A DNA stretch of 64,000 nucleotides from Hamadaea tsunoensis DSM 44101 (lineage in GTDB: Bacteria; Actinomycetota; Actinomycetes; Mycobacteriales; Micromonosporaceae). Location: the NCBI RefSeq assembly GCF_000428945.1, contig NZ_AUAX01000029.1:1-64000 (forward strand), read 5' to 3'. Shown piece after piece: positions 1-64,000 of this stretch (its first letter is position 1; each line of letters begins with the position of its first letter). Both the position numbers and the translations under genes were made by a program. Below the pieces are notes generated by a model, which was given only the letters and a program-made list of their open reading frames with translations, did no database searches and was not told the origin of the DNA.

Positions 1-3000
1 TCCATCGGCAACGTCCAGGTCTACCAGCGCGCGATCACCGCGGCCGAAGCGTCCACCCTGTACGGCAACGGGCTGGCCGGGCGGCCGCTGGGTGATTCGT
101 ACAACACCACTACGTATACCTACGACCAGCGCGGGTTGCAGCTGTCGGAGACCGATCCCCTCGGGAACCGGGCGGACTACGCGTACGACGAGAACGACAA
201 CCTCGTCATCACGACCGGACCGGCCGTCAACGTCGAGACCAACGGCGGTACGCCGGTCTCAGCCCGGCCGGTCACCATCACCGGCTTCGACACCTTCGGC
301 GACGAGGTCGAGGTCCAGGACGCCAGCGGACAGGTCACGAGGATGTCGCGCGACGCCTCCGGCCGCCTGGTGAAGTCCCAGCAGCCGTCGTACACGCCGC
401 CGGGATCCTCGACGCCGATCACGCCGACGGCGAGCGCCACCTATGACGGTTCGGGGCAGCTGCTGACCCAGACCGACCAGCTCGGCAAGACCACCACGTA
501 CGTCTACGACCAGCTCGGCCGTACCGCGAAGGTCACCCTGCCGAACGGCGGTGTCGTCCGCAACGTCTACGACCTCGACGACAACCTTCTGCAGACGACC
601 AATGCGGTCGGTGCGTACTCCCAGGCGACCTACGACTTCGTCGGGCGTACGACGAGCGAGACGCAGACCGAGCGGTCGACCGGGCAGGCGTTCACCACGC
701 AGTACGCGTACGCCCCGAGCGGTTACCTGCAGAAGGTGACGCAGCCGTCGGGGGCGTACGAGACCTACACGTACAACAATGCCGGTGACCGCACGACGGC
801 CACGGACGCGTACGGGAACACGACCACGTACCAGTACGACTATCTCGGTCGCGAGTCCGCGGTCGCGATGCCCGACGGGTCCAAGCGAACGTCGGTGTTC
901 GACGAGGCGGGCAACGAGATCGCCGTCAAGGCGTACAGCTCGACGGGCGCGCTGATCTCGCAGATCACCTCCGGGTACGACGGCAACGGCAACCGGCTCT
1001 CGGCGACCGACGCGCTCGGCCACACCACCTCGTTCACCTACGACGCGACCGGGTTCGTGACCGGGGAGACGCAGCCGATCTCGGCGACGGGCAACATCGT
1101 CACCTCGTTCGGCTACGACCTGCTCGGCCACCGGACCCGCTACACCGACGGCCGCGGCAACAAGCACATCACCACCTACAACACCCTCGGCCTGACCGAA
1201 TCGCAGATCGAACCGGCCACGGCCACGGACGCCAACGACCGCACCTGGACGACGAGCTACGACGCCGCCGCCCAGCCGGTCAAGCAGACGATGCCCGGTG
1301 GGGTCACGCTCACGTCGGCGTACGACGACCTGGGTAACCTGATCGGCCAGACGGGTTCGGGGGCAGACGCCGCGACGGCCGACCGGACCTTCGGCTACGA
1401 CCTGGCCGGGCACCTCACCTCGGCCAAGGCGGGCACCGCCACGGAGACGTTCACCTACAACGACCGTGGTGCGCTCGCGACCGCCAGCGGGGCGTCCGGC
1501 GCCTCGACCTTCGGCTACACCGCCGACGGCCTGCTCGCCAGCCGGCAGGACGCCGCCGGGACGAGCACGTACGCGTACGACAACGCCGACCGGCTCGTCA
1601 CGGTGAACGACGGCAGCACGGGGCAGAGCGTCACCTACGGGTACGACAGTCTGTCCCGGTTGACGAAGGCGACCTACGGGGCGAGCGGCTATCGCGCGTA
1701 TACCTACGACGCGGCCAGCCGCCTGGCGTCGGACACGTTGAAGACGTCGGCCAATGCCACGGTCGCGTCGGTGTCCTACGGCTACGACCTCAACGGCCGG
1801 GAGACGTCCAAGACGACGACCGGCTTCGCGGGATCGGCCACGAACACCTACACCTACGACTGGGCCAGCCGGCTCCTGTCGTGGAACAACGGCACGACCA
1901 CGACGACGTACGCGTACGACGCCTCCGGCAACCGGACGCAGATGGGCGGGCGCACGCTCATCTACGACGAGCGCGACGAGCTGACCGGCGACGGGCAGAA
2001 GACGTACACGTACACGCCGCGCGGGACGATGGCCTCGGCGGTCGCGAGCGGGTCGACGGAGACCTACGCCAGCGACGCCTACGGCCAGCAGACCCGTATA
2101 GCCACGCAGAACTACACCTATGACGGGCTCGGCCGGGTTCTCACCTCGGGCTCGACCACCCTCGCGTACTCCGGTGCGGAGAACGACGTCGCTTCGGACG
2201 GGGCGGCGACCTACAGCCGCGACCCCGACGGCGATGTCGTGGGGGTGAAGGCCGGGACCGCCGTGTTCGCCTGGACCGACCAGCACACCGACGTCGTCGG
2301 CCAGTTCACGGCGGCGGGGACGGCGCTCACGGGTTCCACGGCGTACGACCCGTTCGGCAACGTCCTGGCCACCGCGGCCAAGCTGGGCAACCTGGGCTTC
2401 CAGTCGGAGTGGACCGATCCGGCGACCGCCCGGGTGAACATGCTGTCGCGGTGGTACGACCCGGCGATCGGCGCGTTCGACAACCGGGACACCGCCGACA
2501 ACGACCCGGTGCCGGACTCGATCGACGCCAACCGCTACCAGTACGGCGACGGCGACCCGCTGCTCACCGTCGACCCGACCGGGCACTGGGGCTGGAACCC
2601 GATCAAGGCCATCAAGAAGGCCGTCAAGAAGGTCTCGCACGCGGTCTCGCACTATGCGAGCTCGTCCTTCAACTACGCGGCCATGTACGCCCACTCGGCC
2701 TGGCACGCCACCACGCACGTCGTGCACAAGGCGGTCAAGGCCGTCAAGAAGGTCGTGCACAAGGTGAAGAAGGCGGTCCACCGGATCGCCCGAGCGGTGA
2801 AGCACGCGGTACACCGAGCGGTCCACTACGTGCGGCATGTGGTGAAGAAGGCCACGCACTGGGTGAAGCACACCTATCAGCGGGCCAAACACTGGGTCGG
2901 CAAACAGGTCAACCACATCAAGCAGAAGGTCAAGCAGGCGTACCACCGGGTCAAGCAGGCCGCCGCGCACGTGGTGCAGAAGGTGGCCAAGGCCGCCAAG

Positions 3001-4290
3001 AGCGTCGCCCATGCGGTGAAGGACGCCTACAACGCCAGCGCCACCTGGGTGAAGGAGCATAAGGACGCGATCATCCAGATCGGCGCCATCGTCGCCGGCG
3101 TCGCGGCGGGCCTTGCCTGCACGGCGGTCACCGGCGGAGTCGGGGCGGCCGCCTGCGCGGTCGGTGCCGCGGCACTGATCAACCTCGGCAAGGACGCCGC
3201 GACCGGCAACATCCACAGCTTCGGCGACGCTCTCGGGTCCCTCGGGCAGGGCGCGTTGCAGGGCGGGATCGGTCTGGTCACCGGTGGCGTCGGCGGCGTG
3301 GTCGCGGGCAAGCTCGCCGGGGCCATGGGCGGCTTCGCGGCCAAGCTCGGCGGCCGGATGGTCTCCGGGTTCGTGGCCGGTGCCGTGGGAGACATCGGCG
3401 CGCAGCTCATCGGTACCGGACACGTCAACTGGACGGGTGTGGCGATCGCGGGCGGCATCGGCGCCGTCATGGGTGGACGGGCGTCGAGCTGCCACAGCTT
3501 CGACCCTTCGACCAGGGTCCTGATGGCCGACGGTACGACGAAGGCGATCAAGGACGTCAAGATCGGTGACGAGGTCATGGCCACCGACCCGGTCACCGGC
3601 AAGTCCAGTGCCCGGCCGGTCACGGCGCTCTATGTCAACCATGACACCGATCTCGCGGACGTCACCGTCAAGGACGCCGCGACGGGCAGGACCGCGGTTC
3701 TGCGTACCACGCAGCACCACCCGTTCTGGAGCCGATCGGCGAAGGCGTGGGTCCTCGCCGCCGCGCTCGTGCCGGCGACGATGTTGCAGGCCGCACCCAC
3801 CACGGCGTACGCGGCGGCGGGCGAAAGCGTGGTCTCGGTCCGCTCGTGGACCGGCGGGGCCGAGATGCGCGACCTCACGGTCGACGTGGACCACACCTAC
3901 TACGTCGTCGCGGGGACCACGCCGATCCTCGTCCACAACAACAACGCCGCGTGCGTACGCCCGACGTTCGTGGCGGATTCCCGCGGTACGGTGGTTCCGA
4001 CGAGCGCGTCACGCTTGGAGGGCGGGTTGCAGGCTGCCGTCGACGCGGGTGAGCCGGGATTCAGCACGTTCCCGGTGAAATCCGCCGGGACCGGCTTCCA
4101 GCTGCCGGATGGAAGCCGCATCCGGGTCATGCAGCCGTCGGCGAACGGTAACGCCGGACTCCGCGCATCCTTCACCAACGGATCCGACGCACCGGTCAGC
4201 CCGTTCACGGGTAAACCGGTGCAGCCGCCGAAGGGGGTCAACTCCAAGCAGTACGTCCGCGAGCGTACCCATATCGAGTTGGAGCCGTAG
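1..4290 (+). CDS. RHS/YD-repeat polymorphic toxin with Hint domain (5' truncated)
   Basis: The frame is open from base 1, so the N-terminus lies outside the window; 1,429 codons are visible. Codons 1-760 carry many YD repeats (YDxxGN/Y-YD-GR style). An RHS core ending follows (SRWYDPAIGAFDNRD, then YQYGDGDPLLTVDPTG). Codons about 865-1020 are unusually Lys/His/Val rich, followed by Ala/Gly hydrophobic segments. A pretoxin-Hint (intein-like) domain begins at the Cys near codon 1164 (CHSFDPSTRVLMADG), contains TTQHHPFW, and ends in VHNN near codon 1314. About 110 residues of C-terminal toxin remain, with PVSPFTGKPVQPPKG and a final YVRERTHIELEP. RHS proteins form a cage that carries a toxic tip used in interbacterial competition; the toxin family here is not recognised. 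The next gene overlaps by one base and is the likely immunity partner. Confidence 0.9.
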   Translation, partial: SIGNVQVYQRAITAAEASTLYGNGLAGRPLGDSYNTTTYTYDQRGLQLSETDPLGNRADYAYDENDNLVITTGPAVNVETNGGTPVSARPVTITGFDTFGDEVEVQDASGQVTRMSRDASGRLVKSQQPSYTPPGSSTPITPTASATYDGSGQLLTQTDQLGKTTTYVYDQLGRTAKVTLPNGGVVRNVYDLDDNLLQTTNAVGAYSQATYDFVGRTTSETQTERSTGQAFTTQYAYAPSGYLQKVTQPSGAYETYTYNNAGDRTTATDAYGNTTTYQYDYLGRESAVAMPDGSKRTSVFDEAGNEIAVKAYSSTGALISQITSGYDGNGNRLSATDALGHTTSFTYDATGFVTGETQPISATGNIVTSFGYDLLGHRTRYTDGRGNKHITTYNTLGLTESQIEPATATDANDRTWTTSYDAAAQPVKQTMPGGVTLTSAYDDLGNLIGQTGSGADAATADRTFGYDLAGHLTSAKAGTATETFTYNDRGALATASGASGASTFGYTADGLLASRQDAAGTSTYAYDNADRLVTVNDGSTGQSVTYGYDSLSRLTKATYGASGYRAYTYDAASRLASDTLKTSANATVASVSYGYDLNGRETSKTTTGFAGSATNTYTYDWASRLLSWNNGTTTTTYAYDASGNRTQMGGRTLIYDERDELTGDGQKTYTYTPRGTMASAVASGSTETYASDAYGQQTRIATQNYTYDGLGRVLTSGSTTLAYSGAENDVASDGAATYSRDPDGDVVGVKAGTAVFAWTDQHTDVVGQFTAAGTALTGSTAYDPFGNVLATAAKLGNLGFQSEWTDPATARVNMLSRWYDPAIGAFDNRDTADNDPVPDSIDANRYQYGDGDPLLTVDPTGHWGWNPIKAIKKAVKKVSHAVSHYASSSFNYAAMYAHSAWHATTHVVHKAVKAVKKVVHKVKKAVHRIARAVKHAVHRAVHYVRHVVKKATHWVKHTYQRAKHWVGKQVNHIKQKVKQAYHRVKQAAAHVVQKVAKAAKSVAHAVKDAYNASATWVKEHKDAIIQIGAIVAGVAAGLACTAVTGGVGAAACAVGAAALINLGKDAATGNIHSFGDALGSLGQGALQGGIGLVTGGVGGVVAGKLAGAMGGFAAKLGGRMVSGFVAGAVGDIGAQLIGTGHVNWTGVAIAGGIGAVMGGRASSCHSFDPSTRVLMADGTTKAIKDVKIGDEVMATDPVTGKSSARPVTALYVNHDTDLADVTVKDAATGRTAVLRTTQHHPFWSRSAKAWVLAAALVPATMLQAAPTTAYAAAGESVVSVRSWTGGAEMRDLTVDVDHTYYVVAGTTPILVHNNNAACVRPTFVADSRGTVVPTSASRLEGGLQAAVDAGEPGFSTFPVKSAGTGFQLPDGSRIRVMQPSANGNAGLRASFTNGSDAPVSPFTGKPVQPPKGVNSKQYVRERTHIELEP

Positions 4291-4703
4291 TGCAGTCGAT
4301 CTTGGATGACATCCGGGCGTACCTCCCGCTCCGGGTCGAGGAGGCGACGGGCGATGCTGATGGGGTGGCCATCAGCGGAGCGTCGTGGCGGCTGCGCGTC
4401 AACACGAACTGGCGCCTCCTCGCGGGCGGGCGGCTGGTGGCGTCGTCGGGCCTACCGGGCCCGGATGCGTCGCCGTCGTCCGGCCTCGACGACCTCCTCG
4501 GAGACGAGCTTGTGGACGTCGGGTTCCGGTCATCGAAGTTCGGCTTCGACCTGAGTGCGACGACGTCGCAAGGCCGTCTCTTCGAGATCGCCAGCGACTT
4601 TCCCTACGGCGAATGGATCTTCTCGGTATGGAGTCGCGACGACCCGAAACGGATTCCGATCTTCGACCTCGAAGGCCCGGTGTCCGAGCCGACGGATCGA
4701 TGA
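4290..4703 (+). CDS. Candidate immunity protein for the RHS toxin
   Basis: A 137-residue protein whose GTG start shares one base with the TAG stop of the RHS gene, so it is translationally coupled to it. It has no signal peptide and no membrane helix, is acidic in the middle (GLDDLLGDELVDVGF) and rich in aromatic beta-strand-like stretches (SSKFGFDLSAT, YGEWIFSVW). The position directly behind a polymorphic toxin tip, the small size and the cytoplasmic character are what is expected of an immunity protein. The layout resembles small actinobacterial DUF6188-type proteins, but I cannot confirm that family. Role is inferred from context. Confidence 0.75.
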   Translation: MQSILDDIRAYLPLRVEEATGDADGVAISGASWRLRVNTNWRLLAGGRLVASSGLPGPDASPSSGLDDLLGDELVDVGFRSSKFGFDLSATTSQGRLFEIASDFPYGEWIFSVWSRDDPKRIPIFDLEGPVSEPTDR

Positions 4704-4749
4704 CTTCGGGCGCCGCCAACGCCTGAATCGATGAACTGGGACACGACGA

Positions 4750-4794
4750 GCGCGCCCTGGCGGACCGGCACCACTGCGGTCAGCCAGGGCGCGC
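4750..4794. terminator. Bidirectional terminator hairpin
   Basis: Perfect 12-bp stem, GCGCGCCCTGGC (4750-4761) with GCCAGGGCGCGC (4783-4794) and a 21-nt loop. It lies between the convergent immunity and D-aminopeptidase genes. Confidence 0.75.
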
Positions 4795-4833
4795 CCTCGG
4801 ATTCCGCCCGTCCGGTGGGCCGCCCGCTGAAGG

Positions 4834-5658
4834 TCAGTTCTCGACGAGGGATCGCGTCAGGTAGACGATCGCGATGAAGCTGCGGTAGAGCTCCAACGGC
4901 TCGTCTCCGGCCAGTTCCACCGTCACGCTGTCGAGCCGGCGTACGCCCTTGATCCAGGTGGCCTGCTCGGCCATGTCGGGGGACAGGAACCGGATCTCCA
5001 CCGAACCCGGCATGGCGATCCCGGGCGGCGTGAGGCCGTCGAGCCGGCTCAGCGCGTCGCGTACGCCCTGTTCGATCAGCGTACGGGCGGCTTCGGGGTG
5101 GCGGTTGAGGGCGGCGAACCGGCTGATCGACTCCTTGACCTCGATCGCCGAGATCCCCGGGCAGAACGGTGCCGCCTCCGGCCCGACGTACTGATCGCCG
5201 GTCACGACCGCCACCGGTACGCCGAAGTGCTGCGCCACCAACGCGTTCAGCCCCGCCTCGCCGGTGGTGACGCCGTTGAGGCGTACATCGGCGATGGCCC
5301 GCGGATTGTAGGTGTGCGACAGGACGCCCGGCGTCGCCATCGCGGCGTGGTAGCCGAGGAAGACGATCGCGTCGAACGTCTCGTCCAGACCTTGCATCAT
5401 GTACAGCGGCTTGAACCGTCCCGACAGGTACGCCGCCCGCCCGGCCAGCCGTTCCGGCGGCAGATTGCGCATGACGGAGTGCGCGTCGTTGACCACGATC
5501 TCGGTGGCGCCGGCCGCGATCGCGCCGGTGACGGCCGCGTTCACCTCGCCGACGAGCAGGTCCCGGCCGAGCGCGTAATCCTCGCCGGAGGCGACGCACT
5601 GCGCCCAGTCGACGATGCCGGCGACGCCCTCCATGTCCACCGAGACGAAAACCTTCAT
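4834..5658 (-). CDS. D-aminopeptidase, M55 (DppA) family
   Basis: 274 residues, normal for peptidase family M55, zinc enzymes that release N-terminal D-amino acids from short peptides in the cytoplasm. The start was placed at MKVFVSVDMEGVAG because that is the conserved family N-terminus; the open frame upstream is non-homologous. Metal-ligand motifs are visible: SVDMEG near residue 8, NDAHS near 60, FLGYHAA near 102 and GEAGLNAL near 130. The C-terminus has the typical EIRFLSPDMAEQ. It reads away from the PRC-barrel gene with only 45 bp between starts, so the two promoters must be very close. Substrate is unknown; recycling of cell-wall D-Ala peptides is a reasonable inference. Confidence 0.88.
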   Translation of the reverse strand: MKVFVSVDMEGVAGIVDWAQCVASGEDYALGRDLLVGEVNAAVTGAIAAGATEIVVNDAHSVMRNLPPERLAGRAAYLSGRFKPLYMMQGLDETFDAIVFLGYHAAMATPGVLSHTYNPRAIADVRLNGVTTGEAGLNALVAQHFGVPVAVVTGDQYVGPEAAPFCPGISAIEVKESISRFAALNRHPEAARTLIEQGVRDALSRLDGLTPPGIAMPGSVEIRFLSPDMAEQATWIKGVRRLDSVTVELAGDEPLELYRSFIAIVYLTRSLVEN

Positions 5659-5703
5659 GAACGAAGCCTGCCACGAGGGGATATCGGCGGGGAAGACGGG
5701 TAT

Positions 5704-6114
5704 ATGCCCGCTATGCAGCCTTTCGGATTCGACCCCTGGAGCTGGCGGGACCCGACCCTTCTCGCCGGCGGATACACCGAGACGACCCCTGACGCCGCGC
5801 CGTCGCCGCGGGCGGAGGGGGTCGAGGGTGGCCCCGGTACCGATCTCGACCTCACCGGGTACAAGGTCGCCGCCACCGACGGCGACGTGGGGCACGTCAA
5901 GGAGCAGGGCGAGGGCTTCCTCGTCGTCGACACCGGGCCGTGGATCTTCGGGCGGATCGTGGTGGTCCCGGCCGGGATCGTCGACCGCGTGGACCACCAG
6001 GAGAAGACCGTGTTCGTCGACCGCACCCGCGATCACGTCAAGCACGCGCCCGAGTTCGACCCGATCGACCGCGACACGCTCGCGTCCTACTACGCCTCCA
6101 CCTACGGCATGTGA
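5704..6114 (+). CDS. PRC-barrel domain protein
   Basis: 136 residues, starting MPAMQPFGFD (ATG 5704; an in-frame ATG at 5713 is the alternative). A GGGGAAG stretch lies 5-10 bases upstream. After a low-complexity linker (residues 20-50), the part from LTGYKVAATDGDVGHVKEQ to FVDRTRDHVKHAPEF is a PRC-barrel, a small beta-barrel found in ribosome-maturation factors and photosynthetic reaction centre H subunits and, in actinobacteria, in many stand-alone stress-associated proteins. No enzymatic residues are expected. Function of this member is unknown. Confidence 0.8.
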   Translation: MPAMQPFGFDPWSWRDPTLLAGGYTETTPDAAPSPRAEGVEGGPGTDLDLTGYKVAATDGDVGHVKEQGEGFLVVDTGPWIFGRIVVVPAGIVDRVDHQEKTVFVDRTRDHVKHAPEFDPIDRDTLASYYASTYGM

Positions 6115-6144
6115 AGTTCGTTTTCCTGTACGCGTGTCCGGATG

Positions 6145-6182
6145 GGCGGGCGGCGTGGACCCCCAGTGCCACGCCGCCCGCC
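6145..6182. terminator. Strong bidirectional terminator
   Basis: 14-bp perfect stem, GGCGGGCGGCGTGG (6145-6158) with its complement at 6169-6182 and a 10-nt loop. It sits between the convergent PRC-barrel and metzincin genes. Confidence 0.85.
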
Positions 6183-6213
6183 GCGGGAGTGAAGTCGAAG
6201 GCGCTACGCGGGG

Positions 6214-8001
6214 CTACGCCGGGTTGAGGTACCAGATGAGGTTGCGGCTGGCGCCGGTGATCACCTGCTGGTCGAGCGTCGAACCGCTGCTCGTGGTCAT
6301 GTTCGCGACCAGGCCGCTGTAGCGGTTGACCAGGAAGAACGTGCCGTTGGCCACCTTGCGCAGCGTCCACTGCTGGGTGGTCGCCGTGCTGCAGGTCGCC
6401 TGGCGCAGTTGTACGCCGGCCGTCGTGCTCGCGCTGACCAGGTCGAGGCACTTGGCGCTGTTGCCGTTGACGAACTTCCAGTAGGAGCCGCTGGCCTGGG
6501 CCGTCCAGCGCTGGCTGGTGGCGGTGCCGGGCGCCGAGTGCGTGATGAGCGCGCCGGAGGCGGTGGAGGCCCCGGCCACGTCCACGTTGTCGCGGTTGTC
6601 GATGCCCTGGATGTTGTAGACGGTTCCGTTGACCGGGGTCGCGTCGGCCACGGAGTTGAACACCCACTGCTGGTTGGCCGCGCCGGTGTAGGTCTCCTGC
6701 GTGACCGGCGAGGGGTACGCGCTGCCGGCGGTCAGGGCCAGCCCGGACAGCCAGTCGATGATGGCGTACGTGTTGGTGCCGACCGGCAGATACGCGAAGC
6801 GCATCCCGTCCTGCCCGTTGCAGATGTACTGCAGCAGGGTGGTGCCGGGCGTGGTGCCGCTGTACGAGCTGTCGGCGCACATCCGCGACCCGACGTTGAT
6901 GAACTGCAGGCCGGTCGTGTAGCCCATCAGCCACTTCTGGCTGGGGGTGTCGACGCGGGTGCGCTGGCTGAGCTCCGTCAGCGGGGTGGTGACGCCGCCG
7001 ATGGGTTCGAGCGCCCCGCCGGTGGCGGAGTTGGTGATGACGTAGGTGCTGCCGACCTTGGGATGCGGATCCGAGTCGGCCGTCGCGCCGGCGATCAGGT
7101 ACGCGCTGTTCGCCGTGTTCCAGTGGGTCGCCAGGTACGAGCCGGCGGTGGGGTTGGCGTTGTAGTAGTCGTCCCGGTTGCAGTCGGGCACGCGGTAGTC
7201 GTTCCACTGCAGACAGTTCCACGACGGCGTACCGCCGTAGCACATGAGGTCCCACTGGTCCAGGCAGTGCCAGGTGGTGTCGGAGTGGGCCGAGCTCAGC
7301 TGCACGGCGCCGAAGGTGTGCCCGAGCTCGTGGGCGATGGCGTTCTCGCCGAAGCAGTTCGGGATCGCGTCCACCCGCGCGTACGCGAGGCCGTTGTTGA
7401 GGTTCGTCGAGCCGGTGGTGAGGTCGTCGCCCTGGATCTGGCCGACGCCGCAGATGCTCGTGGCCTCGGTGAGCATGAGGTAGTGGCGGTCGGTGCTGGC
7501 GTAGCCGGCGGCCTGGGCCGCGGCGATGCTGGTGTCGAGGGTGGCCAGGCCGCCGGCCGGGACCACGAGGTTGCGCACGACCGGTACGCAGCTGCTGCCG
7601 ACGGTCGTCGTCACGTAGCGGAGGTGGCGGCTGCGGCCGCTGGTGGCCGCGGCGTCGTTGTAGACGTCGTCGGTGTCCGCGAGCCAGGCGCGGAACATCG
7701 GCAGGAACTGGGTGTAGCGGTCGGGCATCGTGGCTTCGCGCATGTACAGGACTTCGACGCGCTTGCCGCTGGTCCCGTCGCCGTCGCAGGCGACGGTCTG
7801 CGGCGAGACCTGGCCGGGCGGGGCGGTGGTGGCGAGTTCGGCCGCGCCGACGCGCTCGCCGATGCGGGCGCCGGGCAGGGTGTCGTAGACGGCGACGGGG
7901 GTCGGGTTCTTCGGGTCCGCCTGGGCCGAGCCGGCGGGCACCAGGCTGACGGCGAGGGACAGACTTGCGGCGGCCAGGAAGAGGGTACGCCTGAGCTGCA
8001 T
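6214..8001 (-). CDS. Secreted metzincin-like metalloprotease with ricin-type lectin repeats
   Basis: 595 residues. The start MQLRRTLFLAAASL is chosen because it opens a classic signal peptide ending about residue 28 (GSAQA) and has GGAGA upstream; the frame upstream is probably non-coding. Residues about 60-320 form the catalytic region with AHELGHTFGAVQLSSAH near residue 215, matching HExxHxxGxxxxxH zinc binding. A Met-containing WDLMCYGG follows, consistent with the metzincin Met-turn. Several Cys pairs suggest disulfides outside the cell. From about 330 onward the protein contains ricin-B-like beta-trefoil repeats (QKWLMGY, QQWVFN, QRWTAQ, QQWTLR), probably for binding glycans. Substrate unknown. 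The combination of a metzincin with two trefoils is inferred from motifs only. Confidence 0.8.
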   Translation of the reverse strand: MQLRRTLFLAAASLSLAVSLVPAGSAQADPKNPTPVAVYDTLPGARIGERVGAAELATTAPPGQVSPQTVACDGDGTSGKRVEVLYMREATMPDRYTQFLPMFRAWLADTDDVYNDAAATSGRSRHLRYVTTTVGSSCVPVVRNLVVPAGGLATLDTSIAAAQAAGYASTDRHYLMLTEATSICGVGQIQGDDLTTGSTNLNNGLAYARVDAIPNCFGENAIAHELGHTFGAVQLSSAHSDTTWHCLDQWDLMCYGGTPSWNCLQWNDYRVPDCNRDDYYNANPTAGSYLATHWNTANSAYLIAGATADSDPHPKVGSTYVITNSATGGALEPIGGVTTPLTELSQRTRVDTPSQKWLMGYTTGLQFINVGSRMCADSSYSGTTPGTTLLQYICNGQDGMRFAYLPVGTNTYAIIDWLSGLALTAGSAYPSPVTQETYTGAANQQWVFNSVADATPVNGTVYNIQGIDNRDNVDVAGASTASGALITHSAPGTATSQRWTAQASGSYWKFVNGNSAKCLDLVSASTTAGVQLRQATCSTATTQQWTLRKVANGTFFLVNRYSGLVANMTTSSGSTLDQQVITGASRNLIWYLNPA

Positions 8002-8133
8002 TCCGATGTTCTCCGATCGGTCGGCGGCGTCTCCTGTGTCCACAGGGGACGATCCTTCGGCCATCGTGACATCGAAGTTACGGGATCGACCAATCTTCGC
8101 AACAAGCGCCACAATCCCTTGACACGGGCATTC

Positions 8134-8149
8134 CTGACTTACGAGTCAG
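8134..8149. promoter_or_regulatory. Short palindrome (6-bp arms), operator or weak terminator
   Basis: CTGACT-TACG-AGTCAG, perfect 6-bp arms with a 4-nt centre, in the 174-bp gap between the response-regulator stop and the metzincin start (both minus strand). It could be an operator for the metzincin gene or a weak terminator for the two-component operon. The stem is too short to decide. Confidence 0.35.
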
Positions 8150-8153
8150 ACAG

Positions 8154-8193
8154 GCTCAGCCGTTGAGGTACGCGCTCAGCCGTTGAGGTACGC
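8154..8193. repeat. 20-bp perfect tandem duplication at the response-regulator stop codon
   Basis: GCTCAGCCGTTGAGGTACGC occurs at 8154-8173 and again, immediately adjacent, at 8174-8193. The second copy contains the last codons and stop (minus strand) of the response regulator; the first is an extra copy just downstream of the stop. Looks like a recent slippage duplication. Confidence 0.9.
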
Positions 8194-8808
8194 CAGGACG
8201 GCGAGCACGCGCCGGTGCCCGTCCTCGGAGGCGGGCAGGCCCAGCTTGGCGAAGATGTTGCCGATGTGCTTCTCGACCGACGGCGGCGCGAGGACGAGGG
8301 CGGCGCAGATCGCGGAGTTGGACAGGCCCTGGGCGACGAGGCCGAGGACCTCGCGCTCCCGCGGGGTGAGCGCGTTGACGCCCCGGTTGCGGGCGTTGCG
8401 GGCGAAGAGCTGCTGGATGACCTCGGGGTCCATGACCGTCCCCCCGGCGGCGACCCGTTCGACCGCGTCGAGGAAGTCGTCGAGCGCGGTCACCCGGTCC
8501 TTGAGCAGGTAGCCGACCGCGCCCCGGCCGTCGGCGAGCAGGTCGGCGGCGTACGTGCGCTCGACGTACTGGGACAGGATGAGGATCGGGTCCGGGCGCA
8601 GTCGCAGGGCCGCCCGGATGCCCTCGTCGCGGAAGGTGGGCGGGAGGCGTACGTCCACGATGGACAGGTCCGGCCGCAGGTCGGTGACGGCCCGGACGAG
8701 GGACTCCGCGTCGCCGACGGCCGCGACGACCTCGTGGCCGGTGCCGGTGAGGATGCTGACGAGGCCGTCGCGCAGCAGCACGAGGTCCTCGGCGATCACG
8801 ATGCGCAT
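8176..8808 (-). CDS. NarL/LuxR-family response regulator
   Basis: 210 residues. The N-terminal receiver (1-120) begins MRIVIAEDLVLLRDG, with acidic pair ED at 7-8, phospho-acceptor Asp near 52 (LSIVDVRLP) and Lys near 105 (GYLLKDR). The C-terminal LuxR helix-turn-helix (about 145-205) has LTPREREVLGLVAQGLSN and VEKHIGNIFAKLGL. It overlaps the upstream histidine kinase by 13 bp in the same orientation, so the two are co-translated. The natural target is the ABC exporter operon upstream, as is usual for NarL pairs beside MacB/FtsX transporters; the 24-bp palindrome at 13570-13593 is a candidate site. That link is inference. Confidence 0.95.
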   Translation of the reverse strand: MRIVIAEDLVLLRDGLVSILTGTGHEVVAAVGDAESLVRAVTDLRPDLSIVDVRLPPTFRDEGIRAALRLRPDPILILSQYVERTYAADLLADGRGAVGYLLKDRVTALDDFLDAVERVAAGGTVMDPEVIQQLFARNARNRGVNALTPREREVLGLVAQGLSNSAICAALVLAPPSVEKHIGNIFAKLGLPASEDGHRRVLAVLAYLNG

Positions 8809-10007
8809 GGGAACTCCGCGGTCAACTGGGTCGGGCCGCCGGCCGGGCTGGCGACGATCAGGGTGCCGTCCAGCGCCTCGACGCGGCGGCGCAGCCCGTC
8901 GAGACCCGCCCCGGCGGGATCGGCTCCGCCGGCACCGTCGTCGCTGACGAGGACGCGTACGGGGCCGGGGATCGTGACGGTCACCGTGCAGGTCGTGGCG
9001 GCGGCGTGCTTCACCGCGTTGGCGAGGCCCTCGGCCACCACGAAGTAGGCCGCCGACTCCACCGCCGGGGGAAGGCGTACGGGCAGGTCGACGGTGATCT
9101 CGACGGGCATCGGGCAGTCGGCGGCCAGCGCGTTCAGGGCACCGTCCAGGCCCCGGTCGGTGAGGATGGGCGGGTGGATCCCGCGGACGAGGCGGCGCAG
9201 CTCGGCCAGCGCGGCGTCGAGCTGCCGGCGGGCGGTCGCCATGTCCTCGACGACCGGCACGCCGTCACGCGCCCGCCGCTCGGCGAGCGCCAGCGTCATG
9301 CCGGCGGCCACGATCCGCGCCTGCGCGCCGTCGTGCAGGTCACGCTCGATCCGGCGGAGCTCCGCGGCCTGCGCGTCCACCGCCCGCGCCCGCGTCTCGG
9401 CCAGCTGGCGGGCCCGCTGCACGAGCCGGCCGTGCTCCCCGGGGCCGAGCAGCGCGGCGGCGACCCGCGCCTGAGTGGCCGCCAGCCGGCGGACGAGCCA
9501 CAGGACCAGCGGCGCGGCCAGGAGACCGGCGGCGGTCAGGAGGAGTTCGCCGGGCAGCGTACCCATGGCTTGGCGGACAAGGGGATGCGCGCGCCGTTCG
9601 GGAACCGACCAGGCCCAGGCGGGCGCGAGGATCAGAGCGGCGGTCACCGCGGTCGCGACGGTCGCGGCGATCCCGAAGACGAGGCCCAGGGGGAACAGGA
9701 CGAGGAACCAGGCCATGTCCCGCCAGGTCGCGGGCTGCGCGGCGACCGCGGCCGCTCTTGCCCATCCTGATCCCGTCGTCGGCAGGTAGGGGTCCGGGAT
9801 TCTCTGTCGTAAAACCCACGCCGCGCGGTGGCGTTCGGCTGTGGCCAGGCGGCGGTCCAGCCAGGTCACGGCGAGGAACACCGGGGCGCCCAGCGCGGTG
9901 ACCGCGCCCACGGCCATCAGCAGGGAGGTGGCGAGCGTCCAGATCAGCCCCGCCCCGCCGGCGACCATGCTGGTCACCAGGTAGGCGAGGGCTTTCACGT
10001 TCCGCAT
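8796..10007 (-). CDS. Sensor histidine kinase, HisKA_3 type
   Basis: 403 residues with four or more predicted membrane helices in the first 190 residues (for example 10-45 and 95-135, then about 165-190), matching the putative-sensor region of actinobacterial NarL-type kinases. The dimerisation/phospho-acceptor motif IERDLHDGAQARIVA lies near residue 225, with the phosphorylated His inside it. The HATPase region follows with EGLANAVKHAAA and VSDDGAGGADPAGAGLDGLRRRV. Start MRNVKAL has GGGAGA about 9 bases upstream. It partners the overlapping response regulator. The membrane location suggests that it senses envelope or drug stress, but no ligand domain is visible. Confidence 0.92.
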   Translation of the reverse strand: MRNVKALAYLVTSMVAGGAGLIWTLATSLLMAVGAVTALGAPVFLAVTWLDRRLATAERHRAAWVLRQRIPDPYLPTTGSGWARAAAVAAQPATWRDMAWFLVLFPLGLVFGIAATVATAVTAALILAPAWAWSVPERRAHPLVRQAMGTLPGELLLTAAGLLAAPLVLWLVRRLAATQARVAAALLGPGEHGRLVQRARQLAETRARAVDAQAAELRRIERDLHDGAQARIVAAGMTLALAERRARDGVPVVEDMATARRQLDAALAELRRLVRGIHPPILTDRGLDGALNALAADCPMPVEITVDLPVRLPPAVESAAYFVVAEGLANAVKHAAATTCTVTVTIPGPVRVLVSDDGAGGADPAGAGLDGLRRRVEALDGTLIVASPAGGPTQLTAEFPCAS

Positions 10008-10174
10008 CGGCCGAAGTCTCCCACAGTCCCATTCAAGATCAAATCCAGCTTCTCGCTTCCGCGCCGTCGCTCTTCCGCTTCCATCCGGGAATACGCGTTG
10101 CGGCGCCGACGGCTCCCGGGGACACCTCCGATACCGGGCGATCGAGCTGTCTCTGTCGAGTGGTCCGCCGCGGG

Positions 10175-10320
10175 TGATCGTTTACCGCTATTACGGCATT
10201 CCGTGGCGCATGACCGTGATCAAATACCGTCTATCCGGCAGGGGAGCGCTCTCCTGCCGAAATGACGGTATTTGATCAAGGAGATCGGTATCGCGGTGCC
10301 GAAATAGCGGTACTTGATCA
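10175..10320. repeat. Family A intergenic element, copy A1 (146 bp)
   Basis: Four 24-bp units: 10175-10198 and 10217-10240 forward, then 10255-10278 and 10297-10320 reversed, with spacers of 18, 14 and 18 bp. Unit consensus is TGATCAAATACCG-N6-CGGCA; its CCG-N6-CGG core is itself a dyad. The two inner units and the central GGGAGCGCTC form one long imperfect palindrome of about 62 bp. It lies between the ABC permease stop and the histidine-kinase start. The same layout recurs at 34649-34794 and 56915-57060. No target-site duplication is obvious. The flanks 10008-10174 and 10321-10371 show nothing else recognisable. Confidence 0.95.
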
Positions 10321-10371
10321 AGGTGGTCGGGCTGGCGACCGGGCTGGACTTCTCCACGTCATCAAGGACAC

Positions 10372-12780
10372 TCACACGTCTGATCTGTCGCTGGGGCGCA
10401 GGATCCAGTGGAAGGGGAGGGTGCCGGCCAGCAGGCCGAGTACGCCGATGCCCGCGAGCAGGCCGAAGTACCGCGACGGGCTGACGACGAGGCGGAGCAG
10501 GCCGTCCTGGGCGGTGCTGAATGCGGCCACCACGATCGACGTGACGACGACGCCGAGCAGCAGACCCGCCGCCACGGCGACGAATGCCTCCCGGGCGCCC
10601 ATGCGGCGTAGCTGGCGCGGGGTGGCGCCGAGCAGGCGGAGCTGGGCGAACTGCGGGCGGCGGGCCGCGGCCGCGACGGCGAAGGTGTTGACGACGGCGA
10701 TCGCGGTGAAGCCGAGCGACACGGCGATCATGATTTCCCAGGCGCCCTGCTGTTCGTCGGCGTCGCCGGGGGTGACCGCCTGGGCGGGACGGATGTGCAT
10801 GCCGGGGACGGTCTGGTGGCCGCCCAGCGCGATCCGGGTGACCACGCCCCGCGGGTCGTGGGCGGCGACCAGGCCGGCCGGGGCGAGGAGGTCGCCGAGG
10901 CCGCGGGAGCGCTCGAAGACGCCGGTGAGGGTGAGGTCGGTGGCGTAGCCGTCGGGGAACCAGACGTGCACGGTGTCGCCGAGGTGCCAGCCGCGGGCCC
11001 GGACCAGGTACGCGCTGGCGGCCAGCCCGCCGGTGTCCCCGGTCAGCCCGAGGTCGAGGACCGGCCGGTCCCCGTTCCGGATCCCGTAGGCGGCGTAGTC
11101 CTCCGGTTTGCCGCCCTCGTCGACGATGAGCCGGGTCGGGAGCAGGGCCGTGTAGTCGCCGGTCACTTTCTCTACATCGGACAGTGGCAGGGCGCCGGCC
11201 GCCACCCCCACCGCGGAAACGGTGCGCAGCCGTTCCTGGTCGGCCGCGAGCTCGGCGCTGAGGCGGCCGTTGAGCAGCATCGGCGCGTTGATGGCGAACA
11301 TCAGCGCGAGCGGTACGGCGACGGCGGTGACGCGGCGGTTCTCGGCGCGGCTGAACGCCCCGGCGAGCCAGCCGGTGATCCCGGTCGCGGCGGCGAGCCG
11401 GCTGAGCAGGCCGCCGACCAGGGCGACCAGCAGCGGTCCGGCCGCGGCGACGGCGGTCAGCAGGAGGGCGCTGGAGATGAACGTCATGCCCATCCCGAAC
11501 GGGCCGTCGAGCGGCACCACGGCCAGGATGACGATCGCCCCGGCGGTGGCGACGAGCGCGATCAGCGTACGCGGGAGTCCACCGGTCCGGCCTTCCGCGA
11601 GGGTCTCCTGCAGCGCCTGGGCCGGGGCGATCCGGATCGCGCGGCGGGCGGCCAGCCGGGCGCTGAGCTGCGCCATCAGGAGCACCACGGCGGCCGCGGC
11701 CAGCAGGACGGCGACGTCGACGCGTACGGAGAACTGCTCGGGGACGGCGCCGAGGGTCCGGAAGCGGGCGGCGATCACCTCGGCGGTCACGACCGCGAGC
11801 GGCGTACCGGCGACGGCGGCCACGGCGGTGACGAGCAGGGTCTCGGCGCTCAGCAGCCGGCCGAGCTGGCGCGGGGTCGCCCCGGCCGCCCGCAGCAGGG
11901 CCAGTTCGCGCAGGCGCTGGCGGATGGCGAGGGACACCGTGCCGGTCAGGACGAAGACGGTCGCGAACGCGGTGATGCCGATGACGAAGCCGAAGATGGA
12001 GATGGCCGCGATGTAGTCCGGTACGGCCGACGGCAGGTCGGCGTCCACCTTGTCGGGTCCGGTGTAGACGGTCGAGACGCCGAGCATTTGTCGGGCCGCC
12101 GTCGCTACGGCCGCGGGGTCGGCCGCCGTCAACGCGTACGCGGTCGGGCCGGTGAGCCCCGAGACGGCGGCGGCCTGCCCGTCGGCGACGAAGACGGCGG
12201 ACTGCTCGTCGAGCCGCTGGGCCACGGTCCCGGACACGGTCAGTTCGCGCACCCCGGTACGCGTGACGAGCCTGACCCGGTCGCCGGGGCGCAGGCCGAG
12301 AGACGGGTCGGCGGCCAGCTCGCCCGGTCCCGGCGCGGTCCCGGCGGCCAGGGTGAACGGCAGCAGGGCGGCCGAGGACCAGCCGTGGGCGACGGGGGTG
12401 CCGATCGGCGTACCGTCCAATGTGGTCAAGGTGACGGGGAAGCTGTAGTCGGCGACGACGCTGCCGACCCCGGGCAGGCCGGCGAGCTGGGCGGCCCACG
12501 CGGCCGGCAGCGGCGGCGCGCCCGCGAGCCGCTCGGTCTTGGTCTTGCTCTTCGTCTTGCCCTTGCCCTTGTCCTTCGTGGTGGTGAGGCTGACCGTGCG
12601 GTCGCCGCCGACCACGACGGCGGCGGCGTCGAAGCGGTGCGTGGTGGGCCGGGCGGTGAGGACGGAGAACAGCAGCAGCGCGGCGCCGCCGAGGAGGGCG
12701 GCGGCGAGCACGGCGGCCAGGAACGTGCCGGCGAAGGCGGCCCGGCGGCTGCGCAGGCCGGCCAGAGCGAGGCGGATCAT
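10372..12780 (-). CDS. ABC transporter permease, FtsX/MacB type (two FtsX domains)
   Basis: 802 residues, ATG start overlapping the ATPase stop (ATGA). One membrane helix near the N-terminus (residues 15-40) is followed by a large external domain containing a short Lys-rich stretch (DKGKGKTKSKTK). A first FtsX core of several helices lies at about 260-420 (LRELALLRAAGATPRQLGRLL), then another external domain. A second FtsX core closes the protein (FAQLRLLGATPRQLRRMGAREA). The duplicated L-R-x-x-GATPRQ motif is the mark of the family. Such permeases export peptides or lipophilic drugs, or act as mechanotransmitters, with the adjacent ATPase. Substrate is unknown; the downstream two-component genes suggest inducible expression. 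Confidence 0.93.
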   Translation of the reverse strand: MIRLALAGLRSRRAAFAGTFLAAVLAAALLGGAALLLFSVLTARPTTHRFDAAAVVVGGDRTVSLTTTKDKGKGKTKSKTKTERLAGAPPLPAAWAAQLAGLPGVGSVVADYSFPVTLTTLDGTPIGTPVAHGWSSAALLPFTLAAGTAPGPGELAADPSLGLRPGDRVRLVTRTGVRELTVSGTVAQRLDEQSAVFVADGQAAAVSGLTGPTAYALTAADPAAVATAARQMLGVSTVYTGPDKVDADLPSAVPDYIAAISIFGFVIGITAFATVFVLTGTVSLAIRQRLRELALLRAAGATPRQLGRLLSAETLLVTAVAAVAGTPLAVVTAEVIAARFRTLGAVPEQFSVRVDVAVLLAAAAVVLLMAQLSARLAARRAIRIAPAQALQETLAEGRTGGLPRTLIALVATAGAIVILAVVPLDGPFGMGMTFISSALLLTAVAAAGPLLVALVGGLLSRLAAATGITGWLAGAFSRAENRRVTAVAVPLALMFAINAPMLLNGRLSAELAADQERLRTVSAVGVAAGALPLSDVEKVTGDYTALLPTRLIVDEGGKPEDYAAYGIRNGDRPVLDLGLTGDTGGLAASAYLVRARGWHLGDTVHVWFPDGYATDLTLTGVFERSRGLGDLLAPAGLVAAHDPRGVVTRIALGGHQTVPGMHIRPAQAVTPGDADEQQGAWEIMIAVSLGFTAIAVVNTFAVAAAARRPQFAQLRLLGATPRQLRRMGAREAFVAVAAGLLLGVVVTSIVVAAFSTAQDGLLRLVVSPSRYFGLLAGIGVLGLLAGTLPFHWILRPSDRSDV

Positions 12781-13526
12781 CGCTTCGTCACCGCCATCAT
12801 GTGCTCGGCGACCTGCTCGGCGGTGGGCGCGGCGAGATCGCGGACGATCCGGCCGTCGGCGAGGATCACGACGCGGTCGGCCCACGCGGCGGCGGCCGGA
12901 TCGTGGGTCACCATGACGACGGCCGTCGCGAACTCGTCGACCGCGCGCCGCAACAGCGCCAGCACCTCCTTGCCGGACTGGATGTCCAGGGCGCCCGTCG
13001 GCTCGTCCGCGAAGATCACCGCGGGCCGGCCGGCCAGGGCGCGCGCCAGCGCCACGCGCTGGCGCTGGCCACCCGACAGCTGCGCCGGGCGGGCCTTCTC
13101 CCGCCCGCCCAGGCCCACGGCACCGAGCACCTCCCGGGCGTACGCGCGGTCGGCCCGGGTCCCGGCCAGCCGCTGCGGCAGCAGCACGTTCTCCTCGACC
13201 GTCAGCGCGTCGATCAGGTTGTACGCCTGGAAGACGAACCCGGCCCGCGTACGCCGCTCGACGGTCAGCCGCGGCTCGCGGACGGTCCCGAGGTCGAGGC
13301 CGGCCAGCACGACCCGGCCGGAGTCCGCCCGGTCCAGCCCGGCGGCGCACTGCAGCAGCGTGGACTTGCCGGAACCGGAGGGGCCCATGACGGCGGTGAA
13401 CGAGGCGGACCCTACGGACAGGGAGACGCCGTCGAGCGCGACGGTCGTGGTGTCCCCGGACCGGTACGCGCGGCGTACGTCGGCCAGCTCCACGACGGGG
13501 GCGGAAGTGATCATGCGAATGATCAT
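12777..13526 (-). CDS. ABC transporter ATP-binding protein (LolD/MacB-like)
   Basis: 249 residues from MIIRMITSAP (ATG 13526; the second Met at 13514 is an alternative). Walker A GPSGSGKSTLL, Q-loop VFQAYNLID, signature LSGGQRQRVALARAL, Walker B VIFADEPTGALD and H-loop VMVTHDPAAA are all present, so it should be an active ATPase. It pairs with the overlapping FtsX-type permease. The start region lies in an inverted repeat (TGATCAT-N4-ATGATCA, 13508-13525) that could mask or set the initiation site. A perfect 24-bp palindrome sits 44 bp upstream. Confidence 0.95.
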   Translation of the reverse strand: MIIRMITSAPVVELADVRRAYRSGDTTTVALDGVSLSVGSASFTAVMGPSGSGKSTLLQCAAGLDRADSGRVVLAGLDLGTVREPRLTVERRTRAGFVFQAYNLIDALTVEENVLLPQRLAGTRADRAYAREVLGAVGLGGREKARPAQLSGGQRQRVALARALAGRPAVIFADEPTGALDIQSGKEVLALLRRAVDEFATAVVMVTHDPAAAAWADRVVILADGRIVRDLAAPTAEQVAEHMMAVTKR

Positions 13527-13569
13527 GGTCGAGCGGGCCGCTCCAGCCCACCCGGTTTCCTCGGATCTT

Positions 13570-13593
13570 CGGGGTATGGCCGGCCATACCCCG
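13570..13593. promoter_or_regulatory. Perfect 24-bp palindrome, candidate operator
   Basis: Half-site CGGGGTATGGCC repeated exactly in reverse, centred at 13581/13582, between the divergent ABC transporter operon and dedA. CCTCGG (13559-13564) and CCGAGG (13601-13606) form an outer, nearly concentric pair. Position between divergent starts argues for a protein-binding site rather than a terminator. Confidence 0.6.
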
Positions 13594-13632
13594 GACCCGG
13601 CCGAGGCATGATGGGCGGATGGTGAACCGCGG

Positions 13633-14250
13633 ATGAGCGGACTGGTCGACCGCATCACGAGCCTGCCCGCGATCTGGGTCTACCTCGTCGTGGCGCTGGT
13701 CGTGTTCGCCGAGGACGCGATCTTCGTCGGCTTCCTGCTGCCCGGCGAGACGGCGGCCGTCCTCGGCGGGGTCACGGCGAGCACCGGGCACACGAACGTG
13801 GCCGTGCTGCTGTTCGTGGTGGCCGCCGCGGCGATCCTCGGCGACACCGTCGGCTACGAGATCGGCGTCCGGTACGGCGTACGGGTGCTGCGGAGCCGGG
13901 TGCTCGAACGGCGCCGGGACCGCGTCGAGGCCGCCCAGAGGCTCCTCGCCCGCCGCGGCGGTCCGGCCGTGTTCCTGGCCCGGTTCATCGCGTTCTTCCG
14001 GGCGACCATGCCGTTCCTGGCCGGCAGCGCGCGGATGCCGTACCGGACGTTCCTCGCGTACAACGCCGCGGGCGGGATCGTGTGGGGGACCGCCGTCGTC
14101 CTCATCGGGTATCTTGCGGGGGCGGCGTACCAGCGGGTCGCGGCGCGCTTCGGGGAGATCTCGGCGCTCGTGGTCGCGACGGTCGCGGTCGTCGCGCTGA
14201 TCGTCTACGTCGTCCGGCGCCGTCGCCGGGAACGGGACCCGAACCCGTAG
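13633..14250 (+). CDS. DedA/SNARE-associated (VTT domain) membrane protein
   Basis: 205 residues with about five membrane segments. DedA hallmarks are visible: FAEDAIFVGFLLPGET near residue 25 and the amphipathic motif FLARFIAFFRATMPFLAGSARMPY near 115, followed by FLAYNAAGGIVWG. DedA proteins are linked to lipid-carrier and membrane homeostasis (undecaprenyl-phosphate or phosphatidylethanolamine flipping in some members). The C-terminus is Arg-rich. The stop is 11 bases before the antiporter TTG start, so the two genes form one transcript. Confidence 0.92.
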   Translation: MSGLVDRITSLPAIWVYLVVALVVFAEDAIFVGFLLPGETAAVLGGVTASTGHTNVAVLLFVVAAAAILGDTVGYEIGVRYGVRVLRSRVLERRRDRVEAAQRLLARRGGPAVFLARFIAFFRATMPFLAGSARMPYRTFLAYNAAGGIVWGTAVVLIGYLAGAAYQRVAARFGEISALVVATVAVVALIVYVVRRRRRERDPNP

Positions 14251-14261
14251 GTGGTGCCCCT

Positions 14262-15845
14262 TTGCTCGGCCTCGAACTCGTCGTCATCATCGGCGTCGCC
14301 CTGCTCGTCTGCGGGCTGCTCGCCGAGCGGCTGCGCATAGCCACACCGGTGCTGCTGCTCGCCTGCGGGGTCCTGCTGGGCTTCGTGCCGGCGCTGCGGG
14401 CGGTGAGCCTGCCGCCCGAGGTGGTGCTGCTGCTGTTCCTGCCCGTGCTGCTGTACTGGGAGAGCCTCACCACGTCGCTGCGCGAGATCCGGTCCAACCT
14501 GCGGGTCATCGTCCTGCTGAGCACCCTGCTGGTGATCGCGACCGCGGCCGGTGTCGCGGCCGTGGCGCACCTGCTCGGCATGCCGTGGGCCCCCGCCTGG
14601 GTCCTCGGCGCCGCCGTCGCGCCCACCGACGCCACCGCCGTCTCGGTGCTGGCCCGCGCGCTGCCTCGGCGGCAGGTCACGGTGCTGCGGGCCGAGAGCC
14701 TCGTCAACGACGGCACGGCCCTGGTCATCTACGGGCTCGCCGTCGGCATCACGGTCGGCGCCGAGCACCTGACGCCGCTGCACGTCAGCTGGCTCTTCCT
14801 GCTCGCGTACGCCGGGGGAGCGGTGGCCGGCCTGGCGGTCGGGTGGGCGTCGGCGGCCGCCCGGCGGGTGGTGGACGACCGGCTGCTGGGCAACGTGGTG
14901 ACGATCCTGACCCCGTTCACCGCGTTCCTGCTGGCCGAGCTGATCCACGCGTCCGGCGTCCTGGCGGTGGTGATCGCCGGGCTCTACCTGAGCCAGGCCG
15001 GGCCGCGGGTGATCCGGGCGGAGTCGCGCCAGCAGTCCGAGGCGTTCTGGTCGATCACGACCTTCCTGCTCAACGGTACGCTGTTCGTCCTCATCGGACT
15101 CCAGGTGCAGGCGGCCGTGCGCGCCGAGGACGGCAAGGCGTTCACCGACGGGCTGATCGCGGTGGCCGCCGTCGCCGCGACGGTGATCGGCGTACGCTTC
15201 CTCTGGCTGTTCACGACCCCGTACGTGCTGCGCGCGATCGACCGGCGGCCGCAGCAGCGGTTGCGCCGCATCGGCCCGAAGGCGCGGGTGGTGAGCGGGT
15301 TCTCCGGCTTCCGCGGCGCGGTGTCGCTGGCGGCCGCGCTCGCGGTGCCGCGCCTGCTCGACGACGGGCAGCCGTTCCCGCACCGCGAGACCATCGTGTT
15401 CGTGACGACCGGTGTCATCGTGATCACCTTGGCCCAGGCGCTGATCCTGCCCAGGGTCGTGCGCTGGGCCGCCCTCCCGCAGGACGACTCGGTGGCGCAG
15501 GAGCGCCACCGGGCCGAGATCCAGGCGACCGAGGAGGCGCTGGCGGCGATGCCGCAACTGGCCGACGACCTGCTGACCGACGACAAGGTGCTCGACCGGC
15601 TGCGGCACGAGTACGAGAAGCACCTGCGGATCCTGCGGGCCGGTGACGCCGACGCGGACGACAAGCCGGCGCTGCGCTACGACGAGCAGTACACCGAGCT
15701 CAAGCTGGCCGTGCTGGCCCGCAAGCGGGCGACCGTCGTGCGGCTGCGCGACGAGGGCAGCATCGACGACATCGTGCTGCGCCACATCCAGACCCGCCTG
15801 GACATCGAAGAGGTACGCCTCACCCGTCACGAGGCGATCGACTGA
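14262..15845 (+). CDS. Na+/H+ antiporter, CPA1/NhaP-type
   Basis: 527 residues from a TTG start at 14262, chosen because no ATG or GTG is suitably placed, GTAGGTGG lies just upstream and the protein begins with its first membrane helix there (LLGLELVVIIGVALL). About twelve helices span residues 1-410, with VAPTDATAVSVLARALP and AESLVNDGTALVIYG, the ion-binding Asp-containing motifs of cation:proton antiporters. A charged cytoplasmic tail of about 110 residues (DDLLTDDKVLDRLRHEYEKHL) is typical of actinobacterial members and probably regulatory. Likely role is sodium and pH homeostasis. The last 26 bp overlap the convergent DUF952 gene. Confidence 0.92.
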   Translation: MLGLELVVIIGVALLVCGLLAERLRIATPVLLLACGVLLGFVPALRAVSLPPEVVLLLFLPVLLYWESLTTSLREIRSNLRVIVLLSTLLVIATAAGVAAVAHLLGMPWAPAWVLGAAVAPTDATAVSVLARALPRRQVTVLRAESLVNDGTALVIYGLAVGITVGAEHLTPLHVSWLFLLAYAGGAVAGLAVGWASAAARRVVDDRLLGNVVTILTPFTAFLLAELIHASGVLAVVIAGLYLSQAGPRVIRAESRQQSEAFWSITTFLLNGTLFVLIGLQVQAAVRAEDGKAFTDGLIAVAAVAATVIGVRFLWLFTTPYVLRAIDRRPQQRLRRIGPKARVVSGFSGFRGAVSLAAALAVPRLLDDGQPFPHRETIVFVTTGVIVITLAQALILPRVVRWAALPQDDSVAQERHRAEIQATEEALAAMPQLADDLLTDDKVLDRLRHEYEKHLRILRAGDADADDKPALRYDEQYTELKLAVLARKRATVVRLRDEGSIDDIVLRHIQTRLDIEEVRLTRHEAID

Positions 15846-16155
15846 GCGCGTCCTCCACAGTGGACGGCGTGGCGGGTCCCGACCACTCGATCGCCTCGGC
15901 GGTCAGCGGGCCGAAGACGTGCGGGAAGACGCCGTCGGAGGCCTGCTCCCAGCGTACGGGGAGGCGGTCGGCGGCCAGTGCGACGAGCACGATCGCGGGC
16001 GCGTCGGCGAAGAACCGGCGGGCGGTCCTCGCCACCTGGTCGCGGCCGGAGCAGTGGACGAAACCGCTGTCGTGGTCGAACGGCGAGCCGTCGAACCGGC
16101 CCGCGGCCTGGAACTCCGCCCACTCCTCGGGCAGCAGGATCTTGTAGATCAGCAT
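15820..16155 (-). CDS. DUF952 family protein
   Basis: 111 residues, the standard size of DUF952. Motifs: IYKILLPEEWAEFQAAG at the N-terminus, SPFDHDSGFVHCSGRDQVARTA in the middle, and FPHVFGPLTAEAI toward the end. The conserved H, C and S of FVHCS are present. It is a small cytoplasmic protein of unknown biochemical role. Its 3' end overlaps the antiporter gene tail to tail. Confidence 0.9.
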   Translation of the reverse strand: MLIYKILLPEEWAEFQAAGRFDGSPFDHDSGFVHCSGRDQVARTARRFFADAPAIVLVALAADRLPVRWEQASDGVFPHVFGPLTAEAIEWSGPATPSTVEDALSRSPRDG

Positions 16156-16230
16156 GGCCTCCAGGATGCCATGCGCCGTCGCTCAGGGGTCTTGCTTCTT
16201 ATTGCTACATGAGTAGAGTTAAGGACTGTG

Positions 16231-17154
16231 ATGCGGATCCTGGAAGCCTTCGCCCTGCTCGGCGCCCTGGCCATTCTGATCGCGGCTCTGCTGCGCCGCC
16301 GCCGGGTCCCCGGATCCGCCGCCGCGCCGGCAGCCGACGCGCCGGCCCGGCTGCTGGCCTGGGTCACCGGCTTCCTGCCCGAGCACCGGGCGGACTGGGG
16401 GCAGGCGATGCTCGGCGAGCTGGAGCAGTCGCCGTCACGCGCGAGGCGTTGGCGCTTCGCCGTGGGCTGCCTCGTCGCCGTCGCGCTCCTGCCCGCCCGG
16501 CAGGCCGACACCGGCCGGCTGGTGACCGTCCTCGTGCCGGCCGCCGCGGCGGGCTGCGTCGGACTGGTCGCCTACGGTCTGGTGCGCTATCCGGCCATCC
16601 TCGACGGGGGTGGCGGCCTGCCCGCGCTGGCCGTGTTCGCCGTCCTCGTCGCCGGCATGGCGATGCTCGCGCTCCTGCTCGTCCGCCGGGGCGCGGCGGC
16701 GGGCTTCGCGCTGGCGGGCGGCCTGGGCACCGCGGCGGTGTGGATCGTCTTCGGCTACACCGCCGTCACCTACGCCCAGGCGCGGCCGGCTCTTTCGCTG
16801 CTGCTCCTCGCCCTGCCGCTCGCGCCGCTGACCGTCGGCTGGGCGGCCGTCCGCAAGGGCCGCACGGGTGCCGCGGGGCGGCGGGCCGCGCTGCTGTCAG
16901 CCCTGATCGCCGGACTGGTGCTCTTCCTCGCGCTGGCCGGTGGCGCGCTGCTGACCGCCGGCGGCCCCTACGACGCCGGGCAGATCCGCGACTTTTCCAC
17001 CAGCCGATTCCCCGACATCGCAAGCTATGCGGTCAACGACGACCTCGGCACCGCCATGTCGCTGCTCCTGCTCGCCTCAACCGTCACCGCGGTGCTCGGG
17101 TGCACCGCGGCCACCATCGCCGCCCGGCTGCGGCGTACCGGTTCATCCGCGTAG
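16231..17154 (+). CDS. Polytopic membrane protein of unknown function
   Basis: 307 residues. AAGGA at 16221-16225 favours the ATG at 16231; a GTG directly before it is the alternative. One helix at residues 2-22, then EHRADWGQAMLGELEQ, a W-x-x-AM-x-x-EL element found in actinobacterial membrane proteins often paired with PadR regulators. About seven more hydrophobic helices run to the end. No PadR gene is next to it here. No transporter or enzyme motif was recognised. Confidence 0.75.
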   Translation: MRILEAFALLGALAILIAALLRRRRVPGSAAAPAADAPARLLAWVTGFLPEHRADWGQAMLGELEQSPSRARRWRFAVGCLVAVALLPARQADTGRLVTVLVPAAAAGCVGLVAYGLVRYPAILDGGGGLPALAVFAVLVAGMAMLALLLVRRGAAAGFALAGGLGTAAVWIVFGYTAVTYAQARPALSLLLLALPLAPLTVGWAAVRKGRTGAAGRRAALLSALIAGLVLFLALAGGALLTAGGPYDAGQIRDFSTSRFPDIASYAVNDDLGTAMSLLLLASTVTAVLGCTAATIAARLRRTGSSA

Positions 17155-17163
17155 TCACCTCGG

Positions 17164-17172
17164 TTATCCACA
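17164..17172 (+). other. Isolated DnaA-box match
   Basis: TTATCCACA, an exact match to the classical DnaA-box consensus, in the 70-bp gap before the lipoprotein gene. Only one copy was noticed here, so it is not an origin; it may be coincidental or a titration/regulatory site. Confidence 0.3.
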
Positions 17173-17224
17173 GGGCGAAGCGGCGCCATGATCCGATGTC
17201 GGCCGACGTGGATATGCTGCGAAC

Positions 17225-18220
17225 ATGAAAGATCAATACAGGCGCCCGTTGATCGTCCTGTCTGGACTCGGGCTGCTCCTGTCGGCTGCCTGCGGCCCGG
17301 CTCACCCGGCCGCAGCCCCCGCCGCGTCCGCGAGCGCCGCCGCTCCCGGGTTCGTCCAGGTGACGCAGGCCGACGCCAAGGCCGTGCTGGACGCGTACAT
17401 CGTGGTCAACAACAAGGTCAACGCCGCTCGGGACGTCGCGGGGCTGGCCGCGTACGAGGGCGGTCCGAGCCTGGACGCCGACAAGGGCGACCTCACCAAC
17501 GACCGGCTGCTGAACCCGAAGAAGGCCGGCATCAGCGAGTTCACCTATGTGGACGCGACGTTCTCGATCCCGGCCGTCTCGGCGTACCCCCGGTGGTTCC
17601 TGGCGAGGGCCCACGTGAGCGACAAGGGCAAGCAGCCGGACGTGGCGTGGAGCTACCTGCTCTTCCGCCAGGCCGCGAAGGACGGGCCGTGGCTGCAGGT
17701 GGCGAGCCCCAAGGGAACCGACGCGGACAGCGACGTGCCGGCGGTGCGGGTGGACGACGGCGGCCTCGCGACGGCGCCGGCGCTCGACGCCGCGGACGTG
17801 GTCGTGCCGCCGTCGAAGGTCGCGGCCCTGTACGCGCAGCGCCTCGACAACGGCGCGCTGGACCGGTTCGCCGGGGCGGACGGCTGGGTGGACTGGGTCG
17901 CGCGGGAGAAGGGCAGCTCGGCTTCGAAGGTGAAGGCGACGATCGCCGCCGCACCGTCCTATCCGGACTACGCCCTGACGGCGGCCGACGGCGGCGCGCT
18001 GGTCTTCACCACCGTCACGATCGGGATGCGGTACGACATCCACAAGGGCTCGTGGATGACCTACAACGGCTCCGGGTTCCTCAAGGGCAGGTACACCCAG
18101 TACATGCAGACGAAGTACATCCTCGAAGCGCTGATCTACGTCCCGCCGGCCGGCGGCGGCGGCAAGCAGCTGCGCGTCCTCGGCACGTACGGGCAGATGG
18201 TCGCCGGATCCGGCAAGTAG
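17225..18220 (+). CDS. Secreted lipoprotein of unknown function
   Basis: 331 residues. A basic N-terminus (MKDQYRRP) and hydrophobic core end in a lipobox LLSAAC (Cys near residue 23), followed by an Ala/Pro-rich tether, so it should be lipid-anchored outside the membrane. The mature part begins with a helix (ADAKAVLDAYIVVNNKVNAA) and continues as a mixed alpha/beta protein with Trp and Tyr-rich strands (WMTYNGSGFLKGRYTQY). It resembles uncharacterised actinobacterial lipoproteins (DUF8094-like), which I cannot confirm. It is followed by a convergent membrane gene after 7 bp. Confidence 0.8.
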   Translation: MKDQYRRPLIVLSGLGLLLSAACGPAHPAAAPAASASAAAPGFVQVTQADAKAVLDAYIVVNNKVNAARDVAGLAAYEGGPSLDADKGDLTNDRLLNPKKAGISEFTYVDATFSIPAVSAYPRWFLARAHVSDKGKQPDVAWSYLLFRQAAKDGPWLQVASPKGTDADSDVPAVRVDDGGLATAPALDAADVVVPPSKVAALYAQRLDNGALDRFAGADGWVDWVAREKGSSASKVKATIAAAPSYPDYALTAADGGALVFTTVTIGMRYDIHKGSWMTYNGSGFLKGRYTQYMQTKYILEALIYVPPAGGGGKQLRVLGTYGQMVAGSGK

Positions 18221-18227
18221 ACCCGGC

Positions 18228-18767
18228 TCAGGCCGCCGGCTGGTCCTCGGCCGGCGGCCCGCTCGGCCGGGTCTTCAGGGTTCCGACGATCGGCGCGGGG
18301 AAGCCCTGGGCGAGTTTCTCCGCGATCTCGTCGCGGGTCCGCAGCGCCCGGTTCCAGCCGACCACCCCGGTCGAGAAGATCTTCTCCACCCGCCCGTCGT
18401 CGCAGGCCGCCTCGACCTCCCACGGCCGCCGCAGCAGCACCCGGGCCGGGATCGCGAGGAGCAGCAGCGCCACGACGACGAAGACGTCGACGACGAGCAG
18501 CAGCAGCGGCAGCAGGATGAACCAGAACAGCAGACCGCCGACGACCAGCAGGAGGATGCCGAACACGATCGCGCCCAGGTCGTCGCCCCCGCAGCCGCCC
18601 AGGTCGCCGCAGCCGTTCAGGTCGCCGAGGCCGCCGCGGTCGGGCTCGCCCGCGCGGCGCCGCCGCCACGCGCCGAACCGGCGGAACAGCGCCGACCAGC
18701 GCGGCAACCAGACGACACGGACGCGCCACTCGTCGCCGCCGGGGGAGGTGACCTGCACGGTTTTCAC
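18228..18767 (-). CDS. Membrane protein with cytoplasmic tail, unknown function
   Basis: 179 residues, GTG start (MKTVQVTSPGGDEWRVRVVW). A basic segment precedes a Gly/Cys/Asp-rich loop (CGDLGGCGGDDLG) and two long hydrophobic helices at about 65-108. A soluble tail of about 60 residues follows (WNRALRTRDEIAEKLAQGF). Found as an orphan; no family recognised. Confidence 0.7.
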   Translation of the reverse strand: MKTVQVTSPGGDEWRVRVVWLPRWSALFRRFGAWRRRRAGEPDRGGLGDLNGCGDLGGCGGDDLGAIVFGILLLVVGGLLFWFILLPLLLLVVDVFVVVALLLLAIPARVLLRRPWEVEAACDDGRVEKIFSTGVVGWNRALRTRDEIAEKLAQGFPAPIVGTLKTRPSGPPAEDQPAA

Positions 18768-18805
18768 CGCGCGACCCTACCGGTACGCGTCAAGTCGCCC
18801 GCCGG

Positions 18806-18832
18806 GCGGGCGCCGGCCGGTCCGGCGCCCGC
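18806..18832. terminator. Terminator of the glycoside hydrolase gene
   Basis: 11-bp perfect stem, GCGGGCGCCGG with CCGGCGCCCGC, and a 5-nt loop, starting 13 bp after the hydrolase stop on the minus strand. Confidence 0.8.
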
Positions 18833-18844
18833 TGCGGGCCGACC

Positions 18845-20686
18845 TCAGGAGCGGGTGGTGATGACGACGACCGTGTTCGCGCCCACGGACAGGGTCTTGC
18901 CGCCGGTCAGGTCGAGCCGGTACGCGTCGCCGACCGGCACCGGGAATCCGTTGGCGTCGGTCTTCGGCTCCGCGTCCCTGGCGAAGACGTACTTGTGCAC
19001 GAGGAGCGATCCGGTGTCCTCGTCGACGGGCACCTGCTGCAGGCTGCCGGTGCGGTTGACCAGGACGATCGTCCAGCCGCCCCCGGGCAGTTCCGCGGCG
19101 AGCACGCGTACGCCGGCCGGCTGCGCGGGGGCGTGGATGACCGATCCGGTCGGCAGGTACCGGCACAGCAGGCTCCACGTGTAGAACCACGGCCGCAGCC
19201 TGGTCGAGTGCGCCGAGACGTGGGCGGGGTCCTCGTCGCCGCGGCCCCACATACCGCAGTACGTCTCGTAGGCGTACCCGTCCAGGCACCAGGCCGCGGC
19301 CCCGTCCACGCCGGCCCGGGCCTCCTGCACGGCCAGGTCGGCCATGCGCAGCGCCTGTTCGGGCTCCAGCTCGAAATCGTAGTTCTTGACCAGTTCGCCG
19401 GTTTCCGGGTCCAGGACCTCGGCCGCCTTCATCCCGGTCTCGCCGAGCAGGATCGGCGTACCCGGGCGGGCCGACCGCAGCTGGGCCACGGCGCCGGTCA
19501 TCACCGGCAGGACGTAGTCGGGCGGCGCGGAGTAGAGCTCCTGGCTGTAGAAATGCGCGTCACTGGCCCCGATGAGGGCGCCCTGCCGGGCCGACCGCAG
19601 CCACCACGAACCGTTGTCCTTCCACGTGCCGGTGCTCGCGAAGGTCTGGGTCAGGTCGCCCAGCTGATCGTCGATGGTGGTACTCGCGTTGGACAGCTTC
19701 ACCTCGCCGACCGTGTGCTCGCCCGCCGAGGTGGCCACCGACAGCCGCAGGTACTTGGCGTTCGTGATGGCGCCCAGCGCGTAGTCGTAGCGGAACATGC
19801 CGCCCGCGTTCTTGCCGGTGACCGTGCCGACCGGCTGGGGCACCGGAACGTGCAGCTCGTTCCAGGTGACGGCGTCCGAGGACTTCTGGAAGGTGACCGA
19901 GGTGTCGGCGGCGGTGTCGGCGAAGACCGTGGCGCTCATGGTGCTGTAGTTGGCCAGCTTCCAGACCAGGCCGGCGGGGCAGGTCCCGGTCTTGCAGGTC
20001 GTCGCGGTCTGGTGGTTGAGATCGCCGCTGTAGACGGAGATGCCGGCCTCGGCGGTGTCCGCGCCGGAGATCGTGGTCCTGTGCGTGTCCACGCCCTTCT
20101 CGGCGAACGCGACGACGAGGTTGTCGGTGGCCGTCACCCAGTCGTCGAAGGAGTGGCCGCCGCTCTCGTCGGGCACGTTGGGCTCGTTGAAGCCGACCCA
20201 GTAGGTCGGCGCCGCGCCGTCGTCCTGCAGCCGGCGTACGAGTTTCGCCGCGACCTCGGCGGTGTGCAGCTTGGTGTACGTCAGATTCTGCAGGCCGAAA
20301 AGGCCGCTGACGACGGGTACGCCCTTGTCGACGTAGTACTTGACGACTTGGAGAGCGTTCGCGTACTGGGCGCTGGTGTCGAAGCTCCAGTGGTCGGTGT
20401 TGTCGTCACCCGACCAGAACCACGGCAGGTTGAACATCACCCGGACCACGCCGGGCGAGATGTACGCGGTACGCGTCTGCATCGTGGCCCAGTCCTGCGC
20501 CGACCAGGAGGTGGCCGGGTTGGGCGGCTGAGGATTCTGGTTGTAGCCCAGGCCGATCCAGTTGCTGGCCACCACGTCGTCGCCGGTGAGGGCGAGTCCG
20601 CGGGCGGGAGCGGCCAGGAAGGCGGTCAGCAGGACGAGGACTGCGACGAGAGCGGTACGGACACGGGTGGGTGCCGGTGGACGCAT
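18845..20686 (-). CDS. Secreted glycoside hydrolase, clan-A-like (beta/alpha)8
   Basis: 613 residues. The start MRPPAPTRV has GGAGAG upstream and opens a signal peptide ending near residue 30. The catalytic barrel shows YWVGFNEPNVPDESG near residue 165 (Asn-Glu-Pro, the acid/base signature of clan GH-A) and ILLGETGMKAAE near 414 (candidate nucleophile Glu). Between them lies an inserted region of about 150 residues rich in beta-strands (SVTFQKSSDAVTWNELHVPVP, YLRLSVATSAGEHTVGEVKLS) resembling a discoidin/CBM32-like fold. A C-terminal beta-sandwich ends in VVVITTRS. Substrate is not clear; plant or fungal polysaccharide is plausible. A weak TTGACC/CAGGAT pair at 20729-20758 may be its promoter. 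It is a single-gene unit. Confidence 0.8.
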   Translation of the reverse strand: MRPPAPTRVRTALVAVLVLLTAFLAAPARGLALTGDDVVASNWIGLGYNQNPQPPNPATSWSAQDWATMQTRTAYISPGVVRVMFNLPWFWSGDDNTDHWSFDTSAQYANALQVVKYYVDKGVPVVSGLFGLQNLTYTKLHTAEVAAKLVRRLQDDGAAPTYWVGFNEPNVPDESGGHSFDDWVTATDNLVVAFAEKGVDTHRTTISGADTAEAGISVYSGDLNHQTATTCKTGTCPAGLVWKLANYSTMSATVFADTAADTSVTFQKSSDAVTWNELHVPVPQPVGTVTGKNAGGMFRYDYALGAITNAKYLRLSVATSAGEHTVGEVKLSNASTTIDDQLGDLTQTFASTGTWKDNGSWWLRSARQGALIGASDAHFYSQELYSAPPDYVLPVMTGAVAQLRSARPGTPILLGETGMKAAEVLDPETGELVKNYDFELEPEQALRMADLAVQEARAGVDGAAAWCLDGYAYETYCGMWGRGDEDPAHVSAHSTRLRPWFYTWSLLCRYLPTGSVIHAPAQPAGVRVLAAELPGGGWTIVLVNRTGSLQQVPVDEDTGSLLVHKYVFARDAEPKTDANGFPVPVGDAYRLDLTGGKTLSVGANTVVVITTRS

Positions 20687-20850
20687 GGGTCTCTCCAAGA
20701 TATGGGGATGTTCGTTGCGCGCGCCCAAATCCTGCTGGGATACAGAGGTGGTGGTCAATGTCTCGTACGGTCCCCGAACAATCGCCGAACCTGTCCCGTT
20801 CGTCGGACCGCAACCGCCCCGCCCCGCCGCCCCGCCGGCCCGAGCTTGCG

Positions 20851-20920
20851 ACGATCTTGCGCGAATGTCCGGGCCTTTCCGGCATACCGGACGGATTTCG
20901 GGGCATTCGCGCAAGATCGT
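20851..20920. repeat. Family B intergenic hairpin element, copy B1 (70 bp)
   Basis: Left arm 20851-20870 (ACGATCTTGCGCGAATGTCC) and right arm 20901-20920 pair with one mismatch around a 30-nt centre that contains a smaller TCCGG-CATA-CCGGA hairpin. A second copy of exactly the same arm length and span is at 27826-27895. It lies between the divergent glycoside hydrolase and membrane protein genes; the rest of the 308-bp gap shows nothing clear. Confidence 0.9.
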
Positions 20921-20994
20921 TGGATCGGCGCGTGACGGGACTGTGGCGACGCCGCGTCCTCCCTAGAATCTCCTCCATCGTCGATGGGGGAGAC

Positions 20995-21579
20995 ATGGAC
21001 AGCCTGGGAGACGTGCAAACGGCGGACGGCGTCCAGGAGGAGCCGGCCGAGAAAGCGGTCGCCTCCGCGGGAAGGCCGCCGTTCGGCAACAGCATCGCCT
21101 TCATCCTGCTGGCGGCGGTCGCCGTGGCGGCGCTTCTGTTGGGCCATGCGGCTTTCGCCGAACTGCGGCAGGTGACGCGGTGGCTGGCGGCGCTGGCCGT
21201 CCTGGCCGGGCTGAGCGCGTTGGCCGTGGCGCTGTTCCCGGCGCGGGACCGCCGGCCGGCGGTGCGACTCACGGCCGTGGGGCTGAGCCTGCTCGGCGCG
21301 GCGGTCGCCGTGACGTGGCTCGGGCAGGGAGGGCTGCCCGAGGGGCGGATGACCGTCGAGTACGGCGACGGCTCCCAGGTGTGCGGTGACGTGTCCTGGA
21401 GTACGCGTGACTTCCTGCGGGTGGAGTTCGCTTACTACGACCCGAATGTGAAGACGCGTTCCAGCGGACCGGACGGGCGGTACGAGCCCGACGGGGTGGC
21501 GGACCTCGTGATCCCGAGCGGGCAGATACGCACACTGCTGCCGACCGACACCTGCCCGCAGCAGCTGAAGCCCAAGTAG
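20995..21579 (+). CDS. Small membrane protein, unknown function
   Basis: 194 residues from ATG 20995, preceded by GGGGGAG at the right distance. An acidic N-terminal 30 residues, then three hydrophobic helices at about 38-58, 65-85 and 95-112. A soluble domain with two Cys (VCGDVSWS near the middle, TCPQQ at the end) probably faces outside. TAGAAT at 20964-20969 is a possible -10. No family recognised. Confidence 0.75.
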   Translation: MDSLGDVQTADGVQEEPAEKAVASAGRPPFGNSIAFILLAAVAVAALLLGHAAFAELRQVTRWLAALAVLAGLSALAVALFPARDRRPAVRLTAVGLSLLGAAVAVTWLGQGGLPEGRMTVEYGDGSQVCGDVSWSTRDFLRVEFAYYDPNVKTRSSGPDGRYEPDGVADLVIPSGQIRTLLPTDTCPQQLKPK

Positions 21580-21635
21580 CCGGCGGGAGGCGACGGCCGC
21601 CACCGGGCTTGCCGCCGTTTGCGACACTGGCCCAG

Positions 21636-22454
21636 GTGAATCACGTGACGTCCGCCGACGGTACGAGAATCGAGTTCACCAGCGTGGGCGACGGCCCGGG
21701 ACTGGTCGTCCTCCCGGGTAACAACCGCCGGGCCCGCCACTACGAGCGGCTCGCCGCGGTGCTGTCCGAGCGGTATCGCGTACACGTCCTCGATCGGCGG
21801 GGTCGTGGCGGCAGCGGGCCGCAGGGGCCGGCGTACAGCATCGACAAGGAAGTCGACGACGCGGTCGCGGTGATGACCGCCACCGGCGCCGACTCGGTCT
21901 TCGGGCACAGCTACGGCGGGCTTGTGGGACTGCACCTCGCGCTCCGGCAGCCGGTGCGGTCGCTGGTGCTGTACGAGCCCGGCGCGGACATCGGCGGCCG
22001 GCTCGACGGCAGCTTCCTGGCGGAGTTCACCCGCCGGGTGGAGTCGGGCCAGCGGGTACGGCCGTTCGCGCTGTTCCTTCAGCGTATGGGGCTGCTGCCG
22101 TTCGGCAAGGCGCCCCGTTTCGTGTTCACGGCGGTCTCCGCGCTCATCCTCGCCGACCGTACCGAGGGCGCCGAGATGCGCGCGATGATGCCGACGACCC
22201 CGGCCGAACTGGGCGAGCTGATCCGGCTCGCGTCGGACGGCTCCCGCTACCGGGCGATCGGCTCGCCGACGCTGGTGCTGGCGGGGAGCAAGACCGCTCC
22301 GGCGTTCCTGCTCGACATCTGCGCGGACCTGGCGGACATCGTTCCCGGTGCCCGCTGCGAAGTGCTGGAAGGTCTGGGCCACAACGCTCCCGACAACGAC
22401 GCTCCGGAAACGGTCGCCGCCCGCATCGCCGCCGAGCTGGCCGTCCACGCCTGA
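21636..22454 (+). CDS. Alpha/beta hydrolase
   Basis: 272 residues with the GTG at 21636 (MNHVTSADGTRIEFTSVG). A TTG at 21609 in the same frame is possible, but the homologous core starts after 21636 and no ribosome site is seen for either, so a leaderless message is possible. The nucleophile elbow VFGHSYGGLVGL holds Ser near residue 92, the acid is probably in the strand before FLLDICADLADI, and the catalytic His is in EGLGHNAPDND near the end. Fold and triad fit small esterases or haloalkane-dehalogenase-like enzymes. The substrate cannot be told from sequence. Confidence 0.85.
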   Translation: MNHVTSADGTRIEFTSVGDGPGLVVLPGNNRRARHYERLAAVLSERYRVHVLDRRGRGGSGPQGPAYSIDKEVDDAVAVMTATGADSVFGHSYGGLVGLHLALRQPVRSLVLYEPGADIGGRLDGSFLAEFTRRVESGQRVRPFALFLQRMGLLPFGKAPRFVFTAVSALILADRTEGAEMRAMMPTTPAELGELIRLASDGSRYRAIGSPTLVLAGSKTAPAFLLDICADLADIVPGARCEVLEGLGHNAPDNDAPETVAARIAAELAVHA

Positions 22455-22482
22455 CGGCGGACCGCCGGGCGCCCATGAACAG

Positions 22483-22521
22483 ACGGCGTGTACGCCCACG
22501 CGGGAAGGGCGCACACGCCGT
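22483..22521. terminator. Bidirectional terminator
   Basis: ACGGCGTGT (22483-22491) pairs with ACACGCCGT (22513-22521), with an inner CCC/GGG pair in the loop. It lies between the convergent hydrolase and GH43-like genes. Confidence 0.7.
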
Positions 22522-22527
22522 ACGCCG

Positions 22528-23925
22528 TCAGGAGCGGGTCCAGGACTGGTTGGAGCCGCCGTTGCACGTCCAGATCTCGACCTTGCTGCCGTTGGCCGTT
22601 GCGGCGCCGGTCACATCGAGGCACAGGCCGGACTGCACGCCGGTGACGGTCCCGTTGCCGTTGATGTTCCACTGCTGGTTGCCGGCACCGGTGCAGGACG
22701 CTATCTGCGCGGCGGCGCCCGCGGACGTCGACTGGTTGGCGACCTCCAGGCACTTGTTGCCGTAGACGACGAGTTCCTTGGTGGCGTTCAGGGTCCAGGA
22801 CTGGTTGCTGCCGCCGTTGCAGTCCCAGATCACGACCTGGGTGCCGTCGGTGGTGGACGAGTTGGGGACGTCCAGGCAGCGGTTCGAGGCGACGCCGCGG
22901 AGGACGGACGTGCCGGTTCCGCCGCCGCCGCCACCGGTCACGACACCGGTGGCGGTGTCCACGGTCCAACTGGACTGGCAGCTCATCGAGACCGTGGTGC
23001 CGTTGACGGTGAGCGGCTCCCATACGTAGCGGGAGTCGGTGAGGTTGCCGGAGTTCCACCGGTCACCGAGGAACACGTAGCTCGTGGTGCTGCTGCCCGC
23101 GACGGGGACGATCGCGGTCGTCTGCGAGTTGCAGGTGTTGGTCCCCGACGGGGCGAAACTGCGGAACGAGCTCCATGTTCCGGCGATCGACGTCGCGGTC
23201 GCGTACTGGTTGTCGTTGGTGGACCAGCCGGTCAGGTGCGAGCCGAAGAGGTAGTACGTGCCGCCGATCTTGACCATGGCCGGCGCCTCGTACTGGTTGA
23301 GCGTCTTCACCAGCGACGTGACGGTGAGGAAGTCGGACGAGAGCTGGTAGATCTGCAGCTTCGTGTTGGTCCGGTCCTCGCTGATGAAGTAGCCGGTGGA
23401 GCCGTCGAGGAACAGGTTGTCGTCGAGGCTGTCGTGGCCCAGCGGCTTGAAGCTGCCGCGGTAGGTGTAGCTGCCGCAGACGCTGGAACTGGTCGCCACG
23501 CCGGCTTTGCGCTCGGCGTAGCTGGAGCTGTCGATGTGCATGTACATGACGTACGTGGCGGTGGCCGCGTTGTAGATGACGTGCGGCCGCTCGACGATCC
23601 GGTTGGGCCCCAGGTCGCCGCTGGACTGCCGGGTCAGCACGTTGGCCACGAAGGTCCAGTGGCTCAGGTCGGTCGACGAGTAGCACTTGACGTTCTGGAA
23701 GGGCGAGCCGCTGGTCTTGTCCTCGCCGAGCCAGTAGTAGGTGCTTCCCACCTTGGTGATGCCCTCGCCGTGGGCCTGGATGACGTTGCCGGACGAGTCG
23801 TTCCACACGGCGCCCGGCGTGATGGTGACCGCGGCGGCGGAAGCGGGGGAGGCCGCGGCGGCGGCGAGACTGAGGGCGGCGAGCAGCGCGATCGTCGGGC
23901 GGGTGAACAGGAGACGTCTGTTCAT
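22528..23925 (-). CDS. Secreted GH43-like exo-hydrolase with ricin-type lectin domain
   Basis: 465 residues with a signal peptide ending near residue 31 (SPASAAA). Residues 35-320 are a five-bladed-propeller-type catalytic domain with AVWNDSSGNVIQAHGEGI, YYWLGEDKT and PHVIYNAATATYVMYMH, the pattern of GH43 subfamily exo-beta-1,3-galactanases. A Gly-run linker (VVTGGGGGGTGTS) joins a C-terminal ricin-B beta-trefoil with three repeats (NQSWTLN, NQQWNIN, NQSWTRS), as in family CBM13. Predicted role: extracellular attack on arabinogalactan side structures. A good promoter lies at 24072-24100, leaving a leader of about 140 nt. Confidence 0.85.
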   Translation of the reverse strand: MNRRLLFTRPTIALLAALSLAAAAASPASAAAVTITPGAVWNDSSGNVIQAHGEGITKVGSTYYWLGEDKTSGSPFQNVKCYSSTDLSHWTFVANVLTRQSSGDLGPNRIVERPHVIYNAATATYVMYMHIDSSSYAERKAGVATSSSVCGSYTYRGSFKPLGHDSLDDNLFLDGSTGYFISEDRTNTKLQIYQLSSDFLTVTSLVKTLNQYEAPAMVKIGGTYYLFGSHLTGWSTNDNQYATATSIAGTWSSFRSFAPSGTNTCNSQTTAIVPVAGSSTTSYVFLGDRWNSGNLTDSRYVWEPLTVNGTTVSMSCQSSWTVDTATGVVTGGGGGGTGTSVLRGVASNRCLDVPNSSTTDGTQVVIWDCNGGSNQSWTLNATKELVVYGNKCLEVANQSTSAGAAAQIASCTGAGNQQWNINGNGTVTGVQSGLCLDVTGAATANGSKVEIWTCNGGSNQSWTRS

Positions 23926-24071
23926 GGCGATCCCTTTCGGTCATGCCGGCGGCACCGAACGGGCCCTCGGATCGTGCGCCACCGGGGAGACGGCGGGCGG
24001 ACCGGGCACGAGGGCGGCGTGGGGACGGGTGCCGCGATCGGCGTTGATGTTGATCGATGTATCGGGCGGTC

Positions 24072-24100
24072 AACGTAACTCTTCCCGGGTGGGTCGTCAA
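24072..24100 (-). promoter_or_regulatory. Predicted sigma-70-type promoter of the GH43-like gene
   Basis: On the minus strand TTGACG (24100-24095), 17 bp, then TACGTT (24077-24072). Just downstream is CGATACATCGATCAACATC, a partly symmetric stretch where a sugar-responsive repressor could bind. Confidence 0.55.
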
Positions 24101-24119
24101 TGACGGTCGGCCCGCTCCA

Positions 24120-24713
24120 CTACGGTTGCGCCGCTCCCCTGTACGCGACGAACGGCAGCATCCGATGCGCCTCCTTCTCGACGGCCTCCCGGTCGGCGGC
24201 TGCGAGCGGCCGGAACGGGGCGAGCCGGATGTCGTCTCCGGTGAAGGACCAGGTCCCGCGGACGAAGCCGTCGATGAGGATGGTCGGTCGCACCAGGGCC
24301 CGGCCGGGCATGACCTGCTTGCGATCATCGTCGTCGATGATGCGGCTGCGGTCGGCGTGGCCCAGAAGGATGTTGTTGCCGTTGCGGCGGAAGTACGCGG
24401 AGTTCGCGGTGCGGTCGAGGACGGGTTGCAGGAGAGGCCGCAGCCGACGGAAGTCGTCGGCCGCGGCGAGGTGCTGGGTGCTGCGCAGGAGGCCGGAGCG
24501 CACGACCTGCCTCTCGTTCAGAAGCGCGGTCAGGTGGGCGTGGGTGAATCCGCGGATCCGGCTCCACAGCCCGAGGTAGGGCCAGTTCGGTTCCTGTGCC
24601 TGCAGCGCGACGAGGTGCCGGATCACGTTCATCGGCGGCTGGCCGGTGCGTTCCAGGAGGAACTGGCGCTGCAGGAGTGCCCGGTTGAGGACGCGCCGGG
24701 ACGGCGGCGTCAT
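24120..24713 (-). CDS. Winged-helix (AlkZ/HTH_42) protein, internally shortened
   Basis: 197 residues, about half of the usual 350-400 for this family, whose best-known member AlkZ is a DNA glycosylase that unhooks crosslinked bases. The N-terminal part is normal (LNRALLQRQFLLER, HLVALQAQEPNWPYLGLWSRI, GLLRSTQHL) and so is the C-terminal part (NNILLGHADRSRII, ILIDGFVRGTWSF, APFRPLAAADREAVEKEA). They are joined at about residue 110 (LDRTANSAYFRRNGNNILL), where 140 or more residues are missing. The frame stays open, so this looks like an in-frame deletion. Activity is doubtful. The ATG overlaps the oxidoreductase stop by 4 bp, so the two are co-translated. Confidence 0.75.
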   Translation of the reverse strand: MTPPSRRVLNRALLQRQFLLERTGQPPMNVIRHLVALQAQEPNWPYLGLWSRIRGFTHAHLTALLNERQVVRSGLLRSTQHLAAADDFRRLRPLLQPVLDRTANSAYFRRNGNNILLGHADRSRIIDDDDRKQVMPGRALVRPTILIDGFVRGTWSFTGDDIRLAPFRPLAAADREAVEKEAHRMLPFVAYRGAAQP

Positions 24714-25696
24714 GCCAGCGGTACCGAGACGTTGCCGCGGAAGTCGCCGCGCAGCAGCGACAGGAAGGCATCGGGTACGCCGTCGATGCCCGTCTCGACG
24801 ACCGTCTGCGGGAAGACGAAACCGTCCTGGTCGAGCCAGGTCTGGAAGTGGCTGTGCCACGCGGCGATCTGGTCGGGGGTGTGAAAGCAGGAGAACGGGA
24901 GCAGGTGCACACCCTTGGCCTCGGCGGCCGCCCGGTCGGGCGCGGGGAACCGGTCGGCGGCCGCGCCCAGCTGGGTCGACAGCGATCCGCACAGGGCGAA
25001 CCGCGCTCCCGGCACGGCCACCTCCAGCGCGGCGTCGTAGAGAGCGCCGCCGACCGTGTCGAAGAAGACCGTGATTCCTTCAGGGGCCAGCTCCTTGAGC
25101 GCGGCGACCGGGTCCTGGTGGTGGTCGAAGGCGGCGTCGAGGCCGAGCGTGCCGACCAGGTACTCCGCCTTGGCCTGGCTGCCCGCGCTGCCGACGACCT
25201 TCGCCGCGCCCAGGTTGCGGGCGATCTGGGCGGCCAGGGAGCCGACGCCACCGGCCGCGCCCGAGACGAACACGACATCACCCGGGCCGACCTTGGCCAC
25301 GTCCGCGACGCCGTAGTACGCCGTCGGTCCCTGGGCCAGGTGGAAGTTGGGATCCGGATACGTGTCCCGGTCGAGTTTGACGTACGCGCCGGCCGGGCCG
25401 GCGGAATGCGTACTCCAGCCGCTCATCGACTGGACCAGGTCGCCTTCCCGCAGGCCCGGATCCGCCGACCGGAGCACTGTGCCGACGGCCGTGAGGCCGA
25501 TGCGCCGACCCGGCTGCCACGCGGGGACCGGCAGGTGGCAGTCGGAGCGCATGAGTTCCAGACAGGTGGCGGCGAGGCCGAGGTAGTCGGTGCGGACCAC
25601 GACGTCGCCGTCGATCTCGACCTCGGCGACGGTGAAGTGCTCCCGCCCCGGTACGCCGACGATCTGGGCGGTCAGCTGAATCTCGTGAGTGATCAT
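24710..25696 (-). CDS. Zinc-independent medium-chain oxidoreductase (quinone reductase type)
   Basis: 328 residues. The start at MITHEIQLTAQ is the more natural one; ten extra codons upstream are in the same frame. An N-terminal GroES-like domain is followed by the nucleotide-binding motif SGAAGGVGSLAAQIA near residue 150 and VVGSAGSQAKAEYL, typical of NADPH users. The Cys/His zinc ligands of alcohol dehydrogenases are absent. Likely reduces alpha,beta-unsaturated carbonyls or quinones (curcumin-reductase/leukotriene-B4-dehydrogenase branch). It is divergent from a WYL regulator across a 62-bp gap holding a 27-bp inverted repeat, so probably controlled by that regulator. Confidence 0.88.
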   Translation of the reverse strand: MITHEIQLTAQIVGVPGREHFTVAEVEIDGDVVVRTDYLGLAATCLELMRSDCHLPVPAWQPGRRIGLTAVGTVLRSADPGLREGDLVQSMSGWSTHSAGPAGAYVKLDRDTYPDPNFHLAQGPTAYYGVADVAKVGPGDVVFVSGAAGGVGSLAAQIARNLGAAKVVGSAGSQAKAEYLVGTLGLDAAFDHHQDPVAALKELAPEGITVFFDTVGGALYDAALEVAVPGARFALCGSLSTQLGAAADRFPAPDRAAAEAKGVHLLPFSCFHTPDQIAAWHSHFQTWLDQDGFVFPQTVVETGIDGVPDAFLSLLRGDFRGNVSVPLA

Positions 25697-25714
25697 GACA
25701 ACGACCCTAGAAGA

Positions 25715-25741
25715 GCTTCCGGCCACTTCCTGACCGGAAGC
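25715..25741. promoter_or_regulatory. Candidate operator of the WYL regulator
   Basis: GCTTCCGG (25715-25722) and CCGGAAGC (25734-25741), perfect arms with 11-bp spacing, in the 62-bp gap between the divergent oxidoreductase and WYL regulator. A TAGGGT -10-like hexamer for the oxidoreductase lies beside it. Confidence 0.6.
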
Positions 25742-25758
25742 CGTGCGAAGATCGCGAC

Positions 25759-26742
25759 ATGGCCAATACCAGCTCCCGGACGCTGCGGCTGCTGTCGTTG
25801 TTGCAGACGCACCGCCACTGGGCCGGTGTCGCGCTGGCCGACCGCCTCGGGGTTTCGGAACGCACCCTGCGCCGCGATGTCGACCGGCTGCGTGAACTCG
25901 GCTATCCCGTGCACGCCTCGCGCGGAACCGACGGCGGTTACCAGCTGGCCCCCGGCGCGGTCCTGCCGCCGCTGCTGCTCGATGACGAGGAAGGCGTCGC
26001 GCTCGCGGTCGGCATGGCCGAGGCCACCCAGAGCGGCATCGCCGGAATCGAGGATGCGGCGGTCCGCGCGCTGACCAAGGTGGTGCAGGTGCTCCCGCCG
26101 CGCCTGCGAGCCCGGGTCAACGCGTTGCGCGCGATGACCGTCGCCCCCGCGACCGCGGGACCGGTCGTTCCCGCCGAGGTGCTCACCGTGATCGCCCAGG
26201 CGTGCCGGGACGAGGAGCGGCTGCGGTTCCGCTACACCGCCCGCGGTGGGCCCGACACCGACCGGGAAGTCGAGCCCTACCGTCTGGTCGCTCTCGGCGG
26301 TCGCTGGTACCTGGCCTCCTACGACCTGACCCGGCACGACTGGCGCAGCTTCCGCCTCGACCGGCTGGCCGATCCCAGCAGCGACGGGGTGCGCTTCCGG
26401 CCGCGTCCCCTGCCCGCCGGGGACGCCGCCGAGTTCGTCCGGACCTCCGGCGGCGTCCCCACAGGACACACCGTGCGGGTACGCGTCCACGCGCCGGCGG
26501 AGCACGTCCGCCGCGTCGCCGGCCAGTGGGGCACGATCGAGACCATCGACGACCAGCGCTGCTATCTCAGCATGGTCTCCGGCAGCCTGGACTGGCCCAC
26601 CCAGGCGCTGGGCAACATCGGCGCCGATTTCGAGGTGCTCGGCCCGCCGGAATTCATCGACCATCTGCGCGACTGGGGAACGCGGTTCCTCCGCGCCGCA
26701 CAGCCGGGCGCCGAGCGTGCCGACTCCGCGGGCCCCGCCTGA
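25759..26742 (+). CDS. WYL-domain transcriptional regulator (DeoR-type HTH)
   Basis: 327 residues. The N-terminal helix-turn-helix (about 5-60, LADRLGVSERTLRRDVDRLRELGYPV) is followed by the GGYQLAPGAVLPPLLLDDEE linker. The WYL region (about 150-235) contains RFRYTARGG and GGRWYLASYDLTRHDWRSFRLDRL. The C-terminal WCX-like extension ends near 310. WYL proteins act as ligand- or nucleic-acid-responsive regulators. Being divergent from the oxidoreductase, it most likely represses that operon and itself through the inverted repeat between them. Confidence 0.92.
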   Translation: MANTSSRTLRLLSLLQTHRHWAGVALADRLGVSERTLRRDVDRLRELGYPVHASRGTDGGYQLAPGAVLPPLLLDDEEGVALAVGMAEATQSGIAGIEDAAVRALTKVVQVLPPRLRARVNALRAMTVAPATAGPVVPAEVLTVIAQACRDEERLRFRYTARGGPDTDREVEPYRLVALGGRWYLASYDLTRHDWRSFRLDRLADPSSDGVRFRPRPLPAGDAAEFVRTSGGVPTGHTVRVRVHAPAEHVRRVAGQWGTIETIDDQRCYLSMVSGSLDWPTQALGNIGADFEVLGPPEFIDHLRDWGTRFLRAAQPGAERADSAGPA

Positions 26743-26859
26743 ACCGGCCGAAATCGGGCTCGGCAAAAAATCTTCGAAAAAGTTCTCCGGTGATGTCGAT
26801 CCGCGCCCCCGCCCGTTCGCTGCCTGTGTAGAGAACATCCGAGGAGAAGGGCAAACATC

Positions 26860-27393
26860 ATGCGGAAGATCGTTGCGGGGCTGCACATGTCGCTCGACGG
26901 GGTCATCGAGTCGCCGGAGAAGTGGAGCTTCGACTACTACTGCGACGAGGTCGGCCAGTCGATCAAGTCCCGGCGCGACGAGACCGAGACGCTGCTGTTC
27001 GGCCGGACGATGTACGAGGAGTTCGCGGCCTTCTGGCCGGGGCAGAGCGGCGAGGTCGCCGACTTCATGAACAACACCCCGAAACTGGTGGCGTCGCGGA
27101 CGCTGGAGTCGGTGGACTGGTCGGGCAGCACCCTGATCGAGGGCGACGTGTTCGCGGCGCTCGGCGCGCTGAAGGAGAAGCCCGGCGGCAACATCACCGT
27201 GACCGGCAGCGCGACGCTGCTGCGCTCGCTGATCGCCGCGCGGCTGGTCGACGAGCTGCACCTGCTGGTCTGCCCGATCGTGCTCGGGGAGGGCAAGCGC
27301 CTGTTCGCCGGCAGCCACCGCGTCCCGTTGAGCCTCGCCGGGGCGGAGAGCTTTCCCACCGGCGTCACCCACCTCACCTACCAGCCGGCCTGA
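26860..27393 (+). CDS. Dihydrofolate-reductase-like protein (RibD C-terminal family)
   Basis: 177 residues, the usual size for stand-alone RibD_C proteins (YwjB/YyaP type). MRKIVAGLHMSLDGVIESPEKW is the conserved start, with AGGAGAAG at 8-10 bases. LLFGRTMYEEFAAFWP, KLVASRTLESVDW and ITVTGSATLLRSLIAARLVDELHLLVCPIVLGEG follow the family pattern with its NADPH-binding loop. Probably an NADPH-dependent reductase of unknown substrate; true folate activity is not implied. The DUF1801 gene follows after 29 bp. Confidence 0.9.
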   Translation: MRKIVAGLHMSLDGVIESPEKWSFDYYCDEVGQSIKSRRDETETLLFGRTMYEEFAAFWPGQSGEVADFMNNTPKLVASRTLESVDWSGSTLIEGDVFAALGALKEKPGGNITVTGSATLLRSLIAARLVDELHLLVCPIVLGEGKRLFAGSHRVPLSLAGAESFPTGVTHLTYQPA

Positions 27394-27422
27394 CCCCGAA
27401 CTCTCCGGAAAGGAATCCTGAC

Positions 27423-27785
27423 ATGGCCAAGTTCAGCACGATCGACGAGTACGCGGCCGCGCAGCCCGAAGACCTGCGGGCCGTGACCGAGAAGATGATC
27501 TACCTGATCGACGGGGCGCTGCCCGGCACCGGCGCGCTGTGGCAGGGGCACCCGGTGTGGAGTCTCGGCGCGGCACCGGGCAAGCAGCCGGTGTGCCTGA
27601 TCAAGGCGTACGCGTCCTATGTGACCTTCGGTCTGTGGCGGGGGCGGGAGCTCGACGATCCGGACGGGCGCATCGACGCGAAGGGCGGGATGGCGCACGT
27701 GAAGCTGCGCGGCCCCGACGACATCGACGCGGCGCTGTTCACCCGCTGGCTGACCCAGGCCGCCGCCCTCGAACGCGCCGCCTGA
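27423..27785 (+). CDS. DUF1801-type small protein
   Basis: 120 residues with GGAAAGGA upstream. MAKFSTIDEYAAAQPEDLRAVTEKM and LWQGHPVWSLG, then VCLIKAYASYVTFGLWRG follow the DUF1801/YdhG pattern, small phosphate-binding-like alpha/beta proteins of unknown role. Co-transcribed with the reductase gene before it; both families are common as pairs in actinobacteria. Confidence 0.85.
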   Translation: MAKFSTIDEYAAAQPEDLRAVTEKMIYLIDGALPGTGALWQGHPVWSLGAAPGKQPVCLIKAYASYVTFGLWRGRELDDPDGRIDAKGGMAHVKLRGPDDIDAALFTRWLTQAAALERAA

Positions 27786-27820
27786 CCCGCCCCGCCGGCC
27801 CCGTCCTCGCCCAGGCCCAG

Positions 27821-27900
27821 CCTCGACGATCTTGCGCGAATGTACCGGCATTCCGGGCATTCATCGCGATTTTTGGGACATTCGCGCAAGATTGTCGAGG
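27821..27900. repeat. Family B intergenic hairpin element, copy B2
   Basis: The core 27826-27895 matches copy B1 in length (70 bp) and arm sequence. Here the pairing extends outward by 5 bp (CCTCG/CGAGG), giving 26-bp arms with two mismatches around a 28-nt centre. It lies between the convergent DUF1801 and small secreted protein genes, so it could also serve as a terminator at this site. Confidence 0.9.
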
Positions 27901-27993
27901 TGGCCGGGGCCGGCCCGTCGCGATCCCGATCCGGGCGTTCGTCGCAGGAGTCGCCCACGCATACGGGCGGGGCCCAGGATTCCGGGGTGGGGG

Positions 27994-28254
27994 TCAGACC
28001 GGGTTGGGTGGGTTCTGGCAGGTGTCCTGGACATAGACCGAGTAGCCCGCCTTGATGCCCCAGTCGAGCACCACGCCGTCGCAGTTGGTGGTGTGCAGGC
28101 CCTGGAGATGCGTGTGCGCGGCGTCGGAGAAGTACTCCCAGCCGCACTCGGTGCCGGCCGGACACTTGCTGTACGCCTGGGCCGGTGCGGCCGGGACGAC
28201 GGCGAGTCCGATGCCCGCGGCGGCGGTGGCCGCGACGAGGAAGCGTCGAATCAT
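27994..28254 (-). CDS. Small secreted cysteine-containing protein (DUF6289-like)
   Basis: 86 residues starting MIRRFLVAATAA (the 12 codons before it are not needed). The signal peptide ends about residue 27 (AQA). The mature protein of about 60 residues has four Cys (KCPAGTECGW, TNCDG, DTCQN), probably two disulfides. It resembles the tiny secreted DUF6289 family of actinobacteria, whose function is unknown. The identification rests on pattern memory only. Confidence 0.65.
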   Translation of the reverse strand: MIRRFLVAATAAAGIGLAVVPAAPAQAYSKCPAGTECGWEYFSDAAHTHLQGLHTTNCDGVVLDWGIKAGYSVYVQDTCQNPPNPV

Positions 28255-28270
28255 GTATTGATGATTATCG

Positions 28271-29485
28271 TCATAGCGGCCGGCGCGCAAGACCCTGGAG
28301 CGCGGTCACGAGCCGGTCGACGTCGCCCTCGCCGGTGTAGTGGTAGACGCTGGCGCGGACGGCGCCACCGCTGTCGCGCAGGCCCATCGCGGTGAAGTAC
28401 TCGAACGCGTAGTAGTCGCCGGCGAAGGCGCAGATTCCCTGTTCCCCCAACGCTTCCGAGGTCGCCGTGGGATGCTGCCCGTCGATCCGGAACGCCACCG
28501 TCGGCGCGCGGTCCGCGGGCGCCGGGAGCATCGTCACGCCGTCGATCGCCGCCAGTCCGGCGACGAGCTTCTCGAAGAGCGCCATCTCGTACGCCTGGGC
28601 GGCCGCGAGCGATCCGAGCAGCCGTTCGCGTCGCGTACCGGTGGCGGCGGGGTCGAGGGACGCGAGGTGCTCCACGGCCGCGGTGACCCCGGCGAGCAGC
28701 TCGAAGCTCGGCGTACCGTGCTCGAACCGGTCGGGGGAGGCGTCGCTGGACGGGTTGAGCTTCTCCGGCCGCAGCGACGCCCACAGTTCCGGCGCGGCGA
28801 CACAGGCCGCGATGTGCGGTCCCGACCATTTGTACGCGCTGGTCACGTAGAAGTCGGCGCCGAGCGTACCGATGTCGGTGGGCTGGTGGGGCGTGGCGTG
28901 TACGCCGTCCACATAGCACAGCGCGCCGACGGCCCGGGCCGCGGCCGCGATGGCCGGGACGTCGGGGCGGGAGCCGATCGCATTGCTGGCGGCGGTGACG
29001 GCGACGAGCCGGGTGCGCTCGTTGATCAGGCCGGTGACGTTCGCGGTGGGCAGCGTGCCGGTGGCCAGGTCGACGTCGGCGACGCGCACGGTCGCGCCGG
29101 CCCGCTCGGCGGCCTGGATCCAGGGGCGGACGTTGGCGTCGTGGTCGAGCCGGGTCACCACGACCTCGTCGCCGGGACCCCACGACCGCCCGAGCGTCCG
29201 CGACACCAGGTAGGTCAGCGAGGTCGCCGAGGAGCCGAACACGACTCCGCCGGCTGCCCCGCCGACCAGGTCCGCCACGGCCGCGCGGGCCTCGTCGACG
29301 ATCTCGACGGCCCGGCGGCCGGGCGCGAACGCGGTGCTGCGGTTGGCGACCGCGGCGCGCAGCACGCCCGCGACGGCGGCGGCGACCGGCTCGGCCACGA
29401 GCGTTCCGGCGGCCCCGTCGAAGTGGCAGTAACCCTCGGTCAACGCCGGGTAGGCGGACCGGACGGCGTCGATGTCGATCGGCAT
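28271..29485 (-). CDS. Class V aminotransferase (cysteine-desulfurase-like)
   Basis: 404 residues from MPIDIDAVRSAYPAL; a GTG three codons upstream is an alternative. PLP-fold motifs: YCHFDGAAGTL near residue 20, GSSATSLTYLVSRTL near 85, LDHDANVRPW near 115, VDGVHATPHQPTDIG near 190 and the Schiff-base Lys in TSAYKWSGPH near 215. The family includes cysteine desulfurases and selenocysteine lyases. The active-site Cys loop of true desulfurases is not obvious, and the C-terminal YHYTGEGDVDRLV fits the NifS-like group used in secondary metabolism or sulfur transfer. Substrate unknown. Divergent from the GH2 gene. Confidence 0.85.
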   Translation of the reverse strand: MPIDIDAVRSAYPALTEGYCHFDGAAGTLVAEPVAAAVAGVLRAAVANRSTAFAPGRRAVEIVDEARAAVADLVGGAAGGVVFGSSATSLTYLVSRTLGRSWGPGDEVVVTRLDHDANVRPWIQAAERAGATVRVADVDLATGTLPTANVTGLINERTRLVAVTAASNAIGSRPDVPAIAAAARAVGALCYVDGVHATPHQPTDIGTLGADFYVTSAYKWSGPHIAACVAAPELWASLRPEKLNPSSDASPDRFEHGTPSFELLAGVTAAVEHLASLDPAATGTRRERLLGSLAAAQAYEMALFEKLVAGLAAIDGVTMLPAPADRAPTVAFRIDGQHPTATSEALGEQGICAFAGDYYAFEYFTAMGLRDSGGAVRASVYHYTGEGDVDRLVTALQGLARRPL

Positions 29486-29524
29486 GACACGCACTCTATC
29501 GCTGCGGACCCCTCAAGATCCGGT

Positions 29525-29583
29525 TTGGATCAGGTTTTCGCACGTAATCATGGCCCATGATTCGGGTGATTTCCCTGATCCAA
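29525..29583. promoter_or_regulatory. Nested palindromes, candidate operator for the GH2 gene
   Basis: Outer arms TTGGATCAGG (29525-29534) and CCTGATCCAA (29574-29583). Inside, a 17-bp perfect palindrome, AATCATGG-C-CCATGATT (29546-29562). It sits between the divergent aminotransferase and beta-galactosidase starts, where a sugar-responsive repressor would bind. Confidence 0.6.
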
Positions 29584-29636
29584 GCGGGATCATGGCCGGG
29601 GTCCGGGTATGTGGGGGGTTGGCAGAATAGCGATAC

Positions 29637-31733
29637 GTGTCTATGGTTGTGGACATGCCTTCTCGCCGGACAGTCCTCGCCGGCGGCCTTGCGGGCGGTG
29701 CCGCCGCGCTGCTCCCGGCGTCCCCGTCGACGGCCGCGACCTATACCCCGCCCGCTGTGCGTACGCGGATCGACCTCAACGCGAGCTGGCGGTTCCTGCG
29801 CGCCGACGCGTCGGGGGCGCAGGCGGTGAGCTTCGACGACTCCTCGTGGACGGCCGTCACCGTGCCCCACACCTGGAACGCCGCCGACGGGCAGGACGGC
29901 GGGAACAACTACTACCGCGGGCCGGGCTGGTACCGGCGGCACTACGCCGTCCCCGCCGCGTACGCGGGCCGGCGGATGTGGCTGCAGTTCGCCGGGGTGA
30001 ACACGACCGCCGACGTCTACGTCAACGGCACGCTGCTCGGGCAGCACAAGGGCGGCTACGCCCGGATCCGGTTCGACGCGACGGCCGCCCTGAAACCGGG
30101 GCAGGACAACGTGATCGCCGTACGCGTGACGAACGCCGCCGACGCGGGCGTGCCCCCGCTCAGCGCCGACTACACGTTCTTCGGCGGGATCTACCGCAAC
30201 GTGAGCCTGCAGGTGACCGATCCGCTGTGCGTACGCATGCTCGACAACGCCGGTCCGGGGCTGTTCGTGCGGACGACGGCCCTGTCGGCGGCCTCGGCCA
30301 CGGTCGAGGTGAAGTCGTCGGGCTGGAACAACGGCACGACCACCCGGGCGGTCAGCGTACGCGCGGTCGTCACCGACGCGGCCGGGAACATCGTCGCGGA
30401 CGCGACCACGGCGCCGCAGAACGTCGCGGCGGCGGCCGGATTCACGACCACGCAGACGATCACGATCGCGAACCCGCACCGCTGGCAGGGCAAGGCCGAC
30501 CCGTACCTCTACAACGCCAACATCGAGATCCGCGACGGGTCGACGGTCACCGACGCGGTCACCGAGCGGTTCGGGCTGCGGACGGTCACGATCGACCCGG
30601 TGAACGGGCTGTTCCTCAACGGCGTCCACGTGCCGCTGCACGGCGTGAACCGCCACCAGGACCGGCTCGGCCGGGGCTGGGCGATCAACGACCCCGAGCA
30701 CACCACCGATTTCGACCTGATGGACGAGATGGGCGTCAACGCGCTGCGTACGGCGCACTACCAGCAGGACCAGAAGGTCTACAACCTGGCCGACGAGCGC
30801 GGCTACCTGGTCTGGGCCGAGATCCCGCTGGTCAACTCGGTCACCAACTCGGCGGCCTTCACCGCCAACGCCCAGCAGCAGCTGCGCGAGCTGATCCGGC
30901 AGAACTACAACCACCCGTCGATCGTCGTGTGGGGGATCGGCAACGAGCAGGCGGCCGACGACTCGACCACCAACAACCTGCTCGCCTCGCTGGCCTCGCT
31001 CGTCTCGACGGAGGACCCCGACCGGCTGTCGACCTACGCGCACAACGGCGCGATCACCAGCGGCCTGGTCAACCACGCGAAGGCGGCCGGCTACAACCGT
31101 TACAGCGGCTGGTATTCGGGTGCCTCGGCGGACTTCGGGCCGTGGGCCGACAACCTGCACGCCGCCCAGCCGACCCGGCTCATCGCGATCAGCGAGTACG
31201 GCGCGGGCGCGAGCGTCAACCAGCACCAGGAGAACCCGCCCAAGCCGGTGCCGGACTCCGACTTCCACCCCGAGGAGTACCAGGCGCTGCTACACGAGTC
31301 GCACTGGGCGCAGATCGCCGCGCGGCCCTACCTGTGGGGAACCTTCGTGTGGAACATGTTCGACTTCGCCGCCGACGCCCGCAGTGAGGGCGACACCTAC
31401 GGGCGCAACGACAAGGGCCTGGTCACCTACGACCGCGCCACCCGCAAGGACGCCTTCTACTGGTACAAGGCCAACTGGACCACGACGCCGTTCGTCTACA
31501 TCGCGAGCCGCCGCTGGGCGTCCCGCACCACCGCGGCCACCACCATCAAGGTGTACGCGACGGCGGACAGCGTCACCCTCACCCTCAACGGGGCGTCCCT
31601 GGGCACGAAGACGTCCTCGAACCACATCTACACGTGGCCGGCGACCCTGCGATCCGGCGCCAACACCGTCACCGCCTCCGGTACGCGCGACGGCGTCGCG
31701 TACACCGACACCGTCACCTGGACGCTCGCGTAG
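29637..31733 (+). CDS. Secreted glycoside hydrolase family 2 (beta-galactosidase/glucuronidase type)
   Basis: 698 residues with the GTG at 29637; an ATG at 29655 would also keep the export signal. The N-terminus has a twin-arginine signal (SRRTVLAGGLAGGAAA), so export of a folded enzyme via Tat is likely. Domains: sugar-binding jelly roll (about 45-190, GPGWYRRHYAVP), immunoglobulin-like domain (about 195-300), TIM barrel with LHGVNRHQD near 340, acid/base WGIGNEQAADD near 434 and nucleophile IAISEYGAG near 518. A C-terminal beta domain (KVYATADSVTLTLNG) follows. Length and layout fit GH2. Galactoside or glucuronide specificity cannot be assigned. An operator-like palindrome lies upstream. 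Confidence 0.9.
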   Translation: MSMVVDMPSRRTVLAGGLAGGAAALLPASPSTAATYTPPAVRTRIDLNASWRFLRADASGAQAVSFDDSSWTAVTVPHTWNAADGQDGGNNYYRGPGWYRRHYAVPAAYAGRRMWLQFAGVNTTADVYVNGTLLGQHKGGYARIRFDATAALKPGQDNVIAVRVTNAADAGVPPLSADYTFFGGIYRNVSLQVTDPLCVRMLDNAGPGLFVRTTALSAASATVEVKSSGWNNGTTTRAVSVRAVVTDAAGNIVADATTAPQNVAAAAGFTTTQTITIANPHRWQGKADPYLYNANIEIRDGSTVTDAVTERFGLRTVTIDPVNGLFLNGVHVPLHGVNRHQDRLGRGWAINDPEHTTDFDLMDEMGVNALRTAHYQQDQKVYNLADERGYLVWAEIPLVNSVTNSAAFTANAQQQLRELIRQNYNHPSIVVWGIGNEQAADDSTTNNLLASLASLVSTEDPDRLSTYAHNGAITSGLVNHAKAAGYNRYSGWYSGASADFGPWADNLHAAQPTRLIAISEYGAGASVNQHQENPPKPVPDSDFHPEEYQALLHESHWAQIAARPYLWGTFVWNMFDFAADARSEGDTYGRNDKGLVTYDRATRKDAFYWYKANWTTTPFVYIASRRWASRTTAATTIKVYATADSVTLTLNGASLGTKTSSNHIYTWPATLRSGANTVTASGTRDGVAYTDTVTWTLA

Positions 31734-31766
31734 AGCGACCGGGCGACGGTGCCGGTTGCGATCTGA

Positions 31767-32768
31767 CTACTGCGGGTTCTGGACGATGAACTCGACCCGG
31801 CGGTTGATCGCGCGGTTGTGGTCCGAGGTGTTGGGCACCTTGGGCCGCGACTCGCCGAAACCGTTGGAGGACAAGCGTTCCCTGGCCACACCGAGCGAGA
31901 CGAGGGTGTTGAGCACGGTCGCGGCGCGGGCCTTGCTCAGCGCCAGGTTGTGCTCGGCCGTGCCGGTGCTGTCGGTGTGCCCCTCGATCCGCACGGTGAC
32001 GGCCGGGTTGGCCTTGAGGATCGTCGCCGCCTTCGCGACGGCGGCCCGGCCCGCCGGGGTGAGGATCGCGCTGTTGTCCTCGAAGGTGATCGGCGGCAGG
32101 CTGATCAGCGCCCGCTGGATCTCCTTCGGCGGCGGCGCGACCGTCAGCTGGTCGGACACGTTCGCGACGCCGACGGCCTGCCCGGCCGCCGCGATCACGG
32201 CGTCGTGCACGGCGGCCGACTCGACCTGACCGCTGATGTTGATCCGGCCGTCGGCCAGCGTGACCGTCACGCCCTTCGCGGTCGTGCCGAGCGCGTCGAC
32301 GACCGCGCCGAGGCCGGACACGCCGTCCTCGGTCACCGCCGGGTCGACGGTGAGGCCGGCCTGCGTACCGGCCTTGGACTGCAGGGCCGCCTTCGCGGTC
32401 GCGCTCGCCACGACACCGGTGACCGTCACCTGCGTACCTTCGACGGTGATCGTCACCGACGGCTTCTTCTGCGGTGCCGCCGGGCCGGTCACGTCGACGA
32501 CGCGTACGCCGTCCAGGCCGGCGACGATGTCCCGGGCCTTGTCCACGTCCGCCGCGTTCGACACCACGACCGAGCCGTCCCGGCCGGCGAAGCTGACCTG
32601 CGTACCGGTGATGCCCGCGGCCTGCAGGGCCTGGTTCGAGCGGCCGGTGAGATTGTCCTCCATGGAATGCCGGTTGCCGATGTTCTGGAAGAACCCGATC
32701 ACCAGCAGGCCCGCGACGCCGACGGAGAGACCGACCCAGAGCGGCAGCCGCCGCGCCTGCGCGCTCAC
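31767..32768 (-). CDS. BON-domain/OmpA-family envelope protein
   Basis: 333 residues. One membrane helix at about 8-28 (LPLWVGLSVGVAGLLVIGFF) anchors it. Repeated BON-like modules follow (QAGLTVDPAVTEDGVSGLG, GRINISGQVESAAVHDAVIAAA, ending VSDQLTV). A C-terminal OmpA/MotB peptidoglycan-binding domain is at about 225-333 (ITFEDNSAILTPAGRA, IEGHTDSTGTAEHNLALSKARA, RAINRRVEFIVQNPQ). This is the architecture of mycobacterial ArfA/OmpATb. It should tie the membrane to peptidoglycan. The ATG overlaps the stop of the upstream HhH gene by 4 bp. Confidence 0.9.
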   Translation of the reverse strand: MSAQARRLPLWVGLSVGVAGLLVIGFFQNIGNRHSMEDNLTGRSNQALQAAGITGTQVSFAGRDGSVVVSNAADVDKARDIVAGLDGVRVVDVTGPAAPQKKPSVTITVEGTQVTVTGVVASATAKAALQSKAGTQAGLTVDPAVTEDGVSGLGAVVDALGTTAKGVTVTLADGRINISGQVESAAVHDAVIAAAGQAVGVANVSDQLTVAPPPKEIQRALISLPPITFEDNSAILTPAGRAAVAKAATILKANPAVTVRIEGHTDSTGTAEHNLALSKARAATVLNTLVSLGVARERLSSNGFGESRPKVPNTSDHNRAINRRVEFIVQNPQ

Positions 32769-33574
32769 TCGCGACCCTCGTCCCGGCCCGCGACCAGGCG
32801 GCGGGTGAGGTCGGCGTGACCGTCGTGGTCACCGTCGGCCAGCAGCCGCGCCTGACGCGCCCACGTCACGATGCTCGGCGCGAAGTTCAGGCCCTGGGCC
32901 TCGATCGCGGTACGCAGGGCGGTCTCGTCGGCGTCGGCGAGCTGCGCCCACGTCCGGATGCCGGCCTTGTGCAGGGCGCCCTCCATCTTCGGGCCGATGC
33001 CCTCGATGCGCTGCAGGTTGTCGGGCTCGGGCTCCTCGACGTCCTCGATGGCCTCGACCTCGGGCGCGGCGGCCTGGACGGGAATCGGGGCCTCCTCGAC
33101 CCGCGCTTCCGGCTCGGGCTCGGGCTCCGGCTCGGGCTCTGGTTCGGGTTCCGGCTCGGCCGCGGGCTCCTCCGCCGGGGTCTCGTCGACCGCCACCGGT
33201 ACGACGACCGGCTCCTCGACGACCGCCTCTTCTTCGGCCGGCTCCGCCACGACCGGCTCTTCCGCGACCGGCTCTTCCGCGACCGGCTCAGTTACGACCG
33301 GCTCAGCTACCACCGGCTCTTCCACGACCGGCGCCGCGACGGCTGCTTCCTCCACGACCGGCTTGGCCGACGCCGGCTTGGCTGAGGCCGGTTTGGCTGA
33401 GGCCGGTTTCGCCGAGGCCGGCTTGGCCGTCGCGGGCTCCGCCGAGGCGACCGCCGCCGGGGCCGACGACCGTTCGCCCCGCAGCAGGCGGCCCCAGACG
33501 AGCCAGCCGACGAGCAGTCCCAACAGGAACGCCACTGCGATGATTACTACTGACTGACCGATGAACCAAGTCAC
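32765..33574 (-). CDS. Membrane-anchored low-complexity protein with helix-hairpin-helix domain
   Basis: 269 residues. The GTG at 33574 is set by a perfect GGAGG seven bases upstream; the open frame before it is not used. One membrane helix (about 5-27, SVVIIAVAFLLGLLVGWLVWG), then about 150 residues of low complexity: KPASA repeats, EEPVVAEPV repeats and a long Glu-Pro run. The C-terminal 75 residues contain LQRIEGIGPKMEGALHKAGI, a helix-hairpin-helix (DUF4332-like) often seen in envelope and DNA-binding proteins. It is co-translated with the OmpA-family gene, so probably part of the same envelope unit. The repeat region is prone to slippage. Confidence 0.85.
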   Translation of the reverse strand: MTWFIGQSVVIIAVAFLLGLLVGWLVWGRLLRGERSSAPAAVASAEPATAKPASAKPASAKPASAKPASAKPVVEEAAVAAPVVEEPVVAEPVVTEPVAEEPVAEEPVVAEPAEEEAVVEEPVVVPVAVDETPAEEPAAEPEPEPEPEPEPEPEPEARVEEAPIPVQAAAPEVEAIEDVEEPEPDNLQRIEGIGPKMEGALHKAGIRTWAQLADADETALRTAIEAQGLNFAPSIVTWARQARLLADGDHDGHADLTRRLVAGRDEGRE

Positions 33575-33712
33575 CTGGAACCTCCGCGCGCGAGACCCCG
33601 CCTGGATCTCCGGTGCGGAAGCATTCCATATCCGTCGCTCGCGCAGGTCGCCTGGTGAGTCCATCCGGGCCCACCGACCGGTCAGAACCCGCATCCGTTC
33701 ATGCGGCGACCC

Positions 33713-34456
33713 TCACTCCTGGACGGTGCGGAAGTGCGTGGTGATGTCGCCGCCGGGGGTCAGCACGTGGAACGCGACGCCGGGCGGCCCGTCGAGATCC
33801 GCGGTGTTCGCCCAGGTCAGCGTCTCACCGGTGGTCCAGGGCAGCCGGGTCGTGGACACGACGCCGGGCGCGGCCAGCAGCGGCCGGCCGGCGAACGTTC
33901 CGGCGGCGCCCGCATGGGCGTGCCCGCAGAGGATCGCGGCCACAGCGGGGGAGTCCCGGACGACCGCGGCGAAATCGTCGGCGTCGCGCAGCCCGATCCC
34001 GTCGACGAGCGGGTTGTGCAGCGGGATCGGATGATGATGCAGTCCTATCAGGACAGGGCAGTCCGCCCCGGCGAGCACCGTCCGCAGCCAGTCCAGCGTC
34101 GCCGCCCCGAGGACGCCGTACGCCTGCCCCGGCACGGTCGAGTCGCACAGGGCGAACAGCGCGCCGCCGACGCGTACGGCCTGGTTGATAGGGGCGTCGC
34201 CGGAACCGCCGAGCAGCGCCGTGCGGTACGCCGCCCGGTCGTCGTGGTTGCCGGGCAGCATCAGCACCGGCACGTCCGCGACCAGTTCGGCGCGGACCGC
34301 GGCGTACTCGTCGGCGGTTCCGTGGTCGGCGAGGTCGCCGGTGACCAGGACGACGTCGACGGCGCAGCGGCGCAGGTGCTCGAAGACCAGCCGGGTACGC
34401 CGCAGCGCCCGCGGTCCGCCGTCGAGATGGGTGTCGCTGACGTGAGCGATGATCAT
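33713..34456 (-). CDS. Calcineurin-like phosphodiesterase (CpdA type)
   Basis: 247 residues with ATG 34456 (MIIAHVSDTHLDGG; three codons upstream another ATG exists). Two-metal site motifs in order: SDTHLDG, VVLVTGDLADHG, LMLPGNHDD, LIGLHHHP and CGHAHAGAAG. All ligands of class III cyclic-nucleotide phosphodiesterases are present, so it is probably active on cAMP or another phosphodiester in the cytoplasm. It is a single gene; the 192 bp from its start to repeat A2 show nothing clear. Confidence 0.92.
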   Translation of the reverse strand: MIIAHVSDTHLDGGPRALRRTRLVFEHLRRCAVDVVLVTGDLADHGTADEYAAVRAELVADVPVLMLPGNHDDRAAYRTALLGGSGDAPINQAVRVGGALFALCDSTVPGQAYGVLGAATLDWLRTVLAGADCPVLIGLHHHPIPLHNPLVDGIGLRDADDFAAVVRDSPAVAAILCGHAHAGAAGTFAGRPLLAAPGVVSTTRLPWTTGETLTWANTADLDGPPGVAFHVLTPGGDITTHFRTVQE

Positions 34457-34648
34457 GGCCCTCATCGTGACCCGGTCGACGCCACCGGGAAACAGCCACA
34501 CGGAGGCGATTGGCCTGCTCGGAAATCGGGTCTCCGGTCGTATGTGGGCAGTTCGCCTGCGGTCATCCCGCTCGTGGTACGCGTCGAGGTCCCGACGTTC
34601 CGTCGACAGTAGTCGCTTTCCGTGCACCGGTCGACGCGAACCCCGCCT

Positions 34649-34794
34649 TGATCAAATACCGCCATTGCGGCACAGCGCCGCCGATTTCCTTGATCAAATA
34701 CCCTCATTTCGGCACAGGGGGGCGCTCTTGCCGGATAGACGGTATTTGATCAAGGAAATCAGGCCCCGCTTGCCGTAATGGCGGTATTCGATCA
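34649..34794. repeat. Family A intergenic element, copy A2 (146 bp)
   Basis: Units 34649-34672 and 34691-34714 (forward), 34729-34752 and 34771-34794 (reverse), with spacers again exactly 18, 14 and 18 bp. The central spacer contains GGCGCTC, related to the AGCGCT core of A1 and A3. The element lies between the phosphodiesterase and the infC paralogue, 166 bp before the leader ORF. Confidence 0.95.
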
Positions 34795-34830
34795 CCCTGC
34801 AAACCCCGACACGGTCGAACCGGCCATGAA

Positions 34831-34846
34831 CAAGATCCTGATCTTG
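34831..34846. promoter_or_regulatory. 16-bp inverted repeat upstream of infC
   Basis: CAAGATC-CT-GATCTTG, perfect 7-bp arms, 37 bp after element A2 and 113 bp before the leader ORF. Candidate operator or remnant of a larger element. Confidence 0.4.
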
Positions 34847-34959
34847 CCAACCGCGCTCAACCCTGCCACATGCAGGTGATGAATGGAAAACCGTTCGACG
34901 GGCGCCGGTCGCCGTGCGATGCTGCGGGCGACTTCGACTGATGTGAGGGAGGTGACGCC

Positions 34960-35010
34960 ATGGATCGCGAGACGACGATTCGCCCGGGCGCCGCCTCCGA
35001 TCCGGAGTAG
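34960..35010 (+). CDS. Leader ORF upstream of the infC paralogue (16 codons)
   Basis: ATG at 34960 with GGGAGGTG six bases upstream, the best ribosome site in the region, encoding MDRETTIRPGAASDPE and stopping at 35010. It ends 57 bases before infC. A GCCCGGGC element within it and a second one at about 35023 could pair alternatively. A translation-linked leader controlling infC is a reasonable inference, since infC autoregulates in many bacteria. Too short for homology. Confidence 0.5.
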   Translation: MDRETTIRPGAASDPE

Positions 35011-35067
35011 GTCGCACTTGCCGCGCCCGGGCCGCCCACGCCCGTACGCGCAAGGAGCTGATCATTC

Positions 35068-35631
35068 TTGGACCGATCCCGTTTCGGGAAGACCGACGGT
35101 GACAAGCGTCGTGTCACCGCTGAACCACGTGTCAACGACCAGATCCGGGCCGCCGAGATCCGTCTCGTCGGACCGGACGGCGAGCAGGTCGGCGTCGTCG
35201 ACCTGACCCGGGCCCGGCAACTGGCCGCCGAGGTCGGGTTGGACCTGGTGGAGGTGGCGCCGAACGCCCAGCCACCCGTCTGCAAGATCGTCGATTACGG
35301 CAAGCACAAGTACGACGCCGGCCTCAAGGCCCGCGAGGCGCGGCGCAACCAGCAGCAGACGACCGTGAAGGCGATGAACTTCCGGCCGAAGATCGACCAG
35401 CACGACTTCGAGACGAAGAAGGGGCACGTGCTGCGGTTCCTGCGGGCCGGCAGCAAGGTGAAGGTCACCATCTGGTTCCGGGGGCGCGAGCGCTTCCGGC
35501 CGGAGCTCGGCCTGAGGGTCCTCAACAAGCTCGCGGAGGAGATCGCGCAGGACGCGGTCGTCGAGAGCGAGCCGCGCCAGGACGGCCGCAACATGGTGAT
35601 GGTCGTCGCGCCGCTGAAGTCCCGTTCGTGA
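35068..35631 (+). CDS. infC: Translation initiation factor IF-3, stand-alone paralogue
   Basis: 187 residues. The start must be the TTG at 35068: an in-frame TGA lies at 35059 and GGAG is at 35054-35057. The N-domain ([49 protein letters not shown]) and C-domain ([51 protein letters not shown]) are complete. IF-3 binds the 30S subunit and polices initiator tRNA and start-codon choice. rpmI and rplT, which normally follow infC, are absent, a terminator comes immediately and the next gene is convergent. It is therefore probably a second infC copy. Rare start codons are a known feature of infC and permit self-regulation. Confidence 0.93.
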
Positions 35632-35634
35632 GCC

Positions 35635-35668
35635 GTGTCCGGGGTGGGCGACCGTCCACCCCGGACAC
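35635..35668. terminator. Strong terminator after infC
   Basis: GTGTCCGGGGTGG (35635-35647) pairs perfectly with 35656-35668 around an 8-nt loop, 4 bp after the infC stop and before the convergent sigma-factor gene. Confidence 0.9.
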
Positions 35669-35702
35669 CCCGGACACGCCGGCGCCCGCGGACTCCCCGG
35701 CG

Positions 35703-37523
35703 TCAGCCGAAGTCGTAGACGACGATGCCGTCGGCGGTGGCCACGACGAGCTTCGTGCCCGCCGCGGCCCAGCCGCCTGCGGTCATGTCGACCGTGCCCA
35801 GCGTCTTCGGCAGGCCGGTGGCGGTAGCGATGCCGGTCACCTCGACCCGCGTACCGTCGGTGCGGATGCCGAGCAGGTTGCCGGCGTCGAGGCGGGCCAT
35901 GGTCGAGTCGGGGTTCAGCCGCAGCACTGTACGCCCGTTCTCGTCGAGAAGCTGGCTGCCGTTGGAGTTGTTGGACAGGGAGACCCGCAGCCGCCGGCCC
36001 GCCGTGGCGATCGCGGTGGCCCCGGGCACGCTGGTCCACCAGCGTTCGGTCGTGTCGTGCAGGGAGACCACGATCTTGTCGTTCGACTCGGTCACGTCCA
36101 GCAGGCAGATGTCCTCGGCACCGCAGGGCGCCACGGAGATCACTCCGCCGCCGGCGTACAGGCGGGTCTGGCGGCCGTCGGCCAGGTGCAGCCGGTACAG
36201 CTCGCGGGTGCTGGGGATGTAGATGTCGCCGTTGTACCCGATGTAGCCGCCGCCGCTCGGCTGGATCTTCCATGTCGATACCGAAACCCCGGTCGGGGCG
36301 TCGATCTCGGTGAGTGTGCCGACGCCGTCGGCGACGAAGGCCCGGCCGGAACCGAAGACGTGGTCCGGAACGCCGATGCCCCGATCGCCGCCGGCCAGGT
36401 CGCTCGGCGTCAGCAGGCCGAAGACGTCCCGCACGCTCATCGGCCGATGCCACCGCCGCTCGCCGGTGCTCAGGTCGATGCCGACGAGCTCGCCGGTCGT
36501 GCGGTCGGCGTACACGAGGACGTGCGGGAAGACCGCCCAGCTGCCGAAGTCCTTGTCGCCGAGCACGGTGACCCGCCAGCGCAGGCGCCCGGTCCCGGGG
36601 TCGACGGCGGCCAGGGTTCCGTTGCGGGCCACCAGAATCGCCTCCGGCACGGTCGCCGTCATCAGGCCGACGTCGGTGTCGCCGGGGGCGGCCGGCAGGT
36701 CGAGGTGGGCGGGCGGCCACGCGGGCTGGGCGGTCGCCAGGTCCAGCGAGGCCACCACCACGGCGTCCGGCAGGAACGACAACGTGTACGCGCGCCCGTT
36801 CTGGATGCTCATGGCGTCGACCGGTCCGGACTCCAGCGGGGTCGAGCCGACCTGGCGCAGCGGCGAGAACGCGATCGGGCTGCCCGTCGGCCGCACCACC
36901 GGCGGCAGCGGCGCGCTGCGCGGCCGTCCCACCACCGCGATCGCCAGCACGATCACCGCGATCACCGCCAGGCCCGCCGCCGTCACCGTGGCCACCATCC
37001 GCGTACGCCGGCGCCGCCGGCCGCGGTCCTCGGCGTCCCGCGGTCCCGGCAGGCCGATGCCGGCCAGTTCCGTGCGCAGCGCGACGGCCAGCGAGTCCCG
37101 CCCGCGCGACAGCCACGATTTCACGGTGCCCTCGCTGACCCCGAGCTCGTCGGCGATCTGCGCGACCGGCACGTCCAGCAGGTAGTGCAGCGCGATCGCC
37201 TGCCGCTGCCGGCCGGGCAGCTTCTTCAACGCCGCCACGACCAGCACCGTGTCCTCGGACGGCCCGGGTACCGCCGCGGGCGGCGGGAGCGGGGTGCTGC
37301 GGCGTACCCGCAGGTGCCGCCACCAGTCCGTGGCCAGCCGGGCCACCACCAGCCGCAGCCACCCCTCGGCGTCGTCGTATCCGCTCAGCTGCCGCCACCG
37401 TTGCCAGGCCCGCGCGTACGCCTCCTGCACGACGTCCTGTGCCTGCGCCAGATCGCCCGTCAGCCCGTACGCGTACCGCAGCGTCCGGGGTGACGTCGAC
37501 TGGTAGAACTCGGTGAAGTCCAC
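35703..37523 (-). CDS. ECF-type sigma factor fused to a transmembrane helix and extracellular beta-propeller
   Basis: 606 residues. Residues 8-73 are sigma region 2 (DVVQEAYARAWQRW) and 98-148 sigma region 4 (LPGRQRQAIALHYLLDVPVAQIADELGVSEGTVKSWLSRG), as in the SigE/SigM single-domain family. A basic patch (RGRRRRRTR, 168-175) precedes one membrane helix (177-199), so the sigma part is inside and the rest outside. Residues 205-606 form PQQ/WD-like blades (GTLAAVDPGTGRLRWRV, GELVGIDLSTGERRWHR). No anti-sigma gene is adjacent. The fusion suggests a sigma factor held at the membrane by its own external sensor, released by proteolysis or acting from the membrane; that mechanism is inference. Confidence 0.9.
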   Translation of the reverse strand: MDFTEFYQSTSPRTLRYAYGLTGDLAQAQDVVQEAYARAWQRWRQLSGYDDAEGWLRLVVARLATDWWRHLRVRRSTPLPPPAAVPGPSEDTVLVVAALKKLPGRQRQAIALHYLLDVPVAQIADELGVSEGTVKSWLSRGRDSLAVALRTELAGIGLPGPRDAEDRGRRRRRTRMVATVTAAGLAVIAVIVLAIAVVGRPRSAPLPPVVRPTGSPIAFSPLRQVGSTPLESGPVDAMSIQNGRAYTLSFLPDAVVVASLDLATAQPAWPPAHLDLPAAPGDTDVGLMTATVPEAILVARNGTLAAVDPGTGRLRWRVTVLGDKDFGSWAVFPHVLVYADRTTGELVGIDLSTGERRWHRPMSVRDVFGLLTPSDLAGGDRGIGVPDHVFGSGRAFVADGVGTLTEIDAPTGVSVSTWKIQPSGGGYIGYNGDIYIPSTRELYRLHLADGRQTRLYAGGGVISVAPCGAEDICLLDVTESNDKIVVSLHDTTERWWTSVPGATAIATAGRRLRVSLSNNSNGSQLLDENGRTVLRLNPDSTMARLDAGNLLGIRTDGTRVEVTGIATATGLPKTLGTVDMTAGGWAAAGTKLVVATADGIVVYDFG

Positions 37524-37636
37524 TGCTTACCGCCCGTGTCGAAGGGGTGATCAGAAGGGACACGGGCGGGCCCCGCGGCGGGTTGCAGAATAATTCCAGC
37601 TGCGCTTTCCCCGGTATCGGTGGTTTCCTGGTCGTC

Positions 37637-38275
37637 ATGATGTCTGCCGACCGCCTGCTCGCCTTCGCGGCTGTGTCCTTCCTGCTGATCCTGGTCCCCG
37701 GGCCCAGCGTGCTGTTCGTCATCGGCCGGGCGCTGGCGCAGGGCCGGCGGGCCGCCCTGACCACCGTGGCGGGGAACACGCTCGGCGCGTACCTGCTCGT
37801 CGTGGCGGTGGCCTTCGGGGTCGGTTCGGTCGTCGAGCGCTCGGTCGTCGTGTTCACGGTGCTCAAGCTGGCCGGCGCCGCGTACCTGGTGTATCTCGGC
37901 GTCAAGGCCTGGCGGGAGCGCGGCGGGCTGCAGGCGACCTTCGCCGGAGCCGGAACGCCGCGCGGCGGCCTGCGGACGTTCTGGGAGGGTTTCACCGTCG
38001 GGGTGTCGAACCCCAAGACCATCGTGTTCTTCGGAGCCGTGCTGCCGCAGTTCGTCGACCGCGGTCAGGGGCACGTCACCGGGCAGATGCTGATCCTGGG
38101 CCTGGTCTTCAACCTCATCGCGATCGTGTCCGACGGCACGTGGGGCCTGGTCGCGTCGGGCGCGCGGAACTGGTTCGCCCGCTCACCGCGGCGGCTCTCG
38201 CTGATCGGCGGCGTCGGCGGTCTGACCCTGATCGGTCTCGGCGTCACGGTCGCGGTCACCGGCCGGAAGGACTGA
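37637..38275 (+). CDS. LysE/RhtB-family amino-acid exporter
   Basis: 212 residues with tandem ATGs at 37637 and 37640. Six hydrophobic helices. Family motifs LLILVPGPSVLFVIGRALAQGRRAAL near residue 18, KLAGAAYLVYLGVKAWR near 75 and FTVGVSNPKTIVFFGAVLPQFVD near 125 are complete. These exporters remove excess amino acids or related metabolites. The 3' end overlaps the convergent ATPase gene by 20 bp. It is divergent from the sigma-fusion gene, separated by 113 bp. Confidence 0.92.
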   Translation: MMSADRLLAFAAVSFLLILVPGPSVLFVIGRALAQGRRAALTTVAGNTLGAYLLVVAVAFGVGSVVERSVVVFTVLKLAGAAYLVYLGVKAWRERGGLQATFAGAGTPRGGLRTFWEGFTVGVSNPKTIVFFGAVLPQFVDRGQGHVTGQMLILGLVFNLIAIVSDGTWGLVASGARNWFARSPRRLSLIGGVGGLTLIGLGVTVAVTGRKD

Positions 38276-39131
38276 CCTCGTCCAGCCGGGGCAGGGTCGG
38301 CCAGCGGTCGCTCGCCCAGTGCTGCCAGCTCTCGAAACCGGACGGCGGGGCCGGAACCGGCGCGAGGGCGAGCTCCCCGGCGGTGGGCGGCTGGAACAGG
38401 GCCAGGAACTGATCGTGGTCCGCGTCGGTCATCGGAAACGTGGACTCCGGGTGCTCCTGCCAGCGCCGGGTCGCCCGGGCCCGGCGCTCGGACTCGTCGA
38501 GCCCGACGTAGCGGAGTTCGAAGCCGGCACCCGTGCTCTCGGCGATCGTGCGGATCGCGTACCGCTCGTCGCTGGACCAGCACCCGAAGTCGAGGATGAC
38601 GGAGGCTCCGCTGCGCAGCACCTCGTACGCCGTCCAGATCATCCGGCCTTCGAGGATGTCGCGGCGGCCGGCCGCGTCGTTGTGGCCGAACAGCGGCGCC
38701 ATCCAGTCGTCCGGGGTCAGCCGCAGTATCCGGCGCTCGTCCGCGAGCTGCTTCGCGACGGTGGTCTTCCCGGCGCCGGGCAGGCCGACCGTGAGAAACA
38801 GCGTGGTCACGGACGTACGCTGCCATCCGTCGGCGCGGCCCGGCAAGCCGGATTCGCCACCGCCCGGCGCGGCGGCGCGGCGTTCGGCCCGGCCGCGGAC
38901 GAAGACCACGACCTCGCCGGAGACGCTGACGTGGTTGACCTTCCAGCCGGCGGACTCCCAGGCGAGCGACGGGCTGCGGCTGCTGTTGCCCCACCAGGTG
39001 CGGTAATCACGGGCCGACGGCGGCAGCGGGCCGACCACTGCTTCGATGTCGGCGAAGGTCAGTCGCAGCGCGCGCTGGTCGGGCGGCGTCGCGGACAGCA
39101 GGCGGGTGAGCGCGTCGTATCTGGACATCAT
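38256..39131 (-). CDS. DUF7662-like domain fused to P-loop kinase/zeta-toxin-like ATPase
   Basis: 291 residues. Residues 1-75 (YDALTRLLSATP, LTFADIEAVVGPLPPSARDYRTWWGNSSRS, WKVNHVSVSGEVVVFVR) match the small DUF7662-type domain that is usually a free-standing protein. Residues 105-270 are a P-loop kinase: Walker A LFLTVGLPGAGKTTVAKQLA, then LRLTPDDWMAPLFG and VILDFGCWSSDERY. This resembles the AAA_33/zeta-toxin group that phosphorylates small molecules. The linker is Gly/Ala rich. The fusion could make a nucleic-acid- or ligand-guided kinase; substrate unknown. The start is one of two adjacent ATGs (39131 or 39128). Confidence 0.85.
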   Translation of the reverse strand: MMSRYDALTRLLSATPPDQRALRLTFADIEAVVGPLPPSARDYRTWWGNSSRSPSLAWESAGWKVNHVSVSGEVVVFVRGRAERRAAAPGGGESGLPGRADGWQRTSVTTLFLTVGLPGAGKTTVAKQLADERRILRLTPDDWMAPLFGHNDAAGRRDILEGRMIWTAYEVLRSGASVILDFGCWSSDERYAIRTIAESTGAGFELRYVGLDESERRARATRRWQEHPESTFPMTDADHDQFLALFQPPTAGELALAPVPAPPSGFESWQHWASDRWPTLPRLDEVSPSGR

Positions 39132-39336
39132 CCGTCCTGGGGAAGGGCGGGCTCGATCGCGGTTCGCGTGACGCGGGGGCGGTCACGGCCGGGCTGTTCT
39201 GAGCGTAGATCAGACCGCGCCCGGACCCGGGCAACCGCGCGCGTGTCACGGCTGGAAGGGCCTTGCGGCGGCTTGGCCGACAAGCGGCGCCAACCGGTCG
39301 TCCGTAGTCGGCCGCACGCCGCCCGTCCGAGCAGGC

Positions 39337-40092
39337 CTAGCGGCGGCGGAAGAGACCGTGTTTCGGCGGCTGGGGCCGAACGGTTTCCTCGATCAGCGAG
39401 CGGATCGTGTCGAAGGTGACGATGTCCGGGTTCCGGGCGGTCGACGAGATCATCCCGAGGCAGCGCAGGACGAATTCGAGCTCGCCGCGCCGGTCGGCGA
39501 CGAACACGGGACCGCCGGCGAAACCGGCGGGCAGCGCCCCTCGCCAGCGCACCACGCCGTCGGGATCCCGCGCGACGGCGGAGGTCGCGATGGCCAGCGG
39601 CCGTTCTTCGCCCGTCGCGGCCGGTTCGCGCGTGACGTGGCCCAGGGCGTAGGCCGGGCGGGGCTCGCTCCCGACCGCCCGTACATGCTCGGCTCTGGCC
39701 GCGACGCCCTCGGTCAACGGTGTCACAGTCGCCCACGACCAGCCCTTTCGCCTCCCGTGATCGTGGAGGAAGGACGAACGGGCAACCGCCGCACCGGACC
39801 GCCGCGACCACATGGACTCGAAGCCGTTGACCACCAGGTAGTCCGACGCGGCGCCGGTGGGCTCGATCAGGTCGGGCCGCAGCCGGACCTCGGCCATCTT
39901 GGTACGGGTCTGGGCGTCGGCGGTCAGCAGCCACTCGCGTACGCGTTCGACGTCCGGTCCGGACTCCACGAGTTCGTTGTAGAAGAACGCCGTCCCGGCG
40001 TCGACGGCCTTACCGTGCCCCAGCGGCAGGGTGCTGCCGCTCCAGTGTTCCAGGATCGCGTCGGCGAGTTCGTCTTCGGCCACGGCCGACAT
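39337..40092 (-). CDS. Hypothetical protein, last gene of the ECF operon; possible inactive trypsin-like fold
   Basis: 251 residues, no signal peptide. It starts 4 bp after the stop of the ECF S-component gene, so it is likely co-transcribed with it. It contains VDAGTAFFYNELVESGPDVERVREWLLTAD near the N-terminus and, near residue 200, LPAGFAGGPVFVADRRGEL. The latter resembles the GxSGGPV loop of trypsin-like proteases with Ala in place of the catalytic Ser; the His/Asp partners are not evident. It ends PPKHGLFRRR. Function unknown, and the protease comparison is weak. Confidence 0.65.
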   Translation of the reverse strand: MSAVAEDELADAILEHWSGSTLPLGHGKAVDAGTAFFYNELVESGPDVERVREWLLTADAQTRTKMAEVRLRPDLIEPTGAASDYLVVNGFESMWSRRSGAAVARSSFLHDHGRRKGWSWATVTPLTEGVAARAEHVRAVGSEPRPAYALGHVTREPAATGEERPLAIATSAVARDPDGVVRWRGALPAGFAGGPVFVADRRGELEFVLRCLGMISSTARNPDIVTFDTIRSLIEETVRPQPPKHGLFRRR

Positions 40093-40096
40093 CCTG

Positions 40097-40891
40097 TCAC
40101 GGTTGGAAGCGCGCTTTGCGGGCCGCTCTGCGCAAGGCGCTCAGCACCGCCGGTCCCGCCAGCACCGTCAGGACCGCCGTGGTCACCGCCCGGCCCGTGT
40201 CCCAGCCGAGCGAGGTCACCGCGTCGAAGACCAGGTAGCGCTGGAGCTGTTCGAGGACCGGCAGACCCGGCCGGTACGCGATCGAGCTGGCCGGGTCGAG
40301 CGAGAACGGCCAGAACGACAGGTTGAGCAGGAATCCGAACAGGTATCCGGACACGGCGGCGTACCCGGCGAGGAGGGCGATCTCGGCCCTGCCGCGTACG
40401 CGGGGGAGCAGCCCGGCGAGCATGCCGACGTACGCGCAGCCGAACATCTGGTACGGCATCCAGGGGCCGACGCCGCCGGTGAGCAGGGCGGAGGCGAACA
40501 GCGACGTGCAGCCGAGGGCGAAGCCGAAGCCGGGGCCGAAGACCCGGCCGGCCAGCACGAGCAGGAAGAAGACGGTTTCGATGCCGGCCGTCCCGGCGCC
40601 GAGCGGGCGCAGGGCGGCGTTGACGGCCGCCAGCACCCCGAGCATCGCGAGGGCTTTGGCGTCGATGCGGTGCTCGGCGATCTCGGTGAACACGACGGCC
40701 AGCACGAGCAGCAGCAGTACGCCGAACAGCAGCGGCGGGGTACGCGTACTCCCGAGTGCTCCTGGGGCGAGGACGAACGGCCAGAAGAAGGCGACGAGGC
40801 CGATGGCGGCGGCGACGATGATCGTGACGCGGGCCCGGCGCGGTACGCGGACGGCGCGGGCCGGCGGGGCGGCTACGAGGCTGGTGTCCAT
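40097..40891 (-). CDS. ECF transporter substrate-specific (S) component, predicted cobalamin/corrinoid uptake
   Basis: 264 residues, about six membrane helices, start MDTSLVAAPP overlapping the ATPase gene by 19 bp. The alternating short-loop helices (ALAMLGVLAAVNAALRPLG, FGPGFGFALGCTSLFASALLTGGVGPWMPYQMF) fit ECF S-components, which bind the vitamin and topple in the membrane during uptake. Prediction of a corrinoid substrate rests on the operon being headed by a cobalamin riboswitch on the same strand, not on residues of this protein. Known comparison: the SCO2322-SCO2325 type cluster of Streptomyces. Confidence 0.8.
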   Translation of the reverse strand: MDTSLVAAPPARAVRVPRRARVTIIVAAAIGLVAFFWPFVLAPGALGSTRTPPLLFGVLLLLVLAVVFTEIAEHRIDAKALAMLGVLAAVNAALRPLGAGTAGIETVFFLLVLAGRVFGPGFGFALGCTSLFASALLTGGVGPWMPYQMFGCAYVGMLAGLLPRVRGRAEIALLAGYAAVSGYLFGFLLNLSFWPFSLDPASSIAYRPGLPVLEQLQRYLVFDAVTSLGWDTGRAVTTAVLTVLAGPAVLSALRRAARKARFQP

Positions 40892-42486
40892 GCGGCGCGC
40901 ACCTGGTCGAGGGTGAGGTAGGGCAGCGGGGCGAGGATCTTGGCGATCTGAGGGGCGAACGACGGCGAGGCGGTCAGGACGGCGGGGGCCGGGCCGTCGG
41001 CGACGATCTCGCCCTCGGCCATGACGACGACGCGGTCGGCGATGGTGGTGGCGAATTCGACGTCGTGGGTGGCGACGATGACGGCGGTGCCGGTGGCGGC
41101 GAGGGCGGCGACGGTGTGCCGGAGGCCGTCCTTGGCGTGGTAGTCGAGGCCGCGGGTGGGTTCGTCGAGGAGCAGGACGCCGGGGTCGGCGGTGAGCTGG
41201 ACGGCCAGGACGAGGGCGAGCTGCTGGCCGGCGGACAGGTCGCGGGGGTGGTGGTCGTCGGCGATGCCGGGGGCGACGGCGTCGAGGATCGCACGGGCGC
41301 GGCCGGCGGTCGCACGTCCGGCGTCGCGGTCGGCCTGGGCGAGTTCGGCGGCGACGGTGTCGAGGTAGAGCAGGTCGGTGGCGGTCTGCGGGACGAGGCC
41401 GCACAGCCGCCGGGCGGCCGCGGCGGTGACGGTCTTCGGGTCGGTGCCGCGTACGCGGATCCGGCCGCCGTCGCGCCGTCCGGTTCCCTGCAGCGCCCAC
41501 AGGAGCGAGGATTTGCCGGAACCGTTGCGGCCCATGAGTGCGACGACCTCGCCGGCGTGCAGGGTCAGCGACGCGCCGCGGACGGCGACGACCGGTCCGT
41601 GCCGGACGATCACGTCCTCGGCGGTCAGCACCGGTGCGGTGGTGGCGTGGCTGTCGTGGTGCGGCGTACGCGGCTGTTCCGGCAGCCGGGTACGCAGCCC
41701 GGAGCCGTGCCGGCGGGCGTCGCGTACGGACAGCGGCAGCGGGGTCCAGCCGGCCAGGCGGCCCAGGTGGACGACGGGCGGGGCGACGGTGGCGGCGGCC
41801 ATCAGGGTCGCCGGGTCTCCATCGTGGACGGTGCCGTCGCCGGGCAGGTGCAGCAGCCGGTCGGCGTACTGCAGGACGCGTTCGAGCCGGTGCTCGGCGA
41901 GGACGACGGTGATCCCGAGGTCGTGGACGAGGCGGACGATCGCGGCGAGGACGTCCTCGGCGCCGGTCGGGTCGAGCGCCGACGTCGGCTCGTCGAGCAC
42001 CAGCACCCGCGGATGGGTGGTCAGGGCGGCGGCGATGGCGACCCGCTGCTGCTGGCCGCCGGACAGCTCGTGCAGGCCGCGGTGGCGCAGCCCGGCCAGG
42101 CCGAGCAGGTCCAGCGTCTCCTCGACCCGGGTACGCATCACGGCCGGGTCGAGGGCCAGCTGTTCCATCCCGTAGGCGAGTTCCTCCTCGACGGTGTCGG
42201 TCACGAAGCCGGCGACCGGGTCCTGTCCGACGACGCCGACGAGATCGGCGTACTCGCGTGGCGGATGGTGGGCGGTGTCGCGGCCGGCGACGGTGACGCG
42301 GCCGGTCAGCGTACCGCCGGTGAAGTGCGGCACGAGGCCGTTGATCGCGCCGAGCAGGGTGGACTTGCCGGTGCCGGTCGCCCCGACGACCAGGCACAGC
42401 TCGCCCTCGCCGATGCTCAGCTCCACGTCGTGCAGGACGGGTTCGCTACCGTCGTAGGCGAGCCCGGCGCGCTCGAAGCGGATCAC
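40873..42486 (-). CDS. ECF transporter ATPase, two ATP-binding domains in one chain
   Basis: 537 residues from a GTG at 42486 (GGAG seven bases upstream; GTGA overlap with the permease stop). Domain 1 (1-235): Walker A GATGTGKSTLL, signature LSGGQQQRVAIAAAL, Walker B VLVLDEPTSALD. Domain 2 (about 290-520): GRNGSGKSSLLW, LSAGQQLALVLAVQL, VLLLDEPTRGLD and ATHDVEF. Both sites look competent, though the second signature is LSAGQ. This fuses the EcfA and EcfA' subunits that power ECF vitamin transporters. It is operonic with the T and S components. Confidence 0.92.
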   Translation of the reverse strand: MIRFERAGLAYDGSEPVLHDVELSIGEGELCLVVGATGTGKSTLLGAINGLVPHFTGGTLTGRVTVAGRDTAHHPPREYADLVGVVGQDPVAGFVTDTVEEELAYGMEQLALDPAVMRTRVEETLDLLGLAGLRHRGLHELSGGQQQRVAIAAALTTHPRVLVLDEPTSALDPTGAEDVLAAIVRLVHDLGITVVLAEHRLERVLQYADRLLHLPGDGTVHDGDPATLMAAATVAPPVVHLGRLAGWTPLPLSVRDARRHGSGLRTRLPEQPRTPHHDSHATTAPVLTAEDVIVRHGPVVAVRGASLTLHAGEVVALMGRNGSGKSSLLWALQGTGRRDGGRIRVRGTDPKTVTAAAARRLCGLVPQTATDLLYLDTVAAELAQADRDAGRATAGRARAILDAVAPGIADDHHPRDLSAGQQLALVLAVQLTADPGVLLLDEPTRGLDYHAKDGLRHTVAALAATGTAVIVATHDVEFATTIADRVVVMAEGEIVADGPAPAVLTASPSFAPQIAKILAPLPYLTLDQVRAAWTPAS

Positions 42487-43565
42487 GGCGCGCTCCGGAC
42501 GGGTGGCGGCGGCGAGGCCAGCGCGGCGGCCGCGGCGAGCAGCACGGCCAGCGCCGGGACGAGGGGGAGCGTCGGCCATCGCAGCGCTCCGCCGCCGGTC
42601 GGGTCGTAGCCGCTGCCCGCGGCGAGCACGACCGCCGCGCACAGGCCGCCGGCCGCGACCGTCCACTCCGGCCACTGCCACGGGTCCGGCCGGTAGCTGG
42701 TGCGGCTGACCCGCCGCCCGCCCAGGTACAGGCCGCCCGCGCAGAGCAGCGCCCCGGCGGCGAACCCGGCCAGGCCCACGGCGTGCGGCACGGTGACGTC
42801 GAGCAGCCCGTACACGCCCACGCACAGGCCGGCCAGCCCGGTCAGCAGCAGCAGGCCGGTCCACCGTCGCGACGACGCCGTGGCGGTGCCGGTGCCGCCG
42901 TAACCGCGGGAGTCCATCGCCGCGGCCAGCCGCAGCGACCGGTCGAGCGCGTCGTGCAGCACCGGGATCGCGATCGCCCGCAGCGCCCGCAGGCCGCTGG
43001 TGCGGCCCGCGCGCAGCCGCCGGGCGCGGACCACCCGCTGCACGCTCTCCACCAGCTGGGGCGCCACGCTCAGCGCGACGGTCACGGCCACGCCCAGTTC
43101 ATACAAGGCCCCCGGGAGTACGCGCAGCGCACGTTTCGGGTTCGCCAGGCTGTTCGCGGCGCCGACGCAGCACAGCAGGCAGGCCAGGCGCAGCCCGTCG
43201 AGCGCGGCGGACAGGACCGCCTCCAGGGACACCGGGCCGCCGAGCTGGATGCCGGCGTACCAGGCGGGGGTGGGGACGTGCGGCAGGCGGAACAGGATGT
43301 GGTCGCCGGGGGCGGTCCCGGTCGCGAAGACCGACCGGAACACGACCCGGATGACGATGATGACCAGGGCGGCGGTGAGGTAGTAGCGGAACGCGCGGGC
43401 CCACGGCGCGTCGGTACGCCGCAACGTGACCGTGACGCCGAGCACGCCGAAGATCAGCAGGAGCAGCAGCGGGTTGCCGGTCCGCCCGGCCGCGGTGGCC
43501 AGCGCGACCGCCCACAGCCACCAGGCGACCGGGTGCAGCGCGCGGGGCAGCCGGGCCTTACGCAT
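42483..43565 (-). CDS. ecfT: ECF transporter transmembrane (T) component, CbiQ-like
   Basis: 360 residues with about eight helices. The two coupling motifs of T-components are visible: VVRARRLRAGRTSGLRALRAIAIPVL and DRSLRLAAAMDSRGYGG, the latter the conserved A-x-x-x-RG box that contacts the ATPases. The C-terminal 110 residues add extra helices (LLLLTGLAGLCVGVYGLLD). The N-terminus overlaps the preceding surface-protein gene by 8 bp and the C-terminus overlaps the ATPase gene by 4 bp, so the operon is tightly translated together. Confidence 0.9.
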   Translation of the reverse strand: MRKARLPRALHPVAWWLWAVALATAAGRTGNPLLLLLIFGVLGVTVTLRRTDAPWARAFRYYLTAALVIIVIRVVFRSVFATGTAPGDHILFRLPHVPTPAWYAGIQLGGPVSLEAVLSAALDGLRLACLLCCVGAANSLANPKRALRVLPGALYELGVAVTVALSVAPQLVESVQRVVRARRLRAGRTSGLRALRAIAIPVLHDALDRSLRLAAAMDSRGYGGTGTATASSRRWTGLLLLTGLAGLCVGVYGLLDVTVPHAVGLAGFAAGALLCAGGLYLGGRRVSRTSYRPDPWQWPEWTVAAGGLCAAVVLAAGSGYDPTGGGALRWPTLPLVPALAVLLAAAAALASPPPPVRSAP

Positions 43566-44424
43566 CGGGCGGCCCGGCCCGGCGCCGGCGCACGACGACG
43601 GCGGTCGCCAGGCCCGCCAGGGCGAGCAGCCCGGCGGTGAGGATCAGCGGCAGCGCCGATCCGCCGTCCGGGTTCGCGGGCGGATCGGCCGCCGGTTCAG
43701 CATCCACAATGGATGCTTGTGTCCCGGGAGTTGCGGCTTCGGTCGACAGGCTCGGCGACGGTCCGGCGGTCCCGGTCGCCGCCGGCGTCGCCGTCGCAGC
43801 GGAGACTACAGTGGATGGTCGTGTGGACGTCGGCGCCCGGCCGGCGGGGCTGCTCGCCGGTGGTTTCGGCGCGGCCGGTGACGGTGACGCCGCGGCGTGC
43901 GCGCGGACGCGGTCCGGGCTGAAGGACGGCCGGCCCGATGTTCCGCCGTCGCCGGTCGCGCCGAAGGTCCACAGGTCGACGCTGCCGGGCTTGGGGTGGT
44001 AGCCGATCGCGCCGAGCTGGCTGTAGGACCACGAGTCCTGGCCCGGGTCGGCGTGCCAGTACGACCAGTACGCGGTGGCCGGCGGGGTGAGCACACACTT
44101 GTCGTCGGCGGCGGTGGGGAACTGCGTGCCGCTCTGGTAGCCGGAGTAGCCGATGCGGCAGACGAACCCGGGGCCGTCGTGCTGCGTACCGGCGGTCTTC
44201 CAGCCGCCCTGGTTGAGCAGTTCGTAGCCGGTCGTGGGGGTGGTGCCGCAGGCGCGCAGCAGCGGTCCGCCCCAGTGTCCGAAGTCGACGGCCAGGATGA
44301 CGCCCGAGGTCGGCGTGCACTTCGAGAGGGCCTGCGGTGCCGCGGCGGCCGGCCGTCCCACCACGAGGAGAAGGGCCGCCGCGAGTGTGACGGCCGCGGC
44401 GCGCGCCGGACGAGATAGGGGCAC
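43558..44424 (-). CDS. SCO2322-like surface protein, transcobalamin-like domain with C-terminal membrane anchor
   Basis: 288 residues from the GTG at 44424, set by AGGAGAG upstream and a following signal peptide (PLSRPARAAAVTLAAALL, cleavage near residue 30). The mature domain has four Cys (SKCTPTS, LRACGTT, FVCRIGY, DKCVLTP) and ATAYWSYWHADPGQDSWSYSQLGAIGYHPKPGSV, which resembles the W/Y-rich beta-grasp of transcobalamin-type DUF4430 domains. A Ser/Thr/Pro-rich stalk of about 100 residues and one membrane helix with RRRR follow, so it is displayed outside. First gene of the ECF operon, behind a cobalamin riboswitch. Predicted to capture corrinoids for the transporter; this is inference. Confidence 0.8.
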   Translation of the reverse strand: MPLSRPARAAAVTLAAALLLVVGRPAAAAPQALSKCTPTSGVILAVDFGHWGGPLLRACGTTPTTGYELLNQGGWKTAGTQHDGPGFVCRIGYSGYQSGTQFPTAADDKCVLTPPATAYWSYWHADPGQDSWSYSQLGAIGYHPKPGSVDLWTFGATGDGGTSGRPSFSPDRVRAHAAASPSPAAPKPPASSPAGRAPTSTRPSTVVSAATATPAATGTAGPSPSLSTEAATPGTQASIVDAEPAADPPANPDGGSALPLILTAGLLALAGLATAVVVRRRRAGPPDA

Positions 44425-44474
44425 GGGTCTCTCCTGTCCGCGCCGTGGACCACGACGACGCAAGGGGGGTCAGC

Positions 44475-44561
44475 GATTCGGGCAGGTAATCCGACTCGTC
44501 CCGAAGGACCTACGGCTGCGGGCCAGTGCCGGAATTCGACCGGCTTCCCCTGCCCAGAATC
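44475..44561 (-). promoter_or_regulatory. Cobalamin riboswitch (short form) controlling the ECF transporter operon
   Basis: Read on the minus strand: GATTCTGGGCAG (44561-44550) pairs with CTGCCCGAATC (44485-44475) as P1. Between them are GGGGAAGCCGGTCGAATTCC, then CACTGGCCCGCAGCCGTA, then GAGTCGGATTACCTGCCC. These are the conserved B12-riboswitch segments (GGGAA, CCGGT-gaA-tCCGG, CxGxCCCGCAxCGGT, AGTCGGATACCTGCC). At about 87 nt it lacks the long side arms of the nrd copy and is closer to the short class II type. About 50 nt separate it from the GTG of the surface protein, whose ribosome site it could mask. Confidence 0.85.
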
Positions 44562-44567
44562 ACCGCC

Positions 44568-44597
44568 ATCCGACCACACCGGAACACACCGCGTCAA
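44568..44597 (-). promoter_or_regulatory. Predicted promoter of the ECF operon
   Basis: Minus strand TTGACG (44597-44592), 18 bp, TCGGAT (44573-44568). A start about 7 bases on would fall at about 44561, exactly the first base of the riboswitch P1 stem, which supports both calls. Confidence 0.5.
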
Positions 44598-44631
44598 CGC
44601 GTACGCCTCGGTCGGCAAGCGCGACACGCCG

Positions 44632-44678
44632 CCACAGCATGTTGTGTTGAACGAAGAGGGTGCCCCCATATATGGTGT
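44632..44678 (+). promoter_or_regulatory. nrdAB promoter with two NrdR boxes
   Basis: Box 1 CCACAGCATGTTGTGT (44632-44647) and box 2 CCCCCATATATGGTGT (44663-44678) match the NrdR consensus acaCwAtATaTwGtgt at 12 and 11 of 16 positions and are 31 bp apart, three helical turns, the usual NrdR spacing. TTGAAC (44647-44652) and TATATG/ATATGG about 16-17 bp later are the likely -35 and -10, so NrdR would sit on the promoter. Confidence 0.75.
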
Positions 44679-44861
44679 GCGTGTTGCTGGTTCGGCCGAT
44701 CTGGTCGAGGCAAGAGGGAACCCGGTGCGAATCCGGGACTGCCCCGCAGCGGTGAGCGGGAACGACCGCCGTCAACAGCACTGGGCCGCCGGCCTGGGAA
44801 GCGACGGCCAGTAGGCGACTCGAAAGAGTCTTCGCCCGCGAGTCCGAAGACCTGCCAGCGC
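44676..44861 (+). promoter_or_regulatory. Cobalamin riboswitch controlling nrdAB
   Basis: Conserved B12-aptamer segments in order: GTTGCTGG (P1 5' side), GAGGGAACCCGGTGCGAATC, CCGGGACTGCCCCGCAGCGG, then a variable arm, CACTGGGCCGCCGGCCTGGGAAG, and the closing AGTCCGAAGACCTGCCAGC at 44841-44859. Complete long-form AdoCbl type. In Streptomyces an equivalent element represses nrdABS when cobalamin is abundant (established). It is immediately followed by a hairpin that can serve as expression platform. Confidence 0.93.
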
Positions 44862-44885
44862 ACCGCGTGCCGGACGGCACGCGGT
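44862..44885 (+). terminator. Riboswitch expression-platform hairpin
   Basis: ACCGCGTGCC-GGAC-GGCACGCGGT, perfect 10-bp stem with a tetraloop, starting directly after the riboswitch core; its left strand abuts the P1 closing strand. No U-run follows, as is common for high-GC terminators. Confidence 0.65.
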
Positions 44886-45005
44886 GGTCGAAGGCCGCGC
44901 GGGACGGCCGACGCCGCAGCTGGGTCCGGCCATGCGCCGGCCCGGCGGCGTCCCCCTGCGCGCCCGGCGACCGCTGTGGCGACGACGAGGGGGAATGACC
45001 ACGTG

Positions 45006-47366
45006 ATGCAGGTACGCAAACGCGACGGCCGGCTGGAGCCGGTCGACGTGAACAAGATCGTGCGGGCGGTCGAGCGGTGGGCCGGCGACCTGGACGAGGT
45101 GGACCCGCTGCGGGTCGCGACGAAGACGATCAACGGCCTGTACGACGGCGCGTCGACGGCGGAGCTGGACCGGCTGTCGATCCAGACGGCCGCCGAGCTG
45201 ACCGGCGAGGAGCCGCAGTACTCGAAGCTGGCCGCCCGGCTGCTGGTCGCCTACGTCGCCGAGGAGGTACGCGACCAGGGCGTGGCCGCGTTCAGCGAGT
45301 CCATCCGCTACGGACACCAGCTGGGCCTGATCGGCGACACGACGGCCGACTTCGTGGCCCGGCACGCCGCCGAGCTCGACGCGGCCGTCGACGAGTCCAA
45401 CGACCTGCGGTTCGAATACTTCGGGGTACGCACGGTCGCCGACCGCTACCTGCTGCGCCACCCGCAGACCCGGCTGGTCGTCGAGACGCCGCAGTACTGG
45501 CTGCTGCGCGTGGCGTGCGGGCTGTCGTCGACCGCCGAGGAGGCGATCGGCTTCTACCGGCTGATGTCGAGCCTGGCCTACCTGCCCAGCTCGCCGACCC
45601 TGTTCAACTCCGGCACGCGGCACACCCAGATGTCGTCGTGCTTCCTGGTCGACTCGCCGCGCGACGAACTGGACTCGATCTACGAGCGGTACCACCAGGT
45701 GGCGCGGCTGTCGAAGTTCTCCGGCGGGATCGGGATCTCGTGGTCGCGCGTACGCGGCCGGGGCGCGCTGATCCGCGGGACGAACGGGACGTCCAACGGG
45801 ATCGTGCCGTTCCTCAAGACCCTCGACGCCGGGGTGGCCGCCGTCAACCAGGGCGGCCGGCGCAAGGGCGCGGCCTGCGTCTACCTCGAACCGTGGCACC
45901 CGGACATCGAGCAGTTCCTGGAGCTGCGCGACAACACCGGCGAGGACGCGCGGCGTACGCACAACCTGAACCTGGCCAACTGGCTGCCCGACGAGTTCAT
46001 GCGGCGGGTCGAGGCCGACGGCGAATGGTCGCTCATCGACCCGTCCGACGCCCCGGACCTGCCGGACCTGTGGGGGGAGGAGTTCGAGGCGGCGTACCGG
46101 GCGGCGGAAAAGAAGGCCGTGAAGACCGTCAAGGCCCGCGACCTCTACGGCCGGATGATGCGTACGCTCGCCCAGACCGGCAACGGCTGGATGACGTTCA
46201 AGGACGCCGCGAACCGGCTGTCGAACCAGACCGGCGCGCCGGGCAACGTGATCCACCTGTCGAACCTGTGCACCGAGATCCTCGAGGTCAACAGCGACGA
46301 GGAGACCGCGGTCTGCAACCTCGGCTCGATCAACCTCGGGGCGCACGTCACCGCCGACGGCGTCGACTGGGCGAAGCTGCGCGCGACCGTGCGTACGGCG
46401 GTGGTGTTCCTCGACCGGGTCATCGACATCAACTACTACCCGTCGCAGCAGGCCGAGGCGTCCAACCCGCGCTGGCGGCCGGTCGGCCTCGGCCTGATGG
46501 GCCTGCAGGACGCGTTCTTCACCCTGCGGCTGCCGTTCGACTCCGACGCCGCCCGCGAGCTGTCCACCGCCGTCCAGGAGGAGATCTTCCTGACCGCGCT
46601 GGAGGCTTCCGTCGAGCTCGCCGCGCGGTTCGGCCCGCATCCGGCGTACGCGGAAACCCGTGCCGCCCGCGGTGAGCTGCACCCGCAGCTGTGGGGCGCG
46701 GCGCTGGGCCAGCCCGACCGGTGGAGCGCCGTCCAGGCGCAGATCGCCGAGCACGGGCTGCGCAACTCGCTGCTGATCGCGATCGCGCCGACGGCGACCA
46801 TCGCCTCGATCGCCGGCTGCTACGAGTGCATCGAGCCGCAGGTGTCCAACCTGTTCAAGCGCGAGACGATGTCCGGCGAGTTCCTGCAGATCAACACCTA
46901 CCTCGTACGCGAGCTCAAGGACCGCGGCCTGTGGACCGCCCCGGTCCGCGAGCGGATCAAGCGGGCCGAAGGTTCGGTGGCCGACCTGGCCGAACTGCCG
47001 GCCGAGGTCCGCGAACTGTTCCGCACGGCCTGGGAACTGCCGCAGCGGGCGTTGATCGACCTGGCCGCGGCGCGGGCGCCGTTCATCGACCAGTCGCAGT
47101 CGCTGAACCTGTTCCTCAGCGCGCCGACGATCGGCAAACTCTCCTCGATGTACCTGTACGCCTGGAAGTCGGGCCTGAAGACGACCTACTACCTGCGTTC
47201 GCGGCCGGCGACCCGGATCCAGCAGGCGACCGTGGCGGTGCTGCCCGCCCAGGCTGCTCCTGCTCCTTCCGTTGCCAGCCCGTCCCTTGCCGGCCCGGCT
47301 CTTTCCATGGCGCCCGTGGTGGCGCTGACGCTCGAGAACCCCGAAGTCTGCGAGGCCTGCCAGTGA
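45006..47366 (+). CDS. nrdA: Class Ia ribonucleoside-diphosphate reductase, large subunit
   Basis: 786 residues, full length. ATG 45006 with GAGGGGGAA upstream (a GTG one codon before is the alternative). The ATP-cone is at 1-90 (MQVRKRDGRLEPVDVNKIVRA). Active-site features: QMSSCFLVD Cys near 212, NLCTEILEVN near 422, and the radical-transfer tyrosines in SSMYLYAWKSGLKTTYYLR near 715. The C-terminal redox pair is CEAC at 782-785, regenerated by thioredoxin. It makes deoxyribonucleotides from ribonucleoside diphosphates. Controlled by the cobalamin riboswitch and NrdR boxes upstream. Stop overlaps nrdB by GTGA. Confidence 0.97.
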   Translation: MQVRKRDGRLEPVDVNKIVRAVERWAGDLDEVDPLRVATKTINGLYDGASTAELDRLSIQTAAELTGEEPQYSKLAARLLVAYVAEEVRDQGVAAFSESIRYGHQLGLIGDTTADFVARHAAELDAAVDESNDLRFEYFGVRTVADRYLLRHPQTRLVVETPQYWLLRVACGLSSTAEEAIGFYRLMSSLAYLPSSPTLFNSGTRHTQMSSCFLVDSPRDELDSIYERYHQVARLSKFSGGIGISWSRVRGRGALIRGTNGTSNGIVPFLKTLDAGVAAVNQGGRRKGAACVYLEPWHPDIEQFLELRDNTGEDARRTHNLNLANWLPDEFMRRVEADGEWSLIDPSDAPDLPDLWGEEFEAAYRAAEKKAVKTVKARDLYGRMMRTLAQTGNGWMTFKDAANRLSNQTGAPGNVIHLSNLCTEILEVNSDEETAVCNLGSINLGAHVTADGVDWAKLRATVRTAVVFLDRVIDINYYPSQQAEASNPRWRPVGLGLMGLQDAFFTLRLPFDSDAARELSTAVQEEIFLTALEASVELAARFGPHPAYAETRAARGELHPQLWGAALGQPDRWSAVQAQIAEHGLRNSLLIAIAPTATIASIAGCYECIEPQVSNLFKRETMSGEFLQINTYLVRELKDRGLWTAPVRERIKRAEGSVADLAELPAEVRELFRTAWELPQRALIDLAAARAPFIDQSQSLNLFLSAPTIGKLSSMYLYAWKSGLKTTYYLRSRPATRIQQATVAVLPAQAAPAPSVASPSLAGPALSMAPVVALTLENPEVCEACQ

Positions 47367-48403
47367 CCACCGTTTCGTCACCCACCCGTGCCGTCGGCCA
47401 GACGCACGCGCTGCTCGACCCCGGCATGGACCTCACCCTGCGGCCGATGCGCTACCCGCGGTTCTTCGACCGGTTCCGCGACGCGATCAAGAACACGTGG
47501 ACGGTCGAGGAGGTGGACCTGCACTCCGACCTCGCGGACCTGGCGAAGCTGTCGGCGGCCGAACGCCACCTGGTGTCGCGGCTGGTCGCGTTCTTCGCCA
47601 CCGGCGACACGATCGTGGCGAACAACCTGGTGCTCAACCTCTACCAGCACGTCAACTCGCCCGAGGGGCGGCTCTACCTGTCCCGGCAGCTGTTCGAGGA
47701 GGCCGTGCACGTCCAGTTCTACCTGAACCTGCTCGACACGTACGTGCCGGACGAGGACGAGCGCACGGCGGCGTTCGCGGCCGTGGACAACATCCCGTCG
47801 ATCGCGCGCAAGGCGGAGTTCTGCTTCCGCTGGATCGACTCCGTGTTCGAGCTGCGCCGACTGTCCACCCGGGACGACCGGCGGGCGTTCCTGCTCAACC
47901 TGATCTGCTTCGCGGCGTGCATCGAGGGCCTGTTCTTCTACGGCGCCTTCGCCTACGTCTACTTCCTGCGCTCGCGGGGGCTGCTGCACGGGCTGGCGTC
48001 CGGCACGAACTGGGTGTTCCGCGACGAGTCGATGCACATGGCGTTCGCGTTCGACGTCATCGACACCGTCCGCGCCGAGGAGCCCGACCTGTTCGACGAC
48101 CGCATGCGCGACGAGGTACGCGCGATGCTGGCCGAGGCGGTCGAGTGCGAGGTCCAGTTCGCCGAAGATCTGCTGGAGCAGGGCGTGTCCGGGATGTCAC
48201 CGGCCGACATGCGCGAATACCTGCAGCACGTGGCCGACCGGCGGCTGGCGCTGCTGGGCATCGAGCCGATGTACGGCAGCCGCAACCCGTTCGCCTTCAT
48301 GGAACTGCAGGACGTCCAGGAGCTGTCGAACTTCTTCGAGCGGCGGGTGTCGGCGTACCAGGTGGGGGTGACCGGGACCGTCAGCTTCGACGACGAGTTC
48401 TGA
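47363..48403 (+). CDS. nrdB: Class Ia ribonucleotide reductase, small (radical) subunit
   Basis: 346 residues from GTG 47363, overlapping nrdA by 4 bp. Diiron and radical residues: FFATGDTIVANN, FEEAVHVQFY (Glu, His and, four residues on, the radical Tyr as in E. coli E115/H118/Y122), FCFRWID and NWVFRDESMHMAF. It holds the stable tyrosyl radical that starts catalysis in NrdA; the oxygen-dependent cofactor is independent of B12. The conserved C-terminal tail (VSFDDEF) docks on NrdA. No nrdS/AraC-type gene follows, unlike in S. coelicolor. Confidence 0.97.
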   Translation: MTTVSSPTRAVGQTHALLDPGMDLTLRPMRYPRFFDRFRDAIKNTWTVEEVDLHSDLADLAKLSAAERHLVSRLVAFFATGDTIVANNLVLNLYQHVNSPEGRLYLSRQLFEEAVHVQFYLNLLDTYVPDEDERTAAFAAVDNIPSIARKAEFCFRWIDSVFELRRLSTRDDRRAFLLNLICFAACIEGLFFYGAFAYVYFLRSRGLLHGLASGTNWVFRDESMHMAFAFDVIDTVRAEEPDLFDDRMRDEVRAMLAEAVECEVQFAEDLLEQGVSGMSPADMREYLQHVADRRLALLGIEPMYGSRNPFAFMELQDVQELSNFFERRVSAYQVGVTGTVSFDDEF

Positions 48404-48492
48404 CGGGCCGATCCCGCGCCGGTCCGGAAATCCTGGACCGGCGCGCGGCCGTCTCGATCATGGGCTGACCGGCTTCGCGAGGGTGGATCTTG

Positions 48493-48552
48493 ACGGATGT
48501 CTGGAAAATGACGCCACGACGGCAAGAATGATGTTCCTTTCCGGGCATCCGT
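48493..48552. terminator. Probable terminator after nrdAB
   Basis: ACGGATGTCTGGAAA (48493-48507) pairs with TTTCCGGGCATCCGT (48538-48552) with only two G-T wobbles around a 30-nt loop, between the convergent nrdB and HEAT-like genes. Confidence 0.55.
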
Positions 48553-48570
48553 GTCTGCTCTCACTCCGGA

Positions 48571-49857
48571 TCAGGGGACGTGCGGCGTATCCGAAGCCAG
48601 GCGTACGCCGGCGGCCGCGCGTACCTCGGCATTCTCCAACGCGTCGTCGCGCAACTCGGCAAGCAACTGTTGAGCCAGGGGCGATCCGCTGTCGACGTGC
48701 TCGGCGGCGAGCAGCCGGACGCCGGGCTCGCAGTCGAGGAGGCAGGTCGGCAGCAGTCCGGTCACCCGGTCCCGGTCGAGGATGAGCAGGCTGCGCAGGT
48801 AAGCGGCCCGCTCGTAGGAGTGCGGCGACGTCGTGAGGAGGCGGCCGGTGACGCGTACGGCTTCCGTGTGGGCGGCCGACGTGCCAGGACCGAGAATCCT
48901 GGCCAGCCCCGCGGTGAGGGTGTCGAAGCCGCACAGGTCGCCGTCACGCGACCGGAGCCACTCCACCGATCGGAACAGCTGCTCGACGTCCTCCTCGCCG
49001 CCGTGTTCGGCGAGGATGGTCATCCCGGTCCAGGCCAGCGGATGGCCGTGGTCGCGAGCCCAACCGCGGGCGTGGCCGAGCGCGATGTCACCCAGCGCGC
49101 GCAGGACGCTGTGCAACGGCAGGCTGAGGTCAATTCTGTCTAAGATGGACAGTAGCTGCGGTGCCGGCTCGCGACGACGCAAAGTTCTCAGGACGGCCAG
49201 CGCCTTCGGCCGGTCGGCGTCGGTCAGCAGAGTGAGAAGGCGGTCCGTGGAAAGATCGGCGAAGCATTGCCGACGTCGAGCGGCTCTCACCGGCCAGGAC
49301 CCGCACATGGCGTCGATGCGCGCATCCCGGCCGCGCCACGACTCCCATGGCCGCTCGTGCGGGAACACCGTGCTCGGCTCAAGACGTTCGGCGGCCACCT
49401 CCCAGAGGTCGTCCCACCAGTCCCGTGGCCATGAGTGGCTGATGGTCGTGAGGGTGTCGGCCCAGCGCGGGCCATCGCGAACGTACGCGCGCAGCAGCGT
49501 CCGCGCGTCGGGGTCTCCGCCGAGGGCGAGCGTGGTCAGGACGCCTTGGGCCAGGTCGAATTGGTTGTCCACGTCGTTCGGATCAGGCTCGTCGTGCGAT
49601 CCGCCCGGGCCGCAGGCGCGCAGCTGCCGGTCGAGCCCGGCGATGTCGAGGTGGAGATCGCGTACCAGCCGGGCGAGGTAGACGTCACGGTCGTCGACCT
49701 GCCAGTCCCACCGGTGGTCGCGGCGCAGGCACTCCCAGACGAGATCGCCGGCGGCGGGATCGAACCGAGCCCGGTAGGCCGCCTTGCCCAGCCCGCGTTG
49801 CAGCCGGCCACGAAACGTGCGAGCCGAGTCGTAGGTCCACGAAACGTCGCTGCTCAT
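48571..49857 (-). CDS. HEAT-repeat-like helical protein, unknown function
   Basis: 428 residues from MSSDVSWTYDSARTF (the frame extends 40 codons upstream without homology). It is almost wholly helical, with repeated units such as LLTLLTDADRPKALAVLRTLRRREPAPQLLSIL and DVEQLFRSVEWLRSRDGDLCGFDTLTAGL, consistent with HEAT/armadillo-like solenoids. No catalytic motif, signal or membrane segment. Many such proteins in actinobacteria are scaffolds. Orphan gene. Confidence 0.75.
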   Translation of the reverse strand: MSSDVSWTYDSARTFRGRLQRGLGKAAYRARFDPAAGDLVWECLRRDHRWDWQVDDRDVYLARLVRDLHLDIAGLDRQLRACGPGGSHDEPDPNDVDNQFDLAQGVLTTLALGGDPDARTLLRAYVRDGPRWADTLTTISHSWPRDWWDDLWEVAAERLEPSTVFPHERPWESWRGRDARIDAMCGSWPVRAARRRQCFADLSTDRLLTLLTDADRPKALAVLRTLRRREPAPQLLSILDRIDLSLPLHSVLRALGDIALGHARGWARDHGHPLAWTGMTILAEHGGEEDVEQLFRSVEWLRSRDGDLCGFDTLTAGLARILGPGTSAAHTEAVRVTGRLLTTSPHSYERAAYLRSLLILDRDRVTGLLPTCLLDCEPGVRLLAAEHVDSGSPLAQQLLAELRDDALENAEVRAAAGVRLASDTPHVP

Positions 49858-50089
49858 CGAGGGTGATTCTGGGGCGCCATTGGGCGCTCGGCAACCGAGA
49901 TCGGATTGTCGTACCGCCCGGTTACGGTGTCGGCGGACAGGCCGGACTGAGCTACCCCTCGAGGATCGCGCGGCCAAGGGCGGCGGGTCGTGTTAGGTCC
50001 CCGGCGTGTCCCGGGACCGAAAAGGGAATTCCGTGACACCGCCGCCCGTCCGCGCAACCGGCGATCTCCCGCTCGCCGCGGAAAGTAGT

Positions 50090-50118
50090 TTGCCTGGTTG
50101 CGCGACCTGCGGCACTCT
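50090..50118 (+). promoter_or_regulatory. Possible promoter giving a leaderless GNAT mRNA
   Basis: TTGCCT (50090-50095), 17 bp, CACTCT (50113-50118). The GTG start follows only 7 bases later and no ribosome site is present, as expected of a leaderless message. Confidence 0.35.
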
Positions 50119-50125
50119 TCGCGGT

Positions 50126-50620
50126 GTGATCGAAACGCTTGTGCTCGCCGAGGGCGACTGGAAGATCTGGCGCGAGCTGCGGCTAACCGCGCTGACGGAA
50201 GCGCCGTACGCCTTCGGTTCCAGGCTGGCGGACTGGCAGGGTGACGGCGACCGCGAGGAGCGGTGGCGCGATCGGCTGGCCATCCCCGGCTCGTACAACA
50301 TCGTGGCGTTGCTTGACGGGCAGCCCGTCGGGATGGCCAGCGGGGTGCCGACAGAACTGGACGGCGTCGTCGAGCTGATCTCGATGTATGTGGCACCGGC
50401 CGGCCGTGGTCAGGGTGTGGGCGACCACCTCGTGCAGGCGGTCGGGCAGTGGGCGCGGCAGGCCGGCGCGGGGACGCTGCGGCTGGCCGTGACGGAAGGC
50501 AACGAGAACGCCCAGGCGCTCTACGAACGGAACGGATTCCGCGACACGGGGGAGCCCGGCGATCTCATGTCCGACGGTCTGCGTCGCGAGCACATCATGG
50601 CCAAGAGCCTCAGCATCTGA
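50126..50620 (+). CDS. GNAT-family N-acetyltransferase
   Basis: 164 residues from GTG 50126 (MIETLVLAEGDWKIWRELRLTAL), where the fold begins. The acetyl-CoA loop is clear: ELISMYVAPAGRGQGVGDHLVQAV near residue 90, followed by LAVTEGNENAQALYERNGFRDTG. Substrate unknown; related enzymes acetylate antibiotics, polyamines or protein N-termini. The frame continues 40 codons upstream, but those do not look like GNAT. Divergent from the HEAT-like gene; the 268-bp gap shows only the weak promoter. Confidence 0.88.
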   Translation: MIETLVLAEGDWKIWRELRLTALTEAPYAFGSRLADWQGDGDREERWRDRLAIPGSYNIVALLDGQPVGMASGVPTELDGVVELISMYVAPAGRGQGVGDHLVQAVGQWARQAGAGTLRLAVTEGNENAQALYERNGFRDTGEPGDLMSDGLRREHIMAKSLSI

Positions 50621-50666
50621 CGGTCGGCAGGTGATCTAGGCGGCGCCTTGCGAGGTCAGGCGCCCC

Positions 50667-51161
50667 TCAAGCAACCCGAACATCAGCGTAGGGTCCGGCG
50701 TCGGCGGCCTCGCCGCAGGCGATGGACAGGCGATCCGAGGTCGACAGCGACGAGGTCGTCGGAACGAGGAAGATGCCGAGGATCGCCTTGAAGGTCTCGC
50801 CCTCCGCGTCTCCGGGACGGCGTACCGAGACGGCGGACACGTGGTCGCATCCTGAGATACCGACGATCGCGTCGAACAGCCGCGACGCAGAGGCTGTCGA
50901 GCGGCTGCCGCAGGCGGAGATGCTGGACTCGGCGCCGTCCGGCTGCGTCTCCGTCAGGTGCCAGCAGGTGTTGATCGTCGCCGGGCTGGGCTGTTCGAGC
51001 CAGAGCGTCAACGTGTTCCCGGCCTCGACAACGGACTTGTCGATGATGACCGCGGTCGACGGGATCTGATGCGGACTCGGCGCGGCACCGACGTCGGCGG
51101 TCGGATTGCAGGCGGCCAGAGCCAGCGGCAGCAGCGCAGGACCCAATCGGCGAAGTCGCAT
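50667..51161 (-). CDS. Small lipoprotein of unknown function
   Basis: 164 residues. MRLRRLGPALLPLALAAC gives a signal sequence with lipobox LAAC (Cys 18), so it is probably anchored outside. The mature part is beta-rich with paired Cys (INTCWHLT, ISACGSR, GISGCDHV, SIACGEA). No family recognised. It lies downstream of the SDR gene on the same strand, with 159 bp between them. Confidence 0.75.
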   Translation of the reverse strand: MRLRRLGPALLPLALAACNPTADVGAAPSPHQIPSTAVIIDKSVVEAGNTLTLWLEQPSPATINTCWHLTETQPDGAESSISACGSRSTASASRLFDAIVGISGCDHVSAVSVRRPGDAEGETFKAILGIFLVPTTSSLSTSDRLSIACGEAADAGPYADVRVA

Positions 51162-51320
51162 GGTGCTTCTCCTTCGGATCGGGCAGCCCGAGGCGCCGAT
51201 GTCACAGCGCGCATGCCGGAGGCGACCGCGGCAGAGCGCGCTCGCCCAGGCACGGCCATCATCGCATAGACGTGCATGCTGCCGGCCGTTGTTCGTCGGC
51301 GGACAGCACTCCTTGGACGG

Positions 51321-52139
51321 CTACTTCGCGGTGTGGCGGCGGATCATTCCCGCCGCCAGTGGCGCATTGTTCAGATCTCCCGCCGCGATCCGGGCCGCGA
51401 TGGTCCGCCGCACCATGGCCCCGGCGACCCGGGGGAAATGGCGGGCGATCGCCATCTCGAAGCGTCCCCGCGACGTGGTCGCCACGTCCCGCAACGGTTT
51501 CGGCGAGGTCGCCGCCTTCACGATCGCGTCGACGACGCCGGCGGCCGGTTCGTACCGGGAGACGCCCTGGAGGGACAGTCCTGCTTGGACGGTCGCGTCG
51601 TGGATCGGGGACTCGACCATGCTGGGGTAGACGACAGTGACGCCGATGTGCGTACCGGCTTCGAGGCGCAGGGCGTCGGCGTACGCGGCCAGTGCCCGCT
51701 TGCTCACCCCGTAGGCGGCGGCCAGCGGGAGGGGGAGCACGGCCATCCGGCTCGACACGAAGATCACCCGGCCGCGGGCGGTTTCCAGGGCGGGCATCGC
51801 GGCGGCGGTCGTGTTCCAGGCCGCGATCAGGTTGACTTCGAGCTGGCGGCGGGCTGCTTCGCCGGGCGCGTACTCGGCCGGGGCCGGGCCGCCGACGCCG
51901 GCGTTGTTGATCAGGAGGTCGAGGCCGCCCAGCTGATCGACGGCTCGCCCCACGCCGGCGGCGGACGCGGAGCTGTCGGTCAGGTCGCAGCCGAGCACCG
52001 GTACGCCGTTCACGTCCCCGTCGCGCAGGTCGAGTCCGACGACGCGGGCGCCGGCGGCGGTGAACCGGTCGCACAGGAGGCGCCCGAAGGTGCCGGCGGC
52101 TCCGGTGACGATGACGCGCCGACCGGTCAACGTGTTCAT
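51321..52139 (-). CDS. Short-chain dehydrogenase/reductase
   Basis: 272 residues. Cofactor motif VTGAAGTFGRLL at 11-22, Asp at the end of strand 2 (VVGLDLRDG, suggesting NAD), LLINNAGVGG near 80, and catalytic Ser/Tyr/Lys in VSSRMAV and AAAYGVSKRAL (YxxxK). The C-terminal MVRRTIAARIA is longer than in the minimal fold. It overlaps the monooxygenase stop by ATGA, so the two are one operon, and probably acts on the monooxygenase substrate or product. Likely under the TetR regulator at 53527-54171. Confidence 0.92.
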   Translation of the reverse strand: MNTLTGRRVIVTGAAGTFGRLLCDRFTAAGARVVGLDLRDGDVNGVPVLGCDLTDSSASAAGVGRAVDQLGGLDLLINNAGVGGPAPAEYAPGEAARRQLEVNLIAAWNTTAAAMPALETARGRVIFVSSRMAVLPLPLAAAYGVSKRALAAYADALRLEAGTHIGVTVVYPSMVESPIHDATVQAGLSLQGVSRYEPAAGVVDAIVKAATSPKPLRDVATTSRGRFEMAIARHFPRVAGAMVRRTIAARIAAGDLNNAPLAAGMIRRHTAK

Positions 52140-53455
52140 GCGGGGTCCTTCCAGAGGATGCCGCGGTGGTCGGCGGCGCGGCGGGTGCCCGCGGCCAGTT
52201 CGCGGGCGGCGAGGTCGATGTACGCGTCGAAGTCGATCCGCATCGCCGGTCGCCGGTCGCCCCACCGGTCCCGGGCGGCGGCGAGCTGGGCGGCGCAGTC
52301 GGCGCGCTGCTCGGCCGGGGTCGGCAGCGCGTACGTGCCGGCGAGGTGGGCGGCGGCCAGCCGGGCCTGGGCTTCGACGACCGGCAGGGCGGCGCCGGTG
52401 GACTGCATGAGGCCGACGAACATCAGGCCGGGCGCGTCGAGGTGGAACACCCGCCGGTAGAGCGGCAGCGTCTCCGGGCCCGCGCCGAGCAGGGCCGGGT
52501 CGAGGAACGGCAGGTCGACGCGGTAGCCGGTGCACCAGACGATGAGGTCGACGTCCTCGCAGCTGCCGTCGGTGAAGGTGACCGTGGTGCCGTCCACCCA
52601 GCTGATGCCGGGCCGGGGCGCGATCTCGCCGTGGCTGATGCGCGACAGCAGGCTGTCGGAGAGGGTCGGGTGGTCCTGCAGGAAGCCGTGCGCGGGGTCG
52701 GGCAGGCCGTACCGGCTCGGCTTGCCGACGGCCATCCGCAACGTCGTCTGGCTGATCCGCTGGCGCAGCCGCCACGGCAGCCGTTTCGCGAGCGCGCCGT
52801 TGAGGGTGTCGGACGGCTTGCCGAGCAGGTACTTCGGCACGATCCAGACGCCTCGGCGCAGCGAGATCAGGGTGCTGTCGGCGGCGTACGAGGAGTCGAC
52901 CGCGATGTCCATGGCCGAGTTGCCCCCGCCGACGACGAGTACGCGCTTGCCGGTCAGTTGCGCCGGATCGCGGTAGTCGTGGCTGTGCATCTGCTCGACG
53001 GTGGCCTGGCCCGGATAGGTCGGCGTCTTCGGGACGCTGTTGTGCCCGTTGGCCACGATGACCGCCGCGTACACGTCGGTGGAAGTGCCGGAAGGCCCGC
53101 GGACGGTGACTTCCCAGCGCTCGCCGACCCGGCGGACCTGCTCGACGGTGTGCTGGAGCCGGACGTGCCGGAGCAGGCCGTGCGTCTGGGCGTAGTCCTG
53201 CAGGTACGCGGCGACGCGCGCGTGGTCGGGGTAGTCCGGCCAGCCGGCGGGCATCGGGTGGTCGGCGAACTCGGTGCGGCCCTTGCTGGTGTTGAGGTGC
53301 AGCGTCCGGTACGCCGACGAGTGCGGGCCGCCGATGACCCAGAGGCCGCCGACGCGCTCGCCGGGGTCGAAGCAGACGGCGGGCACGCCGCGGTCGGCGA
53401 GGGCCTTGAGGGTGGCCAGGCCCGAGGGGCCGGCGCCGATGACCGCGACCGTCAC
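52136..53455 (-). CDS. Flavin-dependent monooxygenase (FMO/Baeyer-Villiger type)
   Basis: 439 residues. The GTG at 53455 has a perfect AAGGAGG upstream; the 25 codons before it are non-coding. FAD motif AVIGAGPSGLATLKAL at 4-19, the HSHDYRDP box near 155, NADPH motif VLVVGGGNSAMDIAVD near 175, and LIVWCTGYRVDLPFL near 310 (the FATGY-like element). Oxygenates a hydrophobic substrate or a nitrogen/sulfur centre. An 18-bp TetR-type palindrome lies 30 bp upstream. The operon continues into the SDR gene. Confidence 0.93.
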   Translation of the reverse strand: MTVAVIGAGPSGLATLKALADRGVPAVCFDPGERVGGLWVIGGPHSSAYRTLHLNTSKGRTEFADHPMPAGWPDYPDHARVAAYLQDYAQTHGLLRHVRLQHTVEQVRRVGERWEVTVRGPSGTSTDVYAAVIVANGHNSVPKTPTYPGQATVEQMHSHDYRDPAQLTGKRVLVVGGGNSAMDIAVDSSYAADSTLISLRRGVWIVPKYLLGKPSDTLNGALAKRLPWRLRQRISQTTLRMAVGKPSRYGLPDPAHGFLQDHPTLSDSLLSRISHGEIAPRPGISWVDGTTVTFTDGSCEDVDLIVWCTGYRVDLPFLDPALLGAGPETLPLYRRVFHLDAPGLMFVGLMQSTGAALPVVEAQARLAAAHLAGTYALPTPAEQRADCAAQLAAARDRWGDRRPAMRIDFDAYIDLAARELAAGTRRAADHRGILWKDPA

Positions 53456-53484
53456 GGTCGACCTCCTTGCAGCGGTGGTACGAA

Positions 53485-53502
53485 ATCCAACGTGTGTTGG
53501 AT
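53485..53502. promoter_or_regulatory. TetR operator, site 1
   Basis: ATCCAAC-GTGT-GTTGGAT, perfect 7-bp arms, in the promoter gap of the monooxygenase operon and just past the end of the tetR gene. The same 18-bp pattern recurs at 54183-54200. Confidence 0.75.
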
Positions 53503-53526
53503 AATGGCCCGCCGACCCGGGAGGCG

Positions 53527-54171
53527 TCAACCCGCCCGGTACATCCGGTCGAGCCAGCGGTGCACGAAGGCGCGGAACTCGACCCGCTCGTCCTCGCCCG
53601 CGGCGACCCCGACCACGTGCCCGTGCACCGACCAGACGAGGCTGCGTACGGCGATGTGCGGGGACGGCTCGTCGAGCAGGCCGAGGGCGCCCGCGGCGAC
53701 GAGCACGTCCTCGACCGCGCGGTACAGCGGCAGCGAGTACGCGACGTCGAGGTCGGCGTGCAGGTCGGGCTCGGCCCAGCGCAGCAGCCAGAGGGAGGTG
53801 GTCTCGGGCACCCGCTCCAGGAAGTCGACGAACACGTCGAGCAGCGCGTGCAGCCGGGCGAACGCCTCCTCGCGGCCCGAGCGCAGACCTTCGTGCGCGG
53901 CGGCGACCGCGCCGGACAGCGCCTCGCTCTCGGCGGTGAAGACGCGGGCGAAGCAGGCCCGGTAGAGGGCGGCCTTGGCGCCGGCGTGATGGTGCACGGT
54001 GGCCACGTCGACGCCGGCCGCGGCGGCGACCTCCCGCAGCGAGACGGCGTCGTAGCCGCGCCGGGCGAACAGGGCCGTCGCCGCGGTGAGAATGGCCTCG
54101 CGCGTGTCGCGCTGCTCGGTACGCCGCGGCCGGCCGGGCCCGCGCTTGCCGTCCATGGTCATGCCCGCCAT
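53527..54171 (-). CDS. TetR-family transcriptional regulator
   Basis: 214 residues (ATG 54171, with further ATGs at 54162 and 54156). A basic N-terminus (GKRGPGRPRRTEQRDTREA) precedes the TetR helix-turn-helix at about 25-70 (ILTAATALFARRGYDAVSLREVAAAAGVDVATVHHHAGAKAALY). The C-terminal ligand domain is helical and family-unspecific. Matching 18-bp palindromes flank it, one before the monooxygenase and one in the divergent gap to the MFS gene, so it probably represses itself, the exporter and the monooxygenase/SDR operon. Confidence 0.93.
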   Translation of the reverse strand: MAGMTMDGKRGPGRPRRTEQRDTREAILTAATALFARRGYDAVSLREVAAAAGVDVATVHHHAGAKAALYRACFARVFTAESEALSGAVAAAHEGLRSGREEAFARLHALLDVFVDFLERVPETTSLWLLRWAEPDLHADLDVAYSLPLYRAVEDVLVAAGALGLLDEPSPHIAVRSLVWSVHGHVVGVAAGEDERVEFRAFVHRWLDRMYRAG

Positions 54172-54182
54172 TCTGCCCTACA

Positions 54183-54200
54183 ATCCATCAACTGTTGGAT
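54183..54200. promoter_or_regulatory. TetR operator, site 2
   Basis: ATCCA-TCAACTGT-TGGAT, same length and outer arms as site 1, in the 54-bp gap between divergent tetR and MFS genes, where it can control both. Confidence 0.65.
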
Positions 54201-54225
54201 TAGTGTTCCCGAGATCGGAGCCGCC

Positions 54226-55569
54226 GTGGACGAGCGCCGCCTGCCCCGCGCCGGGTTGCTGGCCTTCGCCGGCGGCTCGCTCGGCATGGGCATCTGGGTC
54301 ACCGTACCCGGGCTGCTCCTGCTGTTCTTCCTCACCGACGGGCTCGGCGTCGGCCCGCTCGCGGCCGGTCTCACCCTGCTGCTGCCGAAGATCGCCGACG
54401 TCCTGCTGCACCCGTGGGTCGGCCGCCTGTCCGACGCCGACCGCCGCCGCCGCGGCCACCGGCGCCGCCTGATGCTCCTCGGCTGCCTGCTGCCCGCCGG
54501 CTTCGCACTGATCTTCGCGGTGCCGGGCGGGCTGGTCGGCGTACCGGCGGCGGTGTGGGTCGCGGTCGCGTTCATCGCCGGCAACCTCGCCTTCGCGCTC
54601 TTCCAGGTCCCCTACCTGGCCACCCCCGCCGATCTCGCGATCGGCTACCACGAGCGCACCCGCCTCATGGGCTTCCGCATGGTCGTGCTCACCCTCGGCA
54701 TCCTGCTCAGCGGCGTCCTGGCTCCCCAGCTCTCCGACCATCTCGGGTACGCGTACATGGGCGTCCTGCTCGCAGCCGGGATGCTCGCGACGATGCTGAT
54801 CGGCGTACGCGGAGTCCGGCTGCTCGACACCGCCGCCCCCGCACCGGTCACGGACGGCCACGCCGCCCCGGGCCTGCGCGCGCTGCTGGGATCCTTGCGG
54901 GACAAGCAGTTCCGGCCGCTGGTGACCAGCTACCTGACGATGTCCACGACCTCGCACCTGGTCCTGGCCGCCGTCCCGTACTACGCCGTCTACGAGCTCG
55001 GCCGCCCGAAACTGACGACCGTGCTGGTCGCCGCGTTCGTCGCCCCGGCCCTGCTGGCCACCCCGCTCTGGGTACGCGTCGCCCGCCACATCGGCAAGCA
55101 GACCGGCCTGCTCGCCGCCCAGCTCGCGTTCGTGCTCGGCTGCGTGATCCTGGCGCTCGGCCGGTCGGTCGGCCTCGGCGTACTGATCACGGCCGTCGCG
55201 GTGCTCGGCATCTCGTTCGCCGCCCTGCAACTACTGCCGTTCTCGATGCTCCCCGACGTCGTCCGCGCCGCCGACCCCGCGAAAGCGGGCTCGTACACGG
55301 GAGTATGGACCGCCGCCGAGGCGACCGGCGGGGCGCTCGGCCCGTACATCTTCTCGGCCTGCCTGGCGATCGGCGGATTCGTCGGCTCGACCGTGAACGA
55401 GGACGTCGCGCAGACGCCGCTGGCGCACGACATGATCCGGCTCGGGTTCGGGGCGGTCCCGGCGGTGCTCATGCTCCTTGCGGTACTGCTCCAGCGCGGC
55501 TACACGCTCGATCGCAGGCTCCGGGACGCACCGGTTGAGGAGCTGAGCGCCGTCACCAGCGGCCGATGA
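54226..55569 (+). CDS. MFS transporter, GPH/MelB-like
   Basis: 447 residues from GTG 54226 with GGAG six bases upstream. Twelve hydrophobic helices. The loop motif HPWVGRLSDADRRRRGHRRR after helix 2 and its partial repeat RVARHIGKQTGLL in the second half are typical of the sugar:cation symporter (MelB/GPH, MFS_2) branch. QVPYLATPADLAIGYHERTRLMGFRM also fits. Divergent from tetR across an operator, so likely induced with the monooxygenase operon; import of the substrate or efflux of a product are both possible. Confidence 0.9.
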   Translation: MDERRLPRAGLLAFAGGSLGMGIWVTVPGLLLLFFLTDGLGVGPLAAGLTLLLPKIADVLLHPWVGRLSDADRRRRGHRRRLMLLGCLLPAGFALIFAVPGGLVGVPAAVWVAVAFIAGNLAFALFQVPYLATPADLAIGYHERTRLMGFRMVVLTLGILLSGVLAPQLSDHLGYAYMGVLLAAGMLATMLIGVRGVRLLDTAAPAPVTDGHAAPGLRALLGSLRDKQFRPLVTSYLTMSTTSHLVLAAVPYYAVYELGRPKLTTVLVAAFVAPALLATPLWVRVARHIGKQTGLLAAQLAFVLGCVILALGRSVGLGVLITAVAVLGISFAALQLLPFSMLPDVVRAADPAKAGSYTGVWTAAEATGGALGPYIFSACLAIGGFVGSTVNEDVAQTPLAHDMIRLGFGAVPAVLMLLAVLLQRGYTLDRRLRDAPVEELSAVTSGR

Positions 55570-55623
55570 TCTGCTCCGGGCGTACGCGGAACTCGCAACA
55601 GTCGTCGTCGAACTCGTCTTCGG

Positions 55624-56358
55624 CTATAGCGCGTACAGGCAGATGGTGAGGGCGATGACGATCGCGAGCCCGTAGCCGCCGGCGGCGAGGGCGACGACGC
55701 GGACCTGGCGCGCTTCCGGCCACGGCAGGCGCGCGAGGATCGCGGCGAGCGCGGGTAGCACGAGTACGCCGTGCAGGCTGATCGCGTGCACCGGCTTGAG
55801 GAACCCTCCCAGCCGGTACGCGAGTTCCTGGTGCCCGGTGTTGGTGAGCACGACCCCGCGGGCGATCATGGCGGCGCCGGACGCCAGGCCGATGAGCAGC
55901 GTGATGAACCCTGCTTGTAGTGCGAGCCGCATGCCGGCCGGGGCGTCCGGCGGGTGGCGGAGGGCGTTGACGGCGAAGGCGACCAGCACGACGACGAGCA
56001 CCGCGCCGCCGAAGGCGAGCGTCATCGCGACCGACCGGTTGATCGTGGTCGACATGTTGAAGTGCGACGGTACGCCGCGCCAGGCCTGGACGGTGATCCC
56101 GAGGACCTCCAGCACGCAGTCGGCGGCGAAGACGGCGAGCAGGATGGTCCGCAGCCGCGGGGAGATCCGCAGGTAGGAGGTCACCCAGGTGATCGTGGCC
56201 AGCGTCAGGCCGAACGACAGTCCGAACGTCGCCGGCTTGCGCCAGGAGACCGGGCCTTCCCACGGCCCGCCGGCGACCAGGAACACCGCCAGGTGGAACA
56301 GGCCGGCGCCGACGAGGAGCGCGGCGATCCGGTAGGCGGCACGGTCGATGGTTCGCAT
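55624..56358 (-). CDS. Polytopic membrane protein, unknown function
   Basis: 244 residues, seven predicted helices, starting MRTIDRAAYRIAALLVGAGLFHLAVFL. Conserved-looking loops: GGPWEGPVSWRKPATFGLSFG and WRGVPSHFNMSTTINRSVAM. The pattern recurs in actinobacterial integral membrane proteins without assigned function; no transporter or enzyme motif is seen. Tail to tail with the MFS gene. Confidence 0.78.
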   Translation of the reverse strand: MRTIDRAAYRIAALLVGAGLFHLAVFLVAGGPWEGPVSWRKPATFGLSFGLTLATITWVTSYLRISPRLRTILLAVFAADCVLEVLGITVQAWRGVPSHFNMSTTINRSVAMTLAFGGAVLVVVLVAFAVNALRHPPDAPAGMRLALQAGFITLLIGLASGAAMIARGVVLTNTGHQELAYRLGGFLKPVHAISLHGVLVLPALAAILARLPWPEARQVRVVALAAGGYGLAIVIALTICLYAL

Positions 56359-56446
56359 GGGGGACAGCCTCGCGCATCGGCGGCGGGACCGCGTCCGCCC
56401 GGTGGCGGCATCCGCGCCTACTCCACCGGCAGTACGCGCGGTGGGG

Positions 56447-56475
56447 TTCGTCGGCCACAAATTCGTCGGCCACAA
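56447..56475. repeat. 14-bp direct repeat
   Basis: TTCGTCGGCCACAA at 56447-56460 and 56462-56475, a 15-bp period, immediately upstream of the zinc-ribbon gene; the second copy supplies a CACAAT -10-like hexamer. Confidence 0.8.
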
Positions 56476-56482
56476 TGACGTC

Positions 56483-56872
56483 GTGACCGATGATCGGACA
56501 ATGCCCGGCGGCTTCCAGCCGTTCGACGAGCGGGTCCGGCGGCTGCGCGATGCGTGGGTCGCGGGTGGACGCGATCAGGCTCTGCTCACCACGGGAATGA
56601 CGTACTTCGCGGTCTACTGCTGGGGGATGAACTACCGGATCGGCGACCCGGCGGCTCCGGCGTACGATGCCGGCCTGGCGGAGTTCGTCACCGCCTCGTA
56701 CGAGTACAACGGCGGGGCGGACGGCTGGATCACCCTGCTCCACGGCCGTGAGTACTGCTCGACCTGCGGTGACCGGTTCAGGTTGGAGAACCTCGGGATC
56801 TGCACGGGCTGCCTGCGCCACACCTGCTACGGCTGCGGCCGACACGCCGGCTGCCCCGGCGAACTGCTGTAG
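56483..56872 (+). CDS. Small protein with C-terminal zinc-binding cluster
   Basis: 129 residues from GTG 56483 (MTDDRTMPGG). Residues 15-90 are a soluble domain with VYCWGMNYRIGDP and TASYEYNGGADGWITLLHG. The last 38 residues hold four Cys pairs, CSTCGDRF, CTGCLRHT, CYGCGRHA and a final Cys, like a treble-clef or double zinc ribbon. No ribosome site, so possibly leaderless. Function unknown; the Cys cluster suggests nucleic-acid or protein binding. Confidence 0.7.
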   Translation: MTDDRTMPGGFQPFDERVRRLRDAWVAGGRDQALLTTGMTYFAVYCWGMNYRIGDPAAPAYDAGLAEFVTASYEYNGGADGWITLLHGREYCSTCGDRFRLENLGICTGCLRHTCYGCGRHAGCPGELL

Positions 56873-56914
56873 AGAACGCCTTCTGGCCACAGGGAGGCTG
56901 TGGGTCGATCGTCG

Positions 56915-57060
56915 AGATCGAATACCGCTATGACGGCACCGCGATGCCGATTCTCTTGATCGAATACCGCTATCGTGGCAAGAGAGCGCTTTCATGCCGT
57001 ATTGACGGTATTTGATCACGATGCTGGGGCCGGGACTGCCGTCATGGCGGTAAATGATCA
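56915..57060. repeat. Family A intergenic element, copy A3 (146 bp)
   Basis: Units 56915-56938 and 56957-56980 (forward), 56995-57018 and 57037-57060 (reverse), spacers 18, 14 and 18 bp as in A1 and A2. The two left units read GATCGAATACCG rather than GATCAAATACCG, while the right units keep TTTGATCA or AATGATCA. The centre is AGAGAGCGCTTTC. It lies between the zinc-cluster gene and the AfsR-type regulator. Confidence 0.95.
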
Positions 57061-57181
57061 CCGGCCGCCGGGGTGTTCGGCTTGAGTGCAGGCGGCCCGA
57101 TTCTTGCAGCTCCCCGGCTCTTGATCATGCAGGTGACGCGTACGCGGCAGGCCACGCCTCCAAGGGGCCGGGGCGCAGAAA

Positions 57182-57197
57182 TACGTCATCTGACGTA
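57182..57197. promoter_or_regulatory. 16-bp palindrome upstream of the AfsR-type gene
   Basis: TACGTCA-TC-TGACGTA, perfect 7-bp arms, 177 bp before the start. It could be an operator for an autoregulated or cAMP-type/GntR-type regulator. The rest of the 314-bp gap shows nothing clear. Confidence 0.5.
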
Positions 57198-57374
57198 GGC
57201 GAGCTCGCCGGTTGGTTGCCTAGCGTCGACACCGCGAGGTCACCGCGATCGTCCGCGATTTTCATCCGTACGCACACCGCGCCGGGACGCTTCGTCCCCG
57301 CGTACGCGTGATCGTGTTGGGCGGCGATCTGAGGTGACTCCAAGTCTGTTGCTGGATGAGGCGGTGGGGTTGTC

Positions 57375-60221
57375 ATGTCACGGGACGAGCTGCGGTTCGC
57401 GGTGCTGGGACCGGTACGGGCGTGGCGCGGCGCCGAGGAGATCGATCTGGGGGCGCCGCAGCAGCGGGCTTTGCTGGCGTTGCTGGTCGCGCGGGCGGGT
57501 GAGCCGGTCAGCCTGGACCAGGCCGTGGATGTGCTCTGGGGAGTGGACCCGCCGGGCACCGCGGTGAACGTGGTACACCGGCACGTCGGTGTGCTGCGCC
57601 GGCTGCTGGAGCCGGATCTGGCGGTGCGGTCGGCGGGCCGGTGGCTGCTGCGTTCGGCCGGCGGCTACCGGCTGGACGTCGACGGCGACGTGGTCGACGT
57701 GCTGCGGTTCCGTGCGTTGAACCGGCAGGCGCGCCAGGCGTCCGACGCCGGCCGCGCCGCCACGCTGTACGCGGAGGCGCTGGAGCTGTGGCATGGCGTG
57801 TGCGCGGCGGGCCTGGACGCCGATGTCCGCGCGCACCCGGTTTTCGCGGCGCTGGAACGGGAGTACCTGGCCACGGCGAGGTACGCCGCCGAGGCGGGTG
57901 TCCAGGCCGGGCAGGTGCATCGGCTGCTGCCGCTGTTGCGGGAGGCCGCGGTGCGGGCCCCGCTCGACGAGCCGTTGCAGGCGGGTCTGGTGCTGGCGCT
58001 GGCGGCGGCCGGTCAGCAGGCCGAGGCGCTCGCCGTCGTTCAGCGGGTCCGCGAGCAGCTGGCCGACGATCTCGGTGTCGATCCGGGCGCCGAGCTGACC
58101 GCGGCGTACGCGGCGGTCCTGCGGCGTGACGCCGGGCGAACGGATGCCGCGGTCGCGCCGGTGCAACGGCCGAGGCCCGCGCAGCTGCCGGCGGATCCGG
58201 CGTCGTTCGTGGGCCGCCGGACGGAACTGGCCCGGGCGCTGTCGTTGCATGCCGGCGGTGACGCGGCGGCGACGGTGGTGATCGGTGCCGTGGGCGGCAT
58301 GGCGGGGGTGGGGAAGACGACCCTCGCGGTGCACTGGGCGCATCAAGTCGCCGATCAGTTCGCCGACGGCCAGCTGTACGTGAATCTGCGCGGATTCTCG
58401 GCGGAGCCGGAGGTCATGCGTCCGGAGCAGGCGCTGCGCGGTTTCCTGGACGCGCTCGGCGTCGCCCCGCAGAACGTCCCGGTCGAGGTGGACGCCCAGG
58501 CGGCGCTCTATCGCAGCCTGCTGACCGGCCGCCGGATGCTGGTCCTGCTGGACAACGCCCGGGACGTCGAGCAGGTGCGGCCGCTGCTGCCGGGGGCGGG
58601 TGGCTGCCTCGCGATCGTCACCAGCCGCAACGCGATGACGGGGCTGGTCGCCGCCGAGGGCGCGCAGTCGCTGACGCTGGACGTGTGGCCCGCCGACCAG
58701 GCCCGTGACTTCCTCGCCCGCCGGCTCGGCGCCGACCGGGTGGCCGCGGAGCCCGAGGCCGTGGAGCACATCGTCACGCTGTGCGCCGGGCTGCCGCTGG
58801 CGCTGGCCATTGTGGCGGCCCGGGCCGTCACGAATCCCGCGTTTCCCCTGGCCGTCTCCGCGGCGGAGTTACGGGAGGCGCACGGCAGCCTCGAAGCGTT
58901 CAGCGGCGCCGACGCGGGTACCAACGTGCGGGCGACGTTCTCCTGGTCGTACCGGACGCTCAGCCCCGAGGCCGCGCGGCTGTTCCGGCTCCTGGGCACT
59001 CTGGCCGGACCGGATGTCGGCCTGGCCGCGGCGGCGAGCCTGGTCGGTGCGCCGGTCCGGCAGGTGCGGCCGCTGCTCGCCGAACTGACCGCGGCCCACC
59101 TGCTCCTGCAGCCCTCACCCGGCCGGTTCGGGTTCCATGAGCTGCTGGCGGCGTACGCGGCGGAGCTGGCCGAGACGGTCGACGGGGTGGCCGAGTCGGA
59201 TCTCGCCGGCCGGCGGATCGTCGAGTACTACCTGCGCGCGGTGTCGCGGGCGGACCACCTGCTGCTGCCGAAGCGGATACCCGCGCGGCTCGACCGGCCG
59301 CCGGTCGACGGTCACGTCGTCGACGAGCCGATGGCGGATCAACCCGCGGCGCTGGCCTGGCTGACCGCCGAGCGGGCCGTGCTGACCGCGCTGATCGAAC
59401 GGACCGCCCGGGACGGCCGGCATGTCGAGACGCGGTCCCTCGCCGACCGCCTGGACGCCTTCCTGCACCGGCAGGGGCACTGGCACGACTGGGTCGCGGC
59501 CCGCCGCCACGCGCTGCTCGCGACCGAGCGCGGCGCCGACCGGGCCGCCCTGGCCGGCGCGTACCGCGGCCTCGGGCACGCGCTGACCCAGGTGCGTCGT
59601 CACGACGAGGCACGTGCCCAGTTCACGCTCGCCCTGGCCGGTTTCGACGGCACCGGCGACCGCACGGAGCAGGGCCATGTCTACCGCGGGATCGCGCGCA
59701 CCTACGTGCACGAGGGCCGGTACGCCGAGATGGTGCGCCATTGCGAGCTGGCCGGCGACCTCTACCGGGCCGACGGCAACGACAACGGGTACGCCAAGGC
59801 GCTCAACGAGGCCGGTTTCGGGTACGCGCACCTCGGCGACTTCGCCACGGCGCTGCGGAACTGCACGGCGGCGCTGGCGATCTTCGAGCGGCTCGGCGAC
59901 CGGCACGGCCAGGCGGCCACATTGGACAGTATCGGCTACGCCCACCACCGTCTCGGTGATCACCGGGTCGCCATCGAGTTCCTCGGCCGCGCGCTGCAGA
60001 TGTGTCGCGAGGTTGGCGAACGGTACGGCGAGGCCGAGACGCTGATGCACCTGGGCGACGCGTGGCAGGCCTACGCGGACGGCAGGGCCGCCGCGGAGCA
60101 CTGGCGGGCGGCGGAGGCGATCCTCGTCGAGCTCGGCCATCCCGATCTTGAGCGGGTCCGGGCCAGTCTCGCCGCGGCCGCGCCGCCCGCGTACCAGGGG
60201 GCATTGGTCACAGGCTCGTGA
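57375..60221 (+). CDS. AfsR/SARP-family regulator with NB-ARC and TPR domains
   Basis: 948 residues. Residues 1-95 form an OmpR-type winged helix (FAVLGPVRAWRGAEEIDLGAPQQRALLALLV). Residues 95-245 form the bacterial transcriptional activator domain (GGYRLDVDGDVVDVLRF through DDLGVDPGAELTAAY). The NB-ARC ATPase spans about 265-545, with P-loop GGMAGVGKTTLAVHW near 308, LLDNARDVEQVRPLLPG and CAGLPLALAI. From about 720, TPR repeats (GDFATALRNCTAALAIFERLGDRHGQAATLDSIGYAH). These proteins switch on secondary-metabolite or development genes in response to ATP and partner binding. No biosynthetic cluster is evident in the window, so the target is unknown. Tail overlaps the SDR gene by 14 bp. Confidence 0.95.
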   Translation: MSRDELRFAVLGPVRAWRGAEEIDLGAPQQRALLALLVARAGEPVSLDQAVDVLWGVDPPGTAVNVVHRHVGVLRRLLEPDLAVRSAGRWLLRSAGGYRLDVDGDVVDVLRFRALNRQARQASDAGRAATLYAEALELWHGVCAAGLDADVRAHPVFAALEREYLATARYAAEAGVQAGQVHRLLPLLREAAVRAPLDEPLQAGLVLALAAAGQQAEALAVVQRVREQLADDLGVDPGAELTAAYAAVLRRDAGRTDAAVAPVQRPRPAQLPADPASFVGRRTELARALSLHAGGDAAATVVIGAVGGMAGVGKTTLAVHWAHQVADQFADGQLYVNLRGFSAEPEVMRPEQALRGFLDALGVAPQNVPVEVDAQAALYRSLLTGRRMLVLLDNARDVEQVRPLLPGAGGCLAIVTSRNAMTGLVAAEGAQSLTLDVWPADQARDFLARRLGADRVAAEPEAVEHIVTLCAGLPLALAIVAARAVTNPAFPLAVSAAELREAHGSLEAFSGADAGTNVRATFSWSYRTLSPEAARLFRLLGTLAGPDVGLAAAASLVGAPVRQVRPLLAELTAAHLLLQPSPGRFGFHELLAAYAAELAETVDGVAESDLAGRRIVEYYLRAVSRADHLLLPKRIPARLDRPPVDGHVVDEPMADQPAALAWLTAERAVLTALIERTARDGRHVETRSLADRLDAFLHRQGHWHDWVAARRHALLATERGADRAALAGAYRGLGHALTQVRRHDEARAQFTLALAGFDGTGDRTEQGHVYRGIARTYVHEGRYAEMVRHCELAGDLYRADGNDNGYAKALNEAGFGYAHLGDFATALRNCTAALAIFERLGDRHGQAATLDSIGYAHHRLGDHRVAIEFLGRALQMCREVGERYGEAETLMHLGDAWQAYADGRAAAEHWRAAEAILVELGHPDLERVRASLAAAAPPAYQGALVTGS

Positions 60222-60996
60222 TCAGGCCGCCGTCGATGATGAAGTCGGCGCCGGTCACGTTTCCCGCTCGGCCGCCGGCCAGCAGCAGGACGAGGTCGGC
60301 CACCTCCTCCGGTCGGGTGAACCGGCCGGTCGCGGACTGCCCGGCGGCCTGCCGCGCCACCGCTTCCGGGTCACCGCCGCCTGCGCGGGCGACGGTCGCC
60401 GCGACGCCCTCGGTGCCCAGCCACAGTGATGTGCTGACCGGCCCGGGGCTGACGGTGTTGACGCGGATACCGCGCGGCCCCACCTCCTTCGACAACGCCT
60501 TGCTGAAACTCAGCAGGGCGGCCTTCGCGGCGCTGTAGTCGATGACGAGCGGATCGGGCAGCCGCGAGTTCACCGAGGCCACCGTCACGATGGTCCCCGC
60601 GCCCCGGTCGAGCAGGACGGGCAGGGCCGCGCGGGTGGTGCGTACTGCGGCGAGGAGGTTGATGGTCAGCGTCGAGATCCAGTCGTCGTCGGTGACGGAC
60701 AGGAACCCGCCGGTACGCGGCTGAACGGCGCCGACGTTGTTGACCAGAATGTCGAGGCCGCCGGTGGCGGAGGTCGCCTCGGCCACCAGGGTCGCCGGGC
60801 CGTCCGGTGTGGACAGGTCGACCGCCACCGGGTGTACGCGCCCGTCGGCGGCGAGCTGGGCCAGTTCGGGGGTGACATGACGGGCCCCCGCGGTGACGTG
60901 GACGCCCTCGCCAGCCAGCGCCTTCGTGATCGCGAGTCCGATGCCCTTGCCCGCGCCGGTGACAATCGCGGTCTTGCCGGTCAGCTGCAAATCCAT
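60208..60996 (-). CDS. Short-chain dehydrogenase/reductase
   Basis: 262 residues. Motifs TAIVTGAGKGIGLAITKAL, LDILVNNVGAV, VASVNSRLPDPLVIDYSAAKAALLSFSKAL (Ser, Tyr, Lys triad) and VNTVSPGPVSTSLW are complete for a classical SDR; GTGGLDI and GADFIIDGGL end it. Probably NADP-linked, substrate unknown. First minus-strand gene of the right-hand end; separated from the upstream hydrolase operon by a strong hairpin. Confidence 0.93.
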   Translation of the reverse strand: MDLQLTGKTAIVTGAGKGIGLAITKALAGEGVHVTAGARHVTPELAQLAADGRVHPVAVDLSTPDGPATLVAEATSATGGLDILVNNVGAVQPRTGGFLSVTDDDWISTLTINLLAAVRTTRAALPVLLDRGAGTIVTVASVNSRLPDPLVIDYSAAKAALLSFSKALSKEVGPRGIRVNTVSPGPVSTSLWLGTEGVAATVARAGGGDPEAVARQAAGQSATGRFTRPEEVADLVLLLAGGRAGNVTGADFIIDGGLITSL

Positions 60997-61037
60997 GACG
61001 AGTCCTTCTCGGTTGCTTCTCGTGTCCTTCTCGTGGG

Positions 61038-61080
61038 CCGGCCGGCCCCGCGGTGGCGTCGCCATGCCGGGGCCGGCCGG
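61038..61080. terminator. Terminator of the hydrolase operon
   Basis: CCGGCCGGCCCC (61038-61049) pairs with GGGGCCGGCCGG (61069-61080) around a 19-nt loop, 63 bp beyond the stop of the epoxide-hydrolase-like gene on the minus strand. Confidence 0.75.
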
Positions 61081-61142
61081 TGGTGCTCGGTCGGTGCTGC
61101 TCGCAGGGTGCTGCTCGGACGGTGGATCAGAGTGGCGGGCGC

Positions 61143-62108
61143 TCAGGCCAGGAAGGTGAGCAGGAGCCGGGTGAGTTCGGCCGGGTGCTCCTCGTAGATC
61201 CAGTGGCCGGAGTTCGCGATCACGGCGCCGGTGACGTTGGTCGCGTACTGCCTGACCTGGGTTTCCTCGGTGTCGCGCAGGCTGCCGTCGGCGCCGATGG
61301 CCAGCACCGGCATGGTGAGCTTGACCTCGGCGTACGTCAGGTTGTCGGCGATGTCGGCGGGGAAGGCCCGGAACCATCCGAAGCTCGCCTTCAGATGAGC
61401 GGGGTCGCGCAGGTACCGGGCGAACTCGCGGACCTCGACCGGCCCGATGGCGTTCTTCTGGACCTCGAGCGAGTCGGTGAACCGGTCCACCCACACCTCC
61501 TCCCGGCCCTGGACGAGTTGTTCGGGCAGGCCGTTGGTCAGGGAGAAGAAGCCGAAATGCCAGGCACCCGGGCCCTTGTCCGTCAGGGACGGGAAGGTGT
61601 ACAGGTTCGCGTCCGGGATGGGCGCCTCGCTGAGCACCAGCTTGGTCACCTCACCCGGGTGGGCGGCGGCATAGGCGTACGCGACCATGGTGCCGATGTC
61701 GTGCCCGACCAGCCGGATGTCGTGGTTCAGGCCGAGCTTCACGAGCAGGCGGTGGATGTCGTCCGCCATGGTCTTCTTGTCGTAGCCGCCGGCCGGGGCG
61801 TCGCTGCCGCCGGCGCCGCGCAGGTCGGGCGCGATGACCGTGTAGTGCTTGGCCAGCTCCGGCAGCAGCCCCCGCCATTCGTACCAGGTCTGCGGGAAGC
61901 CGTGCACCAGAACCAGCGTCGGGCCGCTGCCGCCGCGTACGTAGTTGATCCCGACGGTGCCGACGGAGACCTTCTGCTCCGTGAAGCCGTACGGCACGCG
62001 GCGTTCGCGGCCGTCGTGGGCGGCAGCGGCCGCGGGCAGCAGGAACACGAGGGCCGCCGCCATCGCCAGCCACCGCAGCCGGCCGTGCCCGGCGAGACGG
62101 GTGCTCAC
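61143..62108 (-). CDS. Exported alpha/beta hydrolase, epoxide-hydrolase-like
   Basis: 321 residues from GTG 62108 (GTGA overlap with the upstream gene). The N-terminus is a signal or anchor (LRWLAMAAALVFLLPAAAAAH). Epoxide-hydrolase-type motifs: LVHGFPQTWYEWRGL near 72, APDLRGAGGSDAP, nucleophile LVGHDIGTMVAYAYA with Asp in the GHDIG elbow near 140 (as in epoxide hydrolases and dehalogenases), cap helices, and His in NSGHWIYEEHP near 300. Extracytoplasmic detoxification or polyketide tailoring is possible. Confidence 0.88.
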   Translation of the reverse strand: MSTRLAGHGRLRWLAMAAALVFLLPAAAAAHDGRERRVPYGFTEQKVSVGTVGINYVRGGSGPTLVLVHGFPQTWYEWRGLLPELAKHYTVIAPDLRGAGGSDAPAGGYDKKTMADDIHRLLVKLGLNHDIRLVGHDIGTMVAYAYAAAHPGEVTKLVLSEAPIPDANLYTFPSLTDKGPGAWHFGFFSLTNGLPEQLVQGREEVWVDRFTDSLEVQKNAIGPVEVREFARYLRDPAHLKASFGWFRAFPADIADNLTYAEVKLTMPVLAIGADGSLRDTEETQVRQYATNVTGAVIANSGHWIYEEHPAELTRLLLTFLA

Positions 62109-62902
62109 AGCGACTGCTCCTGGAGCCACGCCAGGCACGCGTCGGCGACGTCGCGCCAGCCGCTGTCGATGGTCAGCGAATGCGCCCGGTCGGGGAACTC
62201 CAGGATGTCGTTGACCGTGCTGGCGTGCCGGTACTGCTTCAGCGTGGCGCGGGTGACGGACTCGGGCACCGTGTGGTCCTTGCCGCCCATGATCAGCAGC
62301 AGCGGGCCGCGGGATTCGTTGGCGGTGTCCACCTTGGCCGGCGAGTGCGGGTTGAAGTTGGCCGCCGCCGCCTCGAACAGCGGCTTGCCGGGCGCGGGGA
62401 TCGTCCACCGCTCGTACAGCTCCTGCGACTCCGCTTCGGAGACGGCGTTGCCGAACGCGAACCGGAACTGCTCCTCGGTCAGCGAGACGGCCTTGTGCAG
62501 GTTGCCGGGGTTCTTGAACACCGGCAGCGTCGCCCGCAACGCGGACAGCGGCAGCGGCAGGACGCCCTTGATCTGAGCGGCGTCGATGGCGATCGCGGCG
62601 GCGGCCAGGTCGAGGCCGAGCAGCTTCTGGGCGATCATGCCGCCGAACGAGTGCCCGATGAGGATCGGCTTGGTGTCGAGCTGCTCGATGATGCCCGCGT
62701 AGTGCTGGACCACGTCGTCGATGCCGTGGTCGGCGAGGCGTTCGGGGTGGGCGCGGGTCTCCTCGACGGTGTCGGCGTCGCCCGGCCAGCCCGGCGCGGC
62801 CGGAGCGTAGCCCGCTTCGCGGAACAGGTCGGACCATGGCGTCCACGAGGTGGCGTGCAGCCACAGTCCGTGGATGAAGATGACCGGTGTCGGCGTGTGC
62901 AT
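62105..62902 (-). CDS. Alpha/beta hydrolase
   Basis: 265 residues, ATG 62902 with GGGAGAG upstream. Starts VIFIHGLWLHATSWTPW; nucleophile Ser in LIGHSFGGMIAQKLL near 98; acid Asp in MGGKDHTVP near 220; His in RAHSLTIDS near 247. Cytoplasmic. Overlaps the next hydrolase by GTGA. Four related hydrolase-type genes in series (this one, 61143, 62932 and the truncated one at the edge) suggest one catabolic or tailoring operon. Substrate unknown. Confidence 0.88.
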   Translation of the reverse strand: MHTPTPVIFIHGLWLHATSWTPWSDLFREAGYAPAAPGWPGDADTVEETRAHPERLADHGIDDVVQHYAGIIEQLDTKPILIGHSFGGMIAQKLLGLDLAAAAIAIDAAQIKGVLPLPLSALRATLPVFKNPGNLHKAVSLTEEQFRFAFGNAVSEAESQELYERWTIPAPGKPLFEAAAANFNPHSPAKVDTANESRGPLLLIMGGKDHTVPESVTRATLKQYRHASTVNDILEFPDRAHSLTIDSGWRDVADACLAWLQEQSL

Positions 62903-62931
62903 GGTTCTCTCCCAGGTGAGCGTGGCGACGG

Positions 62932-63768
62932 TCAGGCCGTGGCGCGGGCGGCGGCGCGGACGAGGTCCACGACGAGGTTGGGGTGGGTGACGAAATACGC
63001 GTGCGAGGCGCCGGGGATCTCCACCGTGTGCGAGCCGGCCCGGGCGGCCATGGCGCGCTGGGACGCCGGCGGGATCGCCTGGTCGGCGCCCGACACCGCG
63101 TACCACGACGGGATGCCGCGCCAGGCGGGCTCTCCCGAGGGCGTGTCCAGCGCGGTCAGCGTGACGGGGCGCTGGGTGGCCGCCATCGCCAGCGCCTGCG
63201 CGGCGCCGACCTCGCTGATGAACGCCCGGCGGAACTCCTCCGGCCGGATGGAGAGCTCCACGTCGGTGCCGCCGCCCGCGATCGGGATCTGCGTGGCGGC
63301 GACCACGTCCGGCAGGGAGCCGCCGGCGCTGAGGGCGAAGGCGGACTCGCCCGCGTCGGGGACGAACGCGGCGATGTACACCAGCGCCTTGACGTTCGGG
63401 TTCCCGGTCGCGGCGTTGGTGATCACCGCGCCGCCGTAGGAGTGCCCGACGAGGACGACCGGGCCGGTGATCGAGGCGAGCACGGCCGAGACGTACGCGG
63501 CGTCGGTGGTCAGCGCGCGCAGCGGATTGGCCACCGCGACGACCGGGAAGCCGTCGGCCTGCAGGCGCTGGACCGCGCCGGTCCAGCTCGACGCGTCGGC
63601 GAACGCGCCGTGCACGAGCACGACGGTCGGCCGGGCGCGCCCGGCGGCACCGGGGCCGGCCGCGGCGGCCGCCTGCGCGGGGGCGGCGGACGCGACGATG
63701 CCCAGGCTCGCGGCGGCCGACACAGTGGCGAGTCCGGTCAGGACGGTTCTTCGTGATGCGGTGTTCAT
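62932..63768 (-). CDS. Tat-exported alpha/beta hydrolase
   Basis: 278 residues. Twin-arginine signal (SRRTVLTGLATVSAAASLG) ending near residue 34. Fold motifs VVLVHGAFADASSWTGAV, nucleophile LVGHSYGGAVITNAA near 110 (Ser), and PGASHAYFVTHP His near 258. PSWYAVSGADQAIPPASQR is shared with the truncated gene upstream (63783-64000), so the two are tandem paralogues that differ in export signal or body. Spacing to it is 14 bp. Confidence 0.9.
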   Translation of the reverse strand: MNTASRRTVLTGLATVSAAASLGIVASAAPAQAAAAAGPGAAGRARPTVVLVHGAFADASSWTGAVQRLQADGFPVVAVANPLRALTTDAAYVSAVLASITGPVVLVGHSYGGAVITNAATGNPNVKALVYIAAFVPDAGESAFALSAGGSLPDVVAATQIPIAGGGTDVELSIRPEEFRRAFISEVGAAQALAMAATQRPVTLTALDTPSGEPAWRGIPSWYAVSGADQAIPPASQRAMAARAGSHTVEIPGASHAYFVTHPNLVVDLVRAAARATA

Positions 63769-63782
63769 AGCGGTATGCCCTT

Positions 63783-64000
63783 TCAACGAAGAGTCCGCGC
63801 GGCCGTGATGATCACGTCCGCGACGGCGGTGGGCTGGGAGACCATGACGGCGTGCGAACCGGCCGTCTCGGTGATGTGCGATCCGGCGCGCCGGGCCATG
63901 TGGCGCTGGGCGTCGACGTGGATGGCCTGGTCGTCGGTGGCCACGAGGTACCACGACGGCAGCCGCCGCCAGGCGGGTACGCCCGAGGCGTCGGCGAAAC
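63783..64000 (-). CDS. Alpha/beta hydrolase, C-terminal part (cut by window end)
   Basis: The stop is at 63783-63785 and the frame stays open to base 64000, giving the last 71 codons: SGVPAWRRLPSWYLVATDD and AGSHITETAGSHAVMVSQ are readable. It aligns along its length with the C-terminus of the 62932-63768 hydrolase, including the catalytic His (GSHAVMV). N-terminus lies beyond the window. Likely first or earlier gene of the hydrolase operon. Confidence 0.85.
   Translation of the reverse strand, partial: FADASGVPAWRRLPSWYLVATDDQAIHVDAQRHMARRAGSHITETAGSHAVMVSQPTAVADVIITAARTLR

Follow-up and report, generated by a model that had tools for sequence, protein, structure and literature searches.

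The closest described systems are the REPIN/BIME populations, in which REP doublets are moved by RAYT transposases (cited sections of PMC3116915 and PMC3733652). As those sections portray them, they resemble the interspersed elements of Hamadaea tsunoensis reported here in being high-copy, extragenic and near-palindromic with inverted units at preferred distances, and in forming several families per genome and mosaic clusters (PMC3116915, PMC3733652). Relative to the same descriptions, the H. tsunoensis elements differ in having 24-bp units in the order forward-forward-reverse (FFR) or forward-forward-reverse-reverse (FFRR) and not paired short hairpins, in sharing one grid among families of different sequence, and in showing no clear covariation and no detected Y1_Tnp gene. 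A search for Y1_Tnp (PF01797)/RAYT at E <= 0.001 was positive in none of the four genomes of the genus, and the control was found in 5 of 14 named genomes. The original prediction for this locus had listed a REP-like element among its nearest ideas; with no Y1_Tnp/RAYT gene detected in H. tsunoensis or its three congeners, this idea lacks one of its defining features.

Prokaryotic MITEs, reviewed in PMC10969869, are likewise short, non-coding, intergenic and multi-copy, and the roughly inverted ends seen here, beyond which copied blocks reach, may be a further resemblance; by contrast, the elements here have no clear target-site duplication, their copied blocks have ragged ends, and no parent element or transposase was found among the neighbours of the fetched copies. 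In its workings the element resembles a REPIN/BIME or MITE population, yet searches for a RAYT gene, a consistent tag and a clear target-site duplication found none of these. In multi-site transposon ends of the Tn7, Mu and Tn552 type, each end carries direct binding sites facing the other end, and the tips read 5'-TG...CA-3'. Direct sites facing the other end and 5'-TG...CA-3' tips also occur here, an analogy that may serve as a lead only, and the lack of a clear target duplication is again the point of difference.

Family A copies in the window

The window, meaning the whole stretch of 64,000 nucleotides of H. tsunoensis DNA that was analysed, contains three copies of family A (Table 1). Each consists of four 24-bp units in the order forward, forward, reverse, reverse with spacers of 18, 14 and 18 bp, exactly to the base as originally predicted. 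Unit matches at up to three mismatches numbered 12, all at the predicted positions, against a shuffled expectation of 0.03 (the largest count in 100 shuffles being 1). The copies align without a gap and keep the three spacer lengths throughout, and their sequences differ, again as predicted: read on the plus strand, identity to copy 2 is 71% for copy 1 and 72% for copy 3. All three lie between gene calls made with a crude GC-frame caller, in agreement with the predicted intergenic location.

Parts of the earlier description needed correction. The unit is indeed 24 bp long, but the letters first given for it were too strict; the real unit is looser and reads TGATC[A/G], three variable bases, A/G-CC-G, six unspecified bases and CGGC[A/G], with unit 1 in family orientation usually being TGATCRTTTACCG. 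The architecture is identical in layout but not in orientation, copy 1 standing in family orientation and copies 2 and 3 being reversed relative to it. No B module (see below) was seen at copies 1 and 2, and one B-type unit is retained at copy 3.

Table 1. Positions of the family A copies, the B-module remnant and the surrounding intergenic regions in the window
Feature	Position	Strand	Details
Copy 1, family A	10175..10320	+	units 10175-10198 F, 10217-10240 F, 10255-10278 R, 10297-10320 R
Copy 2, family A	34649..34794	-	units 34649-34672, 34691-34714, 34729-34752, 34771-34794
Copy 3, family A	56915..57060	-	units 56915-56938, 56957-56980, 56995-57018, 57037-57060
B-module remnant adjoining copy 3, one B-type 24-bp unit	57104..57127	-	unit match with 7 mismatches
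Intergenic region around copy 1, 364 bp	10008..10371	.	flanked in tandem by a sensor histidine kinase gene and an FtsX permease gene
Intergenic region around copy 2	34466..35247	.	flanked by a calcineurin-like phosphoesterase gene (-) and an IF-3-like gene (+), whose start is possibly further upstream
Intergenic region around copy 3	56359..57374	.	upstream of a BTAD/NB-ARC/TPR regulator gene; shorter if the 174-aa ORF at 56348-56872 is real

Several other features were seen in the window. Two divergent cobalamin riboswitches (Rfam) lie 72 bp apart at 44464-44598 (minus strand) and 44671-44873 (plus strand); the latter, scoring 110.6 bits, is followed by a ribonucleotide reductase gene (44976-47366). 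An RHS-repeat protein with a pretoxin HINT domain is encoded at 1-4290 (plus strand), possibly cut by the window start. A direct repeat with 15-bp steps, in 13 overlapping copies at 33159-33428, is contained in a long ORF (32765-33694, minus strand) with a helix-hairpin-helix match. A 72-nt palindromic repeat, ACGATCTTGCGCGAATGT...ACATTCGCGCAAGATCGT, occurs at 20849-20920 and 27824-27895; it was also seen beside a grid element in locus L163 at about 1579-1653, the same place as about 1889-1963 in L032.

Census, families and spacing

In the 9.48-Mb H. tsunoensis genome, the unit pattern had 200 matches at up to three mismatches (reversed pattern, 3) and 139 at up to two (reversed control, 1). 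At the stricter threshold, 60 relatives gave one or two matches each in 20 genomes and zero in 40, and the three congeners gave 1, 2 and 1, which is chance level. A profile search of the genome, proposed with the original prediction, was run with a sequence-only family A profile built from 36 copies, the best 150 of 6501 first-look candidates being scored; it returned 147 matches on both strands at a minimum of 74 distinct family A places, a count that is possibly too low, takes in the related family A' and holds the identical loci L119 and L120. The 36 aligned rows came from 43 copies after exclusion of five truncated or rearranged ones (L039, L041, L058, L060 and L070) and of L056 and L061, which have a 1-bp change in the central spacer.

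A grid-only pattern, with TGATCA at offsets 0, 42 and 98 and the rest free, had 115 matches in H. tsunoensis and 0 in the reversed control; none was seen in 200 kb of blindly taken blocks of this genome. The pattern was absent from 150 relatives (the three congeners and 147 further genomes), and 7 of the 393 others in a class draw of 394 genomes had one match each, with the proviso that it requires TGATCA tips and that lattices with other tips in other genomes would escape it. The elements are restricted to the H. tsunoensis genome among the genomes searched. Exact unit matches elsewhere comprised one in viral_contigs and nine single ones in genome_contigs, and a phage or plasmid origin was rejected after blastn of 331 bases of locus L068 gave no match in either collection, all these searches possibly leaving out own and very near records.

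Among the grid matches inspected, no fewer than four families could be told apart: A, A', B and D. The outer unit end TGATC[A/G] is common to all four, and the inner part of the unit is family-specific. In 30 of the 36 aligned A copies, a B module stands in front of A, complete or in part; it is built of 24-bp units of its own (TGATCRAGTNCCCGGA..CTGYAG) and joined to A by a linker of 31 to 63 bp, B and A together making an asymmetric composite of about 300 bp. The weaker profile matches belong mostly to A' (TGATCATGTRRCGYYA..YCGGCR). Family D (TGATCATGTNNCNNNTATATGTNG) accounts for 70 units in the H. tsunoensis genome (reversed control, 0) and for none in the three congeners. When the consensus of A is compared with that of B or D, identity amounts to 0.29-0.39 in the spacers and 0.39-0.43 in the inner 18 unit bases; for spacers s1 and s2 it is 0.50 and 0.71 between A and A' and 0.72 and 0.64 between B and D, and for s1 between A' and D it is 0.61. 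The GTAG/CGTC tag is not consistent: in the unit consensus, B unit 1 alone ends in GTAG at its 3' side, and this tag is missing from B units 2 and 3 and from A, A' and D. The phyla named as carrying GTAG or CGTC repeats in the cited section of PMC3733652 do not include Actinobacteria.

A further repeat, TTTGTCGCGACTGTCCGATATGG, often frames A', neighbouring copies being 196-200 bp apart in 9 loci, which represent 7 distinct sequences (L119 and L120 are identical, and L142 and L206 are the same place); both members of the framing pair point the same way, L142/L206 being the exception. This repeat had 96 matches in 722 kb of fetched H. tsunoensis sequence with overlapping loci included, among them L031, L033, L118-L143, L065 and L206, and none in 127.5 kb of the congener G003. 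Facing pairs of it at about 442 bp recur. Where unit 4 stands in family A, the A' and B modules of L196, L200, L202, L205, L206 and L211 carry a GATC; it lies at or beside the point where the third 18-bp spacer ends, and its offset is almost the same.

Unit distances were measured after the units had been found without assumed spacing. Same-orientation neighbours were 42 bp apart in 155 of 156 cases (A 82/83, A' 25/25, B 29/29, D 19/19), and facing neighbours were 38 bp apart in 112 of 119 (A 42/44, A' 24/24, B 28/31, D 18/20) and 37 or 39 bp apart in the others; in these counts A' includes the identical pair L119/L120 and D rests on 70 listed units. The spacing originally described as fixed is so in the window copies, but genome-wide the central spacer is sometimes changed by 1 bp; across the further copies, the spacers do not vary freely.

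On the 36 gapless A copies, parsimony placed 429 substitutions, 4.64 per spacer site versus 2.05 per unit site, the spacers changing 2.3 times faster than the units. The complete copies L056 and L061 have one length change of 1 bp each, both in the central spacer, compared with at least 19 length changes in the B-A linker of 30 copies on the same tree. Because substitutions are many and indels few relative to the linker, the spacers accept new letters and hardly new lengths. The sequence of A has diverged from B and D on an unchanged grid; therefore, length was kept where sequence was not. The original prediction had pointed to selection on geometry, and the finding of four sequence families on one grid supports this beyond the reach of that prediction, making selection on geometry very likely.

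Passive descent would explain the grid by a shared ancestor of the families and by rarity of indels in this genome, with no present selection on spacing. The resemblances of A to A' and of B to D, the s1 shared by A' and D, and the inherited unit-specific differences are consistent with such a history. However, the linker in the same copies has changed length 19 times or more and truncated or rearranged copies exist, so that length change is not rare, and the spacers of A are nearly unalignable with those of B and D at unchanged length. We regard passive descent as decidedly improbable. The positions conserved in every unit are the same, namely TGATC, CC at 11-12 and CGGC at 20-23, a pattern of the kind that a DNA-binding protein would leave.

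Folding and coding potential

The original prediction had offered two alternatives, a multimeric protein-binding site and a structured RNA or DNA cruciform. Under the latter, the near-palindrome would act as a long hairpin, for instance as a terminator-like structure, an RNase III substrate or a single-strand transposition substrate. The fold of copy 1 is very stable on both strands, at -85.5 kcal/mol (z = -10.65) and, on the other strand, -77.9 (z = -10.61), and convergent gaps are favoured (see below). Some covariation measures also exceed shuffles by a little: 39 hairpin cells had changes on both sides versus 30.6 (reached by 45 of 500 shuffles), and the hairpin covariation score was 0.083 versus 0.078 (55 of 500), though relatedness of the sequences alone can raise both measures. 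Within units, pairing was 85.1% versus 84.5% and covariation 0.072 versus 0.063 (26 of 500).

Other measures argue against a conserved structure. Facing-unit pairing (84.3% versus 84.1% shuffled) and the number of pairs changed on both sides (12 versus 12.2) are at the shuffled level, a cross-paired control (81.9% versus 81.9%; covariation 0.077 versus 0.075) is much like the hairpin pairing, and the RNAalifold covariation term is small (-0.49 of -36.28). Certain columns that face each other are mismatched in almost every copy (7/140 and 8/139 in 30 of 36, 59/88 in 33 of 36), and in A', B and D the first unit, which lacks a counterpart to pair with, still conforms to its family. Rfam gave no match to the window copies at gathering score, and three loci had none at E <= 0.5. 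A hairpin can form, but covariation is a weak hint at most; a structured RNA or cruciform is thus quite unlikely, and the multimeric protein-binding site is the better fit of the two. A coding element was considered and rejected: in all six frames the three positions of the codon change equally (2.76-3.06 per site), and even in the best frame at most 7 of 36 copies of the A element are without a stop.

Genomic context, possible mobility and a proposed mechanism

The intergenic bias was confirmed across the genome, 72 of the 74 copies having no gene-call overlap above 30 bp; the other 2 exceed this, and two more overlap by 2 and 19 bp. Gene context could be classified for 66 copies (30 convergent, 28 tandem and 8 divergent), and 6 lay at edges. 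Median intergenic length was 883 bp at the copies versus 144 bp in a sample in which convergent gaps made up 25% of intergenic bases, this background consisting of 20 blocks of which ten were chosen for holding a grid match. No common neighbour gene was seen: among the best 25 of 172 Pfam families matched by 134 flanking proteins, none matched more than 5 proteins and none was a transposase. These proteins were scanned out of 136 selected around the 74 copies (80-700 aa, intact frame), the two of L120 being excluded because this locus repeats L119.

Two orthologous gaps in G003 have collinear flanks and lack the element; measured between alignable flanks in H. tsunoensis and G003, they are 825 versus 169 bp at C1:91603 and 575 versus 63 bp at C17:174763. 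A third candidate, C1:75390, also faces a G003 gap without the element, but the next gene is inverted there and the site was not counted. For copy 3, synteny with G003 begins only at 57391; no syntenic pair surrounds the two copies of L164, and the left side of the first copy of L166 has no match. At an orthologous gap (L170), G003 carries a different long palindrome, TTTTCCGCCAGATCACGG...CCGTGATCTGGCGGAAAA, at about C1 2391250-2391390; repeat families may therefore turn over per species.

A 540-bp B+A block is 98% identical in L038 and L057, in different surroundings. Copied blocks have ragged ends, and copies are nested among other palindromic repeats. The copies overall are not identical recent duplications, although a few close duplicates exist. 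The copied B+A blocks in L057 and L034 were seen to abut a palindromic repeat, AAGATCCCG.TTGGATCAGG...CCTGATCCAAACGGGATCTT, which was not seen at the window copies. Flanking direct repeats showed no clear excess indicative of target-site duplication: the longest averaged 4.15 versus 3.86 (sd 0.21) in 26 copies with B unit 1 and 4.33 versus 3.67 (sd 0.36) in 12 copies without it, four of which have part of B, and repeats of 6 bp or more occurred in 3 of the 26 and 2 of the 12. The element ends, TGATC...GATCA, are roughly inverted, but copied blocks reach beyond them. Because there is no clear target-site duplication and block ends are ragged, no classical transposition unit could be defined.

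A domesticated host site, where a nucleoid-associated protein or regulator binds the grid and shapes the chromosome or expression, would keep the geometry through host benefit. The fixed grid despite diverging spacers is in keeping with this, and a nucleoid-associated site, as suggested in the original prediction, may be what the grid represents. Family A is also unevenly spread, with 1 of 40 full copies versus 16 expected on nine large contigs (3.86 Mb; C2-C7, C9, C10 and C12 of G000, a grouping chosen after seeing the data); family D has 10 of 29 loci on the same contigs, 11.8 being expected. Against a host site, the grid is absent from the three congeners, the 147 further relatives and the two orthologous sites, the flanking genes are diverse, the divergent, promoter-bearing gaps hold just the 8 copies counted above, and copies are nested among other repeats. 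On balance, we consider a host site unlikely.

The explanation that we propose, and to which we give about an even chance, is that these are non-coding, species-restricted, mobile-derived intergenic mosaic repeats whose units are predicted docking sites for a multimeric DNA-binding protein, most likely a mobilising enzyme. The working part would be a rigid grid of putative 24-bp docking sites. Two of these are direct and separated by 42 bp, equal to four helical turns; an inverted third one follows at 38 bp, and family A has a fourth after another 42 bp. Each site would combine the common TGATC[A/G] tip with the family-specific inner part, allowing one shared and one family-specific contact. 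Such a protein would need its sites at fixed spacing and rotation, and for this reason substitutions in the spacers would be tolerated and length changes would not. It would most probably be the enzyme responsible for copying or moving the elements in the past, with a host factor possibly acting on the common TGATC part, and the families may reflect co-diverged specificities.

That four families have strongly diverged and yet none was found in the congeners, a sample of three genomes of which one is 87% complete, implies either fast divergence in one lineage or an old acquisition with loss elsewhere. More tentatively, the elements may represent a new class of interspersed element that is conserved in geometry and not in sequence, in which a TGATC tip and an exchangeable 18-bp inner address are set on a 42/38(/42) lattice and coexisting families would each form a multimeric protein-DNA complex of the same type. 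Our literature search found no description of this lattice, which does not prove that none exists. The usual definition of interspersed repeats in bacteria rests on sequence and hairpin, whereas here the lattice outlives the sequence. The lattice offers a testable handle on the way such repeats are recognised and propagated in a lineage without a detected RAYT transposase, and further cases may be found by searching for spacing instead of letters.
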